Assembly: GCF_003584125.1 (NCBI RefSeq)
Contig: NZ_QXFL01000003.1
Location: forward strand, 434,001-498,000
Direction of reading: 5' to 3'
Source: Aurantiacibacter zhengii
GTDB lineage: Bacteria; Pseudomonadota; Alphaproteobacteria; Sphingomonadales; Sphingomonadaceae
Length of the DNA: 64,000 nucleotides
This document shows positions 1 to 64,000 of this stretch, one piece after another. Position 1 is the stretch's first letter. The number at the start of each line of letters is the position of its first letter. The notes beneath the pieces were generated by a model that was not told the DNA's origin, did no database searches, and was given only the letters and a program-made list of their open reading frames with translations. Made by a program: the position numbers and the translations under genes.

Positions 1-544
1 ACAGGAAGAGCAAGGTAGTTTCTGCCAGCTCGCGAAGTCCGTTCGCGACCTCCGCGAACGCTTCTGACTTGTCCTTCTTCGGATTGTTGAAGGGCAACCA
101 GAACCGCGTGATAGAGCGGTCAAGGTCGGGCCGCGCAATGGGCTCCGGCATGACAAGCCGCGAAATGCGGAAGGCGAAATCTCCGGATGTTATCTCCGGC
201 GCAACTGAGTAGACAAAAACCGACTTGAAGCCGACGCCGAACTTGCCGATCTGGTCGGTCGCTTTGTTCTTCGTGCTGTTGTGAATGCCGGTGATCGCAC
301 GAACGTCTGCTTCCGAAAACAGCCGCTTCCCGTCATGCTCGAAAATGCAACCGTCCTCACTCAACGTGAACGTGACCTCGGTCGCCTCTACATCTTCCGC
401 ATTCTGGAGAAGCTCGAAAACAAAATGGGCCTGGTCGGGGTAAAAATCCTCGAAAATATCTAGATTTATGTCACCCTCATTGGCATCCAGCCCCTCAAGG
501 AATTTCCTTCGCTGACCGGCGAGCTTTTCCAGAAAGTGGGACAT
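1..544 (-). CDS. GHKL (HATPase) family ATP-binding protein, sacsin-like, C-terminus outside window
   Basis: The reading frame starts at an ATG at 544 and runs off the left edge, so only about 181 N-terminal residues are seen. They contain a GHKL N-box (FVFELLQNAED, about residues 38-48) and a G-rich lid motif (DQIGKFGVGFKSVF, about residues 95-108), the ATP/Mg-binding signatures of Hsp90, MutL, MORC and sacsin-type ATPases. There is no signal peptide, so the protein should be cytosolic. The start overlaps the stop of the upstream helicase by one base (TGATG), so the two are translationally coupled. Families of large sacsin-like ATPases paired with helicases occur in bacterial defence loci; the role here is inferred from that pairing and the neighbourhood. 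The C-terminal effector domain is not visible. Confidence 0.8.
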   Translation of the reverse strand, partial: MSHFLEKLAGQRRKFLEGLDANEGDINLDIFEDFYPDQAHFVFELLQNAEDVEATEVTFTLSEDGCIFEHDGKRLFSEADVRAITGIHNSTKNKATDQIGKFGVGFKSVFVYSVAPEITSGDFAFRISRLVMPEPIARPDLDRSITRFWLPFNNPKKDKSEAFAEVANGLRELAETTLLFL

Positions 545-3500
545 CATGCGACCTCACGCACGCGGATCGTACCGAACATGACAGGCGCAGCTCTGACATC
601 GCCGGTCGATCCGGCCTGTTTGAGCTCGGCGAAACGGCGTTCGAAGTCGGCATTGGCGCGCGCCATCTCACCCTGTTTCATGACGCGAATTTTTTCGTTG
701 GTCGCCTTGGCGAGCTGGTCTTCCAGGGTCTTTACTCTTGCGCGGTGACTTACCGACAGACTTTGAATGCGATGGTCTGCAAGCTGCTGATTGGCCGCGA
801 TATGGTCGGCCTGTGCCGCCACCCACTTTGCATGATGGCGCTGGTCGAGATCGTCAAAGGCGAACGCGTACTCAGGAGTTCTGTCCGATAGCTCGCTAGC
901 GCTCGGGAGGGCGTTCATCAGCCCTTTTTCGAGTTCGGCATTATCGGCAACGACAACAAGCTGCTCGTCCGGCCTTATGCCATGCATGGCCCATCTATAG
1001 AGCGCGAAGCGATGTTCTCCGGCTGGCAGGTCCGCCGCGACTTCAAGACGGCAATGGAGGGGTTCGGTTACTTCAAGCCATCTGGCCGCCTGACGGACAA
1101 GCGGATGAAGAACAGACAAATGGACAGCAGTCGGGTTATCGGACGCAGCCTTTTGATCGAACGTAACTGGTAGGTTCGGCGCGCCCCCTTTGAGCCATTT
1201 CTCCCAATGGCGAGAAACAGGATCGACGCTCCGCTTCAGTTTCCTGAAGTCTTCGAGCAAGGTGTTGCGGGCTGCTTGGCTTAGGCGCAGGTTCTTGAGC
1301 GGTTTGTCGCCCTGAATATAGTCGGAGCTCTCACCGAGCTTCGTCGCCAGATAGGTGGCGACGCACCTCTGGACCGCATATGGCGATAGCCATGTACTTT
1401 CGGCAGCCTCGATTTCGTCTTGCCATGACTGGCTGGGGACATTGAGGCCAAAAAGCTCTGCCTCTTTGGACTCAAGTTCCTGCTCTTCCCTGATCTTGCG
1501 GATGCCGTTATCCGAAAGCTGCTGGAGCCGCGCGGCACGCTCTTCTTCGGAAAGGACAAAATTTTCCGCGATGTCGTGGATTTCCTGCGTGATCTCTCCG
1601 AGGATTTCCTCGCTGCCGCCAACCGCATGTTCAAAGACACCAATGCGCATAAGGCATCGCTGGTAGATGTCGGCATCGACCGTTCCAGGCGTGACGAGAT
1701 TGACGATGCTGATTGTTTCGCTTTCCTGCCCGTAGCGGTCGATACGGCCTATCCGCTGTTCCACACGCATGGGATTCCATGGCAGATCATAATTCACGAG
1801 ATAATCGCAGAATTGAAAGTCGAGACCTTCGCATCCAACTTCGGATGAAAGAAGGATGTCGATGGCATCTGGATCGTCTTTGGGAAGCGAGAAGCGCTTG
1901 CGAAGGGAGGCGCGCTCCTCATCGTGAATGTCGCCATGGATAACTCCGAAACGCAGGCCCGCTGCCTCGGTGTGCCTCGCTAGGTACGAAAGCGTGTGCC
2001 TAAAGGTGCTGAAGACGAGCGCTTTGTTATTCAAGAGAGCGGACTTCTCTTTCAGCGTTTTGATAAATGCCTCGATCTTCCTGTCTTCAGGATCGAGATT
2101 CTGCGCCATCCTGATCAGCTCCTCGATTTCGGCCCTGATGCCATCGAGAAAGCTCATGTCCATTTCATCGTCGCGATCGGTGGTTTCGATCAGTTCCAAC
2201 TGATCGAGTTTCCGGTCGAGCATGTCAGAGAGGAACGGTGCAAGTCCGTAGAGGCAGCTTGCAGCTTGACGCCGTATGGTCGTCATCATGAATTTGACGT
2301 TTTGTTGCCCGTGGCAACGCGCGAGAATACGCGCAATGACGCTCAGCAACCCATCATGTAGTGCGCGCTGATCTTCGGTAAACTCGACGGTGAGCGTGAC
2401 CGGTTTCCTTGTTGTGAATTCGCCAATATCACGGCGGCGGGTACGGTTTATGACCGAACTGAAGGTGTAGAGCTCTTCAAGCTGCCTGGTCAGGGCGACG
2501 CGATCGGCATCGCCCAAATCCGCTTCCTGGAGCTGGTCAAAGGCGGCTTGAAAACTCGGCATCTCGGAAAGGAAGAGCGATCCCCAGTCGGTCCTTGCCG
2601 CTGCTTCGAGCTGCTCGATGGCGCTGCCTTGCCAGCCATCACCCTTCTCGCGGCAGAGCCGTATCGACTCGTTAATGAACCTGTTGGGCGCGGCCATCTG
2701 CTCGAAGCTGGCATGGTCAATCACCAGATCGGGACGCAGCACATTCAGCAACGTGAAAAGGTCGTCACTGCCGAGCTGCACCGGAGTGGCCGTCATAAGA
2801 ATGACGGCCCGCGCATTGTCGCAAAAATATCGGACACCTTGATGCAGGAAGGTATCCGAGTTCCGAATGTGGTGCGCCTCATCGACGATCACGAGATCGA
2901 AAGCTGGAGCCGGATCAAGTGAAAGCAGCCCCTTATCCTTGCGTGACTTCTTGCCCGCCGGTCCGAAAATCAGGTCGGAATCGAATAGCGAGAATGGAAG
3001 GATCGCCTTTTCGTATTGCTCCGGCCACTCGCCCTCCAGGTCCGTTTCATGCAAACAGTGGCGCAGAAGCGGGCCGTCTAGGGGTGAAAAATTCTCGTCG
3101 AAGCGCTTCATTTCGGCTTGCCATTTTCTCTCGGCGACAAGCGCCTTCGGGCAGATGACGAGAATGGAGCTGATGTCCATCCTTGCCCGAAGCTCTTTGA
3201 TTATCAGACCGGCCTCGATGGTCTTACCGACACCGACTTCGTCGGCAATGAGCAAGCGCGGCCTGTCCGAGCGGATCAGCTTCAAGACAGGACGATACTG
3301 GTAGGGCACAAAATTTACGCGGCCTGACCGCAGGGAAAACAGGTTTGCGGTAGAGGGAGATAAAAGCTGCAATGCTGTCATATGCGCATGCAGCTCTTCG
3401 GTGGTAACCAGATCGGCCTCTGATCCGCCCTCATCCAAGGCTTGAAGCTGGCTCTCGTAGAATGTGGCCTTCACGCCATCCTGAAAAACACGGTAACGGA

Positions 3501-4149
3501 CCTCCGCGCCGCCGAGTAATACTTCGAGGATCGGGAGCCGCGCTGTAGTATCGGATCGTAATGTGACCAGATCGCCCGCTTCAAAAAGATGCGCTTTGCA
3601 CGCTGGTTCAGCTTCGGCGTCGGGTTTCAATTCCTCCGCTGGGTCTTCCTGCGCCGGTTTGGTTTGCCCTTCGGTCATTGCGCCGAGTGCTGAACCCTTA
3701 AGTGTTTCAACGGCTTCTATTGATTGAGGACCGGCCCCGATAAGCCGAAGCAATCGCCCCAACGTGTCAGCATCCCTATATACTTCGGCAGGAGGCGTAT
3801 CTTCAGCTGATAGATGAGCCCACTTATTTCTTATTGTTTGAAGCTCTTTGATCCAATTCCGCCCTTCACGCGGAAGAGCGAACCGATCTGATAGCTCGAA
3901 CCAGTTCTGATCGAAAATGCGCAGCAGTGCAGCGAGATCGAACTGTTGCAGGGAAGCTTGTCGCCTTTCGCTAGCAATACGTTGCTGATGGAAACTTAGC
4001 TTATTAATTACATGGCTTTGCCACCAGCCATCAGAACAAGAAGGGAGCTTCAGCTCGAGAAATTTCGCCAGTTCGCCGGTAGCGAGGCCTAGTTCTTTGT
4101 GCATGCGGTCGAGCACCCCCTTCAGCGCGAGCGTAGTTTCCCAAGTCAT
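544..4149 (-). CDS. SNF2/RapA-like helicase with N-terminal HEPN (Swt1-like) domain
   Basis: About 1,201 residues from the ATG at 4149; an in-frame TTG at 4164 is an alternative start. Residues 1-140 are helical and carry RNKWAH, an Rx4H motif of the kind that forms HEPN ribonuclease sites, resembling Swt1-type HEPN domains fused to prokaryotic helicases. An SF2 Snf2-type motor follows: Walker A ADEVGVGKT (about residue 303), DEAH box in VIVDEAHHIRN, motif III MTATP, and motif VI EQRIGRIDRYGQ, in the RapA/HepA arrangement. A long helical C-terminus ends the protein. It should translocate on duplex DNA using ATP; the HEPN part may cut RNA or only mediate binding. It is coupled to the HATPase gene downstream. 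Defence function is inferred from the fusion and from the surrounding restriction and reverse-transcriptase genes. Confidence 0.85.
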   Translation of the reverse strand: MTWETTLALKGVLDRMHKELGLATGELAKFLELKLPSCSDGWWQSHVINKLSFHQQRIASERRQASLQQFDLAALLRIFDQNWFELSDRFALPREGRNWIKELQTIRNKWAHLSAEDTPPAEVYRDADTLGRLLRLIGAGPQSIEAVETLKGSALGAMTEGQTKPAQEDPAEELKPDAEAEPACKAHLFEAGDLVTLRSDTTARLPILEVLLGGAEVRYRVFQDGVKATFYESQLQALDEGGSEADLVTTEELHAHMTALQLLSPSTANLFSLRSGRVNFVPYQYRPVLKLIRSDRPRLLIADEVGVGKTIEAGLIIKELRARMDISSILVICPKALVAERKWQAEMKRFDENFSPLDGPLLRHCLHETDLEGEWPEQYEKAILPFSLFDSDLIFGPAGKKSRKDKGLLSLDPAPAFDLVIVDEAHHIRNSDTFLHQGVRYFCDNARAVILMTATPVQLGSDDLFTLLNVLRPDLVIDHASFEQMAAPNRFINESIRLCREKGDGWQGSAIEQLEAAARTDWGSLFLSEMPSFQAAFDQLQEADLGDADRVALTRQLEELYTFSSVINRTRRRDIGEFTTRKPVTLTVEFTEDQRALHDGLLSVIARILARCHGQQNVKFMMTTIRRQAASCLYGLAPFLSDMLDRKLDQLELIETTDRDDEMDMSFLDGIRAEIEELIRMAQNLDPEDRKIEAFIKTLKEKSALLNNKALVFSTFRHTLSYLARHTEAAGLRFGVIHGDIHDEERASLRKRFSLPKDDPDAIDILLSSEVGCEGLDFQFCDYLVNYDLPWNPMRVEQRIGRIDRYGQESETISIVNLVTPGTVDADIYQRCLMRIGVFEHAVGGSEEILGEITQEIHDIAENFVLSEEERAARLQQLSDNGIRKIREEQELESKEAELFGLNVPSQSWQDEIEAAESTWLSPYAVQRCVATYLATKLGESSDYIQGDKPLKNLRLSQAARNTLLEDFRKLKRSVDPVSRHWEKWLKGGAPNLPVTFDQKAASDNPTAVHLSVLHPLVRQAARWLEVTEPLHCRLEVAADLPAGEHRFALYRWAMHGIRPDEQLVVVADNAELEKGLMNALPSASELSDRTPEYAFAFDDLDQRHHAKWVAAQADHIAANQQLADHRIQSLSVSHRARVKTLEDQLAKATNEKIRVMKQGEMARANADFERRFAELKQAGSTGDVRAAPVMFGTIRVREVA

Positions 4150-4260
4150 TATGGCCAAGCTCAAATGCTGGTTCTTTTGCCAATTTCGGCAATACGCTCA
4201 GTAGGATGTTCAGCCATTGTTTTCTGCGGATCTGAGTGTGATGCCTTCGAGGGCCGGGCG

Positions 4261-4485
4261 CTAAGCGCCCGGCTCCTTCTTCTCGTCGTCCAGCGGCGTG
4301 CGCAGGACGATCCGGCCATTGATGGGCACCAGTTCCAGTTGAAGCGAAAGGCCTTTGCGGTCGCGATGGAACCACGCGGCTCCGATGCGGGTCCAGAATC
4401 CCTTGTCGCCCTTGTTGGCGACATGCCAGGCGAGGAAGTCCGGTGGATTGGTTTCCTGCGAGGGTGCGGTATTGCTGCGTGCCAT
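4261..4485 (-). CDS. Small conserved element protein, function unknown
   Basis: A 74-residue product starting at an ATG preceded by AAGGA at good spacing (4490-4497 region, minus strand). It contains WTRIGAAWFHRDRKG and LVPINGRIVLRT, a short beta-rich pattern. From memory, small proteins of this appearance are common in alphaproteobacterial conjugative elements beside ArdC, DUF3768 and relaxase genes, but no activity is known to me. It has no membrane segment or signal peptide. It lies between the helicase gene (same strand, 111 bp downstream) and the divergent HNH gene. A longer in-frame extension to 4674 is open, but the ribosome binding site favours the start given. Confidence 0.7.
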   Translation of the reverse strand: MARSNTAPSQETNPPDFLAWHVANKGDKGFWTRIGAAWFHRDRKGLSLQLELVPINGRIVLRTPLDDEKKEPGA

Positions 4486-4724
4486 GATGATTTCCTTTCG
4501 TGTCTGGTGGCTCGTTGCACCAAACGGGAAGGCCGCACGGCCAAGGTAAGGATTCATGTCCAACACGGGTGAGCGGAGCGAACCGGCGCGGGCCGGGCAT
4601 TGAAGGCTGACCGCGTGTGGCCAGTGAGGGTGCTCAATAACGAAACCCCCTGATCGAAAGGCATGCAAACTCATGGCAAACCGTCACACTTGCGCGCTGG
4701 ATCACTCTCGCCCAAACCTTCGCC

Positions 4725-5540
4725 ATGGCAATCGAGGGCAGTTCACGGAAACGCTGGAGCGAAGAGGAGACGGTGCTCGCGCTCTATCTCTACTTCCAGC
4801 TGCCGTTCGGCAAGCTGCACTCGGGCAACCCAGAAATCCAGGAGCTCGCCGCTGCGCTCGGGCGCACAAACAGCTCGGTCGCGATGAAGCTTTGCAATTT
4901 CGCCAGCCTTGATCCAAAGATTACCGACAGCGGACGCAAAGGGCTGGACGGTGCATCCAAGCTGGATCGCGCCACCTATTCCGAATTCGGGCAGGACTGG
5001 ACCGGTCTCGTCTCGCGGGCGGAAGACTTGTGGACTGCCCAGGTCGGCCAGTTCGAGCCACCTCCCCCGCCGTCACGACTGAATGAGAAGCGAAGCGAAT
5101 TCCGGTTCGAGCCCTATCAAGGCGAGTCCACCACACAGGCACTCGTGAATCAGCGCGTTGGGCAGGATTTCTTCCGCCGCGCGGTGCTCGCCAATTACGA
5201 AGAGACTTGCTGCATGACCGGCATCGCCGATCCGCGCCTACTCACCGCAAGCCATATCAAGCCATGGGGCAAGGACAGCGACAACCGGCACAACCCCGCC
5301 AATGGCCTACTGCTTTCTGCGACACTCGACCGCGCCTTCGACCGCGGGCTCATCACGGTAGATCGCCAACGGCGCATACGCGTCTCGCGGCAATTGCGCG
5401 AAAGCCAGAGCCGCGAGACGCGCGACTATTTCCGGCAATTCGAAAACGCGACATTGCGTTCGGCAATCCGGTTCGATCCCGAACCGGCGTTTCTCGACTG
5501 GCACAACGAACACTGTTTCGTCGATCAACGCGCCGCCTGA
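4725..5540 (+). CDS. HNH endonuclease family protein
   Basis: 271 residues. The first half resembles a DNA-binding region (KRWSEEETVLALYLYFQLPFGKLH, split here only for description, then a stretch with ALGRTNSSVAMKL). The second half is an HNH module: YEETCCMTGI near residue 165, SHIKPW near 183 with the first catalytic His, and an NxxNGLLLSATLDRAFD segment near 196-210 with the central Asn and downstream Asp/Arg. This layout matches the restriction-type HNH nucleases found next to methylases and in defence islands. It has no partner methylase next to it. Its 3' end forms one arm of a perfect hairpin shared with the convergent DUF3768 operon. A cytosolic DNA nuclease is likely; its target is unknown. 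Confidence 0.8.
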   Translation: MAIEGSSRKRWSEEETVLALYLYFQLPFGKLHSGNPEIQELAAALGRTNSSVAMKLCNFASLDPKITDSGRKGLDGASKLDRATYSEFGQDWTGLVSRAEDLWTAQVGQFEPPPPPSRLNEKRSEFRFEPYQGESTTQALVNQRVGQDFFRRAVLANYEETCCMTGIADPRLLTASHIKPWGKDSDNRHNPANGLLLSATLDRAFDRGLITVDRQRRIRVSRQLRESQSRETRDYFRQFENATLRSAIRFDPEPAFLDWHNEHCFVDQRAA

Positions 5541-5555
5541 CGTGTCAGGCGGCGC
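5530..5555. terminator. Perfect GC hairpin between convergent genes
   Basis: A 12-bp perfect inverted repeat (5530-5541 with 5544-5555) separated by only 2 bases, containing the TGA stop of the HNH gene in its left arm. It lies between the convergent HNH and DUF3768 genes. The stem is very GC-rich, with no clear T-run on either side, so it would act as a bidirectional hairpin terminator or RNA-stabilising element. Confidence 0.7.
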
Positions 5556-5570
5556 GCGGACTGCTTACCT

Positions 5571-5954
5571 TCAATACTCGTTGGCGAGCATGATGGTCAG
5601 CACCCGCTGGGTAACGGCAGGATTGGCCGGGTCTAAACTGCCGAACCGCAATTCGCGGTCGTAGGCGTCGATCTTCCAGAACACTTTTTCGACAGGACGC
5701 GCGGGTCGCATCGTCGTCCAGCGACCTTCGCCATCCTGATAGATCGCCCCGAAATCGCGTTCTCCGTAGGGATCGTTGTCCGGCGTGAAAGCGTCGAAGG
5801 TTTCGACCAGTTCGCGCACCCGCGACTGATCTTCAACAGGCAAGGCCCGGAAGCCGTCGGTTGCAACTGCAACGCAGGCCAAGCCCATCGCCTGTCGCGC
5901 CCGGTCATTGAGCTGGGCAATCTGCTCGCTTCGGGAAAGAGTGCCAGCAGTCAT
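5571..5954 (-). CDS. DUF3768 domain protein
   Basis: 127 residues that match the DUF3768 pattern almost end to end: NDRARQAM near the start, VRELVETFDAFTPDNDPYGERDFG in the middle (in two blocks), KVFWKIDAYD, then GSLDPANPAVTQRVLTIMLANEY at the C-terminus. The family is small, cytosolic, of unknown function, and typical of alphaproteobacterial plasmids and ICEs. The start overlaps the stop of the upstream 62-residue gene by 4 bases (ATGA), so the two form a coupled pair. The 3' end is separated from the convergent HNH gene by the hairpin at 5530-5555. Confidence 0.9.
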   Translation of the reverse strand: MTAGTLSRSEQIAQLNDRARQAMGLACVAVATDGFRALPVEDQSRVRELVETFDAFTPDNDPYGERDFGAIYQDGEGRWTTMRPARPVEKVFWKIDAYDRELRFGSLDPANPAVTQRVLTIMLANEY

Positions 5955-6139
5955 TGCAGCGCCCTCCCGCCACGCTCACAAATATCGACCAGCTCGCCGA
6001 AATCTTCCCGCTCGCCCAGCTCCTCTGCAAGCCGACGCACTGTCCCGAACGGCAAGCCATTCTCGTTCGCCAGCATCCGCAACCAGTCCTCGCGGCACTC
6101 GGCTCCGCAAGCGCGGTAGTTCAAGATCGGGTCACCCAT
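5951..6139 (-). CDS. Small protein upstream of DUF3768, unknown function
   Basis: 62 residues beginning MGDPILNYRACGAECRED, chosen because the ATG at 6139 is preceded by AGGAGG at ideal spacing; the longer frame to 6268 has no such signal. Two cysteines sit close together (ACGAEC). The C-terminal half (GLPFGTVRRLAEELGEREDFGELVDICE) is predicted to be helical. It overlaps DUF3768 by 4 bases. No family is recognised with confidence; small proteins of this type recur beside DUF3768 in sphingomonad mobile elements. Confidence 0.7.
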   Translation of the reverse strand: MGDPILNYRACGAECREDWLRMLANENGLPFGTVRRLAEELGEREDFGELVDICERGGRALQ

Positions 6140-6747
6140 TTTCTGCCCTCCTTCGGCTGAAAGCCGCATCCGACACGCGGCATGCGGCCTGCCTTCCGGC
6201 GAGGATGGGAGGGGGAGGGAAAACCGGAATCGATGCCCTGGCGCGGGCCAGCGGGCACAGCCCGCCACACGGGGGCGTCTATTTCTGGTTTCGGGAACGA
6301 GAGGGCAAAGCCCTTGGTGTTTCCGCCAGGGATCGCCCGTCGATCCAGCAAGAATGGCACCCTTGCAACGGCGCGAAGCAGACGGAGGTCCTGCGCGCGC
6401 GATCAGTGCGCCAGCGGGCGTCTGGCAATGAGAGAGGCAAGAGTGCCTGCGGGTTAGCTTAAAAATGCCGCGCCCTCAGGAGTGCTGAAAGCGCGGGACA
6501 GAGCGCGTCCATCAGGAATTCCCGCTCAGCTTCGAACTGCTCCTGATCGTCACCCGGATGGGATGAAACCGCCACGCGGGTTCAGTCGAGCGCAGCGAGA
6601 TAGAGCGGGTCGCCCGGGAGGGCAGTATCACCACACAGAAGTTTGCTACTGAATCGAGAGTCGAACCGCTTTGAGAACGAATTTCAGAAACGGATACGGA
6701 GTCAAAACAGCAACGAAATCCTCACGAAGAAAGTTGATGACACGTCC
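6140..6747. other. Intergenic region without a firm gene
   Basis: About 600 bases between the DUF3768 pair and the reverse-transcriptase locus. Several overlapping frames are open on both strands but have no ribosome binding site or family resemblance. On the minus strand 6459-6575 encodes 38 residues from a GTG (containing QFEAEREFLMDALCPALSALL), an acidic helix-like peptide that may be the end of a decayed element gene. Nothing else is supported. Confidence 0.4.
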
Positions 6748-6777
6748 TTGAATGTTGCCAATCCGTTCCCATATCAC
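6748..6777 (+). promoter_or_regulatory. Candidate promoter of the DRT2 noncoding RNA
   Basis: TTGAAT at 6748-6753 and TATCAC at 6772-6777, spaced 18 bp, each matching the sigma70 hexamers at four of six positions. Initiation about 6 bases downstream would start the transcript at the foot of the first stem-loop (6783-6803), the position expected for a structured RNA. The assignment rests on that coincidence and on the reverse transcriptase downstream. Confidence 0.4.
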
Positions 6778-6780
6778 CTG

Positions 6781-7060
6781 AGCCCTTGGAATTGGCCAAA
6801 GGGTGCGGTCGTTTACACTGTCAACCTGCAAGAGCGATATGATTACGGCGATGCCGTGGATCAGCCACTCTGCGAGTTGCAGCGGCGAGACTTCGATCTT
6901 CAACAATCGGACCTCCTCGACCATACAATACCACCTAGCGTTAACAGGCTCGCGTGGTTGCATTTGCGAGAAGGCAACCACGGATGGTGGCGTGCCTCTG
7001 GGGGGTCTAGCGGCGCCAGCCGGGTTCAGAGCCAGAACTATCCCCCAGAGACTGCTAGAA
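6781..7060 (+). ncRNA. DRT2-type template noncoding RNA
   Basis: A structured stretch of about 280 bases directly upstream of the reverse transcriptase. Stem-loops seen by eye: 6783-6789 with 6796-6803 (one bulge); a long-range stem 6818-6825 with 6940-6947 (one mismatch) closing a loop of about 114 bases; ACGGC/GCCGT at 6845-6857 inside that loop; a perfect 8-bp stem 6954-6961/6974-6981; and a perfect 9-bp stem 6996-7004/7042-7050 just before the RT start. ACA triplets lie at 6815-6817, immediately outside the long-range stem, and at 6944-6946 inside its 3' arm. Known DRT2 systems use such an upstream RNA as the template for rolling-circle cDNA with template jumping at ACA. The ends are estimates. 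Confidence 0.7.
6815..6946 (-). other. Predicted 129-nt cDNA repeat unit encoding a never-ending (Neo-type) ORF
   Basis: If reverse transcription runs from 6946 to 6815 and jumps from one ACA to the other, the cDNA repeats every 129 bases, exactly 43 codons. Read on the minus strand, the frame through ATG 6924 has no stop in the unit and stays open across the junction (codons GTT AAC formed at the join). The unit translates as MVEEVRLLKIEVSPLQLAE, WLIHGIAVIISLLQVDSV, NARWYC and then M again, a mostly helical, hydrophobic peptide. The junction creates TTGACA, a 17-bp spacer and TGGTATTGT (extended -10). GAGGAGG (6918-6912) lies 5 or 8 bases before in-frame TTG codons, and AGGTGG lies 6 bases before the ATG. 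None of this is expressed from the genomic copy as it stands. Confidence 0.65.
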
Positions 7061-7070
7061 ATGAGGGGGG

Positions 7071-8309
7071 ATGGCAAAGCCGACTTGGTTCAAGCCGCGC
7101 AGGTATCGGCACTTCGATGTGCCTATAGGGAGTGAGTGGGCAACCACACTCACGCCGGAGCAGGTTGTCGCCCACCCGTGGTCCCCGCTGCTGCATTGGA
7201 TCAAAGAAACACCGCGCTATCGACCGCTGGACGGCAAGACAGTGGTCAAGGAGCGTGACATCATGCACGCCTCGCACCGCGATGCATGCATCCTATCCAA
7301 GTACTCGCACGAGCTAACCGGCAGGTTGGATGCGTGGTATGCGGCAAACGGGCTGCATGAGGCGGTCATAGCCTACCGCTCCCTCAGAAAATCCAACTAC
7401 CATTTCGCCGCCACCGCACAGACCTATGTGCGCGACCACGATTCGGTCGAGGCCATGTGCTTCGACGTGACCGGCTTCTTCGACAATATCGACCACAACC
7501 GGCTGAAGCAGCGGCTCAAGTGGCTGCTCGCCGTCGATGAACTCCCCGATGATTGGCACCGGGTGCTGCGTTCCGTCACCCGGTATAGCCATGTCAGCAA
7601 GGCGGATTTGAAGGCCCATCCCGTATTTGGGTTGCGGCTGAAACAGCGCGGCGCTGATCGCCCAATAGCGACGGTCAAGGAATTGAAGGCGGCGGGTATC
7701 CCGATCCAGACAAACGGCACGGGAATAGGCGTCCCGCAAGGTACGCCCATCAGCGCCAGTCTATCCAACCTTTACATGGCCGATTTTGACCTGACGATGA
7801 AGGCGCTGGCAGATAAGCATGGCGCGCTCTATCAGCGATATTCCGACGATATTCTTATCATTTGCGCCCCTGAACACGCCGATCAGCTAGGCGCTGCCGT
7901 GGCCGACGCGCTCACCAACGAAGCTTTGCAACTTCAGAATGACAAGACCATTCGCCAACGCTTCACTGGGGATGAGCGGGACAACTTCCAGTATCTCGGT
8001 TTCCAACTTGGCCTGGGCCCGGCTTTGGTCCGGCCCGGCTCCCTTTCAAGGCAGTGGCGCTCCGCAAAAAGAGCCATTCGCCGCTCTGAACGAAAGGCCG
8101 AAAGATTGGCGAAGGCCGGTCAGAAAGACAAAATCTACACCAGCAAGTTGCGCGGGCGATTGACCCATGTAGGGCTTCGCAACTTCTTGGCCTATGCTGA
8201 TCGTTCTTCCGATGAACTCCAAAGCGAATCCATCAACCGACAGGTGAAGGCACTGCGGAAATTCGCCTTGCGCGGGTTGGCTCGGGTAAAAGCCATCAAG
8301 AATAGCTAG
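7071..8309 (+). CDS. drt2: Antiviral reverse transcriptase, DRT2 (UG2) type
   Basis: 412 residues from an ATG preceded by GAGGGGGG. The polymerase motifs are complete: motif A FDVTGFFDNID (Asp132), motif B GVPQGTPISASLSNLYM (220-236), motif C YSDD (257-260) with both catalytic Asp residues, and a thumb region with FQYLGFQLG. The N-terminus TWFKPRRYRHFDVP, then RDIMHASHRDACILSKYS and GLHEAVIAYRSLRKSNY, match from memory the conserved N-terminal blocks of DRT2 proteins rather than group II intron or retron enzymes. There is no maturase, protease or nuclease domain, as expected for that family. In described systems the enzyme copies its upstream RNA into concatemeric DNA that, after phage infection, yields a repetitive toxic ORF. 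It converges with the RM operon, 27 bp away. Confidence 0.85.
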   Translation: MAKPTWFKPRRYRHFDVPIGSEWATTLTPEQVVAHPWSPLLHWIKETPRYRPLDGKTVVKERDIMHASHRDACILSKYSHELTGRLDAWYAANGLHEAVIAYRSLRKSNYHFAATAQTYVRDHDSVEAMCFDVTGFFDNIDHNRLKQRLKWLLAVDELPDDWHRVLRSVTRYSHVSKADLKAHPVFGLRLKQRGADRPIATVKELKAAGIPIQTNGTGIGVPQGTPISASLSNLYMADFDLTMKALADKHGALYQRYSDDILIICAPEHADQLGAAVADALTNEALQLQNDKTIRQRFTGDERDNFQYLGFQLGLGPALVRPGSLSRQWRSAKRAIRRSERKAERLAKAGQKDKIYTSKLRGRLTHVGLRNFLAYADRSSDELQSESINRQVKALRKFALRGLARVKAIKNS

Positions 8310-8336
8310 GCGCGGCTCGTCGGTTCCCATTTCCGA

Positions 8337-10907
8337 CTAAGCGTCAGATTCCTTCGCGACCACAGTGTCATACAAACCGTAGTGCGTCAGTCCTTCGTGG
8401 CTCTCGATGCCGGTATAGCGCAATGACGCATCCTCATAGCGGCGGAACGCGAAAACCGCTTCGTTCATACGCTCGGTGTTGAATACGCGAAGGCGAACAA
8501 GCAGATGGAAATCCGCCACCGTCAGGCCAGTGACAGCGTGGAACAGGTCCGGTTCCAGCTTGGTAATCACGTCCTGTAGCTTGTTTTCCCGGAAATCGGT
8601 CAGGTACATGAAGGCCGGGATGCGCGTGGCAAACTTTATCAGCTTTTCCTGAACCAGCTTGCGCTTGGTCTTGAACTCCTTTTCCTCGGCGGTCAGTTCC
8701 TTCTTCTCTTTCGGGGTTAGCTCCCCATCATTGGCTTTAGCCTTGTCCTTGATTTCCTTAATCTTCTCGCTCTTGTTGATGATCGTCTCGATGATGTTGT
8801 CACCCAGTGCGCGCCAACCTTCGATCCGCTCAACAGCGGCCATTGCTTCGGGGTTTTCGAGAACGCGCCGCAACGTGTCGTTGTCCACGTTAACCAGCAT
8901 GGCCGATTCCCATTTGCGGGCCAGCAGCGTCGCAGACGTTCCCGCCATCGCAATATCAAGGATGCCGCCTGCGTCGATCTGCATCATCTTCGCGCCGTCA
9001 TAGGCCAGTACGGGCAGGAAAGAGACAAGCTCCTTCACGGCGTTTTCCGGGTTCGCTTCTCCAGGCGAAAGGCCGATGCCATATTCCGACAACTGCCGCA
9101 GCGCCCTAGTCGGGGCAAAATCAAACACGAAGCAGACAGGCTTGATGATTTCTTCCTCGTTCGGATTGTCGCCATTGGGATTCTTGATCGACCAGGGCGA
9201 CTGCACTCGGAATGCCGCCTGAAAATACGTCTCCGGCGATTGAAGATTGCGAAGCATCAGGATTGAGGACCATTGCTTGACCGTCACCCCGGTGGTCAGC
9301 TTGCCACAGGAAAGCGTGATGGTCTTGGTATCGAACCCGCTGCCAACCTTGTCCCGAACGGGCGGCAAGGCATCAAGGCCGATGCCTGCCGACGCCCCTG
9401 CCGCCACGATCACCTGATAATCGTGCCAGAAGGTGTTGTGCTTCTCTTCCAGCAAGTTCGCCATCGCATGGCAGGCGGCGACATTGGGCAGGAACCAGAA
9501 GCTGTGCTGCAAATGAGGCAGCAGCCTTGTGTCGGAATAGGGCCATGGCGGAACAACGCCGGTCTTGATGCTGTCGAATGATCGCGGTGCATCGGGCGAG
9601 TTGCGAATGACGTTGAGCCATTTCTGCACCTCGTCCTTGTGCTTGAACTGCGCGAGAACGCCCGTGCCATTCGCAGCGAAGAACTCATTGAGGTCAAATT
9701 CATCCAGCTCGCCGCCGCTGGCAATGTGGGTGATCTCCGGCGGCATCTGGTAAGTCAGCAGACGCATTTGCGGCAATGCGCCATAGGGATTGCGATGCGC
9801 CGGATGCTGTGCGGCAAATTCCTCTTTGGCGCGCTGCTCGTCCGTATAAGTCCAGTTGAATATCTGCTCTTCGATGAACTCGCCCGTGGCCAGCGCCTTG
9901 AAGGGTGTGCCGGAGAGGTAGAGATAAGCCCGCGTCGTGATCGGTAGAAATTCGGTTTCGCTTTCCGACATGACGCCAAGGTCTTCGTTCACATCGTCCA
10001 GACCATCTGCGTACTCCAGCTTGGCTTCCTTCTTAGCCTCGCCTGCATCCTCGCCCTCGAAAAGCTCCTTAGCCGTCTCGCGCCATGCGCCGAAATGATA
10101 TTCGTCGAACACGACCAAATCCCAGTTGATCGTGTGGAGCCATTCGTTGCGGGCTTTGATATTACCGGCCTTGTCACGCCCCAGCAGGTCTTGGAACGAG
10201 CCAAAATAGACCACCGGCTTATCATCGTCGATCTGGCTGGGATCGCGCCCGGAATTGCGGGAGAGATACTGCCACCCGTCGAAATCGACATGAGATTCAA
10301 GGTCAGTCTGCCAGGCATCCTCAACAGCAGGCTTGAAGGTCAGAACCAGAACCCGCTTCGCGCCAAGTTTCTTGGCAAGCTGATAGCTGGTGAAGGTCTT
10401 GCCGAAACGCATCTTGGCATTCCACAGAAAGCGGGGAACGGCATTGGCATCCTGCTGCCAGCGCGAATGGTAATAGGCGTAGGTCTGCTCGACCGCTTCC
10501 AACTGCTCCTTGCGCGGCGGAAAGTCCTCGTGGTGCGTGCCGGTGAATTGCTGCCCGCTGCGCAGTTCGGCCAGCACGGTTTTCACATCGGCCAGTGAAC
10601 ATCGCATCCATTCGAGCTGCGGATTGGCAAAGCCCTTGCGCCTGAGCGCATCACGCACAGCATGATCGGTGATAATGCCCCCGTCATCACGCTCCGCGCA
10701 TTCGTCCAGCTCGATGGTGTAGTTGGTGATCGCAGCGGTCTTGAGCTGCTCGGCAATCCGCTGCTTAACATCGCGCGTGGTCTGCCCAACCTTGAGCATC
10801 CCAGCGTGAGCATCGTCCGCAATCGCGTAAGCGTAAATGCGCGGGCGAGCTACGGGCTTTGGGGTGAGAATTTCATCAACTGAAGGCTTTTTCAGAGATA
10901 GATTCAT
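8337..10907 (-). CDS. Restriction-type SF2 helicase with N-terminal GIY-YIG-like domain
   Basis: 856 residues. Residues 22-55 (RIYAYAIADDAHAG, MLKVGQTTRDVKQRI) resemble the T5orf172/GIY-YIG nuclease core. A DEAD/DEAH-like motor follows with Walker A MRFGKT (166-171), the DEYH box near residue 260, and motif III LSGTPFKA. The C-terminal half contains CGKLTTGVTVKQW and ETYFQAAFRVQSPW, corresponding to helicase motifs V and VI. It is the last gene of a three-gene operon; its ATG overlaps the stop of the methylase gene by 4 bases. It is the likely restriction subunit, combining translocation with DNA cleavage. GIY-YIG assignment is by pattern only. Type I-like or ISP-like classification cannot be settled from sequence alone. 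Confidence 0.8.
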   Translation of the reverse strand: MNLSLKKPSVDEILTPKPVARPRIYAYAIADDAHAGMLKVGQTTRDVKQRIAEQLKTAAITNYTIELDECAERDDGGIITDHAVRDALRRKGFANPQLEWMRCSLADVKTVLAELRSGQQFTGTHHEDFPPRKEQLEAVEQTYAYYHSRWQQDANAVPRFLWNAKMRFGKTFTSYQLAKKLGAKRVLVLTFKPAVEDAWQTDLESHVDFDGWQYLSRNSGRDPSQIDDDKPVVYFGSFQDLLGRDKAGNIKARNEWLHTINWDLVVFDEYHFGAWRETAKELFEGEDAGEAKKEAKLEYADGLDDVNEDLGVMSESETEFLPITTRAYLYLSGTPFKALATGEFIEEQIFNWTYTDEQRAKEEFAAQHPAHRNPYGALPQMRLLTYQMPPEITHIASGGELDEFDLNEFFAANGTGVLAQFKHKDEVQKWLNVIRNSPDAPRSFDSIKTGVVPPWPYSDTRLLPHLQHSFWFLPNVAACHAMANLLEEKHNTFWHDYQVIVAAGASAGIGLDALPPVRDKVGSGFDTKTITLSCGKLTTGVTVKQWSSILMLRNLQSPETYFQAAFRVQSPWSIKNPNGDNPNEEEIIKPVCFVFDFAPTRALRQLSEYGIGLSPGEANPENAVKELVSFLPVLAYDGAKMMQIDAGGILDIAMAGTSATLLARKWESAMLVNVDNDTLRRVLENPEAMAAVERIEGWRALGDNIIETIINKSEKIKEIKDKAKANDGELTPKEKKELTAEEKEFKTKRKLVQEKLIKFATRIPAFMYLTDFRENKLQDVITKLEPDLFHAVTGLTVADFHLLVRLRVFNTERMNEAVFAFRRYEDASLRYTGIESHEGLTHYGLYDTVVAKESDA

Positions 10908-12478
10908 GCGCCAATTTCCATCGGCCTGATGACTGTTTCGACGTATTCGATCTCGGCTTCGGTAAGACCATACTTTTCGTAGAGCGCAGCATCAGTCCAT
11001 TCGCGGTCCCAGCATTGTTGTGGAACCCACGAATACATCGGACGGAACGCATCCTGTGTAATCTTCCTCAAAGAAACGAGAAGCCGAAAGAACTTCGTCG
11101 AGTAGTAGCTCAAAATGCTTTTCGCCTCCTCCTCCGAGTCACAGAAGAAAAACAGGTAAGAGCCTGTGCATACGGATGGTGGTCCAGCAACAATAGGCTT
11201 GCCAAGAACCATTGCGGGGATCGCCCCACGTTCGCCGTAGGCTTTCGGGACCAGAATCTTCCAATTATCAATTAAATGCGCATTCTTTTCAATCGACCCG
11301 CGGGCCATGTATCCGACGCTTCGGTTCCCCTTATCGGTATAATAGATCGAGATATCGCCTGCCTTCGTATCTTTACTAAAGTCCCTAAAGTTCGACTCCA
11401 TCTTAAATGGTTCACGATTGGTCAGTATATCGGATATTGAAGGTTCACCGCGAGAAATAACCTTGTCGAGTATTCCTACTGCCACATGATCTCTAATGAA
11501 AATATCGTAAGCACCTAATTCGCGCTTCACTGTAGGCATCTGAGTTTCGCCTTGAAACAAAGTGTATTCACAAGGCCCCTCATACTTCTGATCGTAGAGG
11601 AAATACTGAACGCCTCCTTCAAAATCCACACCGGGGAATGCTGTGGACATTTTTGTATAGTCAATAAGATGTCGAATATGTCCACCATTGAGCATCTTCG
11701 ATCGAAAATCGTCCATTCCACGCCCGCCCGCTAGCCAACGAGATGGAATGACCATGCTGACAAAACGTGCATCCAGATTGAGAGCTTGCTCGACGAAGAG
11801 ATGATAGATGGAAGAATCGCTCGAACCGCCAGCACCGCCAGTCATTTGGTAGGGGGGATTTCCAATAATGACGTCAAATTGCATGTCGGCTCCGAACAGC
11901 TCGCCGATGCGAGCCTTTATGTCGCTAGTGTGGATGAAGGCGTAGGCGTGGTTCTCTAGCTCCGGCTCGCGGTCAAAGAGCGCGCGCGGAGCACCACAAA
12001 ATGAACACTTGGCACCATCCCAATCGTGCTCGGTCCGTTCGAACCAGACATTGCCATCGTCATTGGCAAATCCCGTTGCAACGGAATGCTCCCCGGTCGC
12101 ATGCTTGGAGCAATAGAGGCTTCGGCGCGCCAGCAGGCTGGTAAGCCGGGTGATGCCGATCCCGAAAACCTGCTGCGTCAGGATATGGTCAACGCGGGTC
12201 TGCAAATCCGGGATTTCGGTTTCCAAGCCAGCGATCAACCGCTTGGCGATCTCCCGCAGAAAGACGCCGGATTTCGTGAACGGGTCCAGAAACCTGACCG
12301 AACTGTCCGCCCAGATGTTTGCGCCCTCGTTGTCCGCCGCCCATGCCTCTGCCAGCGTATCCAGCATCCGGTTGGCGAACTCCGGTGGCGTAAACACCTC
12401 GTCGTTTGACAGGTTGGCGATGCAGGTCAGCACATCGGGGTTGCGCCCGCGCAGCGCAAAGCTGGCCTGTTCAATCAT
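10904..12478 (-). CDS. Eco57I-type N6-adenine DNA methyltransferase
   Basis: 524 residues. A motif I variant FLDPFTKSGVF (63-73) gives SAM binding and NPPY (207-210) is the catalytic motif IV of N6-adenine methylases. CSFC near residue 158 could form half of a metal site. The C-terminal 250 residues look like a target-recognition region and are AT-richer than the rest, a common sign of specificity-domain exchange. The gene overlaps both neighbours by 4 bases (ATGA), so all three RM genes are translated together. Expected role: methylating host sites so that the GIY-YIG/helicase protein attacks only unmodified DNA. Confidence 0.85.
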   Translation of the reverse strand: MIEQASFALRGRNPDVLTCIANLSNDEVFTPPEFANRMLDTLAEAWAADNEGANIWADSSVRFLDPFTKSGVFLREIAKRLIAGLETEIPDLQTRVDHILTQQVFGIGITRLTSLLARRSLYCSKHATGEHSVATGFANDDGNVWFERTEHDWDGAKCSFCGAPRALFDREPELENHAYAFIHTSDIKARIGELFGADMQFDVIIGNPPYQMTGGAGGSSDSSIYHLFVEQALNLDARFVSMVIPSRWLAGGRGMDDFRSKMLNGGHIRHLIDYTKMSTAFPGVDFEGGVQYFLYDQKYEGPCEYTLFQGETQMPTVKRELGAYDIFIRDHVAVGILDKVISRGEPSISDILTNREPFKMESNFRDFSKDTKAGDISIYYTDKGNRSVGYMARGSIEKNAHLIDNWKILVPKAYGERGAIPAMVLGKPIVAGPPSVCTGSYLFFFCDSEEEAKSILSYYSTKFFRLLVSLRKITQDAFRPMYSWVPQQCWDREWTDAALYEKYGLTEAEIEYVETVIRPMEIGA

Positions 12479-13125
12479 GCGCTCGTCCCCGTTCCATTAT
12501 TCGCCGCCGCAAGATCGCGCACGCTCATCGGCGGATATGTCTGTGAAGGCGTGAATATCTCGTGCTTGCCCAATGACGAAAACAGGGAGTCTTCGGCGCT
12601 GAAACTCGCCATGCCAGTCAGGACATCAAGCCGGAAATCGCGGCGTTGGAATTTCCCTTTGCCCAGATAACCCCATTCGACCACGCGGATCGGCGCGTCA
12701 TCAATAGCGCGCATCGTCATGGCATCGCCATGCACGAGATTGAGCGAAAGAACGTGAGAGGCGGCACGATAAAGATCGTCATCCGTATCCAGCGCCAGAT
12801 AGTCCGCAAAAACCTCCAGCATATTGGCGCGACATTCCGCGATATTGTCGGCCAGCAACTCGATGCCATAGCAGCACATCAGGCCCAGCAGCGCATGATG
12901 ACGCTTCTCGAAGTCCGACTTGCCAAATTTCAATTCCACGGCGGCCAGCTTGCGTTGCAGGATCGGCACGAGGAAATTGCCGCTGCCACAGGCGGGTTCA
13001 AGAAAGCGGGAATCGATCCGCTCCGTCTCACCCTTCACGAGATCGAGCATCTTCTCGACCAGCCAGGGCGGTGTGAATACCTCCCCATGATCGGCAACGC
13101 GCTGCTTAGACTTGATTAGGGTCAT
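12475..13125 (-). CDS. N6-adenine methylase-like protein, short, without NPPY
   Basis: 216 residues. EVFTPPWLVEKMLDLV (15-30) is the usual segment before motif I in type I-like methylases, and FLEPACGSGNF (41-51) is a canonical SAM-binding motif I. GIELLADNIAECRANML follows as motif II/III. No NPPY or DPPY is present, so the product probably binds SAM or partners the next methylase rather than acting alone. The stop overlaps the start of the next gene by 4 bases. It is the first gene of the RM operon; a candidate promoter lies at 13174-13202. Similar split methylase pairs occur with GIY-YIG/DEAD restriction proteins. Confidence 0.8.
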   Translation of the reverse strand: MTLIKSKQRVADHGEVFTPPWLVEKMLDLVKGETERIDSRFLEPACGSGNFLVPILQRKLAAVELKFGKSDFEKRHHALLGLMCCYGIELLADNIAECRANMLEVFADYLALDTDDDLYRAASHVLSLNLVHGDAMTMRAIDDAPIRVVEWGYLGKGKFQRRDFRLDVLTGMASFSAEDSLFSSLGKHEIFTPSQTYPPMSVRDLAAANNGTGTSA

Positions 13126-13173
13126 GATAATACTTCGAAATGATGTTCGCAGCCGGTCTGCCGTTTCTGCAAG

Positions 13174-13202
13174 ACGATAGACCGTACTACAAATTCTCTC
13201 AA
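13174..13202 (-). promoter_or_regulatory. Candidate promoter of the RM operon
   Basis: On the minus strand TTGAGA (13202-13197) and TATCGT (13179-13174) are separated by exactly 17 bases, about 50 bases upstream of the first methylase ATG. Five of six and four of six bases match sigma70 consensus. The region is AT-richer than its surroundings. Confidence 0.5.
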
Positions 13203-13215
13203 CGTATTGCTCGAC

Positions 13216-14094
13216 CTAATCCGAGCTCAGGAATTCAGCAGCCTTTGCCGCCGCGCTCGCGGCGGTGAAAATCGCCCGGTTGTCGGCCTTGAGCACCTTC
13301 AGCCAGCTCGCGAGGTAGCTGGCGTGATCCGGGCGCGGGCTGGTGGAAAGACCAAGGTCGCCGCAGAGGAAGGCTGAACCAAGCTCGGCAACCAGCTCTT
13401 CCATGGCATACGCATCGTCACCGAACCGCTTGCCGAAGGTCCGCGCAAGGCGGTGGTTAGCGCCAGACCAATGGACGAGCTCGTGCAATAAGGTGGCGTA
13501 CCAGTTCTGCGCCGCGCTGCCGCTGGCCGTTGCGAAGAACCGCTCGCGGTCTGGCATGGTGATCGTGTCGGAAGAAGGGGTGTAGTGGGCGCTGTCGCCA
13601 TGGATGCGCACGCTGGCACCTGTGCCCACAACGAAGCCGTCCGCCTGCGGGATAGGGTCAAAGTCTTCGCCGTCCGGCACTTCGGGCAGGGCGTAGCCTT
13701 CGACCTGGCTGGCGTTGAACACATGTGACGCCTGCGCAAATATGCGGGTCGAGCTTTCCTTTTCCTTGGCCTGATCGTCATCGCGCTCGTCGAAGACCTT
13801 GTAGAACACGATGGGCGAAGCCTTCTCGCCCTTGCGGACCTGAGCGCCAAGGGACTGCCACTGGCGATAGGTCGCCCAGAGGCCATGTCCGAAGTCCTGC
13901 GCTTCGGCGCTGGCCCAGAGGGCGAGGACATTGACGCCGCGATAGGTTTTTCCAGTCGCCGCATTCACGGGGCGCGAAAGCGGCGCGGTGCTGCGATGCC
14001 AAGGGAGCGAGAATTTGTCGGTACCGCGTTCAAGGGCGGCGATGATCTGGTTGGTGATCGTATCGTAGATGCTGGCGGTTGTGATGTTGGCCAT
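13216..14094 (-). CDS. ardC: ArdC-type antirestriction protein
   Basis: 292 residues. The N-terminal domain (residues 8-105, with LPWHRSTAPLSRPVN and YRGVNVLALW) is the ArdC ssDNA-binding fold, and the C-terminal domain is a zincin-like metallopeptidase with HELVHWS (HExxH at 204-208) and a downstream ELVAELGSAFL segment supplying the third ligand. ArdC proteins enter recipient cells with the transferred strand and protect incoming DNA from restriction. It lies immediately downstream of the relaxase (221 bp gap), the normal position in alphaproteobacterial conjugative elements. It is separated from the RM operon by about 90 bases and transcribed in the same direction. Confidence 0.9.
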   Translation of the reverse strand: MANITTASIYDTITNQIIAALERGTDKFSLPWHRSTAPLSRPVNAATGKTYRGVNVLALWASAEAQDFGHGLWATYRQWQSLGAQVRKGEKASPIVFYKVFDERDDDQAKEKESSTRIFAQASHVFNASQVEGYALPEVPDGEDFDPIPQADGFVVGTGASVRIHGDSAHYTPSSDTITMPDRERFFATASGSAAQNWYATLLHELVHWSGANHRLARTFGKRFGDDAYAMEELVAELGSAFLCGDLGLSTSPRPDHASYLASWLKVLKADNRAIFTAASAAAKAAEFLSSD

Positions 14095-14315
14095 GGTGAA
14101 AATCCTTCGTCCAATCGTTGGGAACGCGGATGAAGGGACGGGCCGGATTGGCCGGGTGGGTCAGCGGTTACGCGGAACAGCCAACACGGGAGGGCTTCAG
14201 CCCGAATGGAGCGGGCAGGCTGTTGATCCCGCCCGGTACGGCCTGTCGAAGAGGAGCAGTTCAATCCAACGGCAGGGCGAAGGACGCCATGGCCTGTCGC
14301 CGCCAGGGCTTTTGA

Positions 14316-17063
14316 TCAGCCCAACCCAGCACCCATTGCCTTTGACTTTCCGGCTTCGGGAGTACTCGCGGTAATGGCGGTCTGCTTCTCACCCGCACGC
14401 TCATAGATCGCGCGAACGAGCCGGTCCTTGTCGTCGGTGACAACGACGGCCTCGGCTTTGGCGCGCGACAGCGCGACATAGAGCATCTTCTGGTCGACCA
14501 GATTGGTGGAGCGGCTGTCGGCATGGATCAGGACACGTTCTGCGGTTTGGCCCTGGGCGGCGTGTGCGGTCTGGACGTAGGCATGGCGCAAATGAGTATC
14601 GCGAGGATCGGAGAGATCGAGCTTTTGCTCGCGCCCATTGGCGAGCTTTACGGTTGCCTGACCACGGTCGGAATCGATGCCGGTAACGGCACCGCCAAGG
14701 CCATTGACCCGTCCGGCGTCGCGGTCGTTGCGGGTGAACTGCACGCGGTCGCCGGTGCGCAGCTCCATCGGTTTCGGCTCGAACACCTCGACTTTGCCAG
14801 CACCCCACTGCCGGGGGTGCCAGTCCAGCGAACGCCCGCCGCTACCTTCCAGTGCGATGCGCCCGCGTTCGGGATCGACAGCGGCAATCGCAAAGCTTTC
14901 GCCCCGGCGCACGCCCTTGGCGGAATAATCCCGGCTGAACCGGACAACATCGCCGATGGCATAGCTTGCTGCCTCGCGCGCTTCGGCACGGGTCAGGCCC
15001 TTCGCCTCCAGTGCATCAAACCGCAACGCCTCCGCTGACAACTCGCCGCGCTCGGTCAGTTTCGCGCGGATCATGGCAGTGAGCCTGTCCCGGCCTTCGC
15101 GCGATGGTTCGATCACCAGCGTTCGGGCACGCTCTGAGGTGGACAAGGCAAGATAATGCCGGGCCATCGCTCCTAGGCGCTCGTCCGGTGTTGCGCCTTC
15201 GATCACCTTGCCGCCGCCACGTTCCAGCGCGGTCAGAGCCTTGCCTGCATGGCCTTCGATCGAAGCCATGACAGCTTCGCGGGTCCCGGCATTGGTCTGC
15301 CGGACCACTTCGGCAAGCTTTGCAGTCGCCATGCCTGCCTGCTGCAATTGTGCGAAGGCCGCCCCCGCGCCCACCGAACCCAACTGCTTCACGTCGCCGA
15401 CCAGAACAAGTCGGGCTTCGACCTTGTCGGCACGGGTCATGAGTTTTGCCACGTCGTGAGCCGAGAGCATCGAGGCCTCATCGACAATCCAGACGGCCTC
15501 CTTGCCGGTCTTCTTCACTTCTGGTGTGAGCAAATGCCGCGCTACGGTGTCACCGCGCAGACCGAGCGCTTCGCCGAGAACGGTTGCTGCCGATGCGGTC
15601 GGCGCAAGCGCGGTAACCGCAAGTCCGTGACGTCGTGCTTCGCGCGCGTAGGTGGCAAGCACGGTGGTGGTCTTGGCCGTCCCGGCATAGCCCTGAACGG
15701 CGGCGATGCGGTCACGCGAGGTGAGCAGGTCTGCGGTCGCTCGCTTCTGATCATCGGTCCAGGCATAGCCGGATCGGGCTGACTGCCGTGCAGTGCGCTC
15801 GATGGTTCGTGCCGCCGCCACCGGAGTGGCGAGCGATTGCGCCATGCCGCGCCCTGCCTCCTCAAGGCGAAGCATCGTTCGCTCTGTTTCGATAATCTGC
15901 GGCGTCGTGAACCCGGCAAACTCGGTCCCGCGCCGGTCCAGGAAAGTGCGCGGTACAAGCTCGCCGCGCTCTCCGGCCTCGGCAATCGCTGCACTGATTG
16001 CGCCGTGGCCAACCTTGCCAAAAGCAAAGTCCCCGGCCTCGCGCGCCAAAGTGCTAGCTGAGAACACCGCCTGACGCTCGGCCAGCTTGGCAGCAGCCCA
16101 GGCCACCGCCTGTCGCGCCAGCAATTCGGGGCTGGCGGTTGCTTCGCTGTTCTTGGACTGCTCTCTCGCTTCGCCGATAAGCTTTGCCCGCGCTGCCTTG
16201 TCAAACCCGTTGGCATCCGCAGTCGCCCGCCAGTCGGCGCGCAAGATACGGTGATCCGCACTGGTCTTGGCCTCCCGCGTATCGAGCGCGGCGATCTGCT
16301 TTTCGGCGGCGCTCGCGTGCTCGCGGCTCGTGCCGCGCTCGGCAAGCCGGGCATCGATCGCTGCCGTGCGCTGGCTCAGCGCGTCGATGGCCTTTTCCGG
16401 CACGCCTGCAATCTCGAACAGCGAGTCTTTTCCCGCTTCGATCCGATAACCCAGCGCAGCAACGCCGTGCGCCAGCTCCTGCCGGTAGATCGCGCCGATT
16501 TCCTTCTGCAATTGGTAGAATGCGCGCGGCTCCAGGCTGCGCCAGTTGCCATCCTTGTCCTGTGTTGCGTTGATGATCACACCGTGGGTGTGCAGCTGCG
16601 GGTCCTGCGCCCGGCTTGTGGCATGGCGGAAGGTGGCAATGGCAAGATTGCCGGTCGCTTCGCGCCGGACCTCGCCGCCCTGCCTGATGCGCGTCGCCGC
16701 CATGTGCTTTTCGACATGGACAAGCGCCACTTTCACCGCCGCACCATGCGCCTTGATCAGCCGCTTGTCTCCGGCCACCTCGGCCATGATCGAGACCGAC
16801 TTGGGCGCGGACAGGGTAATGTCCCAGCCTGGCCGGTGCTCTACCTTGCCATCGCGCGTGGTGCCCAGCTGCTGCCCGGCAACGCGGCCTTCGAGCAATT
16901 CAGCAAACTTCTCGCGATCGACCTCGCCCGACAGGCCCAGCTTCTCCGCTGCCTCGCCAAACCATTCGGACGGAGCCATGCCGCCTTCGGCATAGTAGTC
17001 GTCGGCTTCGTAGTAGCTCGCGGCCTGCCCGGCACTAGACAGGGCCGAGACCGAGGCGACCAC
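14316..17063 (-). CDS. traI: MobF-family conjugative relaxase/helicase
   Basis: 915 residues from a GTG that overlaps the traD stop by one base (TAGTG). The TrwC-type relaxase domain has paired tyrosines SYYEADDYY (17-24), APKSVSIM (86-93), and the metal-binding histidines in FRHATSRAQ and QLHTHGVIIN (147, 158, 160). A RecD/TraI-like helicase follows with VQGYAGTAKTTT (Walker A), VWIVDEASML (Walker B) and a UvrD_C-like end with YVALSRAKAE. It should nick oriT, stay covalently bound to the strand, and unwind it during transfer. It forms an operon with traD and the ribbon-helix-helix gene. The oriT-like repeats lie just upstream of that operon. Confidence 0.92.
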   Translation of the reverse strand: MVASVSALSSAGQAASYYEADDYYAEGGMAPSEWFGEAAEKLGLSGEVDREKFAELLEGRVAGQQLGTTRDGKVEHRPGWDITLSAPKSVSIMAEVAGDKRLIKAHGAAVKVALVHVEKHMAATRIRQGGEVRREATGNLAIATFRHATSRAQDPQLHTHGVIINATQDKDGNWRSLEPRAFYQLQKEIGAIYRQELAHGVAALGYRIEAGKDSLFEIAGVPEKAIDALSQRTAAIDARLAERGTSREHASAAEKQIAALDTREAKTSADHRILRADWRATADANGFDKAARAKLIGEAREQSKNSEATASPELLARQAVAWAAAKLAERQAVFSASTLAREAGDFAFGKVGHGAISAAIAEAGERGELVPRTFLDRRGTEFAGFTTPQIIETERTMLRLEEAGRGMAQSLATPVAAARTIERTARQSARSGYAWTDDQKRATADLLTSRDRIAAVQGYAGTAKTTTVLATYAREARRHGLAVTALAPTASAATVLGEALGLRGDTVARHLLTPEVKKTGKEAVWIVDEASMLSAHDVAKLMTRADKVEARLVLVGDVKQLGSVGAGAAFAQLQQAGMATAKLAEVVRQTNAGTREAVMASIEGHAGKALTALERGGGKVIEGATPDERLGAMARHYLALSTSERARTLVIEPSREGRDRLTAMIRAKLTERGELSAEALRFDALEAKGLTRAEAREAASYAIGDVVRFSRDYSAKGVRRGESFAIAAVDPERGRIALEGSGGRSLDWHPRQWGAGKVEVFEPKPMELRTGDRVQFTRNDRDAGRVNGLGGAVTGIDSDRGQATVKLANGREQKLDLSDPRDTHLRHAYVQTAHAAQGQTAERVLIHADSRSTNLVDQKMLYVALSRAKAEAVVVTDDKDRLVRAIYERAGEKQTAITASTPEAGKSKAMGAGLG

Positions 17064-18883
17064 TATACCGGACCCGGCTTGGCATCGGGCTCGGCACCTT
17101 TGGCGATCTCGCTAACCCGGCTCCACAGCGTGCCCGCCGGATCGCCTGGCACGTAGGCAGGCTGGCGAGGCGCGCCACGCCGGGTGATGTGATCGGCAGT
17201 GAGGCCGATGCGCGCGACCGGCAGTCCATCCGGGAGCAGCAAATAGCCCTGATGCGGACTGAGCCTCAGTTCGCTTTCGAGCACGGCAGGGCGAAACTGG
17301 CGTTGGGTCGCGATAGTGGTTCGCGGCACTTCGCTGCCAATCGACAGTGTGTCGGTGGCGACGCGCAATTCCACCTCGCACTGGCCGATGGTCTCGCTCG
17401 CCCATTTGCGCGTTTCCTGATCGACGGTTTGCAGGAACAGCTTGGTGTTGCAGCAAGCCAGCATGGCCTCGGCGATGTTTGCACCATAGCGATTGCGCAT
17501 CTGCCCGAGCGCCTGAAAGGTGAGCACAATCGCTGCGCCGAACTTGCGGCCCTCTGGCAAAAGACGCGCAAGGTTCTCGACACGGGGCAGGTCAGCCAGC
17601 TCGTCGAGCACGAACCAGATGCGGCGGTCTGGCGAGGGCGACAGACCTAGCACCGCACTCGCCGCGCATTCCAGCCAGCACGCCATGAGCGGCTTGGAGG
17701 CTTCGAAATAGTCTTCCTTGCGCGGGACGAAGATCCAGGGCTTTGCACCCTCGCACTCGTCCAGCTTCGCGATGAAGTCTCGGAAGGCAAATCGCTCTTC
17801 CCCCTCGTCTTCGACCTTCAGGAACTGGATCAGGTTCGCCGCCTTGGCGAGCATGAACAGCACACTGCCGGTTGCGCGGTCGGCGTCATTGGCAAAGGTG
17901 CGGGCCGACGACGTGTGGCCCAGCCATTCCTTCAACTGCTCCTTGTCCTTGACCTGCAAGGCTTCGAGCAGGGCTTCGAGACTGCAGTTCTTTTCCGCCC
18001 AGAGCGAACGGATCATGTTGGCGACAAGAATGCGGCTTGTTTCCAGCCATACATCGTCATCCTGGCTGCTGGTTTCCGAAACAAGCTGACGCGCAATCCG
18101 GTCTGCATCGGCGGGGTGCGATATCTCGTCGAAGGGCGTCCAGAAGGCGCAGCGGGCATCGAAGGGATTGAGGATGATGTCCCCGCGCGCGGGGTTGTAG
18201 TAGTGCGCGATGAACTCTCCGCTTGTGTCATAGACCAGCGCCGCTTCGCCGCGCCTCTCGATGCCGTCGAGCATCTGTCGCAAGGCAGTGGTCTTGCCGC
18301 TGCCTGTAGTCCCGAGAAAGGCGAAGTGGCGGGTCTCGATCCGGCGCAGGATCGGCACCGGTCCGATGCGCAAGGCATTCGTCCCACAATACTGAGCGGT
18401 CTGCGAAGCGACGTCGTTTTCGCTCGCAAGGCGAGTCCCGCCAAGAACCCGGTCGGCGAGTGTATCCTTGCCCTGTTCGGACATGGCGCGCTGGAGCACC
18501 CAGACCGTGAACAGGCCAATCACAATGCCTGTGACTGTGCCGCCAGCGATCACTTTGACAACCTGCCAGAAGGTATCGGTGAAGAATGGTTCAGCGGCAA
18601 ACCATGCTGCGGAAACGGTCCAGCGCTGGCCGTCCATCGCTATGTTCATCTTGATGTCGCTGCCTGTGAGCGAGCCCAGCAAGGTCAGCACGTTGGCCCA
18701 CGCATACTGCACCGCTGTCGTTATTGCAGGGCCATGCAGCAGGAACTGGGGTGCGATGATTGCCCCGGTCGCTGCTGCACCAAGAGTGATCGTGGAAAAG
18801 AAGCGAAAACGTTGCTGCCATTGCGCCATGCGCACACGCCACAAGGCATGGGCGCGGGTGACAAAATCGATGTTCGAATTCAT
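17063..18883 (-). CDS. traD: Type IV coupling protein, TraD-like
   Basis: 606 residues from the ATG at 18883, which has GGAG upstream; the open frame to 19006 is not used. Two N-terminal membrane segments (about residues 28-48 and 100-125) are followed by the cytosolic hexameric ATPase with Walker A GTTGSGKTTALRQ and Walker B IWFVLDELADLPR. The C-terminus contains TQRQFRPAVLESELRLSP. The protein should dock the relaxase-DNA complex to the mating channel at the inner membrane. Its start overlaps the preceding gene by 4 bases and its stop overlaps the relaxase start by 1, so all three mobilisation genes are coupled. Confidence 0.92.
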   Translation of the reverse strand: MNSNIDFVTRAHALWRVRMAQWQQRFRFFSTITLGAAATGAIIAPQFLLHGPAITTAVQYAWANVLTLLGSLTGSDIKMNIAMDGQRWTVSAAWFAAEPFFTDTFWQVVKVIAGGTVTGIVIGLFTVWVLQRAMSEQGKDTLADRVLGGTRLASENDVASQTAQYCGTNALRIGPVPILRRIETRHFAFLGTTGSGKTTALRQMLDGIERRGEAALVYDTSGEFIAHYYNPARGDIILNPFDARCAFWTPFDEISHPADADRIARQLVSETSSQDDDVWLETSRILVANMIRSLWAEKNCSLEALLEALQVKDKEQLKEWLGHTSSARTFANDADRATGSVLFMLAKAANLIQFLKVEDEGEERFAFRDFIAKLDECEGAKPWIFVPRKEDYFEASKPLMACWLECAASAVLGLSPSPDRRIWFVLDELADLPRVENLARLLPEGRKFGAAIVLTFQALGQMRNRYGANIAEAMLACCNTKLFLQTVDQETRKWASETIGQCEVELRVATDTLSIGSEVPRTTIATQRQFRPAVLESELRLSPHQGYLLLPDGLPVARIGLTADHITRRGAPRQPAYVPGDPAGTLWSRVSEIAKGAEPDAKPGPV

Positions 18884-19254
18884 GGCTCGATCTCCAGGGC
18901 AAGCGAGCACTGGCGCTCGAACGCGGCCCGCGCCTCTGCTGCGATTGTCTCGTCGGATTTCTTCGTTCCCAGCGCTGCGTGGCGGGCGTAAGCGTAGGCC
19001 GCACAAGCGGTAAAGAGGGTGCGATCGAGCACCCGTTCAGCCTCGGCGAGGCGCTCCGATATTGTCCCGATCTCGCGCGCCAGTTCGGCAAGATCGGTCT
19101 CTTTGTCGGTGCCATGAAGGACCGAAAGAAAGCCCGCGTCGATCACCTTCAGGAGCATCGCGTATTCCGACAATCCACGCCGGTCGGCGATGCCGGACAG
19201 CGACCGTGCCTGCGAAGGATTGAGACGGATGGTGCGCTTGACATAGCTCGCCAT
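18880..19254 (-). CDS. Ribbon-helix-helix accessory protein of the relaxosome
   Basis: 124 residues beginning MASYVKRTIRLNPSQARSL, a beta-strand then helix like RHH (CopG/TraM/MobC-like) DNA-binding proteins, followed by a long helical tail with a coiled-coil look (LAELAREIGTISERLAEAERVL). The ATG at 19254 has GGAGG five bases upstream; the frame to 19320 is open but lacks a signal. It overlaps traD by 4 bases. Its position between oriT-like repeats and traD suggests it binds those repeats to recruit the relaxase and coupling protein, or represses the operon. Confidence 0.75.
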   Translation of the reverse strand: MASYVKRTIRLNPSQARSLSGIADRRGLSEYAMLLKVIDAGFLSVLHGTDKETDLAELAREIGTISERLAEAERVLDRTLFTACAAYAYARHAALGTKKSDETIAAEARAAFERQCSLALEIEP

Positions 19255-19267
19255 CACCACCTCCCGC

Positions 19268-19368
19268 GCGCGCTCAAAGCGCGCTCCAGAAATGGCAGAA
19301 TTGCGAGGTTCTGAACGCATTGCCTAAGCGAGCGCGCTATCCGCGCGCTCCAGAAACCGCAGAAATCC
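19268..19368. repeat. Candidate oriT: two hairpins each followed by a direct repeat
   Basis: GCGCGCT/AGCGCGC (19268-19274 with 19278-19284, 3-nt loop) and GAGCGCGC/GCGCGCTC (19330-19337 with 19343-19350, 5-nt loop) are perfect hairpins. Each right arm runs into the same sequence, CGCGCTCCAGAAA, then NNGCAGAA. The two copies lie about 64 bp apart just upstream of the mobilisation operon. Paired hairpins with direct repeats next to a relaxosome protein gene are the usual look of an origin of transfer. The nick site is not identified. Confidence 0.55.
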
Positions 19369-19465
19369 TTGATGCACGCGTGCGTGGGGTGTGTATGAAA
19401 ATTGCGGGTCCGATACGCAGTATCGAGGCCCCTCATTCTTTCCGGTTGATAAGCGGGGCCGTGCA

Positions 19466-19963
19466 TCACAGGCCCTCGCCAAAATCAGGAAGGGGACGCG
19501 CGAAAGCGCGTATCTGTCGCTCAGCTTCAGCATCCGCTGCCTCCCGGTCGGCAAATGGCTTTTCGAAGATTGCAGGAACGAACTCGAACTCCCTGCCGTC
19601 CATCCATTCGCGCACTGTCTGATCGACCACTTCACGCAGCTTTTGACGCAGTGCGAACGCCTCTTCGGGGATGATCCGGGTCCACTGGATCTGGCGCTCA
19701 ATGAACCCGCCAAGCGGGTACTCATCGCCATCGATCCGGACTGGCGGACCTTCGAACTGGACGTTGAATTCCGCGCCGATGAAACGGTCAATCATGGGGC
19801 GTTCGAAGTAGAGCCAGTCGGCAATGTAGCTGCGGTAACACATGCCATCAGGGCCAGATCGGCTGAGCCGTTGGAGGTACTCATCAATCAGCAATTCGGT
19901 GAGGGTCTTGTAGCGCTCGGCAGGTTTAGTGCCCTGAGTTTCGGTTGCAGTAGGATCAGTCAT
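19466..19963 (-). CDS. Conserved hypothetical protein of the transfer region
   Basis: 165 residues from the ATG at 19963. It has an N-terminal Thr-rich leader and a folded part with LIDEYLQRLSRSGPDG, YIADWLYFERPMIDRFIGAEF and WMDGREFEFVPAIFE. It is acidic and has no membrane segment or signal peptide. It sits directly downstream of alpA on the same strand and upstream of the oriT-like repeats, as unnamed proteins do in related elements. No family is recognised. Confidence 0.65.
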   Translation of the reverse strand: MTDPTATETQGTKPAERYKTLTELLIDEYLQRLSRSGPDGMCYRSYIADWLYFERPMIDRFIGAEFNVQFEGPPVRIDGDEYPLGGFIERQIQWTRIIPEEAFALRQKLREVVDQTVREWMDGREFEFVPAIFEKPFADREAADAEAERQIRAFARPLPDFGEGL

Positions 19964-20004
19964 TTGAGGGTGCTTTCTGCGGGCCTTTGCCCGCCTTGGA
20001 CGGG

Positions 20005-20196
20005 TCAATAGCTGCGCAGGGGAAGGGCCCCGATCCACTCTTCGATGTCAGTCGAGCGCCAGCGGATGCGTCCGCCGCCAATGTCTATGGGATGCGGAAA
20101 GGCACCCCGGCGAATGCGTCGCCAGATCGTAGTCCGGCTGCGAATGCCGGTGAGGCGCATGACCTCATGGCAGGTGAGCAGTTCAGTATTCGGCAT
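20005..20196 (-). CDS. AlpA-family DNA-binding protein
   Basis: 63 residues with the AlpA/excisionase winged-helix pattern: LLTCHEVMRLTGIRSRTTIWR then IRRGAFPHPIDIGGGRIRWRSTDIEEW. Such proteins bind DNA as small regulators or recombination directionality factors of mobile elements. It precedes the 165-residue gene and the transfer genes. A second AlpA protein is encoded at 46485-46715, at the other end of the element. Confidence 0.88.
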   Translation of the reverse strand: MPNTELLTCHEVMRLTGIRSRTTIWRRIRRGAFPHPIDIGGGRIRWRSTDIEEWIGALPLRSY

Positions 20197-20630
20197 AACA
20201 GATTCCTTCGTTTCAAGGTTCTGTCACCGAAGCCGTGTTCCCCCACGACGATGGGTTGTCCTTCAAATTGCCGTTGCGGACCGTGCGATAAGACGTTCAA
20301 CTCAGCGCCACCAAGCTTCGGTGACGCTGGCCAAGCTATGCGAATCGCAATGATGTAGGAAAGAACAAAAAGAGAACACATACCGTTCCGCATTGGCGGG
20401 TGGACGATGTTGGATCGCTATGGACAGTCCGGGACTGAAAGAATTTTTCCCGCTGGTGTCCGCCCCGGGCCAATGCAGGACCGATTCTACTGTTCTGGCG
20501 CAGCGGAAGGCCTGTTTCCGCGCGAATCAAAGCTTGAGCCGATATGACAAGCAAACGCGCTTTCGCTTTGCACGTTGATGCGGACATGCAAAGAAAACGC
20601 GAAAATCTTTACACGTTAGCGGATTAGCGG
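20197..20630. promoter_or_regulatory. Intergenic regulatory region between divergent genes
   Basis: This region of 434 bases separates alpA from the gene at 20631 and holds no convincing gene. An inverted repeat CTTTGCA/TGCAAAG (20566-20572 with 20587-20593) and a tandem TTAGCGGA repeat (20617-20632) lie in the last 70 bases before the plus-strand start. They are candidate operators. No strong promoter hexamers are evident. Confidence 0.4.
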
Positions 20631-21125
20631 ATGCAGCAACTTGGGCCAGACAATGCCATCTGGGATGATGGTGAGTGGATCAGCTGGGACGAGATCAACG
20701 AGCAGATTCGGTACAAGGAATGGCGGGCAAAATATCCCAATGCCGATCTGTCGCTGGTCTCGATATTCGAGGATCTGATCTGCACCGCAGAGCAGTATCA
20801 CATGCACACGGGCAAGCACCTGCAAGTGTATGGCGATATCGGAGAACTCTACGGGGCGATCACGCACGGCATCAAGTTGCACCGCAACTACGCTCAAGGA
20901 TCTGACGGACGGCTCGGCAATGACCTGGTCGAGGTCAAGACAATCACGCCATTCAAGAGCAATGACCGGGTCACGCTGAACCTCAAACGGAACTTCAGCA
21001 TGGTGTTTTTGGTCAAGATCACGTCCGACTTCGAGGTGCGCGGGAAGCTCATTCCACGAAAGGCCCTGCCCCGTGTGAAGGGCGACAAGCTGGTTCTTGA
21101 ATGGGCTAATATCGGGGCTGACTGA
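20631..21125 (+). CDS. Hypothetical protein with nuclease-like EVK motif
   Basis: 164 residues. The segment GDIGELYGAITHGIKLH followed by GNDLVEVKTITPF (about residues 98-110) resembles a PD-(D/E)XK core, with Glu from GELYG, Asp from ND and the E-x-K of VEVK. The C-terminal part alternates strands, including NLKRNFSMVFLVKI. No signal peptide or membrane segment is present. It stands alone between alpA and a short minus-strand gene. A nuclease role is inferred from the motif only. Confidence 0.6.
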   Translation: MQQLGPDNAIWDDGEWISWDEINEQIRYKEWRAKYPNADLSLVSIFEDLICTAEQYHMHTGKHLQVYGDIGELYGAITHGIKLHRNYAQGSDGRLGNDLVEVKTITPFKSNDRVTLNLKRNFSMVFLVKITSDFEVRGKLIPRKALPRVKGDKLVLEWANIGAD

Positions 21126-21149
21126 ACCAGAATTCGGCAGCCCTGTCCT

Positions 21150-21413
21150 TCAAGGCGCAAGAGGCAGCGGGTACCCGGCCATTTCCGAGAATTGACGGGC
21201 GACTTCCTTCACCTTGGCCTCATCGACATCCATTTCTGCGATGAAGGCCAGTTGAGCGTCTGTTGCGATCTCCGAGAAGAAAGCGAAAGCAGCGGCATTG
21301 TGCGCGGGCGCGCTCGACGGGTCTGCGATAAGCGCTGCGAGCTGCTGAGCGGATTGCCTGGTCCGATAGGGACCGTTCACTGTTGCCAGCACCTGTGCGG
21401 TCACTTTGCTCAT
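21150..21413 (-). CDS. Small hypothetical protein
   Basis: 87 residues beginning MSKVTAQVLATVNGPY; an ATG four codons upstream (21425) is an alternative. The protein is helical and Ala-rich, ending with QFSEMAGYPLPLAP. No membrane segment is visible and no family recognised. It converges on the EVK-motif gene and is divergent from the nucleotidyltransferase gene. Confidence 0.5.
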   Translation of the reverse strand: MSKVTAQVLATVNGPYRTRQSAQQLAALIADPSSAPAHNAAAFAFFSEIATDAQLAFIAEMDVDEAKVKEVARQFSEMAGYPLPLAP

Positions 21414-21556
21414 CGCAGCTCTCATCCAATGAAGCCCATAAGGGAAGATGCATCCGGTTGGACCGTGAATGCAAGGATGGTCGATGATGTATGGTGCCAA
21501 AGGGCATTTATCCCGCGTTTATTGAAAATTGGAGATTTGCGGGATAAAACTCGCGA

Positions 21557-22537
21557 ATGGCCATCATCCAACCCTTCTCTGCCGAGCAGGAACGAGCGCT
21601 CATCAACATGCGCCAGCGCTACGATGTGTGGATCGAAGCCGAGCGCGAACTCTTCGCGATGCCGTATGATCTGAAGCGCAAGAAGATCGGAGAATACGAG
21701 TACCTCTACGAGATATTTGATCGCATCGGAAACGGCAAAAGTCTGGGAGCGTGGGACGAGGAAAAGGAAGCCCAATTCGAGGAATATAAGGCGGCAAAGA
21801 ATGCGCTGAAGGAGCGCCGCGATGGCGCACGGGATGCCCTAAACGAAAGCAGCCGGATTGCCCGTGCGCTGCGCTTGCCGATGTTATCAGCTGACGCCGG
21901 ACCCATACTCCGGGAGGCAGACAGGCGATCGCTTCTCGGTAGCCACCTGCTTGTTGTCGGAACCAACGCAATGGCAGCCTATGCTATCGAAGCGGCAGGC
22001 ACCTTCCGCGATGTGCCCGATGAAACCGAAGACTTCGATCTTGCCTGGGCGGCGGAAGAGCCGGAAGACGGAACGCAGCTTTGGGACATGCTCAAAGCGG
22101 TTGACCCGACATTCACGATCAATACCGAACGGGAATTTCAGGCGCGTAATGCGAAGGCCTTTGAAGTCGAATTGCTGGTCGCACCATCGCGTGTCGAAAC
22201 GCTCGCCGGGAAGGATCGGCCACGTCCCGTTCCGCTACCCGAACAGGAATGGCTCCTGCCGGGTCGACGGGTAGACCAGGTCGTCCCGTGCCGTGATGGC
22301 AGCCCGGCGCGCATCGTCGCACCTGACCCTCGCTGGTTCGCACTCCACAAGCTCTGGCTGGGTGCTCAGGCAAAGCGGAGCCCGCTTAAGCGGCGCAAGG
22401 ACACGGTGCAGGGAGCGGCGCTGCTCGACGCGGTTGCCGAGGCGATGCCTCATTATTCGCTGGATCATGAGTTTGTGAAAAGCCTTCCTGATGAGCTATT
22501 GCCATATTGGGAGGATTGGACGAAAGCGCGCGCATAG
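21557..22537 (+). CDS. GSU2403-type nucleotidyltransferase-fold protein
   Basis: 326 residues. A helical N-terminus (about 1-115) precedes the fold: LLVVGTNAMAAYAIEAAG (around residue 132), ETEDFDLAW carrying the acidic catalytic pair, and a downstream LLVAPSR strand. The C-terminal PRWFALHKLWLG is a usual family block. The family resembles nucleotidyltransferases of antitoxin/toxin pairs and is common in element cargo; substrate unknown. The gene starts 57 bases after a divergent region with ATTGAAAATTGG and lies 200 bp before the tRNA fragment that marks an element boundary. Confidence 0.75.
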   Translation: MAIIQPFSAEQERALINMRQRYDVWIEAERELFAMPYDLKRKKIGEYEYLYEIFDRIGNGKSLGAWDEEKEAQFEEYKAAKNALKERRDGARDALNESSRIARALRLPMLSADAGPILREADRRSLLGSHLLVVGTNAMAAYAIEAAGTFRDVPDETEDFDLAWAAEEPEDGTQLWDMLKAVDPTFTINTEREFQARNAKAFEVELLVAPSRVETLAGKDRPRPVPLPEQEWLLPGRRVDQVVPCRDGSPARIVAPDPRWFALHKLWLGAQAKRSPLKRRKDTVQGAALLDAVAEAMPHYSLDHEFVKSLPDELLPYWEDWTKARA

Positions 22538-22930
22538 CCTTTGAATTCAGTCACTCGGTTGGGGCAAAATGGCTGGTTTTTCCCGGCAATTTGCTGTAGA
22601 GAACGAGCATTGAAATCATTAGACTTTTTCGAGGATGGGACCCAAATCCTCTGGCAAAAATTCATTCTGGGGGCACCGACGGGGGCCTCACTTAAGTAAC
22701 CAAGGTCAAGATTCTCGCAGTTTTGCGACATTCTGAGAGCGGTTCGAGTCCTCTTCTGGGCACCATTTGTTCTTCTCACGTTCTCCCAAATAATCTATAA
22801 AACCCGCAGAAATCCTAGGGATTTGGCCCTTGGATCGTTCCGGATCGTCCCGCCTGTTCTCGGGGGTTCCAGACACTTTTGTGGGCCTTTTGAGGCCGTT
22901 TCGCAAAGGCCCAGATGAAAAGGCCCCCAC
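22538..22930. other. Intergenic region containing an integration site
   Basis: No gene is seen in these bases, apart from the tRNA 3' fragment at 22736-22765. A second, looser copy of the TTCTGGG...CACC core occurs near 22664-22677. The stretch leads directly into the integrase gene, as attachment sites usually do. Confidence 0.5.
22736..22765 (+). other. tRNA 3'-end fragment, probable att site (tRNA-Leu type)
   Basis: AGCGGTTCGAGTCCTCT forms a T-arm (TTCGAGT loop) and is followed by TCTGGGC, A and CCA, the acceptor 3' strand and end of a tRNA. From memory the sequence fits the 3' end of alphaproteobacterial tRNA-Leu genes whose 5' strand is GCCCAGA. That 5' half is missing from the preceding 130 bases, so this is a fragment, not a gene. 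A tyrosine integrase begins 165 bp downstream, the usual arrangement of an attL/attR site. Confidence 0.65.
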
Positions 22931-23905
22931 ATGCCGCTGACAGATACTCGCCTCCGCGCACTCAAGCCCAAGGATAAGCCGTACAAGGTAACCGATGAGC
23001 GCGGCCTATATGTTGAGGTCACGCCGACCGGCAGCAAGCTTTGGCGATTTCGATACCGGATCGGCGGTGCGCAAAAGAAGCTCTGCATCGGCAGCTATCC
23101 TGAAATCAGCCTCAAGCAAGCGCGAGACGCGGCCTACGAGGCACGACGAGCAGTTGCTTCAGGGGGTGACCCGGCCTTTGAAAAGCGGAAGCGGAAAATC
23201 CGTGCAGAGTTCCTTTCTGCACAGACGTTCGAGGCAGTCGCACGTGAGTATATTGAACAGATGATGGTCCAGAATGGCCGCGCCGATGGCACGATCGTCA
23301 AGGCCAATTATTTCCTCGACAAGCTTGCGCCTGCCATCGGGAACCGACCCATCAACGAGATCGAGCCGTTCGAAGTCCTGGCTCCTCTCAAACGACTGGA
23401 AGCCATCGGTAAGCACGAGACTGCGAAGAAATGCCGGTCGTTCGCAGGCCGCGTGTTTCGCTACGGTGTCGCTACCACCCGCTGCAAATCCGATCCGACC
23501 AGTATGCTGAAGGGTGCTCTCGTAACGCCGAGAGCCACGCATTATGCAGCAATCCTCGAGCCCAATGAGCTAGGCGGGCTACTGCGCGCAATCGACGACT
23601 TCACTGGTTACATGGTGACGAAGTTAGCTTTGCAGATAGCGCCGCATGTGTTCGTACGCCCCGGCGAACTCCGGCATGCCGAATGGCACGAGATCGACCT
23701 CGTCGATGGGGTCTGGAAGATCCCTGCCGGTAAAATGAAAGCGCGCCGAGCGCATGCCGTCCCGCTTTCCAAGCAGGTTAGAGGCTATCTCTCTGATCTG
23801 GGCGAGATGCTCGGCCGCGAAGGATATGTTTTCCCATCTGCGCGCAGCTCCAAGCGTCCCATGAGTGAAAACACGCTCAATGCCGCATTCCGTCGCATGG
23901 GATAA
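22931..23905 (+). pseudogene. Tyrosine recombinase (P4-type integrase), C-terminus lost
   Basis: 324 residues. The N-terminal arm-binding DUF4102 domain is intact (MPLTDTRLRALKPKDKPYKV, WRFRYRIGGAQKKLCIGSYPE), followed by the core-binding region and the first part of the catalytic domain with the RPGELRHAEW segment (first catalytic Arg). The sequence stops after NAAFRRMG, where the family continues with HGFR and the active-site Tyr; about 70-80 residues including those catalytic residues are absent. The DNA after 23905 is unrelated and belongs to an opposite-strand gene, so truncation was by recombination. The product cannot catalyse strand exchange. Confidence 0.85.
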
Positions 23906-24094
23906 TGCCTGAGGCTGCTGATCGTCGTTAGCAAGGCTGGCAACATGGACTGGCCAGTTGAGTGCCAGCATCCCTCCAGCAAATACGATCGCGAATGCTC
24001 CCAAACCCAACGCGATCTCCTTTCTCAGCTTCCGGCGCTTCTGTGCCTTCAACGCCTTGCGAAAGTCGAACGGTTCACCGGGCGTCTCATTCAC
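23906..24094 (-). pseudogene. N-terminal fragment of a single-span membrane protein
   Basis: The frame starts MNETPGEPFDFRKALKAQKR and has one membrane segment (EIALGLGAFAIVFAGGMLAL, about residues 28-47) followed by NWPVHVASLANDD. After about 60 residues it runs into the antisense of the integrase, so the remaining open frame to 23624 is chance. The layout (short cytosolic tail, one span, periplasmic remainder) resembles inner-membrane mating-channel proteins such as TraE/VirB8-like or TrbI/VirB10-like ones, but too little remains to decide. It lies just downstream of a lytic transglycosylase gene on the same strand. Confidence 0.55.
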
Positions 24095-24158
24095 TAGCGT
24101 TGTCCGTCTTCATTCCGGCACATGATCTCAGACAATAGCCAGAAATCAGGCAGTTTCG

Positions 24159-24701
24159 TCAATTGTACGTACCAATTGCTTGCCAACGTCCCAACACAGA
24201 CCGGACATATTGCGGCGTTTCACCATTCTTCGGAATGCCGCGTGATCGGGAGACGGCACCTGGGCCCGCATTATAAGCAGCCAAGGCCAGGTGGACAGCG
24301 TCGAACCGGTCCAACATATCGCGAAGATACCGGGCGCCACCGTCGATCGATGCAAGAGGGTCATGACGGTTACGGACGCCCAGTTCTCGCGCCGTGGCCG
24401 GCATAAGCTGAGCCAGCCCGGCAGCACCGGCTGGACTCACAGCCATCGGATTGAAGCGGGATTCAGCCCAGATGAGAGCCCGAAGCAGGTTGGTCGGAAG
24501 CCCGTACCGGCGCTCGGCCTCGGCTATTGCCGCCATATACAGACCCTCCCGGTAGGACACGTTTGCTGGCCCGGCTTGGTAGATTGCAGGAAGATATTGC
24601 CTTGCCGGCTGCTGGTCCGTCTTCGGTGGAACGATCGCGTGCTCGAACAAGGTGAAATCCTGGGCGCGGACTTGCTGAGAGGAGGTCGCGATCATTCCCA
24701 A
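24159..24701 (-). CDS. Lytic transglycosylase of a transfer system, 5' end disturbed
   Basis: The SLT domain is clear: LLRALIWAESRFNPMAVSP with the catalytic Glu, GAAGLAQLMPATARELG, and ALAAYNAGPGAVSR, about residues 70-165. Preceding it, AIAVACLGMIATSSQQVRAQ looks like the core and cleavage site of a signal peptide, but no ATG or GTG precedes it in frame before a stop near 24738. A TTG at 24701 is the only start inside. The original start was probably lost at the junction with the relaxase fragment. Periplasmic peptidoglycan hydrolases of this kind open the wall for conjugative channels (VirB1/TrbN-like). Confidence 0.7.
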   Translation of the reverse strand: MGMIATSSQQVRAQDFTLFEHAIVPPKTDQQPARQYLPAIYQAGPANVSYREGLYMAAIAEAERRYGLPTNLLRALIWAESRFNPMAVSPAGAAGLAQLMPATARELGVRNRHDPLASIDGGARYLRDMLDRFDAVHLALAAYNAGPGAVSRSRGIPKNGETPQYVRSVLGRWQAIGTYN

Positions 24702-24726
24702 ACAGGCGACCGCTATCGCGGTCTGA

Positions 24727-25515
24727 CGATTGACCGTTCATTCGCGGGTGAATGTGACACATGAGGAGCTGCGCTATCTTCGCACTTACCAACCGGGCAT
24801 GGTCCTCAACTTTCGCTCGCGCGACAGCACCCAGAAGCTCTCTAAGGGTGACTACACCGTCATGACCATCGACCATGCGCGCAAGCAGCTCGTGCTTGAG
24901 GACAGGAAGGGGCGGGTTCGCAAGTTCAATCCCGCGCGTCTACGACCAGGCGCAGACGATAGCCGGCTGTCGCTCTTCGAACGCAAATCGCTGTCCATCA
25001 TTGAGGGTGACAAGATTCGTTGGACCGACAATGACCACAAGCGCGGGCTGTTCAACGCCGACCAGGCGAGGATCTTGGTCATCGACACAAAGGGCGTCTT
25101 GGTGGAGACATCAGCGGGCAAGGAGCTCCGCCTGAGCCGCGGCGACCCGATGCTCAAACGCATGGACCTCGCCTATGCCCTCAATGCGCATATGGCGCAG
25201 GGACTGACCTCTCATCGCGGGATCGCGGTCATGGACAGCCGCGAGCGCAATCTCGCCAATCGGCAGACCTTCCTGGTCACGGTCACCCGGCTTCGCGACG
25301 GCCTTACGCTGATTGCAGATAATGCCCAGAAACTCGGCCGGGCCATCAAGTCCAACAGCGGCGAGAAAGCTTCGGCCCTTGAAGTAACGCAAAGGCTCAA
25401 GGCGGCAGCGGCCAAGGGGCTTTCACAGGACAAGGATGTTGGCAGCGCTTCGCCTGCAAGTGACAAGCCCGAACTCACCAAGGAAAGGGTAAAGCCTTTC
25501 GAAATCGGCATTTGA
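24727..25515 (+). pseudogene. C-terminal fragment of a second MobF relaxase/helicase
   Basis: About 260 residues: RYLRTYQPGMVLNFRS, SIIEGDKIRWTDNDHKRGLFN, YALNAHMAQGLTSHRGIAVM and FLVTVTRLRDGLTLIADN. These are the TraI/TrwC helicase C-terminal blocks, parallel to but clearly different in sequence from the same region of the intact relaxase at 14316-17063. The relaxase tyrosines, HxH motif and Walker A are absent; a stop (24724-24726) precedes the frame. It is the tail of a different relaxase gene joined to the 5' end of the opposite-strand transglycosylase. Confidence 0.8.
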
Positions 25516-25587
25516 TCACCGGCAGTCTGGACGATTTCAGCGTTACCAGGCACGATGCCTGTTCGAATGAATTGCGGAGCGTTGCCG

Positions 25588-26496
25588 GTGAAGGGTGTTT
25601 TCGAGATCAGCGGCAATTCGCGCTACGACGACCTCATCACCGAGCGGTATCATTTCCCTTCGCAATATCTTCCTCAGGCTCGTCAGATCGAGAAGGACTG
25701 GATCCTTTATCGCGAAACCCGCGTATCGGGCGGTCGGATGGCCTACATCGCGACCGCCTTCGTTGAGCGGATCGATCCCGATGAGACCGATCCAACCCAC
25801 TACTATGCCCGCGTCAGGGACTATCTACCCTTCGATGAGGCGGTGTCCTACCGCGACAAGGACGGACGCTTTGCCGAACGCTTCCTTCGCGAGATGGCCC
25901 GTCCTGGCGATGCCGGAAGGACGCTGCGCGGCAAATCGGTGCGCGCGCTCGATGGCGATGATTTCGTCGCCATCGTCAATCAGGGGCTGAGCGAGACACT
26001 CGACCCGGCCAACCGGATCAGGCTCGAGCTCGACGAGCGGTACATCGACGACACAACCGCCGCGCTCCTTGCCGATGATTTTGGCGAACGCCGGATCGAG
26101 CAGATCCTGGTTAACAAGAAAATCCGGGCCGCCAGTTTCCGCAATCAGGTTCTCGATGCCTATGACAGCACCTGCGCCGTCACGGGATTGCGCATCATCA
26201 ATGGTGGCGGGAAAGCTGAGGCACAGGCGGCCCATATCTGGTCCGTCGCCGATGGCGGACCCGACGTCGTACCCAACGGCGTGGCACTCTCGGCTACGGC
26301 CCATTGGCTGTTCGACCGGCATCTCATCACATTCGACGATAACCTTTGCCTGCTCGTATCGCACAACAAGGTGCCGTCCGACCTGTTGAAGCTCTTCCCG
26401 CCTTCTGGACAGAAGATCAGGCTTCCCTCCGATCCGAGGGATCACCCTCGTCCGGACTTCGTTGCCAAGCATCGCGCACGTTTTGCGGGGTTCTGA
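25588..26496 (+). CDS. HNH endonuclease, restriction-type
   Basis: 302 residues from a GTG preceded by GGAG, beginning KGVFEISGNSRYDDLITERY, a typical opening of the family; the frame to 25555 has no ribosome binding site. The N-terminal half (to about 190) includes YHFPSQYLPQARQIEKDWIL and likely recognises a modified base or DNA structure. The C-terminal HNH module has DAYDSTCAVTGLR, AQAAHIWSVADGGPD with the catalytic His, and PNGVALSATAHWLFDRHLI. It lies alone between the relaxase fragment and the S24 repressor. Similar genes sit in restriction islands. Confidence 0.85.
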   Translation: MKGVFEISGNSRYDDLITERYHFPSQYLPQARQIEKDWILYRETRVSGGRMAYIATAFVERIDPDETDPTHYYARVRDYLPFDEAVSYRDKDGRFAERFLREMARPGDAGRTLRGKSVRALDGDDFVAIVNQGLSETLDPANRIRLELDERYIDDTTAALLADDFGERRIEQILVNKKIRAASFRNQVLDAYDSTCAVTGLRIINGGGKAEAQAAHIWSVADGGPDVVPNGVALSATAHWLFDRHLITFDDNLCLLVSHNKVPSDLLKLFPPSGQKIRLPSDPRDHPRPDFVAKHRARFAGF

Positions 26497-26506
26497 TCCG
26501 GTAGGA

Positions 26507-27142
26507 TCAGACAGCGCGTCCGAACCAGATGACGCGGCCGACCACCTGGATCTCGGACCGGTCGACATCGTCCCAGCTGGGATAAGCCGAATTGTCGCTG
26601 CTAATCGTGATCTTGCGGCCACCTGGCTTGAGCGTCACGCGCTTGACGACCAGCGCATCGTCGGCGCGCAGGACGTAGATGCCGTCACGTAGCCGCGAAC
26701 CCTGGTCCGACGCATCGACGAGCACTTCGTCGCCATCGCTGAGTGTCGGCTCCATGGAGTCGCCCAAGACGTGGATGATCGAAAGACTGGCGCTTTTTGC
26801 ACGGGTCAACCGGCCAAGCCAGCGTTCGTCGAAACCGAAGCGGGTATGGGCGGTCTCGCTTTCGGCAATCGCTCCAAAGCCCGCGGATGCATCGACATTG
26901 AACACGGGTATTTCGATCAACCCGTCACGCATGGGTGCGGGCGGTCCGCCAAGCACTTGCTCGTCGACCCCGAAGAAGCTGGCAAGCGTGCGCCGGTCAT
27001 CGTCATCCAGCTTGCGCGGCGATCCACGCTTGATGAACTGCTGAATATAGGACGAGTTTCGTCCGATCATCCGCGAGATCGAGGAATATCCGAGCCGTCG
27101 CTGCTGGATCAGGCGATCAAGCTCCTCTCTGACATGTTCCAT
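26507..27142 (-). CDS. Phage-type repressor with S24 peptidase domain
   Basis: 211 residues. The N-terminal helix-turn-helix (LIQQRRLGYSSISRMIGRNSSYIQQFIKRG) is followed by a LexA/CI-like peptidase domain: VDASAGFG offers a possible Ala-Gly cleavage bond near residue 90, HVLGDSMEPTL carries the nucleophilic Ser and ALVVKRVTL the Lys of the dyad. It should repress element or defence genes and self-cleave during RecA-mediated DNA damage response. It is divergent from the 60-residue gene at 27255; the region between holds candidate operators. Confidence 0.88.
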   Translation of the reverse strand: MEHVREELDRLIQQRRLGYSSISRMIGRNSSYIQQFIKRGSPRKLDDDDRRTLASFFGVDEQVLGGPPAPMRDGLIEIPVFNVDASAGFGAIAESETAHTRFGFDERWLGRLTRAKSASLSIIHVLGDSMEPTLSDGDEVLVDASDQGSRLRDGIYVLRADDALVVKRVTLKPGGRKITISSDNSAYPSWDDVDRSEIQVVGRVIWFGRAV

Positions 27143-27219
27143 CGTATCGTTCCTTCTGACGGTCTCAGGAGAGAAGGAAATCTCCTAGACTCGATGGAAC
27201 CTTCCTACTAAGAACAAAA

Positions 27220-27236
27220 CAGGAATACAAGTCCTG
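27220..27236. promoter_or_regulatory. Candidate operator
   Basis: CAGGA (27220-27224) and TCCTG (27232-27236) form an inverted repeat in the 112-base divergent region between the S24 repressor and a small HTH gene. It could be the autoregulatory site of the repressor. Confidence 0.35.
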
Positions 27237-27254
27237 AGTGAGTCGAGGAAGGCC

Positions 27255-27437
27255 ATGAAATTGCTGGATCGAATTGAGCGACATCTGAAAGAATCGCACA
27301 TGTCGGCGACACGGTTCGGTCGTCGCGCGGTTGGCGATCCGCGCTTCGTGATCGATCTAAGGGCCGGACGCAGACCACGCCGCAGGACTATCGAGAAGGT
27401 GGAAGAATATCTTCGCAATCTGCCTTCGCCTGATTAG
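27255..27437 (+). CDS. Small basic HTH-like protein
   Basis: 60 residues: MKLLDRIERHLKESHMSATR, RFGRRAVGDPRFVIDLRAGR, then RPRRRTIEKVEEYL. The SATRFGRRAVGDP helix-turn-helix shape and FVIDL resemble small regulators that recur in sphingomonad elements, from memory. A GAGGAAGG ribosome binding site precedes the ATG. Its last 50 bases overlap the 3' end of vsr on the opposite strand. Confidence 0.65.
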   Translation: MKLLDRIERHLKESHMSATRFGRRAVGDPRFVIDLRAGRRPRRRTIEKVEEYLRNLPSPD

Positions 27438-27867
27438 AAAGACTTTGGGTTGGCAGGCAAAGCTCGCCATCTAAGAACATCGACATGCGCCGCATAACTG
27501 AGTTCGGTTCCTTCAGTTCACATTCCCAAACAATCGCCACCGACCAACCAAGTGCTTTTAATGCACCTAGCGAGCGAACGTCTCGATCAATGTTGCTCCC
27601 GATCTTCTTTTTCCAATATTGGGTGTTCGATTTGGGAATGCGCGCACCACGTTTGCAGTTATGGCCGTGCCAAAAGCAGCCATGGACAAATATCGCCTTC
27701 TTCCGCCTTCGGAAGATGATGTCTGGCTTTCCTGGCAAGTCCGTGGCGTGTAGTCGAAAGCGATAACCAGCCCGGTGGAGAATCGAACGTACAAACCTCT
27801 CGGGCGATGTGTCCTTCCCCTTCACCGCGCGCATGATTCGGCTGCGGTCTGGATCGCCTTGCTTCAT
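27388..27867 (-). CDS. vsr: Very short patch repair (Vsr) endonuclease
   Basis: 159 residues with the whole Vsr pattern: DRSRIMRAVKGKDTSPE at the start, LHRAGYRFRLHATDLPGKPDIIF with the catalytic Asp, FVHGCFWHGHNCKRGARIPKSN with the zinc-binding Cys/His residues, and WECELK near the end. Vsr nicks 5' of T at T:G mismatches left by deamination of 5-methylcytosine. It follows the REase gene by 3 bases in the C5-methylase operon, the classic association. It overlaps the small HTH gene tail to tail. Confidence 0.95.
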   Translation of the reverse strand: MKQGDPDRSRIMRAVKGKDTSPERFVRSILHRAGYRFRLHATDLPGKPDIIFRRRKKAIFVHGCFWHGHNCKRGARIPKSNTQYWKKKIGSNIDRDVRSLGALKALGWSVAIVWECELKEPNSVMRRMSMFLDGELCLPTQSLSNQAKADCEDILPPSR

Positions 27868-27870
27868 TGC

Positions 27871-28728
27871 CTATGACCGTCTTATCGCGGTTGCCCCTGA
27901 TTGCTGTGCGATGGCACCATGCCGCGTAATCGTCGTAGTCCTGACGGTCTCGGATCCTTGATAAGCTACTTCGAAGTCAACGTAGCTCACCTCGGCATCG
28001 TCGCCTCCGAAACATTTGTGGAAGGCATTAAGCAGCTCAACGTCGTCCAACTTTTGCGCCGGCGGGTGCGAGTTGTTTCTCGGGCTAGGGGTGGTGGCCG
28101 GCATCACGTAAATGCATGCAGGCGGGAGCGAGTATGGGCCGACTTCTGTCGTCCGTTCAGGTTGGTTTTCAAGTTTCGGGCACGGGCGTCCTAATGTTCC
28201 ACACACCATATCCCAAATGACAACGCCATCGACACGCTGTTCGCGATATATGATTTCAGCACTCAGACGCGTGTGAATGCCTGACCAAGCGTTATGGCGT
28301 GGATCGGCACCGGGATTTGTGCAAACGCTCCAGATGATAAATTCCTGGGCATGCGGCGGGCGCTCGAAAATGTTCGTGTTATTGCCGTCTAGACAGCCCT
28401 TGAGTTCGATCACTGCAGTCTTGCCGCTGTTGAGTTTGACGGCATAGTCATGACGGTTGGCCTCGCCAGCAGACTCCCAGTCGGCGATGTAACCACCATC
28501 CTGCATGTAGTTCAGGACGTGCTTCACGAACTCGCGCTTATCACGCATTGTAGCCGAAAACTGACCACGGACGCGTTCGATCGCCCCGCGAAACAAACCG
28601 CTGTTATAGAATTCTTGGTCGTCGAGTCCGTGATCGCCGAGCTTATGCGCTTCGGTCTTTAGTGTCTCCGCGAACTCCTCGATCTTCTTACGAAGTTCTG
28701 CGTTCTGACAGCATGGAATTACACTCAC
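27871..28728 (-). CDS. Putative restriction endonuclease, PD-(D/E)XK-like
   Basis: 285 residues from a GTG that overlaps the methylase stop by 4 bases; AAGGAGG stands just upstream of it. NRHDYAVKLNSGKTAVIELKG (about residues 90-110, Asp then E-L-K) is a PD-(D/E)XK signature. The N-terminus has a CC pair and helical ELRKKIEEFAETLKTEAH. Because it lies between the cytosine methylase and vsr in one operon, it is most likely the cognate restriction enzyme. I do not recognise its recognition site or a named family. Confidence 0.7.
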   Translation of the reverse strand: MSVIPCCQNAELRKKIEEFAETLKTEAHKLGDHGLDDQEFYNSGLFRGAIERVRGQFSATMRDKREFVKHVLNYMQDGGYIADWESAGEANRHDYAVKLNSGKTAVIELKGCLDGNNTNIFERPPHAQEFIIWSVCTNPGADPRHNAWSGIHTRLSAEIIYREQRVDGVVIWDMVCGTLGRPCPKLENQPERTTEVGPYSLPPACIYVMPATTPSPRNNSHPPAQKLDDVELLNAFHKCFGGDDAEVSYVDFEVAYQGSETVRTTTITRHGAIAQQSGATAIRRS

Positions 28729-29870
28729 GCAGCCTCCTTCATGTCTCCTGGCTGCGGCATCAAGACAGGCTCGAATATGTGCGCTGCCAAATACCTGACG
28801 ACCGGCGCCACAACGCCATCGCCCGTCAGATGATAGGCTTCATTGTAACGTGCGGGAAGTATGTAGTCGTCAGGCAAGCCCATTAGCCGAGCAGTTTCAC
28901 GCGTTGAAATAAGACGGGATTTTACCTTCTCGCCGTCTACGACCATGATGAGTTGGCGACTCGAACCGCCTGCAGGAGTTCGCAGACAACCGGCCAAGTC
29001 GTCGAACCGGATCTCTGCCCTTTGAACCTTCGCGCCGGTTTCGTCGTGCCGAGTACGCTTGTAGATTGCACCCACCATGCGACGACCAGCATTCTTGGCA
29101 GCTTCGACCTTTTCAAGGTTCACATCGCTCATCATCGAGAGAAGCTGCTTGGTCTCCGCTGCGGTATGCCAGTTCACGCTCTTCGGACTGTCTTCGATTA
29201 AGTCGGCGAAGCGTGAATTTCTGACTGGCGGTCTCGGCATTGTCCACCACAGCCAGTTACTCTTCGCTCTTGGAGAAAGCTTTGCATGCGCATTGCGCAG
29301 GGCTTGAGTGTGCCAATCGTTCACAGGTTCGCCTGCAATCACGCCATCGGGCAGGATCACATCATCGCGAATGCCAATCACGAAAAGCCTTGGCCGCGAT
29401 TGCGGCACGAAATCCGCTGCGTCTATTACCATCCCCCCACAGCGATAGTTCTCACGCGCAAAGGCCGCGCAGATGGCCGCGAAGTCTTTGCCTTGGTGCG
29501 AAGTCAGCGCGCCACAGACATTCTCAAGCACGATGATCGATGGCGCGCGCCCGTCTTTTATCAATGATTGCATCAAGCGCCAGAACGGCCAGAATGTGCC
29601 AGAGCGTTCACCTTTGAGGCCAGCCCCGCCGCCAGCCAACGACAAATCCTGACAGGGAAACGAGCCCCAGACCAAGTCCGCCTGACCGGGAAGGTCCTTT
29701 GCTTCGACCTTTTTCACATCGCCGACAGTGAGCGCCCCTTTGCCCCAGTTGGCTTCATAGGTTTCGCCCTTCTTACGGTCGAAATCGTTGGCGAATAGAC
29801 AGTCCCAACGGCTGCCAAGACCGGCTCGCGCCATGCCGCCGCCTGCGAAGAATTCGTAAAAGTTAGGCAT
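28725..29870 (-). CDS. C5-cytosine DNA methyltransferase
   Basis: 381 residues from the ATG at 29870, which has GGGAGAG upstream. Canonical motifs are in order: motif I FYEFFAGGGMARAGLG, motif IV GSFPCQDLSLAGGG with the catalytic Cys, motif VI VLENVCG, motif VIII QSRPRLFVIG, and C-terminal motif IX/X-like RLMGLPDDY. It should methylate C5 of cytosine in the DNA site attacked by the downstream REase. Its stop overlaps the REase start by 4 bases, and its start overlaps the end of an RHH gene by 8 bases. Confidence 0.93.
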   Translation of the reverse strand: MPNFYEFFAGGGMARAGLGSRWDCLFANDFDRKKGETYEANWGKGALTVGDVKKVEAKDLPGQADLVWGSFPCQDLSLAGGGAGLKGERSGTFWPFWRLMQSLIKDGRAPSIIVLENVCGALTSHQGKDFAAICAAFARENYRCGGMVIDAADFVPQSRPRLFVIGIRDDVILPDGVIAGEPVNDWHTQALRNAHAKLSPRAKSNWLWWTMPRPPVRNSRFADLIEDSPKSVNWHTAAETKQLLSMMSDVNLEKVEAAKNAGRRMVGAIYKRTRHDETGAKVQRAEIRFDDLAGCLRTPAGGSSRQLIMVVDGEKVKSRLISTRETARLMGLPDDYILPARYNEAYHLTGDGVVAPVVRYLAAHIFEPVLMPQPGDMKEAA

Positions 29871-30063
29871 CGGCGACTCTCCCAGGATGAGCATTAGCGC
29901 CATCGCGCTGAAGTTTCTCAAGGACGGCTTCAGTTATCCACGTATTGCGAGAAATGTTGCCCGGGCGCTCAGACCGCACCCGGTCGATTCCATCCCATAG
30001 CTGTTTGTCCAGCCTGATGCTTTGACGGATACGGTCATCTCTCTTGGGCTCAGCTCTTGTCAT
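29863..30063 (-). CDS. Ribbon-helix-helix DNA-binding protein (controller candidate)
   Basis: 66 residues from an ATG preceded by GGAGA (an upstream ATG at 30075 lacks a signal). RIRQSIRLDKQLWDGIDRV then NISRNTWITEAVLEKLQ match an Arc/CopG-type RHH fold. It is the first gene of the methylase-REase-Vsr operon and overlaps the methylase start by 8 bases, so it may act as a C-protein-like regulator binding the palindromes in the divergent region. Confidence 0.75.
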   Translation of the reverse strand: MTRAEPKRDDRIRQSIRLDKQLWDGIDRVRSERPGNISRNTWITEAVLEKLQRDGANAHPGRVADA

Positions 30064-30085
30064 AGCGGTCTCCATCGCGCCGTTA

Positions 30086-30102
30086 GGCGCCTTTTTGGCG
30101 CC
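30086..30102. repeat. GGCGCC hairpin upstream of the RHH gene
   Basis: GGCGCC (30086-30091), TTTTT, GGCGCC (30097-30102) form a perfect inverted repeat about 25 bases upstream of the RHH start. It could be an operator for that protein or a leader hairpin. Confidence 0.45.
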
Positions 30103-30170
30103 AATAGCAAGAACAATTTAGGAACATGCGGAAACGGTCGGCGCAACACACACCAAACAACGCCGCTCTG

Positions 30171-30217
30171 TTGACATTGTTTTGTTTACAACGTACACAC
30201 CCGTGTACAACGTAAAC
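30171..30217 (+). promoter_or_regulatory. Z1 gene promoter overlapped by a long palindrome
   Basis: TTGACA (30171-30176), a 17-bp spacer and a weak -10 TACACA (30194-30199) precede the Z1 gene. From 30184 to 30217 an interrupted palindrome GTTTAC-aac-GTACAC-accc-GTGTAC-aac-GTAAAC covers the spacer, the -10 and the start region. A repressor bound there would occlude RNA polymerase. It lies in the divergent region with the RHH-led RM operon, so the RHH protein or the HTH of Z1 are the candidate binders. Confidence 0.6.
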
Positions 30218-30232
30218 AGAAGGATTCGGCCC

Positions 30233-32557
30233 GTGGAGCACGACATTGTTGGGATCAACGAAATCGCGGAGATGGCAAACGTGTCAAGGCAGGCCGTCGT
30301 AAACTGGCGCTCGCGGGCTTCGGACTTTCCCCGTCCTATCAAGGAGCTTGCGTCGGGGCCGGTCTTCAGGCGTCCTCAAATCCGCGCATGGCTTCGCCGT
30401 AACAACCGCCGCCTCGATGATCTTCAAAAGGGGCCGCAATTCTATTCGCGACTGAAGAGTTACCGCAACGACAGTGACGAGCTGGCTGAATGTATCGAGC
30501 GCGTTGTCGAAAAGCTCGACACGTCGGTGACGACAGACAGCCGACCGGGAATGCTCCTCGGCAAAATTCAATCAGGCAAGACCCGCGCCTTTGTCGGCGT
30601 AATTGCGGGAGCATTTGACCGGGACTTCGATATTGCCCTAGTGCTGACCAAGGGCACCAAGACGCTCTCCGCCCAGACCGTTTCGCGTCTGGAATCGGAC
30701 TTTGCCGAGTTCATCGAAGAAGATGAGCTGATGGTGTTCGATATTATGAAGCAGCCCGGCACGCTCACACGCAGCGAGCTTCGCCGCAAAATCGTGATCG
30801 TCGCCAAGAAGCAGGTGCATAACCTCAACCGACTTATCGACTTTGTGAAGGACCAACCCGGACTTCAGAAAAAGAAGGTTTTGATCGTCGATGACGAGGC
30901 CGATCTGGCCAGCGTTCGCTTCGTTCCGAACAAGGACGACACTGACATCTCGCAGGGTGTCATCGCTGGACAGATTGACGAGCTGCGCGAGTTGAGCGAC
31001 GGCATCGCCTTCCTTCAGGTCACCGCGACGCCATATTCCCTCTATTTGCAGCCTGAGAACTACGATGACCCGGCTGCGCACACCAACTACGTCTACAAGC
31101 CGAAACGGCCGGCTTTCACCGAGCTTCTACCGATCCATGGCGGGTATGTCGGCGGCAACCACTATTTTGACTCATTCGATGACGGGGACCCGCTCTCGCA
31201 CTTGATCGTCGAGGTCAGCGAGCAGGAGCAGGACGCCCTGCGCAAAATGGATCTGCGGCGCATCAACCAGGATCGTGTGCTCGACACCGAGAACACGGCG
31301 GGCCTGCGCCGCGCAATCATCACCTTCGTTCTCGCGGCGGGCGTCAGGCAGTGGCAGCAGCGCGAGCTTGGTGAGAAGGAGCAGAAATACTCTATGCTCA
31401 TCCACAACGATACGCAGAAAGCGGCGCATAGCTGGCAGAATCAGGTGATCGACTGGATTCGCGATGAAATCGTCAAGGCCGCCGAAGAGAACCCCAAGCG
31501 TCTGCGCCCCCTGTTTGATGAAGCCTATGACGACCTTGAGGTTTCGGTGACGGCGAATGGCGGCGATATGCCGCCGCATGACGAGGCGTTCGAAGAATTC
31601 CTCGATGCACTCCAAAACGACGATATTGTTGTCGAGAAGGTCAATTCAGACGGCCAAGTATCAGCCCTGCTTGACCAGAAGGCCGAACTCAAGCTGCGGA
31701 CGCCCTATAACATTTTCGTGGGCGGCAACATTCTTGACCGTGGCATAACCATTCCCAACCTGATTGCCTTCTACTACGGACGCAATCCGAGAACGACGCA
31801 AGCAGATACCGTCTTGCAGCACTCCCGCATGTACGGGAACCGTGGGCGCGATGACCTTGCGGTAACGCGGCTTTACACCTCGCGGGCGGTTTATGACCGG
31901 CTGTTCACGATCAATGAATTCGAGAACGCTCTGCGGGATGCCTTCGAGACAGGCGCCCATGACCAAGGCGTTGTGTTCATTCAGACTGACGGAAACGGAC
32001 GGATTAGGCCTTGCGCTCCGAACAAGGTGCTGCTTTCGGACGTCGTGACCGTCTCGCCTCGAACCCTGCTCTTGCCTTCCGATTTTCAAACACGAGCGGG
32101 CAAGCGCATGGCCGAGCTTCAAACGAAGCTGGACAAGCTAATCCTTCCTGAGTGGCGGGATACCGGCGAATTTGTCGAGATCGACCGCGCCACCGCCTAC
32201 GAGATCATCGCGACCATCGAGGAGACGATGGAATTCGATAGCGTCAAGTTCGAGTGGGGCGCGATGCGCGGATTGATCGACTACTATACCGAGAAGGGCG
32301 AAACGATTTTGCTGCTGGCGGAAACCGGCAGAGGGCTGGATCGCGCAAAGTCAGGCGACAAGTCAGGTCGTTCGATTCTCGGTCCCGCATTGCGGCCAAG
32401 GATCATGGACGAGCCTCGCTCGAAGCCCGCTCTAATTCTGCTGCAACAAAAGGGCGGCAGGGAGCGCGGATGGACGGCACACTCCTTCTGGTGGCCGCTT
32501 CTCGCGGCACCGACTGATGCCGAGCCATGCGTATTCGCAACAAAATCCATGAGTTAA
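30233..32557 (+). CDS. Z1-domain helicase-like ATPase with N-terminal HTH
   Basis: 774 residues from a GTG with AGGA 8 bases upstream. Residues 8-55 form a helix-turn-helix (INEIAEMANVSRQAVVNWRS, then FRRPQIRAWLRR). The SF2-like ATPase has GKIQSGKTRAF as Walker A and VLIVDDEADLAS as Walker B, then FLQVTATPYSLYL as motif III. The Z1 domain follows with FVGGNILDRGITIPNLIAFYYGR and QHSRMYGNRGRDDL, including the motif VI-like arginines. Z1 proteins occur in RM and HATPase defence clusters with Vsr and cytosine methylases, as here. A DNA translocase partner of the REase, or a separate effector, is likely. Confidence 0.87.
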   Translation: MEHDIVGINEIAEMANVSRQAVVNWRSRASDFPRPIKELASGPVFRRPQIRAWLRRNNRRLDDLQKGPQFYSRLKSYRNDSDELAECIERVVEKLDTSVTTDSRPGMLLGKIQSGKTRAFVGVIAGAFDRDFDIALVLTKGTKTLSAQTVSRLESDFAEFIEEDELMVFDIMKQPGTLTRSELRRKIVIVAKKQVHNLNRLIDFVKDQPGLQKKKVLIVDDEADLASVRFVPNKDDTDISQGVIAGQIDELRELSDGIAFLQVTATPYSLYLQPENYDDPAAHTNYVYKPKRPAFTELLPIHGGYVGGNHYFDSFDDGDPLSHLIVEVSEQEQDALRKMDLRRINQDRVLDTENTAGLRRAIITFVLAAGVRQWQQRELGEKEQKYSMLIHNDTQKAAHSWQNQVIDWIRDEIVKAAEENPKRLRPLFDEAYDDLEVSVTANGGDMPPHDEAFEEFLDALQNDDIVVEKVNSDGQVSALLDQKAELKLRTPYNIFVGGNILDRGITIPNLIAFYYGRNPRTTQADTVLQHSRMYGNRGRDDLAVTRLYTSRAVYDRLFTINEFENALRDAFETGAHDQGVVFIQTDGNGRIRPCAPNKVLLSDVVTVSPRTLLLPSDFQTRAGKRMAELQTKLDKLILPEWRDTGEFVEIDRATAYEIIATIEETMEFDSVKFEWGAMRGLIDYYTEKGETILLLAETGRGLDRAKSGDKSGRSILGPALRPRIMDEPRSKPALILLQQKGGRERGWTAHSFWWPLLAAPTDAEPCVFATKSMS

Positions 32558-32621
32558 ACCGGCGTTCGAATGGCAGCGCTCCTCTATTGGTTGTGACCTC
32601 GTCCGCGCGTCAGTCCCAAAA

Positions 32622-33941
32622 TTAAAATTTCGTTTCGCCATTCGCTAGATGAAGACGGAAGCCACGCATTGCGTTGGCAGCGAGATTATCGGGAACCCCA
32701 GCTTTACGGCAATGTTTCTCCCAATCACTGACGGCCGCCACGATTTCTCTAACTATAGACTTTGTTTCACCAGTTTTGAGATCCGCAAACTTCCCGAATG
32801 CCAGCAAGTCCTCAAATTCGAAGCCGTCGGTTTTTCCGGCCAGAGACATCTGGTGCTCATTGGTCCAGTCTCCGCTTGGGTTATAGGCGTAAACGACATC
32901 GAATGCGGGCGAGAGGCTCCAGCGACCCGAGCTATCCATCAGGAAGGCGATGTTCTTGGTGTGGTCGTCCTGGTTGCGAATGAAGACATTGAGCAGCGCG
33001 CGGCGCACCTGCTCCTTGATCGCTTCGCGTCCGAGGCCGAGCATTCGGATGGTCTCGATCGCCTGCTCGTAGCTGTATGCGCGAGCGAGGTTGAAATCGA
33101 AATGGCGCATCGCGCAAAGCGACTGCATGTGGAGCTTCTTGCCGTTAGGCGTGCGATCGAAGCGCTGGGTCATGAAATGCGCCCGCCCACCTTCTTCGTG
33201 CAGACGAGAGCGAGCCATGTCGATGCCGGCCTCTCGGGCTAGCAGGTAGCAGGCGTACTCAAGCCGGCCGAAGCCCATCGGGTCGGCAAGTTCCTTGTCG
33301 GCATTGCCCGACACGCCGTCGAACTTGACCAGCCATTGCGTGTAGCCGGGCCCTGCAGTCAGCTGCCCTGAATGGAATTCTCCGGTTTCCTCGTTCCAGG
33401 CGAGGACGGCCTTGGCCCGGGCGCCGCCGGCGGAGGTTCCGACGCGCAGGATCTCCTGGAGTGCGCGGTGATCATCCTCTCCCTTGAGCACACCGGACAG
33501 TTCTTCACGCGCGGCAATGACCCGGTTGGCGAGCTCGACAAGCGGAGCGATATCGACCGGCCGACCCTGTTCACGGCGCTCACCGGTGGCAGGTTCGAAT
33601 TCGAGCGCGCCCATGCCTCTGCGGCCGGTGTAACAAAGACGCTCGACCGGATCGAAGCTGTCGGCTGTGCGGCCCTGCTCGGCAAGCCAACGGTTGATCA
33701 GGGCGTTACCAAACTTGTCGGGCAGGCTGTCGGCCAGCATGCCCGGAAGCCCTTTGAAGGTCTCGTAATTCAGCGCGGGAAAATCGTAGACGCCGCTTCG
33801 TAAAGGCATTGTGAGCGGGGCGACTTCGATACCGCTGCGGCTGAATTCCGGAGTGTATTCGAAAATCCCGACATCGCGATCCTCATCCCACAGGACGGCG
33901 CCGATCTGACGACCCCAGAGATTGACTACAGCGCGCGTCAT
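32622..33941 (-). CDS. hipA: HipA-type serine/threonine kinase toxin
   Basis: 439 residues. The HipA N-lobe has LTMPLRSGVYDFPAL and LPGMLADSLPDKFG; the kinase core has GGARAKAVLAW, VKFDGVSG, RFDRTP and NVFIRNQDDHTKNIAFL with the catalytic Asp (NxDDHxKN), then LSPAFDVVYAYNP. HipA kinases phosphorylate glutamyl-tRNA synthetase or related targets and cause dormancy. The antitoxin-like hipB precedes it with a 4-base overlap. Residues needed for catalysis appear present. Confidence 0.93.
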   Translation of the reverse strand: MTRAVVNLWGRQIGAVLWDEDRDVGIFEYTPEFSRSGIEVAPLTMPLRSGVYDFPALNYETFKGLPGMLADSLPDKFGNALINRWLAEQGRTADSFDPVERLCYTGRRGMGALEFEPATGERREQGRPVDIAPLVELANRVIAAREELSGVLKGEDDHRALQEILRVGTSAGGARAKAVLAWNEETGEFHSGQLTAGPGYTQWLVKFDGVSGNADKELADPMGFGRLEYACYLLAREAGIDMARSRLHEEGGRAHFMTQRFDRTPNGKKLHMQSLCAMRHFDFNLARAYSYEQAIETIRMLGLGREAIKEQVRRALLNVFIRNQDDHTKNIAFLMDSSGRWSLSPAFDVVYAYNPSGDWTNEHQMSLAGKTDGFEFEDLLAFGKFADLKTGETKSIVREIVAAVSDWEKHCRKAGVPDNLAANAMRGFRLHLANGETKF

Positions 33942-34297
33942 GGGGCCTCGTCACCCCAGCTCCATTCCTCGTCAGCCTCACCTTCAGAAGACTTGCGCAC
34001 CCTTTGCCGCGCCTTGCCGGTGTCGGACCGGGGATCGAGCGGGCTCAGCTTGGCGTCGGGCATGACATCCAGAAGGCGGTCTTCGATTTCAAGCGCACGC
34101 ATTAGTCTGGCAAGGCTATCAATGGTCCCGCCATTGCCGGCTTCCAGGCGGGCGAGCGTTGAACGCGAGATGCCAGCCATTTCCGCAAGCTCGGCCTGCT
34201 TGAGATTGCGTGATATGCGATATGCTTCGATCTGCTTCCCGATGTCGGATAGCAGTACCGAGAGAGGTCGCAGATCTGGCGAATCATAATGTGGCAT
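33938..34297 (-). CDS. hipB: HipB-type HTH antitoxin/repressor
   Basis: 119 residues. The XRE helix-turn-helix is LKQAELAEMAGISRSTLARLEAGNGG (about residues 35-60), after IGKQIEAYRISRN. A charged C-terminal tail ends in EGEADEEWSWGDEAP. It should bind HipA and repress the pair. The 140-bp upstream region holds a palindrome (34392-34406) that could be its operator. Confidence 0.9.
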   Translation of the reverse strand: MPHYDSPDLRPLSVLLSDIGKQIEAYRISRNLKQAELAEMAGISRSTLARLEAGNGGTIDSLARLMRALEIEDRLLDVMPDAKLSPLDPRSDTGKARQRVRKSSEGEADEEWSWGDEAP

Positions 34298-34391
34298 TAT
34301 CGAGACATTATCTCCGGCATGGAGCTTTGTGTAGCGATTTTGCGTCTTTACTTCATAATGGTTAATGTGTCAATATCGAGACGTAAGTTGG

Positions 34392-34406
34392 ATTATCACC
34401 GATAAT
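34392..34406. promoter_or_regulatory. Palindrome, candidate HipB operator
   Basis: ATTATC-acc-GATAAT is a perfect inverted repeat about 100 bases upstream of hipB. Related TATC-containing half sites (TATCGAGACATTATCTC) lie at 34298-34315. HipB proteins bind TATC-type palindromes, which supports but does not prove the call. Confidence 0.45.
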
Positions 34407-34440
34407 GCATCAAATTTGCTACTTTATGTAGGTTGGAGTG

Positions 34441-34650
34441 ATGGAAATGGATGACGAGAAGGGTCAAAGCGACCAGCCGGACTGGAAGGGCCTACGAGAG
34501 ATCGACCGTGCCATCTCCGAAAATCGCCTCACGTCATACTCTTGGAAGAAGGCTTGGGCCGATAGATGGGCTCGAGCAGTGATTCTCACCGCTGCGTTCT
34601 TCTTGATCGGGTTCGTCGTCTTTGTGATTGTTCAGGACGTGATCCTATAA
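34441..34650 (+). CDS. Small single-span membrane protein
   Basis: 69 residues from ATG 34441 (or 67 from ATG 34447, better spaced from GGAG). An acidic N-terminus (DDEKGQSDQPDW) and an amphipathic middle precede one membrane segment, AVILTAAFFLIGFVVFVIVQ, near the C-terminus. Its stop directly abuts the traG stop on the opposite strand. Function unknown. Confidence 0.55.
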   Translation: MEMDDEKGQSDQPDWKGLREIDRAISENRLTSYSWKKAWADRWARAVILTAAFFLIGFVVFVIVQDVIL

Positions 34651-37362
34651 TCACCTATTGGCCCACTCCTTCACCTCATCTGCCGCTTCCTCGCTTGCAC
34701 CTGTGGCGCCTTCTGTTTGACCATCCAGATAGCCTCTCACCGTTCCGATCCGCCCACGACCTTGCCGACGAACCCGCTCGACTTCATCTGTGATGTCAGA
34801 CAGATCCGGAGCATCGGGCATTGAGGGACCACTCGCCGAACCAAAGCCTCCCCGTGCACGCACTTGCCCGGCATTGCCAATCTCAGGGCGGCTGACGGGA
34901 GCGAAGTCCGGCAATGAAAGGTCTGCTTCTATGTCGTCCTGCAGCCGATCGGCATAGCTTTCGACAAATCGCGATTGCAGTTGTTGGCCGCGCGCACTCA
35001 TCTGGAACTCGATGTCATCGAAGCGCACCGGCCCGTAATAGTCGCGATTCCCTTCGATCTCGGCCATGCCCCATTCGCGATAGGCCTGGCTCAGGTTCAG
35101 CGTGCCTGCGGCGCTGTTGGCCTCATACCAGCTGGCCTGGTTCTCGAGGCGGCTGGCCATCTCTTCGGCCCGACGCGCCTCTCGCGTATAGCTCTCGGCT
35201 TCGGTCAGCGATCGGCTGAGGCCCGACGAACTGGTCGACACCTGCGATACCGAGCTCGAGTTCGTCTCGCGCAGGAAACCTTCACGCGTGTTCGACCAGT
35301 TGCGGCTGTCGGAAAGCTGGCGCAGCGTTCCCATGATCCTGCCGCGGTCTTCCGAGGCGATCCCGATATCGCTGTCCGTCCATGACTGATTGCGGCCGCC
35401 TCTTGCCTTGGCACCCACTTGAGCTACGCCAACATTGGCTCCAGCACCGCCATTGACCTCGCCATTAAGGAACCATGAGATCGTAATGTCGTCGGACGCG
35501 CGCCGCGACAGGCCGAACTGCTGCTGGAGCGTCCTCGAGGCATTGTCGACTTCGCTGAATGCCGTGCCGATGCTGTCGTTCGTGCCGACGCCGCTGACTG
35601 TGTCGGAGCTCTGACCCTGGCTGTAGGCGTTGCGAATCTCACTGAACCGGGTGAGCGCAGAGCTCGTCGATTGCTGGGCGAGATTGGCATAGGTCTCGCT
35701 CTGCGTCCGGCTCTGGCTCGCCATCGTTCCGAGGCGTCCGGTGAAGTCCTGCCCCAGTGTCGGGGTGAACGGATAGCTTGAATTCGGGACAGCAGCGAAC
35801 TCGCCATCAGGAAAGCTGGTGGTCTGCGTCCCGCTGTCGGTGAAACCACGCGTCTGGGCTGCGCCATAGGCGATGTTGGGTGCAAGATTGCCCTGGGAGA
35901 ATTGCCGGGAGAACACAGTCGAGTTGTCGATGTTCGAATTGCCGAGCGAGACATTGCCGGTGCTCGCTTCGCGCGCGGCTTCCTCGGCTGCGTTCTGGCT
36001 CGGGTTGAGATAGCTCGTTGCCTGGCCCGAGATCGCCAGCGCACCACGCGCCACCCCGCCGGCAAGGAAGGGGATTGAGGCGACAAGATAGCCGGCGAGA
36101 ATGCCGATATCGCTGTTTACGTCGCTCATGCCGGCAAAGGTCGCGAGGCTGAGGCCCGTGCTGCCGCCAGCGGCGGCGACATCGCCTGCGCCCTTGAACA
36201 TCAGGATCATGTGCAGGATGACGAAGAGCGGTCCCCACGCCGCAAGGTAGAAGAAGCCGGTGACATAACCTCGGAGCGCAATGGGTCCGGTCCGCGGCAT
36301 CAGGAACAGCGGAAACAGGACAGGGAACAGCGCGTAGAACACCACCGTCAGCACGACATTGAGGATCGGGACCCATTTCATCGCGTTATGCGCGATCGAC
36401 GAATAGGTCCGCTCGGTTTGAATGTCGGCGCGGGTCTGCGCGAAGACGTCAATGCTGCCGGTGCCGCTCGCCCCAGCAAAGCCGTGCATAGCCTGGTTCA
36501 TGGCATTGATCGTCAGCACCTGGCGGAAGATGTCGCTCGCGCTGCGCGAGATGCCGGTGAGATACTGGTAGGCAATCGGCAGGTCGGCCATCAGCTTGGC
36601 CTTGGCGAGCGCTTCGGTCTGGCGCGGATAGAGCTGACGCCCCGCGACAAGCGTCATCTCGTCGATAAGGCTCGCCCATTGCCCCGACAGCGCGGTGTAG
36701 GCTTCGCGGCAGGTTATGATCGAGGCCGTCACGCTGTCGTCGGCCTGCCGGGTCAGGAATTTCTGCGCGCGCGCCGCGCTGCCCGGCGCGATCGTTGCCC
36801 AGATGTCATCGCTCTCGGACAGCTCCTTCATCGAGTAGCGTCCGAGCAGCAGATCGTAGAACACGCATTGCCGGACATGCTCGTCGAAGTTCGCGGCGAA
36901 CTCCGGATCGGAAATGCGCAAACTGCGCGTCGATTCAAGCAGCCGCGCGCCATAGATCATGCCGTTCTTCGAGTAGTTGAGGTCGTCCGGCAAGCCGAAG
37001 ACGAGCTCGGCAGAGCGGGTCAGATAGTCCCCCGCCTGACTGGTGAAGCTTGCCATCAGGGCGAGCCCGAGCGGGACATTGGCCACCGTTGCCGGTGCAA
37101 GGCTTGGATTGACCCGGTCGGTCACATGGACGTCCATGCGCGGCACCATCAGGCACATGTAGATGAGCGTCGCGCCGAGGAACCAGTTGAGCCAGGCACG
37201 CCAGTCCTGGTTGAATGCGACCACGATGACCGCGAGCACCATGCCCATCACCAGCGCGACCTGAATCAGGCTCTTGTAGCCGCCCGCGCCGGTCCAGGCG
37301 GCAACGGCGTTGAGGACATTGACGATATACTCGCCGCCGCCGACCGTGAAAATCTCGACCAT
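34651..37362 (-). CDS. traG: TraG-like mating-pair stabilisation protein
   Basis: 903 residues. The N-terminal 400 residues are a TraG_N domain with several membrane segments (residues about 33-75, 95-115 and 330-430; for example ALFPVLFPLFLMPRTGP). The C-terminal half is polar, Ser/Gln-rich and probably periplasmic. F TraG acts in pilus assembly with its N-terminus and in mating-pair stabilisation and entry exclusion recognition with its C-terminus. It is the last gene of the tra operon, 12 bases after traH, in the F order. Confidence 0.9.
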   Translation of the reverse strand: MVEIFTVGGGEYIVNVLNAVAAWTGAGGYKSLIQVALVMGMVLAVIVVAFNQDWRAWLNWFLGATLIYMCLMVPRMDVHVTDRVNPSLAPATVANVPLGLALMASFTSQAGDYLTRSAELVFGLPDDLNYSKNGMIYGARLLESTRSLRISDPEFAANFDEHVRQCVFYDLLLGRYSMKELSESDDIWATIAPGSAARAQKFLTRQADDSVTASIITCREAYTALSGQWASLIDEMTLVAGRQLYPRQTEALAKAKLMADLPIAYQYLTGISRSASDIFRQVLTINAMNQAMHGFAGASGTGSIDVFAQTRADIQTERTYSSIAHNAMKWVPILNVVLTVVFYALFPVLFPLFLMPRTGPIALRGYVTGFFYLAAWGPLFVILHMILMFKGAGDVAAAGGSTGLSLATFAGMSDVNSDIGILAGYLVASIPFLAGGVARGALAISGQATSYLNPSQNAAEEAAREASTGNVSLGNSNIDNSTVFSRQFSQGNLAPNIAYGAAQTRGFTDSGTQTTSFPDGEFAAVPNSSYPFTPTLGQDFTGRLGTMASQSRTQSETYANLAQQSTSSALTRFSEIRNAYSQGQSSDTVSGVGTNDSIGTAFSEVDNASRTLQQQFGLSRRASDDITISWFLNGEVNGGAGANVGVAQVGAKARGGRNQSWTDSDIGIASEDRGRIMGTLRQLSDSRNWSNTREGFLRETNSSSVSQVSTSSSGLSRSLTEAESYTREARRAEEMASRLENQASWYEANSAAGTLNLSQAYREWGMAEIEGNRDYYGPVRFDDIEFQMSARGQQLQSRFVESYADRLQDDIEADLSLPDFAPVSRPEIGNAGQVRARGGFGSASGPSMPDAPDLSDITDEVERVRRQGRGRIGTVRGYLDGQTEGATGASEEAADEVKEWANR

Positions 37363-37374
37363 GCTGCCTGACCC

Positions 37375-38811
37375 TTATGGAACGATGGAGCGGGACTGCA
37401 TCCCGCGCGACCAGTCGAGCGCGGCGGCCATCGAAGGTGACATCGAGGCAGCGAGCATATTCTCGATCATCGCAGTCTTCTCGATGATCTGCATGATCGC
37501 CGAGACCCGCGCTTGCCCGGTAGCTTGCCGCTGGGCGAGGCTTGACCGCACCTCGGCGACCTGCGCGCGCCAGATCGCGAGCTTGGCTTCGTCGGCCGCA
37601 ATGAAGCTCGCCATCGAGCGTCCGGCCTCGGCGGTGATGCGCTCGAGAATGGCATAGAGGAGATCGATGCTGGCGATCTCGGCCAGCGTGTCGCGGTCGT
37701 CGGTTGCCATCCCGCGTCCATAAGCCGCCTGCACGGTGAGGATCTTGTAGAGCGGCACCGATGCCACTTGCAGCAGTTCCTTCTCCTCGTCGCCGATCGC
37801 GGTATCGCTGCGGATGGCCTCGACCATGCTGCCGATGAGCCGGGCAACGCGCGGCCGGATGGCCTTCGCGCTCGTGACGCTCATCTGCTGGAAAGTGGGG
37901 TTGAGGCACTGGTCGGGCTCGTCGCACTGGAACACCCGCACCGACTGGCCCTGCGTCCCGTCGAGCAGTGCGGTCACCAGCGTCGAGGAGGCGTCGCCGG
38001 CGAAAGGCACGAACTTGCCCGGCTCGTCGTCGCGGGGCGGCACGTAAATCACCGTGCCGATGAGCGTCATCGCATACTCGGCGAGATCGCGGTCGAAAGT
38101 GCCGCCGGGGTTGAAGAAGGCGCTCTGCTTGAGGACATGCCAGGTGTAATTGCGCGGCACACCGGGATTGACGTCGGCATAGTCGGCGCCGGCGCCCTCA
38201 TTGGTCGAGGCGCGCTGGCCGCGCGTTCCGCAACCATGCTTGGCCGCGGCATAGTCGGTGAAGATGCCCTCGGAATTTCCGATCGCTTCGCAGATCGCCT
38301 TGTCGGCGAGATCGCCCTTGGGCCAGACGCCGCCGACCAGCCCCTGCGCCATCTCGCAGGAGTTGATCGAGAGATTGTTCATGAGCTGCGCCTTTTGGCT
38401 GAACTCCTGCATGATCTTGTTGCACTCGGGGCATACGGTATCGATCGCGAGGCTGAAGGCGAACCCCACGGCATTGTTCGCGACGGCTTTAAGCAGCGCG
38501 ACCATCTCGCTCGCGTTGATGAAGGAGAAGGACCCGGCGAAGATATCGATGCCGCCGCAACCTACGCGGGCACGCGGCAGCTGGAGGTTGGCGATGTTGG
38601 TCGTCTTCTGCGGGAAGCGCGTCCAGACGTTGCCGAGGCTGTAATAGCCCGCCGACTGTCCTTCGAATGCGCTCGGCCCGGTGACATTGGCCGCAGCGCC
38701 CATGTCGTCCATGAAGCGGTCCATGCTGTCGCCGACGTTTGCGGCGACGGGGGACGCGACCATGCTGGCGGCAGCTAGAGTGAGCGCCGCATTGCGGATG
38801 CTAGTAATCAT
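37375..38811 (-). CDS. traH: TraH pilus assembly protein
   Basis: 478 residues from the ATG at 38811 (GGAAG upstream); the frame to 39012 is only open by GC bias. A signal peptide (ITSIRNAALTLAAASMVASP) leads to a mature protein with GGIDIFAGSFSFIN, CPECNKIMQEFSQKAQ and NSCEMAQGLVGG, typical TraH blocks with paired Cys. TraH is a periplasmic/outer membrane-associated F-pilus assembly factor working with TraF, TraU, TraW and TrbC. It overlaps traF by 11 bases. Confidence 0.92.
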   Translation of the reverse strand: MITSIRNAALTLAAASMVASPVAANVGDSMDRFMDDMGAAANVTGPSAFEGQSAGYYSLGNVWTRFPQKTTNIANLQLPRARVGCGGIDIFAGSFSFINASEMVALLKAVANNAVGFAFSLAIDTVCPECNKIMQEFSQKAQLMNNLSINSCEMAQGLVGGVWPKGDLADKAICEAIGNSEGIFTDYAAAKHGCGTRGQRASTNEGAGADYADVNPGVPRNYTWHVLKQSAFFNPGGTFDRDLAEYAMTLIGTVIYVPPRDDEPGKFVPFAGDASSTLVTALLDGTQGQSVRVFQCDEPDQCLNPTFQQMSVTSAKAIRPRVARLIGSMVEAIRSDTAIGDEEKELLQVASVPLYKILTVQAAYGRGMATDDRDTLAEIASIDLLYAILERITAEAGRSMASFIAADEAKLAIWRAQVAEVRSSLAQRQATGQARVSAIMQIIEKTAMIENMLAASMSPSMAAALDWSRGMQSRSIVP

Positions 38812-39631
38812 GTCCGGCTTCCTTCGAGGTGAGGAGGTAGATGCGGTCCTGCAGCTCGTCGGCCGAGAGCACGCCGTATCCGATCGGGATCGGTCGCCTG
38901 GCCACACTATCCCACAGCACGAGCGCCGGGGTGATGCCGGGTTCGAGCCCCATGCGCGGCCGCTGGCCGCTTTCGACCTTATAGTCGGGGAAGTGCCGGG
39001 ACGGTCCGCCATCGGTCGAGATGGCCCGGACCGTTATATGCCAGCGGTCCGCCACCGAGCGCACGATCGGGCTCATCACTTCGCAGGCGCCGCAGGTCTG
39101 GGCGAAGAAGTAGAACAGTCCATAGCGCTCGGAGAGCATGGCCATCACCGCATCGCGATCGGCAGCGCGCGCGTCCTGCCATTGCTTCTTGGCGAGCGCG
39201 CCGACCGGTCTCTCGAGTGTGTAGTCGAGCTCGGGATCCTGCCAGATCGCGCGCTGCCAGACATCGGAGAACAGCGAAGCCCGGTCGAGCTGCGCGCGCT
39301 GGAAGCGGATATAGGCGGTGACGTTTTCCGGCGTCGGATAGAGGATCGCGCGCGCCTTGAGTTCGCGCAGTTCCCCCGTGACCGCGTCGAGTTCCTGCGT
39401 GGCGGTTACCTGGGCCGGTGGCTGCGCCATCTGCGGCTCGTCTGCCGGCACCGGTTTTACGCAGTAGAACCAGTAGCCGAGCCTGCGCTGTTCGCAGTAG
39501 AGGCTGTCTGCCGAGGCAGCTGGCTCTGCCTGGCGCGCTTCCTGGGCGGCTGCCCGAGCGGGAAGCAGTGCAGCGAGAATCATGGCCAGTGCTGGGAGGG
39601 CCAGCATCGGCATTGATTGGCGGCGCGTCAT
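38801..39631 (-). CDS. traF: TraF thioredoxin-like pilus assembly protein
   Basis: 276 residues. A signal peptide (LALPALAMILAALLPARAAA) precedes the mature domain with CEQRRLGYWFYC and a thioredoxin-like fold, YFFAQTCGACEVMSPIV, whose CxxC motif is kept. It ends with GITPALVLWDS and a tail. TraF helps disulfide or folding steps for pilus assembly in the periplasm. It overlaps traN by 4 bases and traH by 11. Confidence 0.92.
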   Translation of the reverse strand: MTRRQSMPMLALPALAMILAALLPARAAAQEARQAEPAASADSLYCEQRRLGYWFYCVKPVPADEPQMAQPPAQVTATQELDAVTGELRELKARAILYPTPENVTAYIRFQRAQLDRASLFSDVWQRAIWQDPELDYTLERPVGALAKKQWQDARAADRDAVMAMLSERYGLFYFFAQTCGACEVMSPIVRSVADRWHITVRAISTDGGPSRHFPDYKVESGQRPRMGLEPGITPALVLWDSVARRPIPIGYGVLSADELQDRIYLLTSKEAGHDY

Positions 39632-41358
39632 TGGCCACTCCTTGCGTAATAGTCTTCGATTTTCTGCTGGATGAGGATGCTGGTCTCGAGCTCGTCGGGG
39701 AGCCGTGCAGCCTCTGTGAACTCGGCATAGACTTCGCTGAAATCCATCTGGCTGAGGTCGAGCCGGGCGAACTCGTCGAGAGTGAACCCCTCACATTGTT
39801 CTTCCTTGGGCTTGTCCCACGGCTTGGGCAGCTGGCGGCGGCCCTGTTCCTGCAGGATTCGCGAGAGCTTGCTCTCGAAGCAGCAGTAGACCTTCTTCTT
39901 GGTCAGGCAGACGCCGAGGAACTTGTCCGAACAATAGGTCCCCACATAAGCGCACAGCCCCTGCGCATCGCGTTCGTGGAGCAGCACTTCCTCGCGGCTG
40001 CAGCCGAGCGCGACGAGCAGGCTGATGCCGGGGATGAGCGGGAAGCCCTTGCCCTTGCAGCAGTTGAGCACGCCGAAGACCTTGGACGAGCAGGTGTTGC
40101 GCGTACCGCGGAACAGCGTCAGCGTTTCGGGATCGAACTGGCCGCGGGCCTCGTCCATGGCATGGAGCGCGGTGACGGCATCCTTGAACTCGTCGTTCGC
40201 AGCGCGCTCGATCGTCTCGCAGCTGCCGTCGATGCAATAGACATCGCCGTCGCAGACATACTGGGTGGAATTGTCGGTCCCTGGAAGCGGGCACTCGTAG
40301 ATGCGCTCCCAGGTCTCGCAGGGAGCTTCGTCGGTTAGGCATTCCTCGCGGACAAAGCGGCAGGTGCCCTGGCTTTCGATGTCGGAGCAGTCGGTTGCCG
40401 CTTCGCGCGCGATGCAAGTGTAATTGCGTTGCCATTCCCAGCAGACCCGCGTGACAGAGACGCCGTCGATCACGCGGGTCTGCGGATCGGCATCGGTGCA
40501 GATCTCGGCGTCCAGCGTGCACTCGCCATTGTCAGCGAGACCTGTGCACTGGCTTTCGTCCGGAGTCGTCGTGACGGTGGTCGCGGCGGTGACCATGTAG
40601 GGTATTTGCCCCGGCACCTGATCGTCACAGGTCAGTTCGGTGATGGGGTCGCCCGGTTCGGAACACCACGGACGTCCACCCGAGGAACTCCATTGCAGGC
40701 AGGTATCGCGCCGTCCCGTCACGCGGCAGGAGTAGCCGTCAAAGCCGGCGCACTCGGGCTCGCCCGAGCCATTGAAGTCGCCGAACCGGTTGCAGAGGTA
40801 ATGATACTGCGGTTGCTGGTTGACCGTGGCGACAAGCGGCACTGTGCACTGGCCCACCGACTGATCGATCCGCGTGCCCGTATTGCAGGTCGCGGTATAG
40901 GTGCCCGCCGCGCCCGATCCAGGCGGCAGCGGAACGCAGGATCCCTGGCTGCCCGAAATCGCCATGCCGCTGGTGTAGTCGAGCGGCGTCTCGTTGATGG
41001 CGAGGCTGCGCGCAATCACGTCCTCGATCTCGCTAGTCTCGAACCGTGCGCGATTGGCCATGCTGTCGCGGATCGTCCGCATCGGCGTGCTGGTCGTAGC
41101 GGCGCTGCGGGCGCGGGCCTCAATCTGGTCGGGATCGCTTGAAAGATCCTGCAGGTCGCGCGTCGCCTGCGGATCGAAATTGGGAACGCGTGCTGCGTCG
41201 GGATTGGTGGTTGCGGCATCGCGCGCCTCGCCCAGCAGCTCGGTGGCAAAGTCCTTGCCGTCGGCACTTGCTGCATCGCGGGTCTGAGCGTGAATGGAAG
41301 CCGCGCTTGTTAGGGCGACGAGTGCAGTAAGGAGATTGGCGAGGGTTCTGCCGGTCAT
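39628..41358 (-). CDS. traN: TraN mating-pair stabilisation outer-membrane protein
   Basis: 576 residues from the ATG at 41358 with GGAGGAA upstream. A signal peptide ends at SIHAQ. The mature protein is very Cys-rich: CVPLPPGSG, CNRFGDFNG, CTLDAEICTDAD, CSSKVFGVLNCCKGKGF and CFESKLSRILQEQGR, the TraN pattern. TraN lies in the outer membrane of the donor and recognises recipient surface proteins. It overlaps both trbC and traF by 4 bases. Confidence 0.92.
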   Translation of the reverse strand: MTGRTLANLLTALVALTSAASIHAQTRDAASADGKDFATELLGEARDAATTNPDAARVPNFDPQATRDLQDLSSDPDQIEARARSAATTSTPMRTIRDSMANRARFETSEIEDVIARSLAINETPLDYTSGMAISGSQGSCVPLPPGSGAAGTYTATCNTGTRIDQSVGQCTVPLVATVNQQPQYHYLCNRFGDFNGSGEPECAGFDGYSCRVTGRRDTCLQWSSSGGRPWCSEPGDPITELTCDDQVPGQIPYMVTAATTVTTTPDESQCTGLADNGECTLDAEICTDADPQTRVIDGVSVTRVCWEWQRNYTCIAREAATDCSDIESQGTCRFVREECLTDEAPCETWERIYECPLPGTDNSTQYVCDGDVYCIDGSCETIERAANDEFKDAVTALHAMDEARGQFDPETLTLFRGTRNTCSSKVFGVLNCCKGKGFPLIPGISLLVALGCSREEVLLHERDAQGLCAYVGTYCSDKFLGVCLTKKKVYCCFESKLSRILQEQGRRQLPKPWDKPKEEQCEGFTLDEFARLDLSQMDFSEVYAEFTEAARLPDELETSILIQQKIEDYYARSGQ

Positions 41359-42107
41359 GGCCGTTCCTCCCTGGCGAGCTGGCGCAGATGGAGGCGTGCA
41401 AGTTCGGCGCCCGGACCCTTGCCCGAGGCAAAGGTCTCGAGGACTTCGCCCACGCTGATGTTGCCGGCGATGCGGTCGTGTGGGGGGACCTCGCTGGTGC
41501 AATCGAACCCGTCGCATGGGCTGAACTCGGTGCTCAGCATGACGAAGCTCGGCGCGGCCTCGATGTTGAAGGCGCGGAACAGCCGCGGATCGATGCCGAG
41601 CGAACCGGCCGCGTCGCTTGTGCTCCAGATAGCGGCGAGCCGCTTCTTGAATGCTTCGCTGTTTCCTTGCGGGAAGCCGCGCAGCACGGTGACGCCGCCG
41701 GCCCTGGTCATGTCGCGGACCAGTGCTTTCAGCGCCTCGGGGGGCATCGACAGGCTGGCAAAGGCAATGAAGCGGGGAGCTCCCCCGAGTGATGCTTTCT
41801 CGGCGGCGGCTTGCCCCGCGATCATCGCGTCGAAGTCGAGGACAGCGTCGGTCTCGATTGCCTTGAGGCTGTCCGCATAGGCCGCGCGATTGGCCTGCGC
41901 TTGTGCCTGGATAGCCTGTGCGTCCTCGGTCAGCGCCTCGGCGCGTTGGCGGACATTGGTGCTAAGCGCCTGTGCATCGTCGGCGTGTTCGGCCGCGCGC
42001 TCGCGGATCGCTTCGAGGTCGATGCCTTCGGGCGCGCTCTGGGCGAGAGCGAGGCCACCGAGGGTGACGGCAAGGCCGACGGGCAAAAGGAGGAGGTGCT
42101 TGTTCAT
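41355..42107 (-). CDS. trbC: TrbC, F-type pilus assembly protein
   Basis: 250 residues: signal peptide MNKHLLLLPVGLAVTLGGLA, a helical, Gln/Ala-rich coiled-coil stretch (about 30-90), then the TrbC_Ftype domain with FIAFASLSMPPEALKALVRD, GGVTVLRGFPQG, and FNIEAAPSFVML. The fold is thioredoxin-like. It works with TraW in the periplasm. The overlap with traU and traN (4 bases each) places it in the F operon order. Confidence 0.9.
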   Translation of the reverse strand: MNKHLLLLPVGLAVTLGGLALAQSAPEGIDLEAIRERAAEHADDAQALSTNVRQRAEALTEDAQAIQAQAQANRAAYADSLKAIETDAVLDFDAMIAGQAAAEKASLGGAPRFIAFASLSMPPEALKALVRDMTRAGGVTVLRGFPQGNSEAFKKRLAAIWSTSDAAGSLGIDPRLFRAFNIEAAPSFVMLSTEFSPCDGFDCTSEVPPHDRIAGNISVGEVLETFASGKGPGAELARLHLRQLAREERP

Positions 42108-43117
42108 AGCGCGCAGCAGTTCCGCTTGCGCCAGACGAGGTATCCCATGTCTTCGCCGATGGCGGGAATGACCTGTCCGGCCGATTGAAAGGTGGTGGAG
42201 GCGCCGATGGGCGGGCAGGCGTAACGCCCCGAGGTCGCCGGGTTGGGGTTGGTGGCCTGGAAGCGGTATTGTTGCTTGCGCATCACCGGCATGAGGTATT
42301 TGCCGCACAGACCCTTCGAACCCATCGTCCCCCATGAGACGAGCTCCCGGTGGAGCTTGTAGGCAAAGCGCGAGAGCACGAGGCGCGAGGCCTGGACGTG
42401 CCCGATGGAGGCCGAGACATTGCCGTTCATCGGGTACATCGACCCCTGGCAGCCTGCGCACCAGAACATCTCGTCGATCGGCAGCTTCGCGGTCGAGGTG
42501 ACGCAGTCAGCCGCACAGGCAGCGAGCGCCAGCGGGTTGGCGAAGAGCACGGCCTCGGGGTTGATGATCGCGGTGAGCTCGGAGTCCTGCCAAAGCGGAT
42601 CGATCTCGGAGATGTAGAGAATGTCGATCGAGCCCGATTCCAGGCACAGGAAATCGGCGACAATCTCCATCCAGTAGATCAGCGGATAGGCATACCAGTG
42701 GACGTGCCAGCTCGAATAATACTGGCTCGCACCGCCCACCGCCGAAGGACCCGAGATCGACCGGAATCCGATATCGAAGCCCGGATCGAGCTTCATGCCG
42801 CCGAGGTTCACGAAGCACCACGGCTTCATGCTGACATCGGCAAGCCGCACCGGTTCCCAGAAGCCCATCGCGATCCCGGGTCTCAGACCGCACAGGCACA
42901 CCGGCAGATCGGGGTTATCGGGATCGGGTCGGCTCGACGGCCAGATGTCCAGCCCGCCGATGGAGATCGGGAACAGGCACGACCAGCAGATGTCGGTGAT
43001 CGGGTTGACGAAGCTTCCGGTGCAGCGTCCGGAACCGGCATCGGCCATGGCGGGCGATGCGGTGGCGAGACCAAGAATGGCGGCCAGAACAAGCGCCAGC
43101 TTTCGTAAGCGGGTCAT
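42104..43117 (-). CDS. traU: TraU, F-type conjugation protein
   Basis: 337 residues from the ATG at 43117 with GGAGGA upstream. A signal peptide ends near SPAMA. Mature blocks include CTGSFVNPITDICWSCLFP, GLRPGIAMGFWEP, DVSMKPWCFVNLGG and MFWCAGCQGSMYPMNG, with many Cys, as in TraU. It is periplasmic, needed for DNA transfer and pilus assembly. Its start overlaps the stop of the traW remnant by 4 bases. Confidence 0.92.
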   Translation of the reverse strand: MTRLRKLALVLAAILGLATASPAMADAGSGRCTGSFVNPITDICWSCLFPISIGGLDIWPSSRPDPDNPDLPVCLCGLRPGIAMGFWEPVRLADVSMKPWCFVNLGGMKLDPGFDIGFRSISGPSAVGGASQYYSSWHVHWYAYPLIYWMEIVADFLCLESGSIDILYISEIDPLWQDSELTAIINPEAVLFANPLALAACAADCVTSTAKLPIDEMFWCAGCQGSMYPMNGNVSASIGHVQASRLVLSRFAYKLHRELVSWGTMGSKGLCGKYLMPVMRKQQYRFQATNPNPATSGRYACPPIGASTTFQSAGQVIPAIGEDMGYLVWRKRNCCAL

Positions 43118-43290
43118 TGGGCTGTCCTCCATTTCGGCGGCAGCGCGATTTCGCTGATCTCGAGCAGGCGGCCTTGCTGGCGCACGCGCGCGGGCACCGA
43201 CCTGATCCCGAACCTGTCCGTGAGCTTGCCGCCCTGGTCGAAATAGAAGCGGCGCTGGCGGGCCTTCATCAGCTCGAGCGGTGCGCCCTT
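43114..43290 (-). pseudogene. traW: traW 3' fragment (C-terminus only)
   Basis: 59 codons that read KGAPLELMKARQRRFYFDQ, then GGKLTDRFGIRSVPARVRQ and ILEIxEI-like LLEISEIALPP before the stop; this is the conserved C-terminus of TraW. No start codon or signal peptide remains. The upstream DNA is the 5' part of traB in another frame. Functional TraW (about 200 residues) is therefore missing. Confidence 0.85.
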
Positions 43291-43589
43291 CCCTGTGCAT
43301 CGAGCCGGTTGCCGTAGCTCGCGACGAACTCGCGCTGTGAGAGGTTGCGATTGACGAGGCCGCCGGTGTCGATCGTCGCCGCACCATTGGCATCACTGCC
43401 GCCCTCGTCGCCATCGCCGCCGAAGATGAACATCCCGCCGCCGATGAGCGCGATGGCCCCGATCCCGGCGAGCAGCATCTTCTGGCGCTGCGCGATCTGC
43501 GAATTGAGGTTGCGTCGTCCGCTTTCTCGAGCTTCCGGTGAGCCCGGCAGAGGCCTTTTTTCGGCGTCCTTCTGTGTTGCCTCGGCCAT
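43269..43589 (-). pseudogene. traB: traB 5' fragment, truncated by deletion
   Basis: About 97 N-terminal residues of TraB: RPLPGSPEARESGRRNLNSQ, IAQRQKMLLAGIGAIALIGG with the single membrane segment, a Gly/Asp-rich linker, then VNRNLSQREFVASYGNRLDA. TraB (a VirB10-like scaffold) normally exceeds 400 residues. After about 43291 the frame continues a few codons into traW sequence and stops. Its ATG overlaps the traK stop by one base, as in intact operons. Confidence 0.85.
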
Positions 43590-44404
43590 CAGTCGAGCCC
43601 TCCCTTGGCAAAGACAAGGAAGGCACTGGTCGCTTCACCGGGAGCGAGTGCATCGCGGCCGTAGGCGAAGGCGAGCGTGCCTGCGGGACCTTCGCGCTCG
43701 GAGCCAAGCGCAAGACTTTCCTGGCCGAGGTTGCGCACGAGGAAGCGCTGTCCGGTCAGTTCATCGCCCTGGTATTCGGCGACCAGCTGGACCTCGATCC
43801 CGCCGGTACGGCGCGGCGCGGACAGTTCGGCGCGGGCGGTGAACCCGGGCAGGACGGCATCGCTCGCCATCGCCTCGATCAGGCGGATCGCGGCGTCCTC
43901 AGGCCCGGTCTCGGTCTCCCACTCGGTAGCCGCGGCTTTAGCGAGCGCGGGATTGGTGATGAAAAGCTGGGTCGCTTCCTCGCCGCCAAGACGGCAGGCG
44001 AACTTGTAGACGTAGCCCGCCTTGCTGGTCGCAAAGAAGCTGACCCGGGCAGCGGCAAATTGCGGGGGCACGGAGATATAGATGTCTCCGCGCACCGGCT
44101 CGTGCGTCACCTGGAAGTCGTTGTAGGGAAAGCCGTTCGCGATCTTCGAGACATTGGCAAAGCCATCATCGATGAGCGCGATCCGGGTGAGTTCGCCGCG
44201 AGCGAGATCGCAGTCGATGGTCGCGTTGTCGGCCGCTTCGATGAACTGGTCGGCATGCGCCGGGACCGGGGCGAGCGCGAAGGCGAGTGCGGCGAGGCCG
44301 GTCAGCTTGAGCCCGGGGTCGGGGCGCCTTGTCGCGCCGATCGCGAAACAGGCAAGGCCGGTTCCGGCAAGCGCAGCAGCGAGGGGAGATGGGATAAGGC
44401 TCAT
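43589..44404 (-). CDS. traK: TraK, secretin-like conjugation protein
   Basis: 271 residues from the ATG at 44404. A long hydrophobic N-terminus ends at PVPAHA (signal). The mature protein has DNATIDCDLARGELTRIALI, FPYNDFQVTHEPVRGDIYIS and FALRVLVxNLG-like QRFLVRNLGQESLALG, matching TraK (VirB9-like, outer-membrane core). The stop overlaps traB and the start overlaps traE by 4 bases. Confidence 0.88.
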   Translation of the reverse strand: MSLIPSPLAAALAGTGLACFAIGATRRPDPGLKLTGLAALAFALAPVPAHADQFIEAADNATIDCDLARGELTRIALIDDGFANVSKIANGFPYNDFQVTHEPVRGDIYISVPPQFAAARVSFFATSKAGYVYKFACRLGGEEATQLFITNPALAKAAATEWETETGPEDAAIRLIEAMASDAVLPGFTARAELSAPRRTGGIEVQLVAEYQGDELTGQRFLVRNLGQESLALGSEREGPAGTLAFAYGRDALAPGEATSAFLVFAKGGLD

Positions 44405-44970
44405 TGGCCGGGTTCCTCCTTGTCGGTGGGAAGTTGCTCGAAGCCGGCGAGCGCGAGGCTGAGGCCACGCTTCGACCAGCGGAAACGGAAGGAGCGGCGC
44501 TGGCTCGCGATCACCTGCGTGCCGACGAAGGTCTTGAGCGTGCCGGTTACGGTCGAGGTCAGGGCCTTGGGATCGACATGCATTTCCGCGATCACGAAGG
44601 CCTGGCTGATGTCCGAGCCGCGCTGTTCCTCGACGATTCTGACGAGCTCGGCCTTGAGGCGGCCGTGCGCGGCGGGATCGGCGAGCATCAGGATGTTCGC
44701 CATCCAGTAGTCGAGGCTTTCGGGGGCCCGGTTGAGGAGCATCAGTGCCGTGTCGCGGGTGACGAGTTCGAGATAGGGCGCGTCGATCCCGCCGCTCGAG
44801 ACGGTGATCCGCTCGGCGGTAATCGGCACCAGCACAACCTGCTCGTCGCGGGTCACCGCGGCGCCGAGGCTGACCAGCGTGGTCAGGCCCAGGACACCTG
44901 CCAGCACGGCAAAGCGGTTGCGTTGCCGCAGATAGGTCTGCGCCTGTTCGTGCGCGAATTCTGCTCGCAT
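44401..44970 (-). CDS. traE: TraE, inner-membrane pilus assembly protein
   Basis: 189 residues with one N-terminal membrane segment (FAVLAGVLGLTTLVSLGAAV) and a periplasmic domain, SPEYLE-like APYLELVTRDTALMLLNRAP and VGTQVIASQRRSFRFRWSKR, as in TraE (VirB8-like). The stop overlaps the traK start by 4 bases. It follows traL by 12 bases. Confidence 0.9.
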   Translation of the reverse strand: MRAEFAHEQAQTYLRQRNRFAVLAGVLGLTTLVSLGAAVTRDEQVVLVPITAERITVSSGGIDAPYLELVTRDTALMLLNRAPESLDYWMANILMLADPAAHGRLKAELVRIVEEQRGSDISQAFVIAEMHVDPKALTSTVTGTLKTFVGTQVIASQRRSFRFRWSKRGLSLALAGFEQLPTDKEEPGQ

Positions 44971-44982
44971 GGGTCGCCTCCC

Positions 44983-45270
44983 TCAGCCCGCCAACAGGCG
45001 GCAGTGGGAGGGCGGCGTGGCTTTCAGCCCGAGAAAGCTCCCGGGCAGGCACCAGTACGCAGCATGCACCAGTGCCGAACCGGCGCCGCGTGCCTTTGCC
45101 TTCCGCAAGGCAAGCCAGGCCCCGGCGGCCAGGCCGATACCGATGAAGATATGCTGCGAGAGAATGCCCCAGGCGAAGGGAAGGAGAATCCCTGCAAACT
45201 CGTCGATGGTCCAGAAGCCGATGAGCTCCGGGTCGTCGAGCCGCCGTGGAACGAGGTACCTGTCGGCCAT
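44983..45270 (-). CDS. traL: TraL, small inner-membrane transfer protein
   Basis: 95 residues. YLVPRRLDDPELIGFWTIDE at the start is the TraL signature, followed by two membrane segments (FAGILLPFAWGILSQHIFIG, then IGLAAGAWLAL). The C-terminus AAYWCLPGSFLGLKATPPS is typical. TraL is a VirB3-like component. It lies between traA and traE. Confidence 0.92.
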   Translation of the reverse strand: MADRYLVPRRLDDPELIGFWTIDEFAGILLPFAWGILSQHIFIGIGLAAGAWLALRKAKARGAGSALVHAAYWCLPGSFLGLKATPPSHCRLLAG

Positions 45271-45301
45271 GCTGCCCTCCTGTCGTGACCGGATCCGCTG
45301 A

Positions 45302-45634
45302 TCAGATGACCGCGGTCACGACCGAGGTGACGATCGGCACGCCGGTGCCGACACCGATCCCGACGCCGACCGGGACTGCGACCTGGCCGAGCGAAAAGCG
45401 CCCGGAGGCGAGACCGATCAGACCGCCCGCGAGGCTGAGTACGGTGATGATCTTGCCGCCCGAGCCTTCGAGAAAGTCGGTGAACTTGGTCAGCGCGGGG
45501 TCGAAGGTGGTGTCGGCACCGGCAAAGGCGGCACCTGCGCAGGCCAGCGCCACGCAGGCGGGAAGAATGTAGTCGCGGCCACGAGCCCGGTTGGGCGTGC
45601 GCTGCTGGACCGAAAGGGCAGTCTTGGTGGTCAT
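45302..45634 (-). CDS. traA: TraA-like pilin precursor
   Basis: 110 residues from the ATG at 45634 (CGGAG upstream). A long leader (MTTKTALSVQQRTPNRARG, then hydrophobic DYILPACVALACAGAAFAGA) ends at an AFAGA cleavage-like site. The mature part holds two hydrophobic stretches (KIITVLSLAGGLIGLASG and VGVGIGVGTGVPIVTSVVTA), as expected for F-type pilin. It is the first gene of the tra operon, 31 bases before traL. Confidence 0.85.
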   Translation of the reverse strand: MTTKTALSVQQRTPNRARGRDYILPACVALACAGAAFAGADTTFDPALTKFTDFLEGSGGKIITVLSLAGGLIGLASGRFSLGQVAVPVGVGIGVGTGVPIVTSVVTAVI

Positions 45635-46000
45635 GGATGAAAACTCCGAGGGATTGAACATCAGCAGCGATGCGTTCGCTGTATGTTCTTTCCTCTCCCC
45701 GGAGCCGGGCTGTAGGAAATCGGGAACTGGAAATTGGGGCCGTCGACCAAGCAAAAAGCGACATCGGAAGGTGCGATGGACGGGATTCGCGCGGGCTGAT
45801 CGCGCAGCAGCGCTGACTGTGCCAGCTTCTGAGCGAAGAGAGCCGCGATACGCGCGAACGCGGCCGAAATTCGCGCGAATCATGGAAGGAAGCCGATTCG
45901 CTCTTTCCTCTATGTTCTCTTATTGTTCTTTTCGTTTTCCTACAGTCTTCCTTTGAGGTTAGCCGGGGAGTCGATAACTTCTAGAGATAAGGATTCGTCG
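45635..46000. promoter_or_regulatory. Divergent control region of the tra operon
   Basis: This 366-base region separates traA (minus) from an HTH regulator gene (plus) and has no gene. ATTCGCGCGAAT (45869-45880) is a perfect 12-bp palindrome, and a related TACGCGCGAAC (45849-45859) lies 21 bp (two helical turns) away centre to centre, a likely tandem operator. TGTTCT recurs at about 45683, 45913 and 45924, the last two 11 bp apart. Confidence 0.55.
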
Positions 46001-46492
46001 ATGACCAACATGGCTCTCTTTGCCGAACAACAGGTTCGCGCCGACCTCGCCCGGCTGCTTTTGGCGGCCGTCGAAGCCAGCGGTCGTGCCCGCTGCGACA
46101 TCGCGCGCGATGCGCAGATCCATAAGGATGCCCTGCGCCGCGTCCTTGCCGGCGAACGCTCGGCCAGCCTCGGTGAAGCCTTGCGTATTCTTGCCGCGAG
46201 CGGCGTCGCGCCGCACGCACACCTGCTTTTGTTCCTCGTCAGCAGCGGCGATCACGCGATCGAATGGCTGCAATCGGACCTCGCGCAATTCTTCGAGGAC
46301 TTTTCCGGCGAACTGCCTTCGGCGCTCGAGCGTGTCCTCGGCAACCAGGTTCACGCTGTGAAGCCGCGCTGGGCCAAGGGCACGGCACATCGTGTCGCCC
46401 GCCTGCTCTCCGACCATATCGATGAGCTCGAACGCAAGGACGCCTTGCTTGGCGACATCTTTACCGGGTCCGAGGGAGACCATCGTGGGTGA
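46001..46492 (+). CDS. HTH regulator of the transfer region
   Basis: 163 residues from the ATG at 46001, which has AAGGA upstream; the frame to 45923 is open but unsupported. A helix-turn-helix is visible in RCDIARDAQIHKDALRRVLAG followed by ASLGEALRILAASG. The rest is helical. It is divergent from traA across a region with tandem palindromes, so it probably controls the tra operon. It overlaps the next gene by 8 bases. Confidence 0.75.
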   Translation: MTNMALFAEQQVRADLARLLLAAVEASGRARCDIARDAQIHKDALRRVLAGERSASLGEALRILAASGVAPHAHLLLFLVSSGDHAIEWLQSDLAQFFEDFSGELPSALERVLGNQVHAVKPRWAKGTAHRVARLLSDHIDELERKDALLGDIFTGSEGDHRG

Positions 46493-46715
46493 GGAGGTAG
46501 ACAAAGGAGCGACCGAGACCCGCCGGGTGACGCGGCTCATTCGCCTGCCGGAAGTGCAACACCGTGTCGGCCTAGGCCGTTCGACGATCTATCGCTGGAT
46601 GAGCGAGGGTAAGTTTCCGAAACCGGTGCAGCTGGGGGGGTACTCGGTCGCTTGGGCCGAAGACGAGGTCGAAGAGTGGATATCAGGCAGGCTCGGTGAG
46701 CCTCAACAGGCCTGA
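46485..46715 (+). CDS. AlpA-family regulator
   Basis: 76 residues from a GTG with GGGAG upstream. LIRLPEVQHRVGLGRSTIYR then WMSEGKFPKPVQLGGYSVAW and EDEVEEWISGRL match AlpA winged-helix proteins. It overlaps the preceding HTH gene by 8 bases, so both are co-translated. It may control transfer or excision together with that regulator. Confidence 0.88.
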   Translation: MGEEVDKGATETRRVTRLIRLPEVQHRVGLGRSTIYRWMSEGKFPKPVQLGGYSVAWAEDEVEEWISGRLGEPQQA

Positions 46716-46717
46716 AT

Positions 46718-47191
46718 TCAATCGAAGGTAAGCTCTTGCCTCGCCTTGATGAGGCAGCGACCGTTGTAGGAGACGAAGGAGTCATAGAACGGGTAATCCT
46801 TCACACCCTCGGTCTCCTGTTGCTCAACCCCTTCCCAAAATTCATCTTCGTCGTCTACGCCTACATCGTCGATGTGCGATTCCACCTCTGTGTTGATGCT
46901 ACCGACCCTGCGGATCGAGTTTGGAAGGTGCACAACCGAGTCGAGATAGAGCCTTATGCTTTCGACCGTTTCGACGCCTTCCGGAAGTTCGACGTATCCG
47001 TCGTAGGAGGCATCCAAGGTTCCGACCGTTCGTAAGCTGGCGGGCAATTTCACGACAGGATGATCGGAGACATCGATTTCGCCGATCTCTGTAACTCCAT
47101 CCGAAATCTCGATCCCGGCGTTGCATTCCAGATGAAGTCTGCCGATCTTCCTGAGCCCGGTCGGATAGGCAGCGATGGTCGGCCACTGCAT
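46718..47191 (-). CDS. Leucine-rich, solenoid-like hypothetical protein
   Basis: 157 residues from the ATG at 47191, preceded by CAGGAG at 7 bases; the longer frame to 47371 runs into the IS and is rejected. A repeat of about 20-22 residues is visible, with phases LPTGLRKIG-like YPTGLRKIGRLHLECN, ISDGVTEIGEIDVSD, LPASLRTVGTLDASYD, LPEGVETVESIRLYLD and LPNSIRRVGSINTEVE. This suggests a short leucine-rich solenoid. The C-terminus is acidic and then YPFYDSFVSYNGRCLIKARQ. Secretion signals are absent. The IS481 element lies 56 bases upstream and may have displaced its promoter. Confidence 0.65.
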   Translation of the reverse strand: MQWPTIAAYPTGLRKIGRLHLECNAGIEISDGVTEIGEIDVSDHPVVKLPASLRTVGTLDASYDGYVELPEGVETVESIRLYLDSVVHLPNSIRRVGSINTEVESHIDDVGVDDEDEFWEGVEQQETEGVKDYPFYDSFVSYNGRCLIKARQELTFD

Positions 47192-47246
47192 GTAATACTC
47201 CTGAACGAATTCAGCTTCGCAAATTGATTGCGGGTCAATCCCTCGT

Positions 47247-48248
47247 TGTAACATCGGGTGACTGGCGAGACACGGTTGGACTTGTACTATAGCTTCTCGC
47301 GTAGAGCTTCGTGAGGCGTTTTGCCGTTGAAGGCGCCATGCGTTCTGTGGAAGTTGTAGAAGCGCTCCCATTCGTCGAGGCGTTCTTCGAGATCGACATC
47401 ACCCTTGTAGGTGAGCAGCTGATAAAACTCCTGACTGTCTGAGCGATGCGATCTTTCGACCTTGCCATTCAGCTGAGGCGAGCTTGGTTTGATGTAGGCG
47501 TGGCGGATCCCGAGGTCCTCGACATGCCAATGGAACTTCGCCTGGAACTCATGCCCATTGTCGGTGCGTATTTCCCGGATGCGGAAGGGGAACTTGTCGA
47601 TGATATCATTGACGAAGGCGATTGCATTGGCCTGGGTGTGCCGCTTGTAGACTTTGAGGGCGCGCACGCGGGTTGCGTCGTCGATAGCGGTATACTGGAA
47701 GCGGCGCACCTTCTTGCCGCCTTTTCCGATTAGCGTCAGGAACTTGACATCCATCTGGATGTGGTGGCCCGGCACCTGCTTGTTGTAGCGCTTGGTATGG
47801 ATTTTGCGGACACGCGTGCCGCGTGGCAGCCGGTTCAGACCATGGCGCCTGAGGATGCGATAGACGGTTGCATCGGAGATGCTGACGCCATGGTAGCGCG
47901 CCATGTACCACATGATCCGCTCGGGCCCGAGGTGGTACTTCCGTCGCAGATGGAGAACCTTCTCCTCGACCTCTAGCGGTGTCTGGTGGGGCGATGATTT
48001 TGGAATGGGTTTGGCATTGGCCAGCCCAGCTTCCCCCTTGCGCTTATAGGCGCGCCTCCATCTGTAGAAGCTGGCCCGGCCAATGCCAAAGTAGCGGCAG
48101 GTCTTCGCCACCTGGCCGGTACGCTCGGCGTGCCGGAGCACTCGCAGCTTACGCTGGATCTCGCGCTGTTCTTCTTTCGTCATTCGAAACACCTCCTGCC
48201 CGATCAGGGCAATCATAAAGGTGTCTCGCGAGTCCCAGCATGGCTACA
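47247..48248 (-). mobile_element. IS481-family insertion sequence
   Basis: About 1.0 kb containing one transposase. Inverted ends are visible: TGACTGGCGAGACAC (47259-47273) against the reverse complement of 48221-48235 (GGACTCGCGAGACAC), 13 of 15 matching, and both ends can be extended outward to TGTA. Target duplications are not clear, so the outer limits are uncertain by a few bases. The element separates the leucine-rich gene from an efflux-gene remnant and could supply or disrupt a promoter. Confidence 0.75.
47287..48183 (-). CDS. IS481-family transposase
   Basis: 298 residues from the ATG at 48183 (AGGAGGT upstream). An N-terminal HTH (CRYFGIGRASFYRWRRAYKR) precedes a DDE core: IQMDVKFLTLIG (first Asp), IREIRTDNGHEFQAKF (second Asp) and PQLNGKVERSHRSDSQEF (Glu). 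NFHRTHGAFNGKTPHEAL ends the protein. All catalytic residues are present and no frameshift is seen, so the element may be active. Confidence 0.92.
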   Translation of the reverse strand: MTKEEQREIQRKLRVLRHAERTGQVAKTCRYFGIGRASFYRWRRAYKRKGEAGLANAKPIPKSSPHQTPLEVEEKVLHLRRKYHLGPERIMWYMARYHGVSISDATVYRILRRHGLNRLPRGTRVRKIHTKRYNKQVPGHHIQMDVKFLTLIGKGGKKVRRFQYTAIDDATRVRALKVYKRHTQANAIAFVNDIIDKFPFRIREIRTDNGHEFQAKFHWHVEDLGIRHAYIKPSSPQLNGKVERSHRSDSQEFYQLLTYKGDVDLEERLDEWERFYNFHRTHGAFNGKTPHEALREKL

Positions 48249-48520
48249 AAGCGTTCAAGAAAAGGCCGGTCAAAACGCTGCGTTGTGCGCGGGACTGTCG
48301 CGCGGCTCTCAGGTTCGCTTCGCTGGTAAGGAACTCTCTGCGCGCGGCGGAGGAGGGTGCCAAACAGATCGGTTTCCCAGCTGACATTCACCGACAGACC
48401 GCCGTTCTCGGTGCCGGCCGCCGCGAAAGCGGGCGGCAGATTTCGAGCGAGTTCGGGCGATTCGAGTTCAGGCGAAATACCTGCGGCTATCACAGCGCAG
48501 CACATTGAAATCGCGGAGCG
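48249..48520 (-). pseudogene. Possible outer-membrane efflux protein remnant
   Basis: In one minus frame the sequence reads GISPELESPELARNLPPAF, then GLSVNVSWETDLFGTLLRRA, which looks like the ELDLWGR-type block of NodT/TolC-family outer-membrane factors (compare NWQVDLWGQTRRR in the complete gene at 52955). The frame is then cut by the IS481 end at about 48248. The other 200 bases up to the RND gene (48521-48718) contain no gene. The identification is from one motif and is tentative. Confidence 0.4.
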
Positions 48521-48718
48521 ATGCAGTTTCAGGCGCGCTCCGGACGAACTGGGGCTCCGGCGGAGTGAAGGCCAGACATGCCGACAGCCGCTATCCGGTG
48601 GCTGTTGCAATGGAAGCTAAAGGTTCTGAAATTACTCGCCCTGTCGTCGATCGAATAGTTATCTACCTTTGTGTACCACATAAGCAGTGGCAAGGAACTC
48701 AGCGATACGGCCTTGCTT

Positions 48719-51700
48719 TCAGGCACCATCGGCCGCGGGCTCGCCAGTCGTGGCCTGCGAAGCCCGTTCCTCATCGCCCCCAAAGAACCAGGTATATAGA
48801 ACCGGGACGACGCCCAGCGTAAGAATGGTTCCCACTAGAAGTCCGAAGGCGATCGCGCTGGCCATGCCATAGAACAGTACGTCTTGCGCGATAATGAGCG
48901 GAAGCAAACCCAGTACAGTGGTTATGTTGGTCATCAGGATCGGGCGAAAGCGTCTTAGCGACGCTGAGATGACGGCATCGGTCACGTCGTCTTTCTCCTT
49001 CCTTTCGATATCGCACCTGTCGACCAGTACGATGGCATTGTTGATGATGATGCCCACCAGCGCGAACAGTCCGAGAATGACCATGAAGCCGAAATCCGCG
49101 CGCATGACGTGCAAGCCGATCGCCGCGCCGATGACCGAGAGTGGCAGGGTCAGCAAAATGATGCCGGCGCGCCGAAATCCCCGGAACAGCGCGACCAGCA
49201 TGATAACTATCAAACCGATCATGGCCGGTACGCTGGCGAACAGGGCACCGGTGCCCTCCGCGCTCTGTGCGATAATTCCGTCCCATTCGATGAAATGACC
49301 GGGCGGCAGGCTGGCTTCGAGTTCGTCGAGCTGTTCCTGTATTCGCGGCACCAGATCCTGCGGCGTCACCTCGGTCGGTCTGGCTTCCACGGTTAGGGTT
49401 TCGATCAGATCCTCTGTCTGTATCCGCCCGAGCTGGGGGCGCAGCGTGACGGTGGCAATTTCACCGAGTTGAACCGGCTCGTCGCTGCCGGTCAGCGTAA
49501 CCGCCTCTATCCGCCCGGGGTCGGAGCGTTCGCCTTCCGGAGCGCGTAAGATGATGGGAACCAGATCGTCCCCGTCGCGAAACTCGCCGGCAGGTTGCCC
49601 TGCGAAGTAGGCCGAAAGGGCCTGCGAAACGTCCAGCGAGGAGACACCCGCAGCGCGCGCCGCTGCCTGGTCGACCGAAACCCGGTATTGAAGCGACGGG
49701 TTTTCCCAATCGGAAGTAACATCGATCGTGCCTTCGACATCTCGCAGGAGGGCAGCGAGCCTGTCTCCCGTTTCCAGGAGTACATCCCGGTCAGGCCCGC
49801 GCACCTGTACCTGCGTGATGTTGGGATCGCTCGGCCCGAGAAACATTCCCGCTATTCGCAGGCGAATACCGGGAAACTGGGCTGCCAGATCGTTGCGAAG
49901 CGCGAGGACGCCTTTATCGCGGGCTTCGGCATCAGCAGCGTTGATGACCAGGAAGCCGCGGTTCGGTGCGGGATCGACGGGAGCGAGAGACAGCACGAAG
50001 CGCGGGCCACCGAACCCCGAATAGGCGGCGACATTATCGAAATCGGGATAGCGTTCGTCATCTTCGATATATTGCGCGATCTGCTGTATCTGATCGTCCG
50101 TCGCGGCGCTCGAAGTGCCGACCGGCATATCGGCGTAGACGAGGATCTGCGCCCGGTCGGAGGCAGGAAAGAACTGCTGCGGCACGAATTGCAACGAATA
50201 GCCCGCGAGGACGAAGGCAGCGGCCATCGCGCCCATGAACAGCTTGCGATGATCGAGCGCCCAGCGCAGACGATCTTCGTATTTGCCATTGGCCCATTCG
50301 AACGCCTGATCCACCTTGCGGCGGATCTTCCCTTGCGTCTCCTTATCGGTCGGCTGCGCGAACCAGTAGCACAGCGTGGGCGTGACCATCATCGCGATCA
50401 GCCATGACGAAGACAGAGAAATCAAGATGACGAGCGAGATGCTGCGGGTATATTCTCCCGAACCTTCCTCTGCCAGCATCAGCGGCAGAAAGACGAGAAT
50501 CGTTGTGATCGTCGATGCCAGGAGCGGGAGGGCAAGCTCTTTGCCAGTTTCGCCGATCGCATCGCGTCGGTCCACGCCCTGCGCCAGCCGGGTCTTAAAG
50601 TCCTCGGCGATGACGATGCCGTTATCGACCAGCAGTCCCAGCGAGATCACGATCGTCGCCAGGCTCATGCGTTCCAGCTTGATCCCGAACACGCCCATCA
50701 CCCCCAGCGTCACCAGAATCACGACCGGCACGATGGAGCCCACGATCAGACCGGTTCTGACGCCTAGGAACAGGATGACGACGCCCAGTACCAGCGCCAG
50801 GGTCTGCAGGACATTGAAGCTGACGCCATAAACGGCGTTCTCGACCTGATCGGCCTGCCAGGTCATCACGTTAAGTTCGACGCCCGCGGGCATCGCCTGG
50901 CGCAACTCGTCGATCGCAGGGCGCGCGCGTCCGGCGTAGTTTATGACGCTTTCTTCATCGAGCATGGAGATCGCGAACACGATGGCCCGTTCGCCGTTGA
51001 AATAGGCGGTCTGAGCAGGCGGTTCGAGAAAACCGCGCCGGATTTCGGCATAATCGCCCAGCCGTATCGGGCCGATCTCAGGGCCGAGTTCCAAATAGAG
51101 ATCGGCGATCTCCTCCACGCTGTCGAACGATCCGGAAGGCTGGATCGCAATGCGGCGGGTCCCGGTTTCGATCGTTCCGCCGGGCGCAACGGTGTTCTGG
51201 GATCGCAGGGCCTGCGCCACCGCAGAAAGCGGCGCACCCAATCGTGCCAGCGTTGCATTGTCCATCTCGACATAAATGCGCTCATCCGGGCGGCCCAGAA
51301 CGTCGACCTCCCGCGTGCCCTCGATCATGTAGAGCCGGGTACGGATATGTTCGGCGAGGTCGCCCAACTCGACCATGTCGAAACTGTCGGATTGCAGCGC
51401 CATGGTGATCACGGCGACGTCGCCGAATTCGTCGTTGATGAAGGGCATGCGCGCCCCTTCGGGCAAAAGGGGCGTCGTTCCCTCGACCTTGTCCGCCAAT
51501 TCATCCCAGACCTGGTCGAGGTCGCTCGCCGAAAATTCAGCCTCGGCGTGAATGATCGACTGACCTTCCATTGAGGTCGCACGCACCTCCTTTATCTCGG
51601 GGATGGTCCTGATCGCTTCGGCAAGCGGAGTGGTAATCAGCTGTTCGACCCGGCTCGGCGAGAGACCCGGGTGGCTGGTGGAGACCACCGCCTCGCGGAT

Positions 51701-51826
51701 GGTGATCTGGGGATCCTCCCGCGCGGGCAAGGTGAAATAGCTGACTGCACCGTAGACCATCGCCAGCGCGATGGTAAGCAGTACCGCGGGGCGGAAGCGG
51801 AACCCGATTTCGGAAAGCGTGGTCAT
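48719..51826 (-). CDS. RND-family efflux transporter, inner-membrane pump
   Basis: 1,035 residues from the ATG at 51826. Twelve membrane segments in the RND pattern are expected; LVLGVVILFLGVRTGLIVGS and ATIVISLGLLVDNGIVIAED are seen in the first half and ALVGIIINNAIVLVDRCDIE in the second. The large periplasmic loops start after REDPQITIREAVVSTSHPG. The protein resembles AcrB/MexB relatives of the proton-driven CusA/NolG-like side rather than classical HAE1, so the substrate (drug, metal or organic toxicant) is open. Its start overlaps the membrane-fusion gene stop by 4 bases. Confidence 0.9.
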   Translation of the reverse strand: MTTLSEIGFRFRPAVLLTIALAMVYGAVSYFTLPAREDPQITIREAVVSTSHPGLSPSRVEQLITTPLAEAIRTIPEIKEVRATSMEGQSIIHAEAEFSASDLDQVWDELADKVEGTTPLLPEGARMPFINDEFGDVAVITMALQSDSFDMVELGDLAEHIRTRLYMIEGTREVDVLGRPDERIYVEMDNATLARLGAPLSAVAQALRSQNTVAPGGTIETGTRRIAIQPSGSFDSVEEIADLYLELGPEIGPIRLGDYAEIRRGFLEPPAQTAYFNGERAIVFAISMLDEESVINYAGRARPAIDELRQAMPAGVELNVMTWQADQVENAVYGVSFNVLQTLALVLGVVILFLGVRTGLIVGSIVPVVILVTLGVMGVFGIKLERMSLATIVISLGLLVDNGIVIAEDFKTRLAQGVDRRDAIGETGKELALPLLASTITTILVFLPLMLAEEGSGEYTRSISLVILISLSSSWLIAMMVTPTLCYWFAQPTDKETQGKIRRKVDQAFEWANGKYEDRLRWALDHRKLFMGAMAAAFVLAGYSLQFVPQQFFPASDRAQILVYADMPVGTSSAATDDQIQQIAQYIEDDERYPDFDNVAAYSGFGGPRFVLSLAPVDPAPNRGFLVINAADAEARDKGVLALRNDLAAQFPGIRLRIAGMFLGPSDPNITQVQVRGPDRDVLLETGDRLAALLRDVEGTIDVTSDWENPSLQYRVSVDQAAARAAGVSSLDVSQALSAYFAGQPAGEFRDGDDLVPIILRAPEGERSDPGRIEAVTLTGSDEPVQLGEIATVTLRPQLGRIQTEDLIETLTVEARPTEVTPQDLVPRIQEQLDELEASLPPGHFIEWDGIIAQSAEGTGALFASVPAMIGLIVIMLVALFRGFRRAGIILLTLPLSVIGAAIGLHVMRADFGFMVILGLFALVGIIINNAIVLVDRCDIERKEKDDVTDAVISASLRRFRPILMTNITTVLGLLPLIIAQDVLFYGMASAIAFGLLVGTILTLGVVPVLYTWFFGGDEERASQATTGEPAADGA

Positions 51827-52941
51827 CGCGCGTAGCGTCGTGGGCCGACGCCGAGGCGGCTCACCTCTTGCCCTTCGGACAGGAAGGCTGCTCCTTTCGA
51901 TACGATCATGTCGCCGCGCGAGAGGCCCGACAGGACCACCACCTCGTTTCCACTGGCCTTGCCGAACCGGACGGGAGCCTTTTCCAACCGTTGCGTGCGC
52001 GGCAATATGCGCCACACGTAACCGCTATCGTCATCTTCCGGTATGATCGCCGTCAGCGGCACCAGGATTCGGGCGGTATCCCGCCCGTTCTCCGATTGCG
52101 CCGGGCGATCGGGCAGGCGGACCTCGACGACCTGACCCGCTTCCAGTTCGGGGCTGGCCGCTGCCAGAGCGGCGACGATTTCGAACGCTCCGGGCCCGCT
52201 TGCCCTACTGCCGATATCGGTAATGCGGGCAGAGCTTGTGATGCCATCGCCCGATGAGGGCGCAACGGTGACGTTCTGCCCCACCGACAGCCGGTCGCGC
52301 TGGCGTTGCGGGACCGAGAAGCTGACCTCCAACTGGCTGCCGTCCAGTTCGTAAACCGGTTGCCCCGGGGAAACCTGGGTGCCCGGCTCGACCAGACGGC
52401 GGGCGATCTGACCGGAATAGTGCGCACGCATCCGCGTATCCGAGAGCGCTTCGCGCGCCACGCCCAGCTGCGCCTCGTTTGCATCGGCAATCGCACCGAG
52501 GCTGCCGAGCTGGGCTCGCGCATCCTCGAGCCGGGCCTGCGATGCTGCGCCTTCGGAGTACAGATATTCCTGACGTTGCTCGTCCTGCCGCGCCTGATCG
52601 AGGCGCGCGCGGCTTTCCGCGAGATTGGCCTGCGCTCTTGCCACTTCGAGCCGGTAGCTTGCCGGGTCGAGCGTCGCGATCACATTGCCGCGCGCCACCC
52701 GGTCGCCAAGGTCGGCCGACATGCTGGCGATCGTGCCGCCGACTTCGAAGCTCAGGACCGTCCGGTTCCTTGCCTGCACCCGGCCCGGAACGTTCGTCGC
52801 GATGTCGGTGTTGGAGCCGGTGCCGATCTCGATCCACGCGACGGGCTTGGGGGGCGGGGGTTCATCCTGGCTGCCGCAAGCGACCAGCATCAGTGAGATG
52901 GCGACGAGAATGGTCGATCTTCGAAGAGATAAGAGAGGCAT
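51823..52941 (-). CDS. RND efflux membrane fusion protein (lipoprotein)
   Basis: 372 residues from the ATG at 52941. The N-terminus LVAISLMLVACGSQDEPP carries a lipobox (LVAC), so it is a lipid-anchored periplasmic adaptor. A barrel-sandwich/lipoyl part (GGTIASMSADLGDRVARGNV), a coiled coil (ARAQANLAESRARLDQARQDEQ), and a beta barrel follow, in HlyD/AcrA order. It links the RND pump and the outer-membrane channel. It lies 14 bases after the channel gene and overlaps the pump gene. Confidence 0.9.
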   Translation of the reverse strand: MPLLSLRRSTILVAISLMLVACGSQDEPPPPKPVAWIEIGTGSNTDIATNVPGRVQARNRTVLSFEVGGTIASMSADLGDRVARGNVIATLDPASYRLEVARAQANLAESRARLDQARQDEQRQEYLYSEGAASQARLEDARAQLGSLGAIADANEAQLGVAREALSDTRMRAHYSGQIARRLVEPGTQVSPGQPVYELDGSQLEVSFSVPQRQRDRLSVGQNVTVAPSSGDGITSSARITDIGSRASGPGAFEIVAALAAASPELEAGQVVEVRLPDRPAQSENGRDTARILVPLTAIIPEDDDSGYVWRILPRTQRLEKAPVRFGKASGNEVVVLSGLSRGDMIVSKGAAFLSEGQEVSRLGVGPRRYAR

Positions 52942-52954
52942 CACGGCTTTCTGT

Positions 52955-54499
52955 TCAGTCGGAAATAGGCAGGATCGTGGACGGCAGGGCCGCCGCCGAA
53001 GGAGGTGCCGGGGCGGGAACGGGAATAGCGACATAAGGCGGAACGGCTTGCCAGCCGCCGCCGAGCGCGGCGTAAAGCTGCGCTAGTGCGAGCGTCGAAT
53101 TGCGGTAGGAAATCGCGCCGTTGCGCAGCGCATCGCTATATGTCCGTTCGGCATCCTGCAATTCGAACCGGTCGATATCGCCGACTTCGAAACGGATCCG
53201 TGCGAGACGAAGATTTTCCTGCGCGAGTTCTATCGTGCGCAACGCGAGCGGACGCCCCTCACGTGCGAGGTCGTATTGCGCGATCGCGATTTCCGCCTCC
53301 TCGATCGCGGTGATCGTGCCTTCGACATAGGCCAGGGCGGCGGTGCGCGCTTCGGCTTGCGCCAAACGAATGTCGGCGCGCGCCCTCCCGCCATCGAAAA
53401 CGCGCCAGGACAGGAACGGCACAATGGTAAAGCGCGTACTGTCGCCGGACAGGATCGTCCCGGGATCGATGGAGGTAAAGCCCCCAGATGCATCCAGGCC
53501 CAGTTGCGGGAACAGTTCCCCGCGTGCGACACCGATCCCGAATGTTTCCGCCGCGAGTTCGCGTTCGAGCCGGGCGACATCGGGGCGGCGCCTGAGCAAA
53601 TCCGCCCGGGTTCCCACCGGAATGTCCGGCAGCTCCAGCAGCGGCGGCACCCTATCGGCCAGGGCGATCTCGGTTTCCGGCAGGCGTCCGGTCAGGACGC
53701 CCAGCGCAAGCGCATTGGCCTGAATTTCCGCTTCAACACCTGGCAGCTGCTCCACCAGACGCGCGAGTTCCGCTTCCACAAGGACCAGCTGCGCGCGTGA
53801 AATGGCGCCCGCTTCCAAACGGGTTTCCGCAAGATCGAGCTGCGTGCGTTGCGCCTCGATCCCGAGCAGCAGTGCCCGCTTCTCCTGCTGGAAGCCGGCC
53901 ATGGTGAAATAGGTGGCCGCCGTTTCCGATGCGATCGCCAGGCGCGCGCCGTTGGCGGCTGCGATCAGCGCTTCCACCCGGGCATCGGCCGCATCGATCC
54001 GTCGCCGTGTCTGGCCCCATAGATCGACTTGCCAGTTGAATGCCGCGCCCAGAGCATATTGCTCGTATTGACGCTCGAAGCCGGGGAACTGAGCTTGGCC
54101 AAGCTGGGTGTTGAGGCTTTGCTGGAGCACGGTGGTCGAGCTTTCCGCACTGACCGAGGGATAGCGGGCAGCGCGGGCGCGAAGGCGGCGGGCATTGGCT
54201 TCCTCTATGCGCGACAACCCCTGGCGTATCGTCAGATTGTCTTGCAACGCCGCCTCGATCAGCCTAGCGAGTTCCGGGTCGCCAATTTCCCGCCACCATG
54301 CGACGAACTCCTCCTCCGCCACCGCTACGTTGGCGCGGTCGATCCAATTGGTTTGCGCGGCAGGCGGGGGCTGGCGTTCATAATCGCCGCCCACGGCCAT
54401 GCATCCCGATAACAGCATGCCGGCGAAAAAGATCGGCGGGTATCCGAACACGAAGCGTGTCCGGCAGGATCTGTCGCTGGTCAATTTGCCTGAACCCAT
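52955..54499 (-). CDS. NodT-family outer-membrane efflux channel
   Basis: 514 residues. A lipobox-like FFAGMLLSGCMAVGG marks a lipoprotein signal. Two repeats of the TolC fold follow, with NWQVDLWGQTRRRIDAADAR in the first and FLSWRVFDGGRARADIRLAQ in the second, and RRRPDVARLERELAAETFGI between. It ends with a Pro/Ala-rich tail. It is the first gene of the RND operon and the outer-membrane exit duct. The start at 54499 has a weak ribosome binding site. Confidence 0.9.
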   Translation of the reverse strand: MGSGKLTSDRSCRTRFVFGYPPIFFAGMLLSGCMAVGGDYERQPPPAAQTNWIDRANVAVAEEEFVAWWREIGDPELARLIEAALQDNLTIRQGLSRIEEANARRLRARAARYPSVSAESSTTVLQQSLNTQLGQAQFPGFERQYEQYALGAAFNWQVDLWGQTRRRIDAADARVEALIAAANGARLAIASETAATYFTMAGFQQEKRALLLGIEAQRTQLDLAETRLEAGAISRAQLVLVEAELARLVEQLPGVEAEIQANALALGVLTGRLPETEIALADRVPPLLELPDIPVGTRADLLRRRPDVARLERELAAETFGIGVARGELFPQLGLDASGGFTSIDPGTILSGDSTRFTIVPFLSWRVFDGGRARADIRLAQAEARTAALAYVEGTITAIEEAEIAIAQYDLAREGRPLALRTIELAQENLRLARIRFEVGDIDRFELQDAERTYSDALRNGAISYRNSTLALAQLYAALGGGWQAVPPYVAIPVPAPAPPSAAALPSTILPISD

Positions 54500-54523
54500 C
54501 TGGAATGAACTGAGCGGTTCATT

Positions 54524-54573
54524 CGCCTGAACTATCTAGATAAGCTTTTCAACCTTCATTACGAATTCAGGCG
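54524..54573. promoter_or_regulatory. Inverted repeat in the TetR/RND divergent region
   Basis: CGCCTGAA (54524-54531) and its exact reverse complement TTCAGGCG (54566-54573) lie in the 150-bp region between the RND operon and the divergent TetR gene. They are 34 bases apart, so they may be two half sites or two separate operators flanking both promoters. Confidence 0.45.
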
Positions 54574-54671
54574 TATCATCTCGCCCCGGGGGTTATAGCA
54601 AGGCGGCGGGCAAGGAGAGTCGGAACCTTTCCGAAAAGCGCGATTTAATGAACAACTGCGAGGCCACGAAA

Positions 54672-55295
54672 ATGACTGCGCCCCATCCCAGTATTCACGC
54701 AAAGATTCTTGCTGCCGCGGTCGAACAGTTCGCCGCCGATGGGTTCGAGGGCGCCAATATGGACGCGATCGCACGTCGGGCCGGTGTGGCCAAACCCACG
54801 ATCTACAATCATTTCAAAGATAAGTCCGCGCTATACCTGGCCTCAATCGAGTACATGCTGGGCCGCAACCGTGCTACCATCGCCAGCCCTTCGTTCGCCA
54901 GCCTCCCTGCCGGGAAAGGTATTCTGAAGGTGGCGCTCGAACTTACCTGGCTGTTCGGCCGCGATGACGACATGCTCATGTTCTGCAAGATGTGCATCGC
55001 CGGGAACGAACGGTTCCAGACCGCAGCCGACGTGTTCCTTCGCAACGGTCCATGGCGCGGTACGGACGAGATCGCGTCCCTGCTTCGTGTCTGGCACGAA
55101 CGTGGTGAACTGCGGATCGACCGCCCGAGCTTCGCGGCGCGACAATTAAGCGAATTGTGCAAGACCGATATTTTCGATGCACGGTTGTTCGGCGGACCAG
55201 CAATGGCAACCGAGGAAGAATGTCGCTTTACGGCCTCCGAGGCAGCCAGGACGTTCCTTGCACGGTATGCGCGCCACGAACGACGAATGCTCTAG
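54672..55295 (+). CDS. TetR/AcrR-family repressor of the RND operon
   Basis: 207 residues from an ATG with GAGG upstream (an in-frame ATG at 54648 has no signal). The TetR helix-turn-helix is ILAAAVEQFAADGFEGANMD followed by IARRAGVAKPTIYNHFKDK. The ligand-binding half has TWLFGRDDDMLMFCKMCIAG, with several Cys, and ERGELRIDRPSFAARQ. It is divergent from the efflux operon, so local repression relieved by a pump substrate is the usual logic. Confidence 0.9.
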   Translation: MTAPHPSIHAKILAAAVEQFAADGFEGANMDAIARRAGVAKPTIYNHFKDKSALYLASIEYMLGRNRATIASPSFASLPAGKGILKVALELTWLFGRDDDMLMFCKMCIAGNERFQTAADVFLRNGPWRGTDEIASLLRVWHERGELRIDRPSFAARQLSELCKTDIFDARLFGGPAMATEEECRFTASEAARTFLARYARHERRML

Positions 55296-55615
55296 TTTTC
55301 AACGGAATAGGGGTTCTTAGCGGGCATCGATCTTGGCTAGTTTCCCGGAAGTAAAGATGCTTTCTTGAGTCCCGAAAAAAGCTATCTCGACGGCTTTCCA
55401 ACTGCTTAAAAAGCGATGAGAAAGCTGACCCTGTCTGATTTCGCGGCCAGCAGCTAAGCCCTAATAAAATTGAGATTGCATTGGTCCAATGGCTGATTTC
55501 GGGCCGAGTGCGGAAGGCCTGCTTTAAGGCGATTCCCCTCTCTATAGGACATCGCAATGTACTCCCTCATCGTACTAAGGTGATCCCCTTCGATCCCAAG
55601 CCGAGGGCCTCCCGT
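55296..55615. other. Intergenic, no gene seen
   Basis: This 320-base stretch lies between the TetR gene and the outer-membrane factor of the second efflux operon, which end towards each other. It is AT-richer than its surroundings and has no recognisable ORF or repeat. Confidence 0.5.
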
Positions 55616-57061
55616 TCAGGGCTCCCTCCATCCCAATCCCAAGGACTTCTGGATCGCGATCCAGCCATTCGTCATGGCGGCGATCGCCCGATCGAGATTT
55701 GCTCTGGCCTGTTCGCGCTTGCGGATCGAAGTGTTGAGTTCGCCTTGCGAAATTACCCCCGCGGCGCGGCGTTGCTCGTTAAGCTCCGCAGCCGTGTCGG
55801 CCTGCCGGCTGACCTGCGCCAGCGCGGCTACGTTGGCTCTTTGTTGCCCGAACCGGGCAAGCGATTGTTCAGCGTCGCGCAGTGCGCCGAGGACCACTTC
55901 AACATAACGCGCTTCGGCCTCGTCGCGCGCACTCTCGGCCTGATCGATCGATGCTGCCGTGCGGCCGAAATCAAGCAGGTTCCACTGTAGCCTCGGCAAG
56001 GCGATCGCCGACAGGTTACCGAGATCAAAGATGTCATCCGGCTGCGATCCGCCCAAACCGAGAATTCCCATGAACGAAAGCTTGGGGAAGCGAGCGGCCT
56101 CCGCCACTCCGATGCGCGCATTCGCCGCCACGAGCGTTCGTTCGGCGGCACGAACATCCGGCCGCCGCGCTATCAGCGCTGCGGGATCGCCCACCGCGAC
56201 CCGTTCGGGGGGAAGCGGAATTCCGGCCCGAGCCGCCAGGAGCCCGTCGAGTGCGCCGGGCGCTTCGCCCGTCAGCACCGCGAGAGTGTCCTTGAACACA
56301 TCGATGTCCGCTTGAGCTTCGGCGATCTGCGACTTGAGCAGTTCGAGCTCGGCGTTCGCGTCACCGACCGGAAACAGTGGGAGAGTGCCCTGTGTATAGC
56401 GCTGATAGGTCAGTTCGAGAATCTGCTGCTGCAATTCCCGTTCTCGCTCGACAAGCTCGAGCCGCCCCTGCGCTTCTCGCAGGCTCACATACGCCCGCGC
56501 GACTTCGGCGGCGAGCTGGACTTTCGCATCCTCGGCGTTCGCCACCGAGGCCGCAGCCTGAGCGTTAATGGCCTCGACACGCCGTGCCTGCCCCCCAGCG
56601 AAATCGATCTCCCAGTTTGCGTTGAGCCCGACGTTGTAGACGCTGACGCTGTCCTGCTCTTCGTCGTCAGCAGGAGCGCCGGGCGATCCCGGTGGCGGGC
56701 CGCTGCCGATATCTAGCCCTGGGATATTCGCCTGGACCGCAGTCGCCTGCGCAGCCACGGCGGGTAGCCGGTTGGCGCGCTCCTGGCGGACAGCAGCCCT
56801 TGCCTGTTCGATGCGAGCGCGCGCCGCGGCCACGCCCGGATTGCCGGCCAGCGCGCGCGCCTCCAGTTCATTGAGAACCGGATCGCCGAGCAGCGTCCAC
56901 CAGTCGCCGGCAATCGGCGCTAACGGATCGATTTCGGGGCCGGCCCGTACGAACGCATTGCCTGCGGCGGTCGCAAGTTGCGGGGGACCGGCATAGTCGG
57001 GACCGGACATGCAACCCGCGAGGAGCGCCATGGGAGCGAGGAGGGTTAGGGTCTTGCGCAT
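55616..57061 (-). CDS. NodT-family outer-membrane channel of the MFS efflux operon
   Basis: 481 residues with the lipobox-like LAPMALLAGCMSGPDYAGPP signal. Coiled and barrel parts are as in TolC relatives: AGDWWTLLGDPVLNELEARA, LNANWEIDFAGGQARRVEAI, RRPDVRAAERTLVAANARIG and LQWNLLDFGRTAASIDQAES. It lies 7 bases after the MFS pump gene, the last of a tripartite operon, and should form its outer-membrane exit. Confidence 0.9.
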   Translation of the reverse strand: MRKTLTLLAPMALLAGCMSGPDYAGPPQLATAAGNAFVRAGPEIDPLAPIAGDWWTLLGDPVLNELEARALAGNPGVAAARARIEQARAAVRQERANRLPAVAAQATAVQANIPGLDIGSGPPPGSPGAPADDEEQDSVSVYNVGLNANWEIDFAGGQARRVEAINAQAAASVANAEDAKVQLAAEVARAYVSLREAQGRLELVERERELQQQILELTYQRYTQGTLPLFPVGDANAELELLKSQIAEAQADIDVFKDTLAVLTGEAPGALDGLLAARAGIPLPPERVAVGDPAALIARRPDVRAAERTLVAANARIGVAEAARFPKLSFMGILGLGGSQPDDIFDLGNLSAIALPRLQWNLLDFGRTAASIDQAESARDEAEARYVEVVLGALRDAEQSLARFGQQRANVAALAQVSRQADTAAELNEQRRAAGVISQGELNTSIRKREQARANLDRAIAAMTNGWIAIQKSLGLGWREP

Positions 57062-57068
57062 AGAGTTC

Positions 57069-58622
57069 TCAGTGCATCGAAAGGGATACGTTCTTCGGGA
57101 GAGGCTTGAGGAACAGTACTAGCGGCACCGTGACCAGGGTAATCGCGCCCATGGCGAAAAAGACATCGTTGTAGGTCATCACAAACGCATCGCGCTGAAT
57201 GATGCCGGAAAGCATCTCCAGCGCGGCCTGTGGGCTGCCCAGCGTCGCCGTCATGCCGTCCAGGTATTCCTGTAGCCGGGGGCTGTTAGCGTTGAGGGTT
57301 TCTTCCATGCGCCGACTATGATGCCACAGGCGCTGGTCCTGGAACGAGGCAAGCCCCGCGAGCGCGAACGAGCCCCCGAGGTTTCGCGCCGCGTTGAAGA
57401 TCCCGGAAGCATCGCCGGCATCCTCCTTGGCAACCGAAGCTACCGTCGCCTGGTTGAGGAACATCATCGTGAGGATCATGCCGATGCCACGCAGGAACTG
57501 GCTTTCGGTGAACACTCCACCTCCCGATTCCGCTGTCAGACTTATGCTGACGAAACAGCTTAGCGCCATGATGAACATGCCCGCGCCGACAGCAATGCGG
57601 ATGTGAATCCTGCGGATCATGAACGGAAGAACGGGCATCAACAGGAAGGCCGGAACACCCATCCAGAAGATCACAAGTCCAGTCTGCAAGGCATTATAAT
57701 CGGAGATTATCGCAAGAAATTGCGGGATCACGTAGGTCGAGCCATACATGACCATGCCGAGTGCCAGTGCCATCACCACGACACTGGCAAACTGCCTGCT
57801 GAGCATCAGGCGCAAATTGAGCACCGGTTTGCGCGCGTAAAGCTGTCCGTAGGTCAGAAGTGCAAAACCCACGACCGTCATCAGTGTGAGCTGGACGATC
57901 AGCGTGGAATCGAACCACTCCTCACGGTGGCCTTCTTCCAGCACGATGGTCAGCCCACCCAACCCAAGGATCATACCGGCTATTCCCGCCCAATCAGCCT
58001 CGCGCAGGTAAACCCAGTCGGGCTTTTCATGGGGTAGCCCGATGAATAGTAAGGCAAGGAGAAACGCGCAGACGGGCACGTTGACGAAGAAGGCGTAGTG
58101 CCAGCTCAGGTTCTCGGTAAGCCAGCCCCCCACCAACGGGCCCATTACCGGCCCAAGAACCACGGTCATTCCGAAGAGCGCCATGCCGATAGGCTGTTGC
58201 GATGGAGGCAGTCGCTTTGCGACGATGGTCATGGCGGTTGGAATAAGCGCGCCGCCCATGAACCCTTGACCGGTGCGACCGATGATCATCGTCGTCAGAT
58301 CGGTGGCAATGCCGCACAACACCGAAAAGGCCGTGAAAGCAGATACCGCGACGATGAGCAGCGTGCGAAGGCCGAGCAGTCTTTCCAGCCACGCGCTCAG
58401 AGGGATGATGATGATCTCGGCAACAAGGAAGGCTGTCGCGATCCAGGTGCCCTCGGTTCCGGTCGCGCCGATTTCCCCCTGGATCGTCGGCAGCGCCGAA
58501 TTGACGATCGAGATGTCAAGCGTTGCCAGCATCGCCCCCAGCGCGCCGGCGGCTACGGCGATCCAGGCTGTAGCGTCGGCCTTTTCGACCGGCGGCGAAA
58601 CCGCTCCAGCGGTGCCTGCCAT
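57069..58622 (-). CDS. DHA2-type MFS multidrug transporter, EmrB-like
   Basis: 517 residues with 14 predicted membrane segments. Typical DHA2 blocks: MLATLDISIVNSALPTIQGE (motif D1), GRTGQGFMGGALIPTAMTIV (motif B), VLGPVMGPLVGGWLTENLSW (motif C). It should export hydrophobic compounds using the proton gradient with the HlyD adaptor upstream (3 bases) and the channel downstream (7 bases). Confidence 0.93.
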   Translation of the reverse strand: MAGTAGAVSPPVEKADATAWIAVAAGALGAMLATLDISIVNSALPTIQGEIGATGTEGTWIATAFLVAEIIIIPLSAWLERLLGLRTLLIVAVSAFTAFSVLCGIATDLTTMIIGRTGQGFMGGALIPTAMTIVAKRLPPSQQPIGMALFGMTVVLGPVMGPLVGGWLTENLSWHYAFFVNVPVCAFLLALLFIGLPHEKPDWVYLREADWAGIAGMILGLGGLTIVLEEGHREEWFDSTLIVQLTLMTVVGFALLTYGQLYARKPVLNLRLMLSRQFASVVVMALALGMVMYGSTYVIPQFLAIISDYNALQTGLVIFWMGVPAFLLMPVLPFMIRRIHIRIAVGAGMFIMALSCFVSISLTAESGGGVFTESQFLRGIGMILTMMFLNQATVASVAKEDAGDASGIFNAARNLGGSFALAGLASFQDQRLWHHSRRMEETLNANSPRLQEYLDGMTATLGSPQAALEMLSGIIQRDAFVMTYNDVFFAMGAITLVTVPLVLFLKPLPKNVSLSMH

Positions 58623-58625
58623 CGG

Positions 58626-59753
58626 TCAGTCTCCGGCCGCGTTGCGGATCGAATCGAGTTCGTCTCTGGCGGCGCGCGTATCGACACTCGCGACAACAGA
58701 CATGCCCGGCACCAGCAGACGCAGGATCTCGGGCGAAGCCTGAATGGATATGCGCACCGGGACGCGCTGAACGATCTTGGTGAAATTACCCGTCGCGTTT
58801 TGCGGAGGTAGGATCGAGAATTCTGCCCCGGTCCCGGGGGCGATGCTTTCCACTCTTCCCGATAACTCGAGGTCGGGCAGCGCGTCGATTGCCAGGGTGA
58901 CGGGTTGCCCGGGGCGAACGAGACCGAGTTGCGTTTCCTTGAAATTCGCCGTCGCGTAGAGGCGGTCGGTGGGAACTACGCTCATCAACCGCTGGCCGGG
59001 CTGGACAAATTGTCCGGGCCGGACCGTGAGGTCACCCACCCGCCCGGAAATGCTGGCCCGGAGCGTGGTCGATGACAGGTTCAGGCGGGCGGCCTCAAGC
59101 TGCGCACGAGCTGCGTTGGCCTGCGAATTGGCCTGGTCTATCTGCTCGTCGAGCGTGCCTTGCCGCCGCTGTGCAGCCGTGAGCGCGGCGCGCGCCGCTG
59201 CGACCTGGGCCTGCGCTTCTCTGGCCTGGGCCTGCAGCTGGTCGAGCCTCTCGCGCGGCTCCGCTCCCGAAGCGGCAAGGGGCCGATAACGGGCAACCTG
59301 CTCCGCAGCCAGATCGGCCTGCGCAGATGCCGCAGCCAGTTGGGCGCGAGCCTGCGCGATAGCCGCGTCCTGCTCTCGCTGCTGGGCGCGAACCGTATCT
59401 GCTCCGGCGAGCGATGCGGCAATCTGGGCTTCGGCCTGGTTTGTCTGGGCACGATAATCCCGCACGTCCAGCTGGACAAGTGCATCGCCCGACGCGACCG
59501 TTTGATTCTCCGTCACCAGTACGCGCTCGACGTAGCCAGCAATTTTGGGGGAGATGATGACGCTGTCGGCGGCAATATAAGCGTTGTCAGTGGACTGCTG
59601 GAATCTGCCGTACGTCTGATGATTGTAATACCAGTAGCCCCCGGCGAGCAGGACCAGAATGCCGGCGATCAGCAGACCCAGCCGGACCCGCGGACTGGAA
59701 AACCCCTTCGGACGTTCGCCTTGATCGCTAACGCCTGCTGTCTCGTCCGCCAT
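58626..59753 (-). CDS. EmrA/HlyD-type membrane fusion protein
   Basis: 375 residues. One N-terminal membrane segment (LGLLIAGILVLLAGGYWYYN) anchors a periplasmic adaptor: TDNAYIAADSVIISPKIAGY, a long Ala/Gln-rich coiled coil, and SGRVGDLTVRPGQFVQPGQR in the second lipoyl half. RVPVRISIQ ends the barrel. It is first in the operon with the MFS pump. No local regulator is apparent. Confidence 0.92.
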   Translation of the reverse strand: MADETAGVSDQGERPKGFSSPRVRLGLLIAGILVLLAGGYWYYNHQTYGRFQQSTDNAYIAADSVIISPKIAGYVERVLVTENQTVASGDALVQLDVRDYRAQTNQAEAQIAASLAGADTVRAQQREQDAAIAQARAQLAAASAQADLAAEQVARYRPLAASGAEPRERLDQLQAQAREAQAQVAAARAALTAAQRRQGTLDEQIDQANSQANAARAQLEAARLNLSSTTLRASISGRVGDLTVRPGQFVQPGQRLMSVVPTDRLYATANFKETQLGLVRPGQPVTLAIDALPDLELSGRVESIAPGTGAEFSILPPQNATGNFTKIVQRVPVRISIQASPEILRLLVPGMSVVASVDTRAARDELDSIRNAAGD

Positions 59754-59966
59754 GGTATTTCGCTTCTCGCCATCGTTTGAGCCGTTGCGCGAGCGATATA
59801 GCGGTCAAAACAAAATACGAAAGTCCTTTACTATTTTTTCCGATCGATAGGAATGCCTTATGACGGAAGGCGAGGACGCTCTGGCACTCGACAATGGCAT
59901 CACCGATGAATAGCCCTCCAGATTTATGGACGCTTTCTTTCCCAATCTTGAGGACAGGAGGCGACG

Positions 59967-60232
59967 ATGGGTAAGGCTAATTTCAGTGACGAGTTCAAGC
60001 ACGATGCGGTGACGCACATCACCGAGCGTGGCTATCGAGTGGCGGAGGTTTCGCAGCGGCTCGGGGTGAGCCAGCATTCGCTTTATGCATGGAAGCGGCA
60101 GTTCGCACGCCGGCCCCGAAGATGGGTCGAAGGATGCGAGATCCGTCAGCTGAAGCGCGCGCTGACGCGGGTCACCGAGGAGCGCGACATCCTAAAAAAG
60201 CCACCGCGTACTTCGCCAGGGATGCAAAGTGA
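59967..60232 (+). pseudogene. IS3-family orfA (transposase HTH), frameshifted
   Basis: The frame starts MGKANFSDEFKHDAVTHITE and contains VAEVSQRLGVSQHSLYAWKR, the orfA HTH, and a coiled coil (LKRALTRVTEERDILKK). At AAAAAAG (about 60193-60199) the frame shifts: the expected ATAYFARDAK continues in the -1 frame to a stop at 60230. This could be a programmed slippery site or a lost A. It overlaps orfB. Confidence 0.75.
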
Positions 60233-61100
60233 GATACGCGTTCGTAGCCGAGCATCGCGCGCTGTTCTCGGTGCGTGCGATGTGCCGGTGTCTTCGCATC
60301 CAGCCCAGCGGCTTCTACGCCTGGTTGAAGAACCCGTTGAGCAGACGGGCGAAGGAAGATGCTCGGCAGACCGAGCCGCTCCGGCAGGCGTGGGAAGACA
60401 GCGGCAAGGTTTATGGCAACAGCAAGCTGCACGATGATCTGCTCGATCAGGGCGAGACCTGATGTCCGGACCGCGTGGCGCGTCTCGCCAGTCTGGCGGG
60501 GAGAGCGAGGATCCGCTACAAGCGCAAGCCGGGCAGCTACGGCGGCAAGCCATCTAGGGTGGTCGACAACCGCTGGCCCGCCAGTTCGATGTCGCGGCAC
60601 CCGCCAAGACATGGGTGACCGACATCACCTACATAAGAACACAAGAAGGCTTTCCCTATCTGGCGGTGGTGGTCGACCTTTACTCCCGCCGCGTGGTGGG
60701 CTGGTCGATGCAGAACCGCCAGACCACCGACCTGGTCCTGCAGGCATTGCTGATGGCGGTGTGGCGCAGGAAGCCAAAGGGGAAGGTTCTGATCCAATCG
60801 GTTCAGGGATCGCATTTCACCAGCATAGACTGGGCGTCCTTCCTGAAGGCCCACAATCTGGAGCACTCGATGAGCCGCCGTGGCAACTGCCATGACAACG
60901 CAGTGGTCGAGAGCTTCTTCAACCTGCTCAAACGCGAACGCGTCCGGCGGCGGACCTATCGCTCAAGAGACGAGGCCAGACAGGATGTGTTCGATTACAT
61001 CGAGATGTTCTACAACCCGATACACAAGCATGTGAGAAACGGGATGCTGTCACCCGTAGAGTTCGAACGGCAGCAGATGATGAGCGCCGAGGGCGTCTAG
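60229..61100 (+). pseudogene. IS3-family orfB (DDE transposase), inactive
   Basis: The GTG start overlaps the orfA stop. The frame reads RAMCRCLRIQPSGFYAWLKN, then an in-frame TGA replaces a codon after LLDQGET (about 60461), and a frameshift follows near 60565 before the core WVTDITYIRTQEGFPYLAVV resumes. The second catalytic site reads IQSVQGSHFT, where the family has SDQGSQFT: the Asp is Val. NAVVESFFNLLKRERV keeps the Glu. Three independent lesions confirm it is dead. Confidence 0.85.
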
Positions 61101-61205
61101 AAAACTAGGGGCTATCGGGTCGATAAACGGGTAGATTGAAATACGGTTGTCATGGTGTATCGGGACAAGTTCGGATTTTATCTGATGAATGAAGTAGGGG
61201 TACTT

Positions 61206-61796
61206 ATGCCAAGAACTATTGAGCGATCAAATAATAAACAGCGTCTCAGCAAGGCTGTCTGGATGGAAAAGACACTGGAAAAAATTGGCGAAGTTGGTGT
61301 CGCAAGTATTCAGGTAGAATTACTTGCCCGTGAATTAGGTGTCACTAAGGGAAGTTTTTATTGGCATTTTAAGGACAAACAGGAGTTAATAAGGGAAGCG
61401 CTGGTCTATTGGTACGATTCAGCAACCAGATTGATCAGCCAAGCGGCCAAACGAAATTTTGACGATCCTCGGGATCGCCTAAGATATGTATATAAGCTAG
61501 CTTTGAATATAAGATACGATGTCCCCGGGGGGGCAGTCGAGCGGGCCTTGCAAGAATGGGCTAGGATTTCAACCCTTGCTACAGAAATTACGCAACGCGT
61601 TGATCAGGAAAGGATCAGCTTCTTAGCAGATGCTTATATCGAACTTGGCCACAGCGAACTCGAGGCGCGTCAAACCGCAACGCTCGCCCTTGCTCAGCTC
61701 ACTGGAATAAACGTTCTATTACGCTCTCAGCCAAACCGGGATCGTTCGGAATATTTACGAGCAATCATTACGCAATTCATTTGCCAGAAGAACTGA
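61206..61796 (+). CDS. TetR-family regulator of low GC content
   Basis: 196 residues from the ATG at 61206; the frame to 61152 is open but unsupported. LARELGVTKGSFYWHFKDKQ is the TetR recognition region. The ligand half has RYDVPGGAVERALQEWARIS. The gene is clearly AT-richer (about 43 percent GC by eye) than all others in the window, with codons such as AAT, ATA and TTA, which suggests recent arrival. It lies between two decayed IS elements and has no obvious target gene beside it. Confidence 0.85.
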   Translation: MPRTIERSNNKQRLSKAVWMEKTLEKIGEVGVASIQVELLARELGVTKGSFYWHFKDKQELIREALVYWYDSATRLISQAAKRNFDDPRDRLRYVYKLALNIRYDVPGGAVERALQEWARISTLATEITQRVDQERISFLADAYIELGHSELEARQTATLALAQLTGINVLLRSQPNRDRSEYLRAIITQFICQKN

Positions 61797-61979
61797 TTAT
61801 GATTGGACCTGACCTGCGGATTGCCGCGGGAATTCGTTTTAAGTATTGTGGCTCTCCAATCTGAGAAGCGTGACGTGTTCCCTTGATTGTTACCACTCAG
61901 AGGTAGAGCCATGTTCCTTCATGATTGATGTATGATGGGATGGCCACTTGACTGGGCTATGCCCCCGACACTTCGCCGG

Positions 61980-63134
61980 CGATCTCGGCGGTGCACTGCT
62001 ACCCAACGTCGGACCACTTGGGTCTGGGGTTTCCGCCTTTCCCAGATCCGGTGGGCTGGTTTTACCGGCTGAGTTTGCCAGCATGATCGGGGGGATATTC
62101 CCGATCGCATGGTGCTCTTCGTTGTAGTGTCTACGCCAGGCCTCCAGCTTTTCGCATGCATCTTGCCGCGACAAGAACCAGCGGGCGTTCAGGCACTCAC
62201 TGCGCAGCTTGCTGTCGAACGCTTCGTTGAACGCATTGTCTGGGGGCTTGCTGGGTGGGAGAAGTCGAGGATCACACCGCGCTGGTAAGCCCACAGATCC
62301 ATGTCCCGAGAGATAAACTCGCTGCTATTGTCCACCCTGATCGTCTTGGGGTAGCCGATCTTCCGACAGGCATGATCCAGTGTGGCAACCACGTCCTCAC
62401 CGCGATAGCTGAACCGGGGATCAATCACCGGCGATAGCCGAAAGTAGGTATCAACCACCGTCAAGATGCGCAGCTTGCGCCCCGTCGCTAGCTGGTCGTG
62501 CACGAAGTCCATGGCCCAGACATCGTTTGGCCGGATCGTCGGTGCACGATCTTCGCGTAGCTTCGCCTCCACCCGCCGCTTTGGCGTCTTGTTCCTGAGT
62601 TGCAGGCCCAACTCCCTGTAAAGCCAGTAGATCTTCTTCATGTTCACAGCCCAAACATCCCGGCGCAGGATGCAGTGCACCTGCTGGTAGGCGTAGCGGA
62701 CGTGCGTCTCGCAGATTTCCTTGATGTGCTTTATCAGAAAGGTCGGATCGGTTCGGGGGGGTGGTAGTGATAACTGGAAGTGTCAAACGGAAATGCCCGA
62801 CAGGCCCTCCGGATCGACACGTCCCAGTCCGTCAACATCCCGTCGAACAGCTCGCGCTTCCAATCCGGCCTCAGAGCTTTCGGCGGATGACATCCTGCAA
62901 CATCTCGCGATCCAGAGTCAGATCGGCGACGATTTTCTTCAACCGTCCGTTCTCGTCTTCCAGATCACGCAGCCGCATCTCCGACGGCATTAGCCCCGCG
63001 TACTTCTTCTACCAGTCGAAGTAGGTCGCATGGCTGATACCTGCCTTGCGGCAGATCTCCGCCACCGCCGTGCCTTTCTCACCCAGCTTGATGACGAACG
63101 CCTTCTGCGCGTCCATGAACTTCGATGCTTTCAT
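61980..63134 (-). pseudogene. Decayed IS3-family element, IS407-like orfA/orfB
   Basis: orfA begins at the ATG at 63134: MKASKFMDAQKAFVIKLGEK, EICRKAGISHATYFDW, then a TAG where the family has a Lys (near 63010), then ENGRLKKIVADLTLDREML. orfB is in pieces: WAVNMKKIYWLYRELGLQLR and RPNDVWAMDFVHDQLATGRK with the first Asp (to about 62250), and after a frameshift FDSKLRSECLNARWFLSRQD. Sequence between 62680 and 62880 is also shifted. Several lesions show it is a relic. Element ends are not defined. Confidence 0.8.
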
Positions 63135-63249
63135 GCTGCAACTCCTCGCCCAGCCAAGGATGTCTACGGCGGAAAACTCTAACTCGTAACGGTCCAGAAT
63201 TCAGGGGGCAGAGCAGCGGAGTTCTTCTCTCACAGTTCGAGTTGGTGTG

Positions 63250-64000
63250 ACGTGGTTGTAGTCATACTGCTAGGCAGCCAGCACGCAGCCTGGCGTGCGC
63301 CAGCGAGGCGAAGCAGCTTTCATCCCACAAGCGGCCGTTGTAGCTCTCCAAGAAGCCGTTCTGGATCGGCTTCCCTGGCGCGATACAGTGCCACTCAACG
63401 CGTCGCTCCTGCGACCAGCGCAAGACGGCGGAAGAGGTCAGTTCGGTGCTATTGTCGCTGACCAAGGTGTGTGGTTTGCCACGCACTCCGATCTGGCTGG
63501 TCAGTCCTCTGGTCGCCAGTGCGCCTGAGAGCGATGTGTCGATTACCAGCGCTAGGCATTCTCGCGAGAATTCGTCACTACGCACAAGATGCGGACTCGG
63601 CGCCCGCAGACCAGACTGTCGGATACGAAGTCGAGCGAACGACACTCGTTCGGTCCGTCCGGAAATACCATTGGTCTGCGCGTGCCCAGTTCCCGTTTGC
63701 GAACGCCAAGGCGACGCACGCGCAGCCCTTCCTCGTGTTAGATGCGCAGCAACTCTTGTGGTTGGACCTGATGCCTTCCCGCGCCAGCAGGTAGCCCAAA
63801 CGGCTACGTTCCTCCATCGGCTCCCGCAACCGTTGCTGCAGCACCCCGTCATCCGGCCTCGTTGGCTCGTAACGGATCACATTGCGGCTTACGCGAACCA
63901 GACTGCACGCCCGACGCTCGCTCAGCCCGTGCTGTTCAGGGGCGTGGGCGACGGCTTCCCGGCTAGCGCCGGGCGGTACCATTTTTTGATGCCAGTCCTC
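63250..64000 (-). pseudogene. Decayed IS3-family orfB fragment running off the window
   Basis: Pieces of a second IS3-type transposase: EQHGLSERRACSLVRVSRNV and RYEPTRPDD (minus strand, about 63850-63960), then SDEFSRECLALVIDTSLSGA, KPHTLVSDNSTELTSSAVLR with the second Asp, and WHCIAPGKPIQNGFLESYNG with the Glu (63330-63560). Two frames are needed to connect them, and the normal WSLDFVHDQ block is degraded. It continues beyond 64000. Confidence 0.75.

What the first reader, a model, noticed from the sequence alone, without database searches (positions are those of the whole stretch)
6781..7060. A DRT2 template RNA with a computable Neo ORF: 129-nt stop-free repeat and junction-made promoter
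Seen directly: ACA at 6815-6817 and 6944-6946; a stem 6818-6825/6940-6947 that places them together; a distance of exactly 129 (43 codons). Joining the minus strand at ACA gives an open frame across the junction (…VDSV|NARWYC|MVEEV…). The same join yields TTGACA + 17 bp + TGnTATTGT, a near-ideal extended -10 promoter not present in the genomic order, plus GAGGAGG 5 and 8 bases before in-frame TTG codons. Known: DRT2 makes concatemeric cDNA by rolling circle on an upstream RNA and expresses a stop-less ORF after infection. Inference: this locus does the same, with a new Neo sequence. The coincidence of ACA pairing, multiple-of-3 length, no stop and a promoter at the join is hard to get by chance.
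Basis: partly seen in the sequence, partly recalled or inferred. Interest (0 to 1): 0.97.

Follow-up and report, generated by a model that had tools for sequence, protein, structure and literature searches.

The report
DRT2 with a swapped jump box
This bacterial locus encodes a DRT2-type reverse transcriptase beside an RNA template that is predicted to be copied round and round into a hidden repeat gene for a likely growth-arresting anti-phage protein; in 51 related loci the repeat length is always a multiple of three, and the copies are likely joined at GTT instead of the ACA known from Klebsiella.

Summary
The RT at 7071-8309 is a divergent DRT2 (PADLOC Drt2 3e-117; best fold match a solved DRT2, TM 0.82). 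On one locus the open frame is weak evidence (48% of shuffles keep it). Comparison makes it strong. In 51 of 51 loci with RT identity of 40% or more, the unit is a multiple of 3 (66-132 nt), the same frame is open and the spacer is 17 bp; neighbouring ncRNA segments show no such rule. The conserved repeat is GTT (6811-6813 / 6940-6942), about 7 nt after the 5' handle, where gammaproteobacterial DRT2s have ACA. A covarying helix joins the ncRNA 3' end (7053-7057) to the template end (6936-6940), which would position it as primer. So this is a DRT2 variant with a different re-annealing box and a new Neo. cDNA synthesis, defence and toxicity are untested.

The parts
6783..6803 (+). 5' handle hairpin of the ncRNA (CCCUUGG..CCAAAGGG)
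   Evidence: Consensus fold of 29 relatives has compensatory changes in this hairpin; pairs as drawn; the names 'handle', 'tower' and 'buttress' follow PMC12039810
6807..6811 (+). Left arm of the template helix (GGUCG), pairs with 6918-6922
   Evidence: 93.8% of cells paired, 19 cells changed on both sides, 0/500 shuffles reach the covariation score; slid versions far lower
6811..6813 (+). Left re-annealing box GTT, 7 nt after G6803
   Evidence: GTT on both sides in 47 of 51 loci, the other 4 differ in the last letter of one copy
6814..6942 (-). Template unit and predicted Neo repeat: 129 nt, 43 codons, read on the minus strand from the right box
   Evidence: same frame open in 51 of 51 loci
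6815..6817 (+).
6819..6824 (-). -35 element TTGACA of the junction promoter
   Evidence: 6/6 in 33 of 51 loci, 5/6 in 12
6901..6906 (-). Two in-frame TTG codons; the second (6901-6903) is where most relatives have ATG
6912..6918 (-). Shine-Dalgarno-like GAGGAGG on the cDNA strand
6918..6922 (+). Right arm of the template helix (CGACC)
6925..6930 (-). -10 element TATTGT (4/6) with TGG before it (extended -10)
   Evidence: 6/6 in 24 of 51 loci, 5/6 in 15, 4/6 in 11, 3/6 in 1
6936..6940 (+). Template-end strand of the primer helix (UAGCG), pairs with 7053-7057
   Evidence: 96.5% of cells paired, 15 cells changed on both sides (14 of them at one pair: CG, UA, AU), 0/500 shuffles reach the covariation score
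6940..6942 (+). Right re-annealing box GTT
6944..6946 (+).
6948..6993 (+). Covarying helix of the 3' domain (6948-6956/6979-6993), in the region of the Kpn buttress and pseudoknot
6996..7050 (+). Long covarying hairpin with side hairpins, likely the 'tower' domain
7053..7057 (+). Predicted ncRNA 3' end UGCUA; A7057 would be the RNA primer end (cf. Kpn A280)
   Evidence: the equation with A280 is inference from PMC12039810 section 4
7071..8309 (+). DRT2-branch reverse transcriptase, 412 aa, YSDD motif

Best explanation
This is a divergent DRT2 locus, likely an anti-phage system, whose upstream RNA (about 6783-7057) is predicted to be reverse-transcribed in repeated rounds into a tandem 129-nt cDNA that would carry a promoter across each join and an endless 43-codon Neo reading frame. 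Proposed steps: (1) The RT would bind the RNA through its 5' handle and 3' domain (domains shown by covariation; binding inferred from KpnDRT2). (2) The RNA 3' end UGCUA (7053-7057) pairs with the template end UAGCG (6936-6940) and would prime DNA synthesis opposite C6935 (helix shown by covariation; priming inferred). (3) The RT would copy leftwards to GTT at 6811-6813; the new AAC end would re-anneal to GTT at 6940-6942 and copying would go on (GTT repeat shown; jump inferred). (4) The join sets TTGACA 17 bp from TATTGT, with GAGGAGG and a TTG at the place of the relatives' ATG (shown in sequence; use inferred). (5) Transcription and translation would give a hydrophobic Neo, predicted to have two helices per repeat, that likely arrests growth of the infected cell (inferred from KpnDRT2).
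For: RT: PADLOC Drt2 3.4e-117; DRT2 chains 9lje and 9c0i E 7e-61; AlphaFold model best matched by 9c0i, TM 0.82 over the query, against at most 0.56 for the other 49 listed matches. Unit: 51 of 51 loci a multiple of 3 in seven lengths (66, 114, 120, 123, 126, 129, 132); at least 10 length changes on a quick RT tree with 41 of these loci; control segments of the same ncRNAs spread over all residue classes (6/22/14 of 42 and 12/20/3 of 35). Frame: 0 stops in 1778 codons of 42 distinct units against 71 and 87 in the other cDNA-strand frames; the 13 codons before the start are open in 42 of 42 (other frames 5 and 12 of 42), which a plain antisense ORF would not need. Promoter: spacer 17 in 51 of 51. 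Box: GTT/GTT in 47 of 51. Helices. Hydrophobic Neo: 32 of 39 distinct repeats have a 19-residue Kyte-Doolittle mean of 1.6 or more, 4% of shuffles; single-repeat model two helices, pLDDT 75, pTM 0.36.
Against: No cDNA, RNA or phage data. NCBIfam's Drt2 model scores 357 bits, under its cut-off of 390. No excess of third-codon-position changes between nine nearest pairs (71/54/57), so the amino-acid sequence itself shows no purifying selection beyond staying open and hydrophobic. In the central part alone a second cDNA-strand frame is open too in 39 of 41 units. For both helices two coarser measures (pairs changed on both sides, further pair types) do not exceed shuffles. The window starts with TTG where most relatives have ATG. 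Left and right box often differ in the base before GTT, and 4 of 51 loci differ in its last letter. In the window ACA also repeats in register, so the exact joining nucleotide cannot be told from sequence. In more distant loci the 7-nt box rule fails for L087 and L088 (145 nt) and finds no good promoter in five.
Confidence: 0.85

Rival explanations
1. The jump uses ACA at 6815/6944, as in KpnDRT2, exactly; the GTT repeat would be kept for RNA structure only.
For: ACA pair present in register in the window and L002; ACA/ACA units in gammaproteobacterial loci L049, L051, L053, L057 and, tied with another unit, L050; the resulting repeat has the same length and the same Neo protein.
Against: 2 of 51 loci have the pair, while length, frame and spacer rules hold in all 51. 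It lies 11 nt from the handle, where GTT lies 7 nt from it. Its proposed stem has no covariation.
Confidence: 0.2
2. The conserved frame is an ordinary small antisense gene on the genomic minus strand, not a gene made by template jumping.
For: The Neo repeat is contiguous on the minus strand (6814-6942). Annotated 'hypothetical proteins' beside two Rhizobiaceae DRT2s start at the conserved ATG place, 39 nt from the right box.
Against: The 13 codons 5' of the start are open in 42 of 42 units, against 5 and 12 in the other frames. The first in-frame stop in genomic order lies 5 to over 60 codons past the left box, so there is no conserved end. The -35 and -10 elements are in the wrong order in the genome and meet at 17 bp only after joining, in 51 of 51.
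Confidence: 0.04
3. The DRT2-like locus is a decayed or repurposed relative that makes cDNA without expressing Neo (for example a DNA-only product, as in DRT9 or DRT10).
For: TTG start and 4/6 -10 element in the window; RT under the NCBIfam cut-off; no codon-position signal.
Against: Frame, spacer and -35 are intact; the RT is full length and 96% identical to L002, whose predicted Neo repeat is identical.
Confidence: 0.09

Closest known systems
KpnDRT2 (Klebsiella pneumoniae DRT2; PMC12039810, PMC11100668)
   Same: RT fold, ncRNA directly upstream, 5' handle, template, structured 3' domain; unit a multiple of 3 (120 there, 129 here; 129 also occurs among its published relatives); 17-bp promoter made at the join; RBS and start codon; endless hydrophobic ORF.
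   Different: ACA flanks replaced by GTT in this clade; the ncRNA 3' end makes a 5-bp covarying helix with the template end, not described in the sections read; RT 31% identical to 9c0i over the model. Neo was not compared: no Kpn Neo sequence was at hand.
DRT10 (UG17; PMC12632851, section 8 read)
   Same: Tandem-repeat cDNA by re-annealing of A to A', where the sequence of A may differ between systems and the template lies next to a stem-loop.
   Different: 9-nt repeats in the system studied, protein-primed, no gene made; this RT scores 390 bits with Drt2 and 90 with UG17.
Telomerase alignment region
   Same: Repeat addition by re-annealing to a template-end copy (analogy drawn in PMC12039810, section 10).
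   Different: Different RNA, short repeat, no coding product.

Membership tests
DRT2 | RT of the Drt2/UG2 family | tested here: met
   Two Drt2 models first in PADLOC (3.4e-117, 1.8e-87), next family UG17 3.3e-26
DRT2 | NCBIfam Drt2 equivalog cut-off | tested here: not met
   357 bits against a cut-off of 390; an annotation threshold, not a mechanism; next model 77 bits
DRT2 | DRT2 RT fold | tested here: met
   Model pLDDT 87.5, 9c0i first with TM 0.82
DRT2 | ncRNA upstream with 5' handle, template and structured 3' domain | tested here: met
   53 consensus pairs, 36 with compensatory changes, 29 sequences
DRT2 | Pseudoknot in the 3' domain | not tested
   Nested folding only
DRT2 | ACA motifs flanking the template | tested here: inconclusive
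   Met in the window and L002, not met in the other 49 of 51 loci; GTT is repeated instead
DRT2 | Unit divisible by 3 with a stop-free frame through the join | tested here: met
   51 of 51
DRT2 | Promoter reconstituted at the join, 17-bp spacer | tested here: met
   spacer 17 in 51 of 51
DRT2 | Phage-triggered concatemeric cDNA | not testable with these tools
   Needs cells
DRT2 | RNA-primed synthesis from the ncRNA 3' end | not testable with these tools
   Covarying helix is consistent
DRT2 | Neo arrests growth | not testable with these tools
   Hydrophobicity only
DRT10 | UG17 RT with short A-B-A' template | tested here: not met
   UG17 90 bits against Drt2 390; 129-nt unit

The most novel reading that the evidence does not exclude
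In DRT2 the template-jump element is not ACA but any short repeat placed by a ruler: a box 7 nt after the core of the 5' handle and its copy at the template end drift together (GTT, GTTAACA, ACA, GTAA, TTG, ATTGCA, ATTAC), while unit length modulo 3 and a 17-18-bp junction spacer stay fixed. With this rule the divergent DRT2 clades whose Neo could not be annotated become readable, this large clade being set apart further by an ncRNA 3' end that clamps onto the template as its own primer and by a Neo with one membrane-like helix per repeat.
Probability: 0.6. Interest if true: 0.78.

Novelty: new variant of a known kind. Interest (0 to 1): 0.64.

Why it matters
[quoted passage not shown] Here a whole clade, the window included, reads as the same mechanism with another joining triplet, which turns that open question into exact predictions: unit, join, primer and Neo sequence for 42 distinct templates. 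Whether this clade is one of those meant in that paper I could not see. It also suggests that the joining element coevolves as a repeat, as in DRT10, so the sequence of ACA itself may not matter.

Tried and rejected
A hairpin UUGA/UCAA over the left box (6812-6815/6821-6824): 94% of cells paired but mostly invariant, 18 of 500 shuffles reach the score, so it adds little. Codon-position test for selection on Neo: negative. Viral contigs: 16 pattern matches, no relative. Rfam: no family reached its threshold in the 64-kb window. Held-out relatives: the family and class searches gave three new loci, L091-L093, but all were copies of L005, L043 and L039, so there is no held-out test. The first unit table was off by one or two bases in ten loci because it used a column next to an alignment gap; anchors on the box and replaces it.

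Rows left out before counting: L009 and L045 (no upstream sequence), L091-L093 (copies), plasmid hit H3 (a second record with the same coordinates as H2, not fetched), the 46 of 126 relatives that one search did not keep, and the non-clade loci (RT under 40% identity). Of the non-clade loci 19 were examined: 14 have a top unit with a promoter score of 9 or more of 12, of which 12 are a multiple of 3 and open (L050 and L090 with tied scores) and 2 are not (L087, L088); 5 give no such promoter (L056, L065, L068, L079, L089). L059, L060, L062, L064, L066, L067, L069, L070, L072-L077, L080 and L081 were not examined for boxes, and L052 and L054 only (ACA, 132 nt). A2 used 29 of the 51 loci. The 7-nt distance is counted from the core hairpin, by eye; the free-energy folds add outer pairs and leave 0-5 nt in most cases and 7 only in L047, L063 and L065. 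The consensus fold's outermost handle pair ends one base before G6803. One search imposed the 7 nt and has no chance rate.

Full report
What is there. The RT gene at 7071-8309 encodes 412 aa. Its best PADLOC family is Drt2 (3.4e-117), and by sequence its closest solved relatives are the DRT2 chains 9lje and 9c0i (E 7e-61; that these are the Klebsiella protein is recalled). An AlphaFold model from 25 sequences (mean pLDDT 87.5) matches 9c0i with TM 0.82 over the query, while the other 49 listed matches reach at most 0.56. NCBIfam's Drt2 model scores 357 bits, below its cut-off of 390, so this is a divergent branch. Relatives at E 1e-40 are rare: 4 of 396 genomes of the order and 2 of 397 of the family, the window's own counted in both.

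The observation. Every sequence fact of the finding holds: the two ACA, the 129-nt distance, the open cDNA-strand frame, the TTGACA-17-TATTGT promoter that appears only after joining, and GAGGAGG before two TTG codons. The proposed stem has 7 of 8 pairs. Its force on a single locus is limited, however. Two ncRNA-strand frames of the same tandem are also open, 47.6% of shuffles of the central region keep the Neo frame open, and an exhaustive scan finds several alternative units with good junction promoters in such sequences.

The comparison. A profile search of genome contigs kept the best 80 of 126 relatives; others came from plasmids and whole genomes. I took the fetched loci with an RT at least 40% identical to the window: 53 with the window, of which 2 (L009, L045) lack upstream sequence, leaving 51. 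L082 has the same RT as L004 and several templates are identical, so there are 42 distinct units. They were aligned, and the repeat ends were located from the alignment alone. The unit is a multiple of 3 in 51 of 51, in seven lengths (66, 114, 120, 123, 126, 129, 132). One and the same frame is stop-free in 51 of 51. Over the 42 distinct units that frame has 0 stops in 1778 codons; the other two cDNA-strand frames have 71 and 87, the ncRNA-strand frames 29, 21 and 151. About 22 of 41 units would be open if their central part were shuffled; in that central part a second cDNA-strand frame is also open in 39 of 41, so much of the contrast comes from the promoter and leader codons. On a quick RT tree with 41 of these loci at least 10 length changes are needed. 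As a control, two neighbouring segments of the same ncRNAs vary in length without regard to 3 (residue classes 0/1/2: 6/22/14 of 42 and 12/20/3 of 35), against 42/0/0 for the template. The junction spacer is 17 bp in 51 of 51; the -35 is 6/6 in 33 and 5/6 in 12; the -10 is 6/6 in 24 and 5/6 in 15. A start codon behind a GGAGG-like site was found by script in 35 of 42 units: ATG at nt 39 in 33, GTG there in one, TTG in the window.

What joins the repeat. The published element is ACA on both sides (PMC12039810 section 4; PMC11100668 section 7). In this clade an ACA pair in register occurs only in the window and L002 (2 of 51). What is repeated in register is GTT: 47 of 51 have GTT on both sides, two GTT/GTA, two GTC/GTT. 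In the window these are 6811-6813 and 6940-6942. GTT stands 7 nt after G6803, the end of the 5' handle as drawn. Counted by eye from the core hairpin, ACA stands at the same distance in gammaproteobacterial DRT2s (sequences; the free-energy folds there add outer pairs and leave fewer bases). When a 7-nt gap was imposed and no multiple of 3 asked for, 19 more distant loci gave 14 with a junction promoter of 9 or more of 12 matches; in 12 of these the top unit is a multiple of 3 and open, with boxes such as GTTAACA (Geomonas, L047), GTAA (L084), ATTGCA, ATTAC and TTG (Dyella, L063, L078, L058; spacer 18) and ACA (L049, L051, L053, L057); L087 and L088 do not fit. That scan has no chance rate, so the general rule is suggestive and the clade result is firm. 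For the window, a jump at GTT or at ACA gives the same length and the same protein; the two differ in one silent base (GTA or GTT, both Val).

RNA structure. The consensus fold of 29 relatives has 53 pairs, 36 with changes on both sides. The helix 6807-6811/6918-6922 is well supported (93.8% paired, 19 double-changed cells, covariation score reached by 0 of 500 shuffles); it is the likely counterpart of Kpn's 'template hairpin' next to the -10. A second helix, not mentioned in the sections read, links the template end 6936-6940 (UAGCG) to 7053-7057 (UGCUA): 96.5% paired, 15 double-changed cells, covariation score reached by 0 of 500 shuffles, with UAGCG/UGCUA, UCGCG/UGCGA and UUGCG/UGCAA alternating. 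For both helices the number of pairs changed on both sides and of pair types does not exceed shuffles. In KpnDRT2 the ncRNA 3' end A280 carries the DNA primer (PMC12039810 section 4). By analogy A7057 would prime here, and the first DNA would be GGTGG. That is inference.

Neo. The predicted repeat is contiguous on the minus strand (6814-6942). The mean hydropathy of the 42 distinct units is 0.68 in this frame, above every other frame. Of 39 distinct repeats, 32 have a 19-residue window of 1.6 or more, against 4% of shuffles (the 1.6 yardstick is recalled). A model from 33 single repeats shows two helices at pLDDT 75 and pTM 0.36, in line with the paired helices described for other Neo proteins (PMC11100668 section 10; PMC12039810 got only low-confidence models). 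A membrane-inserted Neo is therefore conceivable but untested. Codon-position counts show no third-position excess (71/54/57 in nine nearest pairs): what is kept is openness and hydrophobicity more than the exact sequence.

Rivals. A plain antisense gene would not need its 13 codons before the start to be open (42 of 42 here; 5 and 12 of 42 in the other frames), and no common stop exists in genomic order. ACA as the real joint in the window alone cannot be excluded by sequence.

Known and new. The mechanism is that of DRT2; the idea that the re-annealing sequence may vary between systems is published for DRT10 (PMC12632851 section 8). I found no paper describing DRT2 with another box than ACA: searches and 99 of an open-licence library. 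Of the papers I read PMC12039810 sections 4, 10 and 23 plus passages; PMC11100668 sections 7 and 10, the first part of the legends and passages; PMC12632851 section 8 and passages; the abstract and passages of PMC12596737; passages of PMC12483538. No supplements were read, so the divergent clades shown there were not seen.

Noticed in passing
window 544-4164 (-), 4725-5540 (+), 8337-13125 (-): Neighbours look like a defence island: a DrmD-like SNF2 helicase with an N-terminal HEPN_Swt1 domain, an HNH nuclease, and three genes resembling a split type IIG restriction-modification system.
   Followed up: partly
window 14316-17063 (-): MobF-family relaxase/helicase (TraI-like) next to the island, so the locus probably sits on a conjugative element.
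   Followed up: no
L085 2174-2308 (-), L086 2177-2305 (-): Annotated 'hypothetical proteins' beside two Rhizobiaceae DRT2 genes begin at the conserved ATG of the Neo frame: gene callers mistake part of the hidden template for an ordinary gene.
   Followed up: partly
L039 upstream of its RT (4776-4841): The shortest unit, 66 nt (22 codons), still a multiple of 3 and open, with a TATAAT -10: a possible minimal Neo.
   Followed up: partly
L061: RT reading frame appears broken (7 stops in the matched stretch) while the template and Neo frame stay open.
   Followed up: no
L088 (Nitratidesulfovibrio plasmid): ACTG boxes at the 7-nt position with a 12/12 junction promoter but a 145-nt unit, not a multiple of 3; a TTGA join would give 144 nt with a 16-bp spacer. 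Unexplained.
   Followed up: partly
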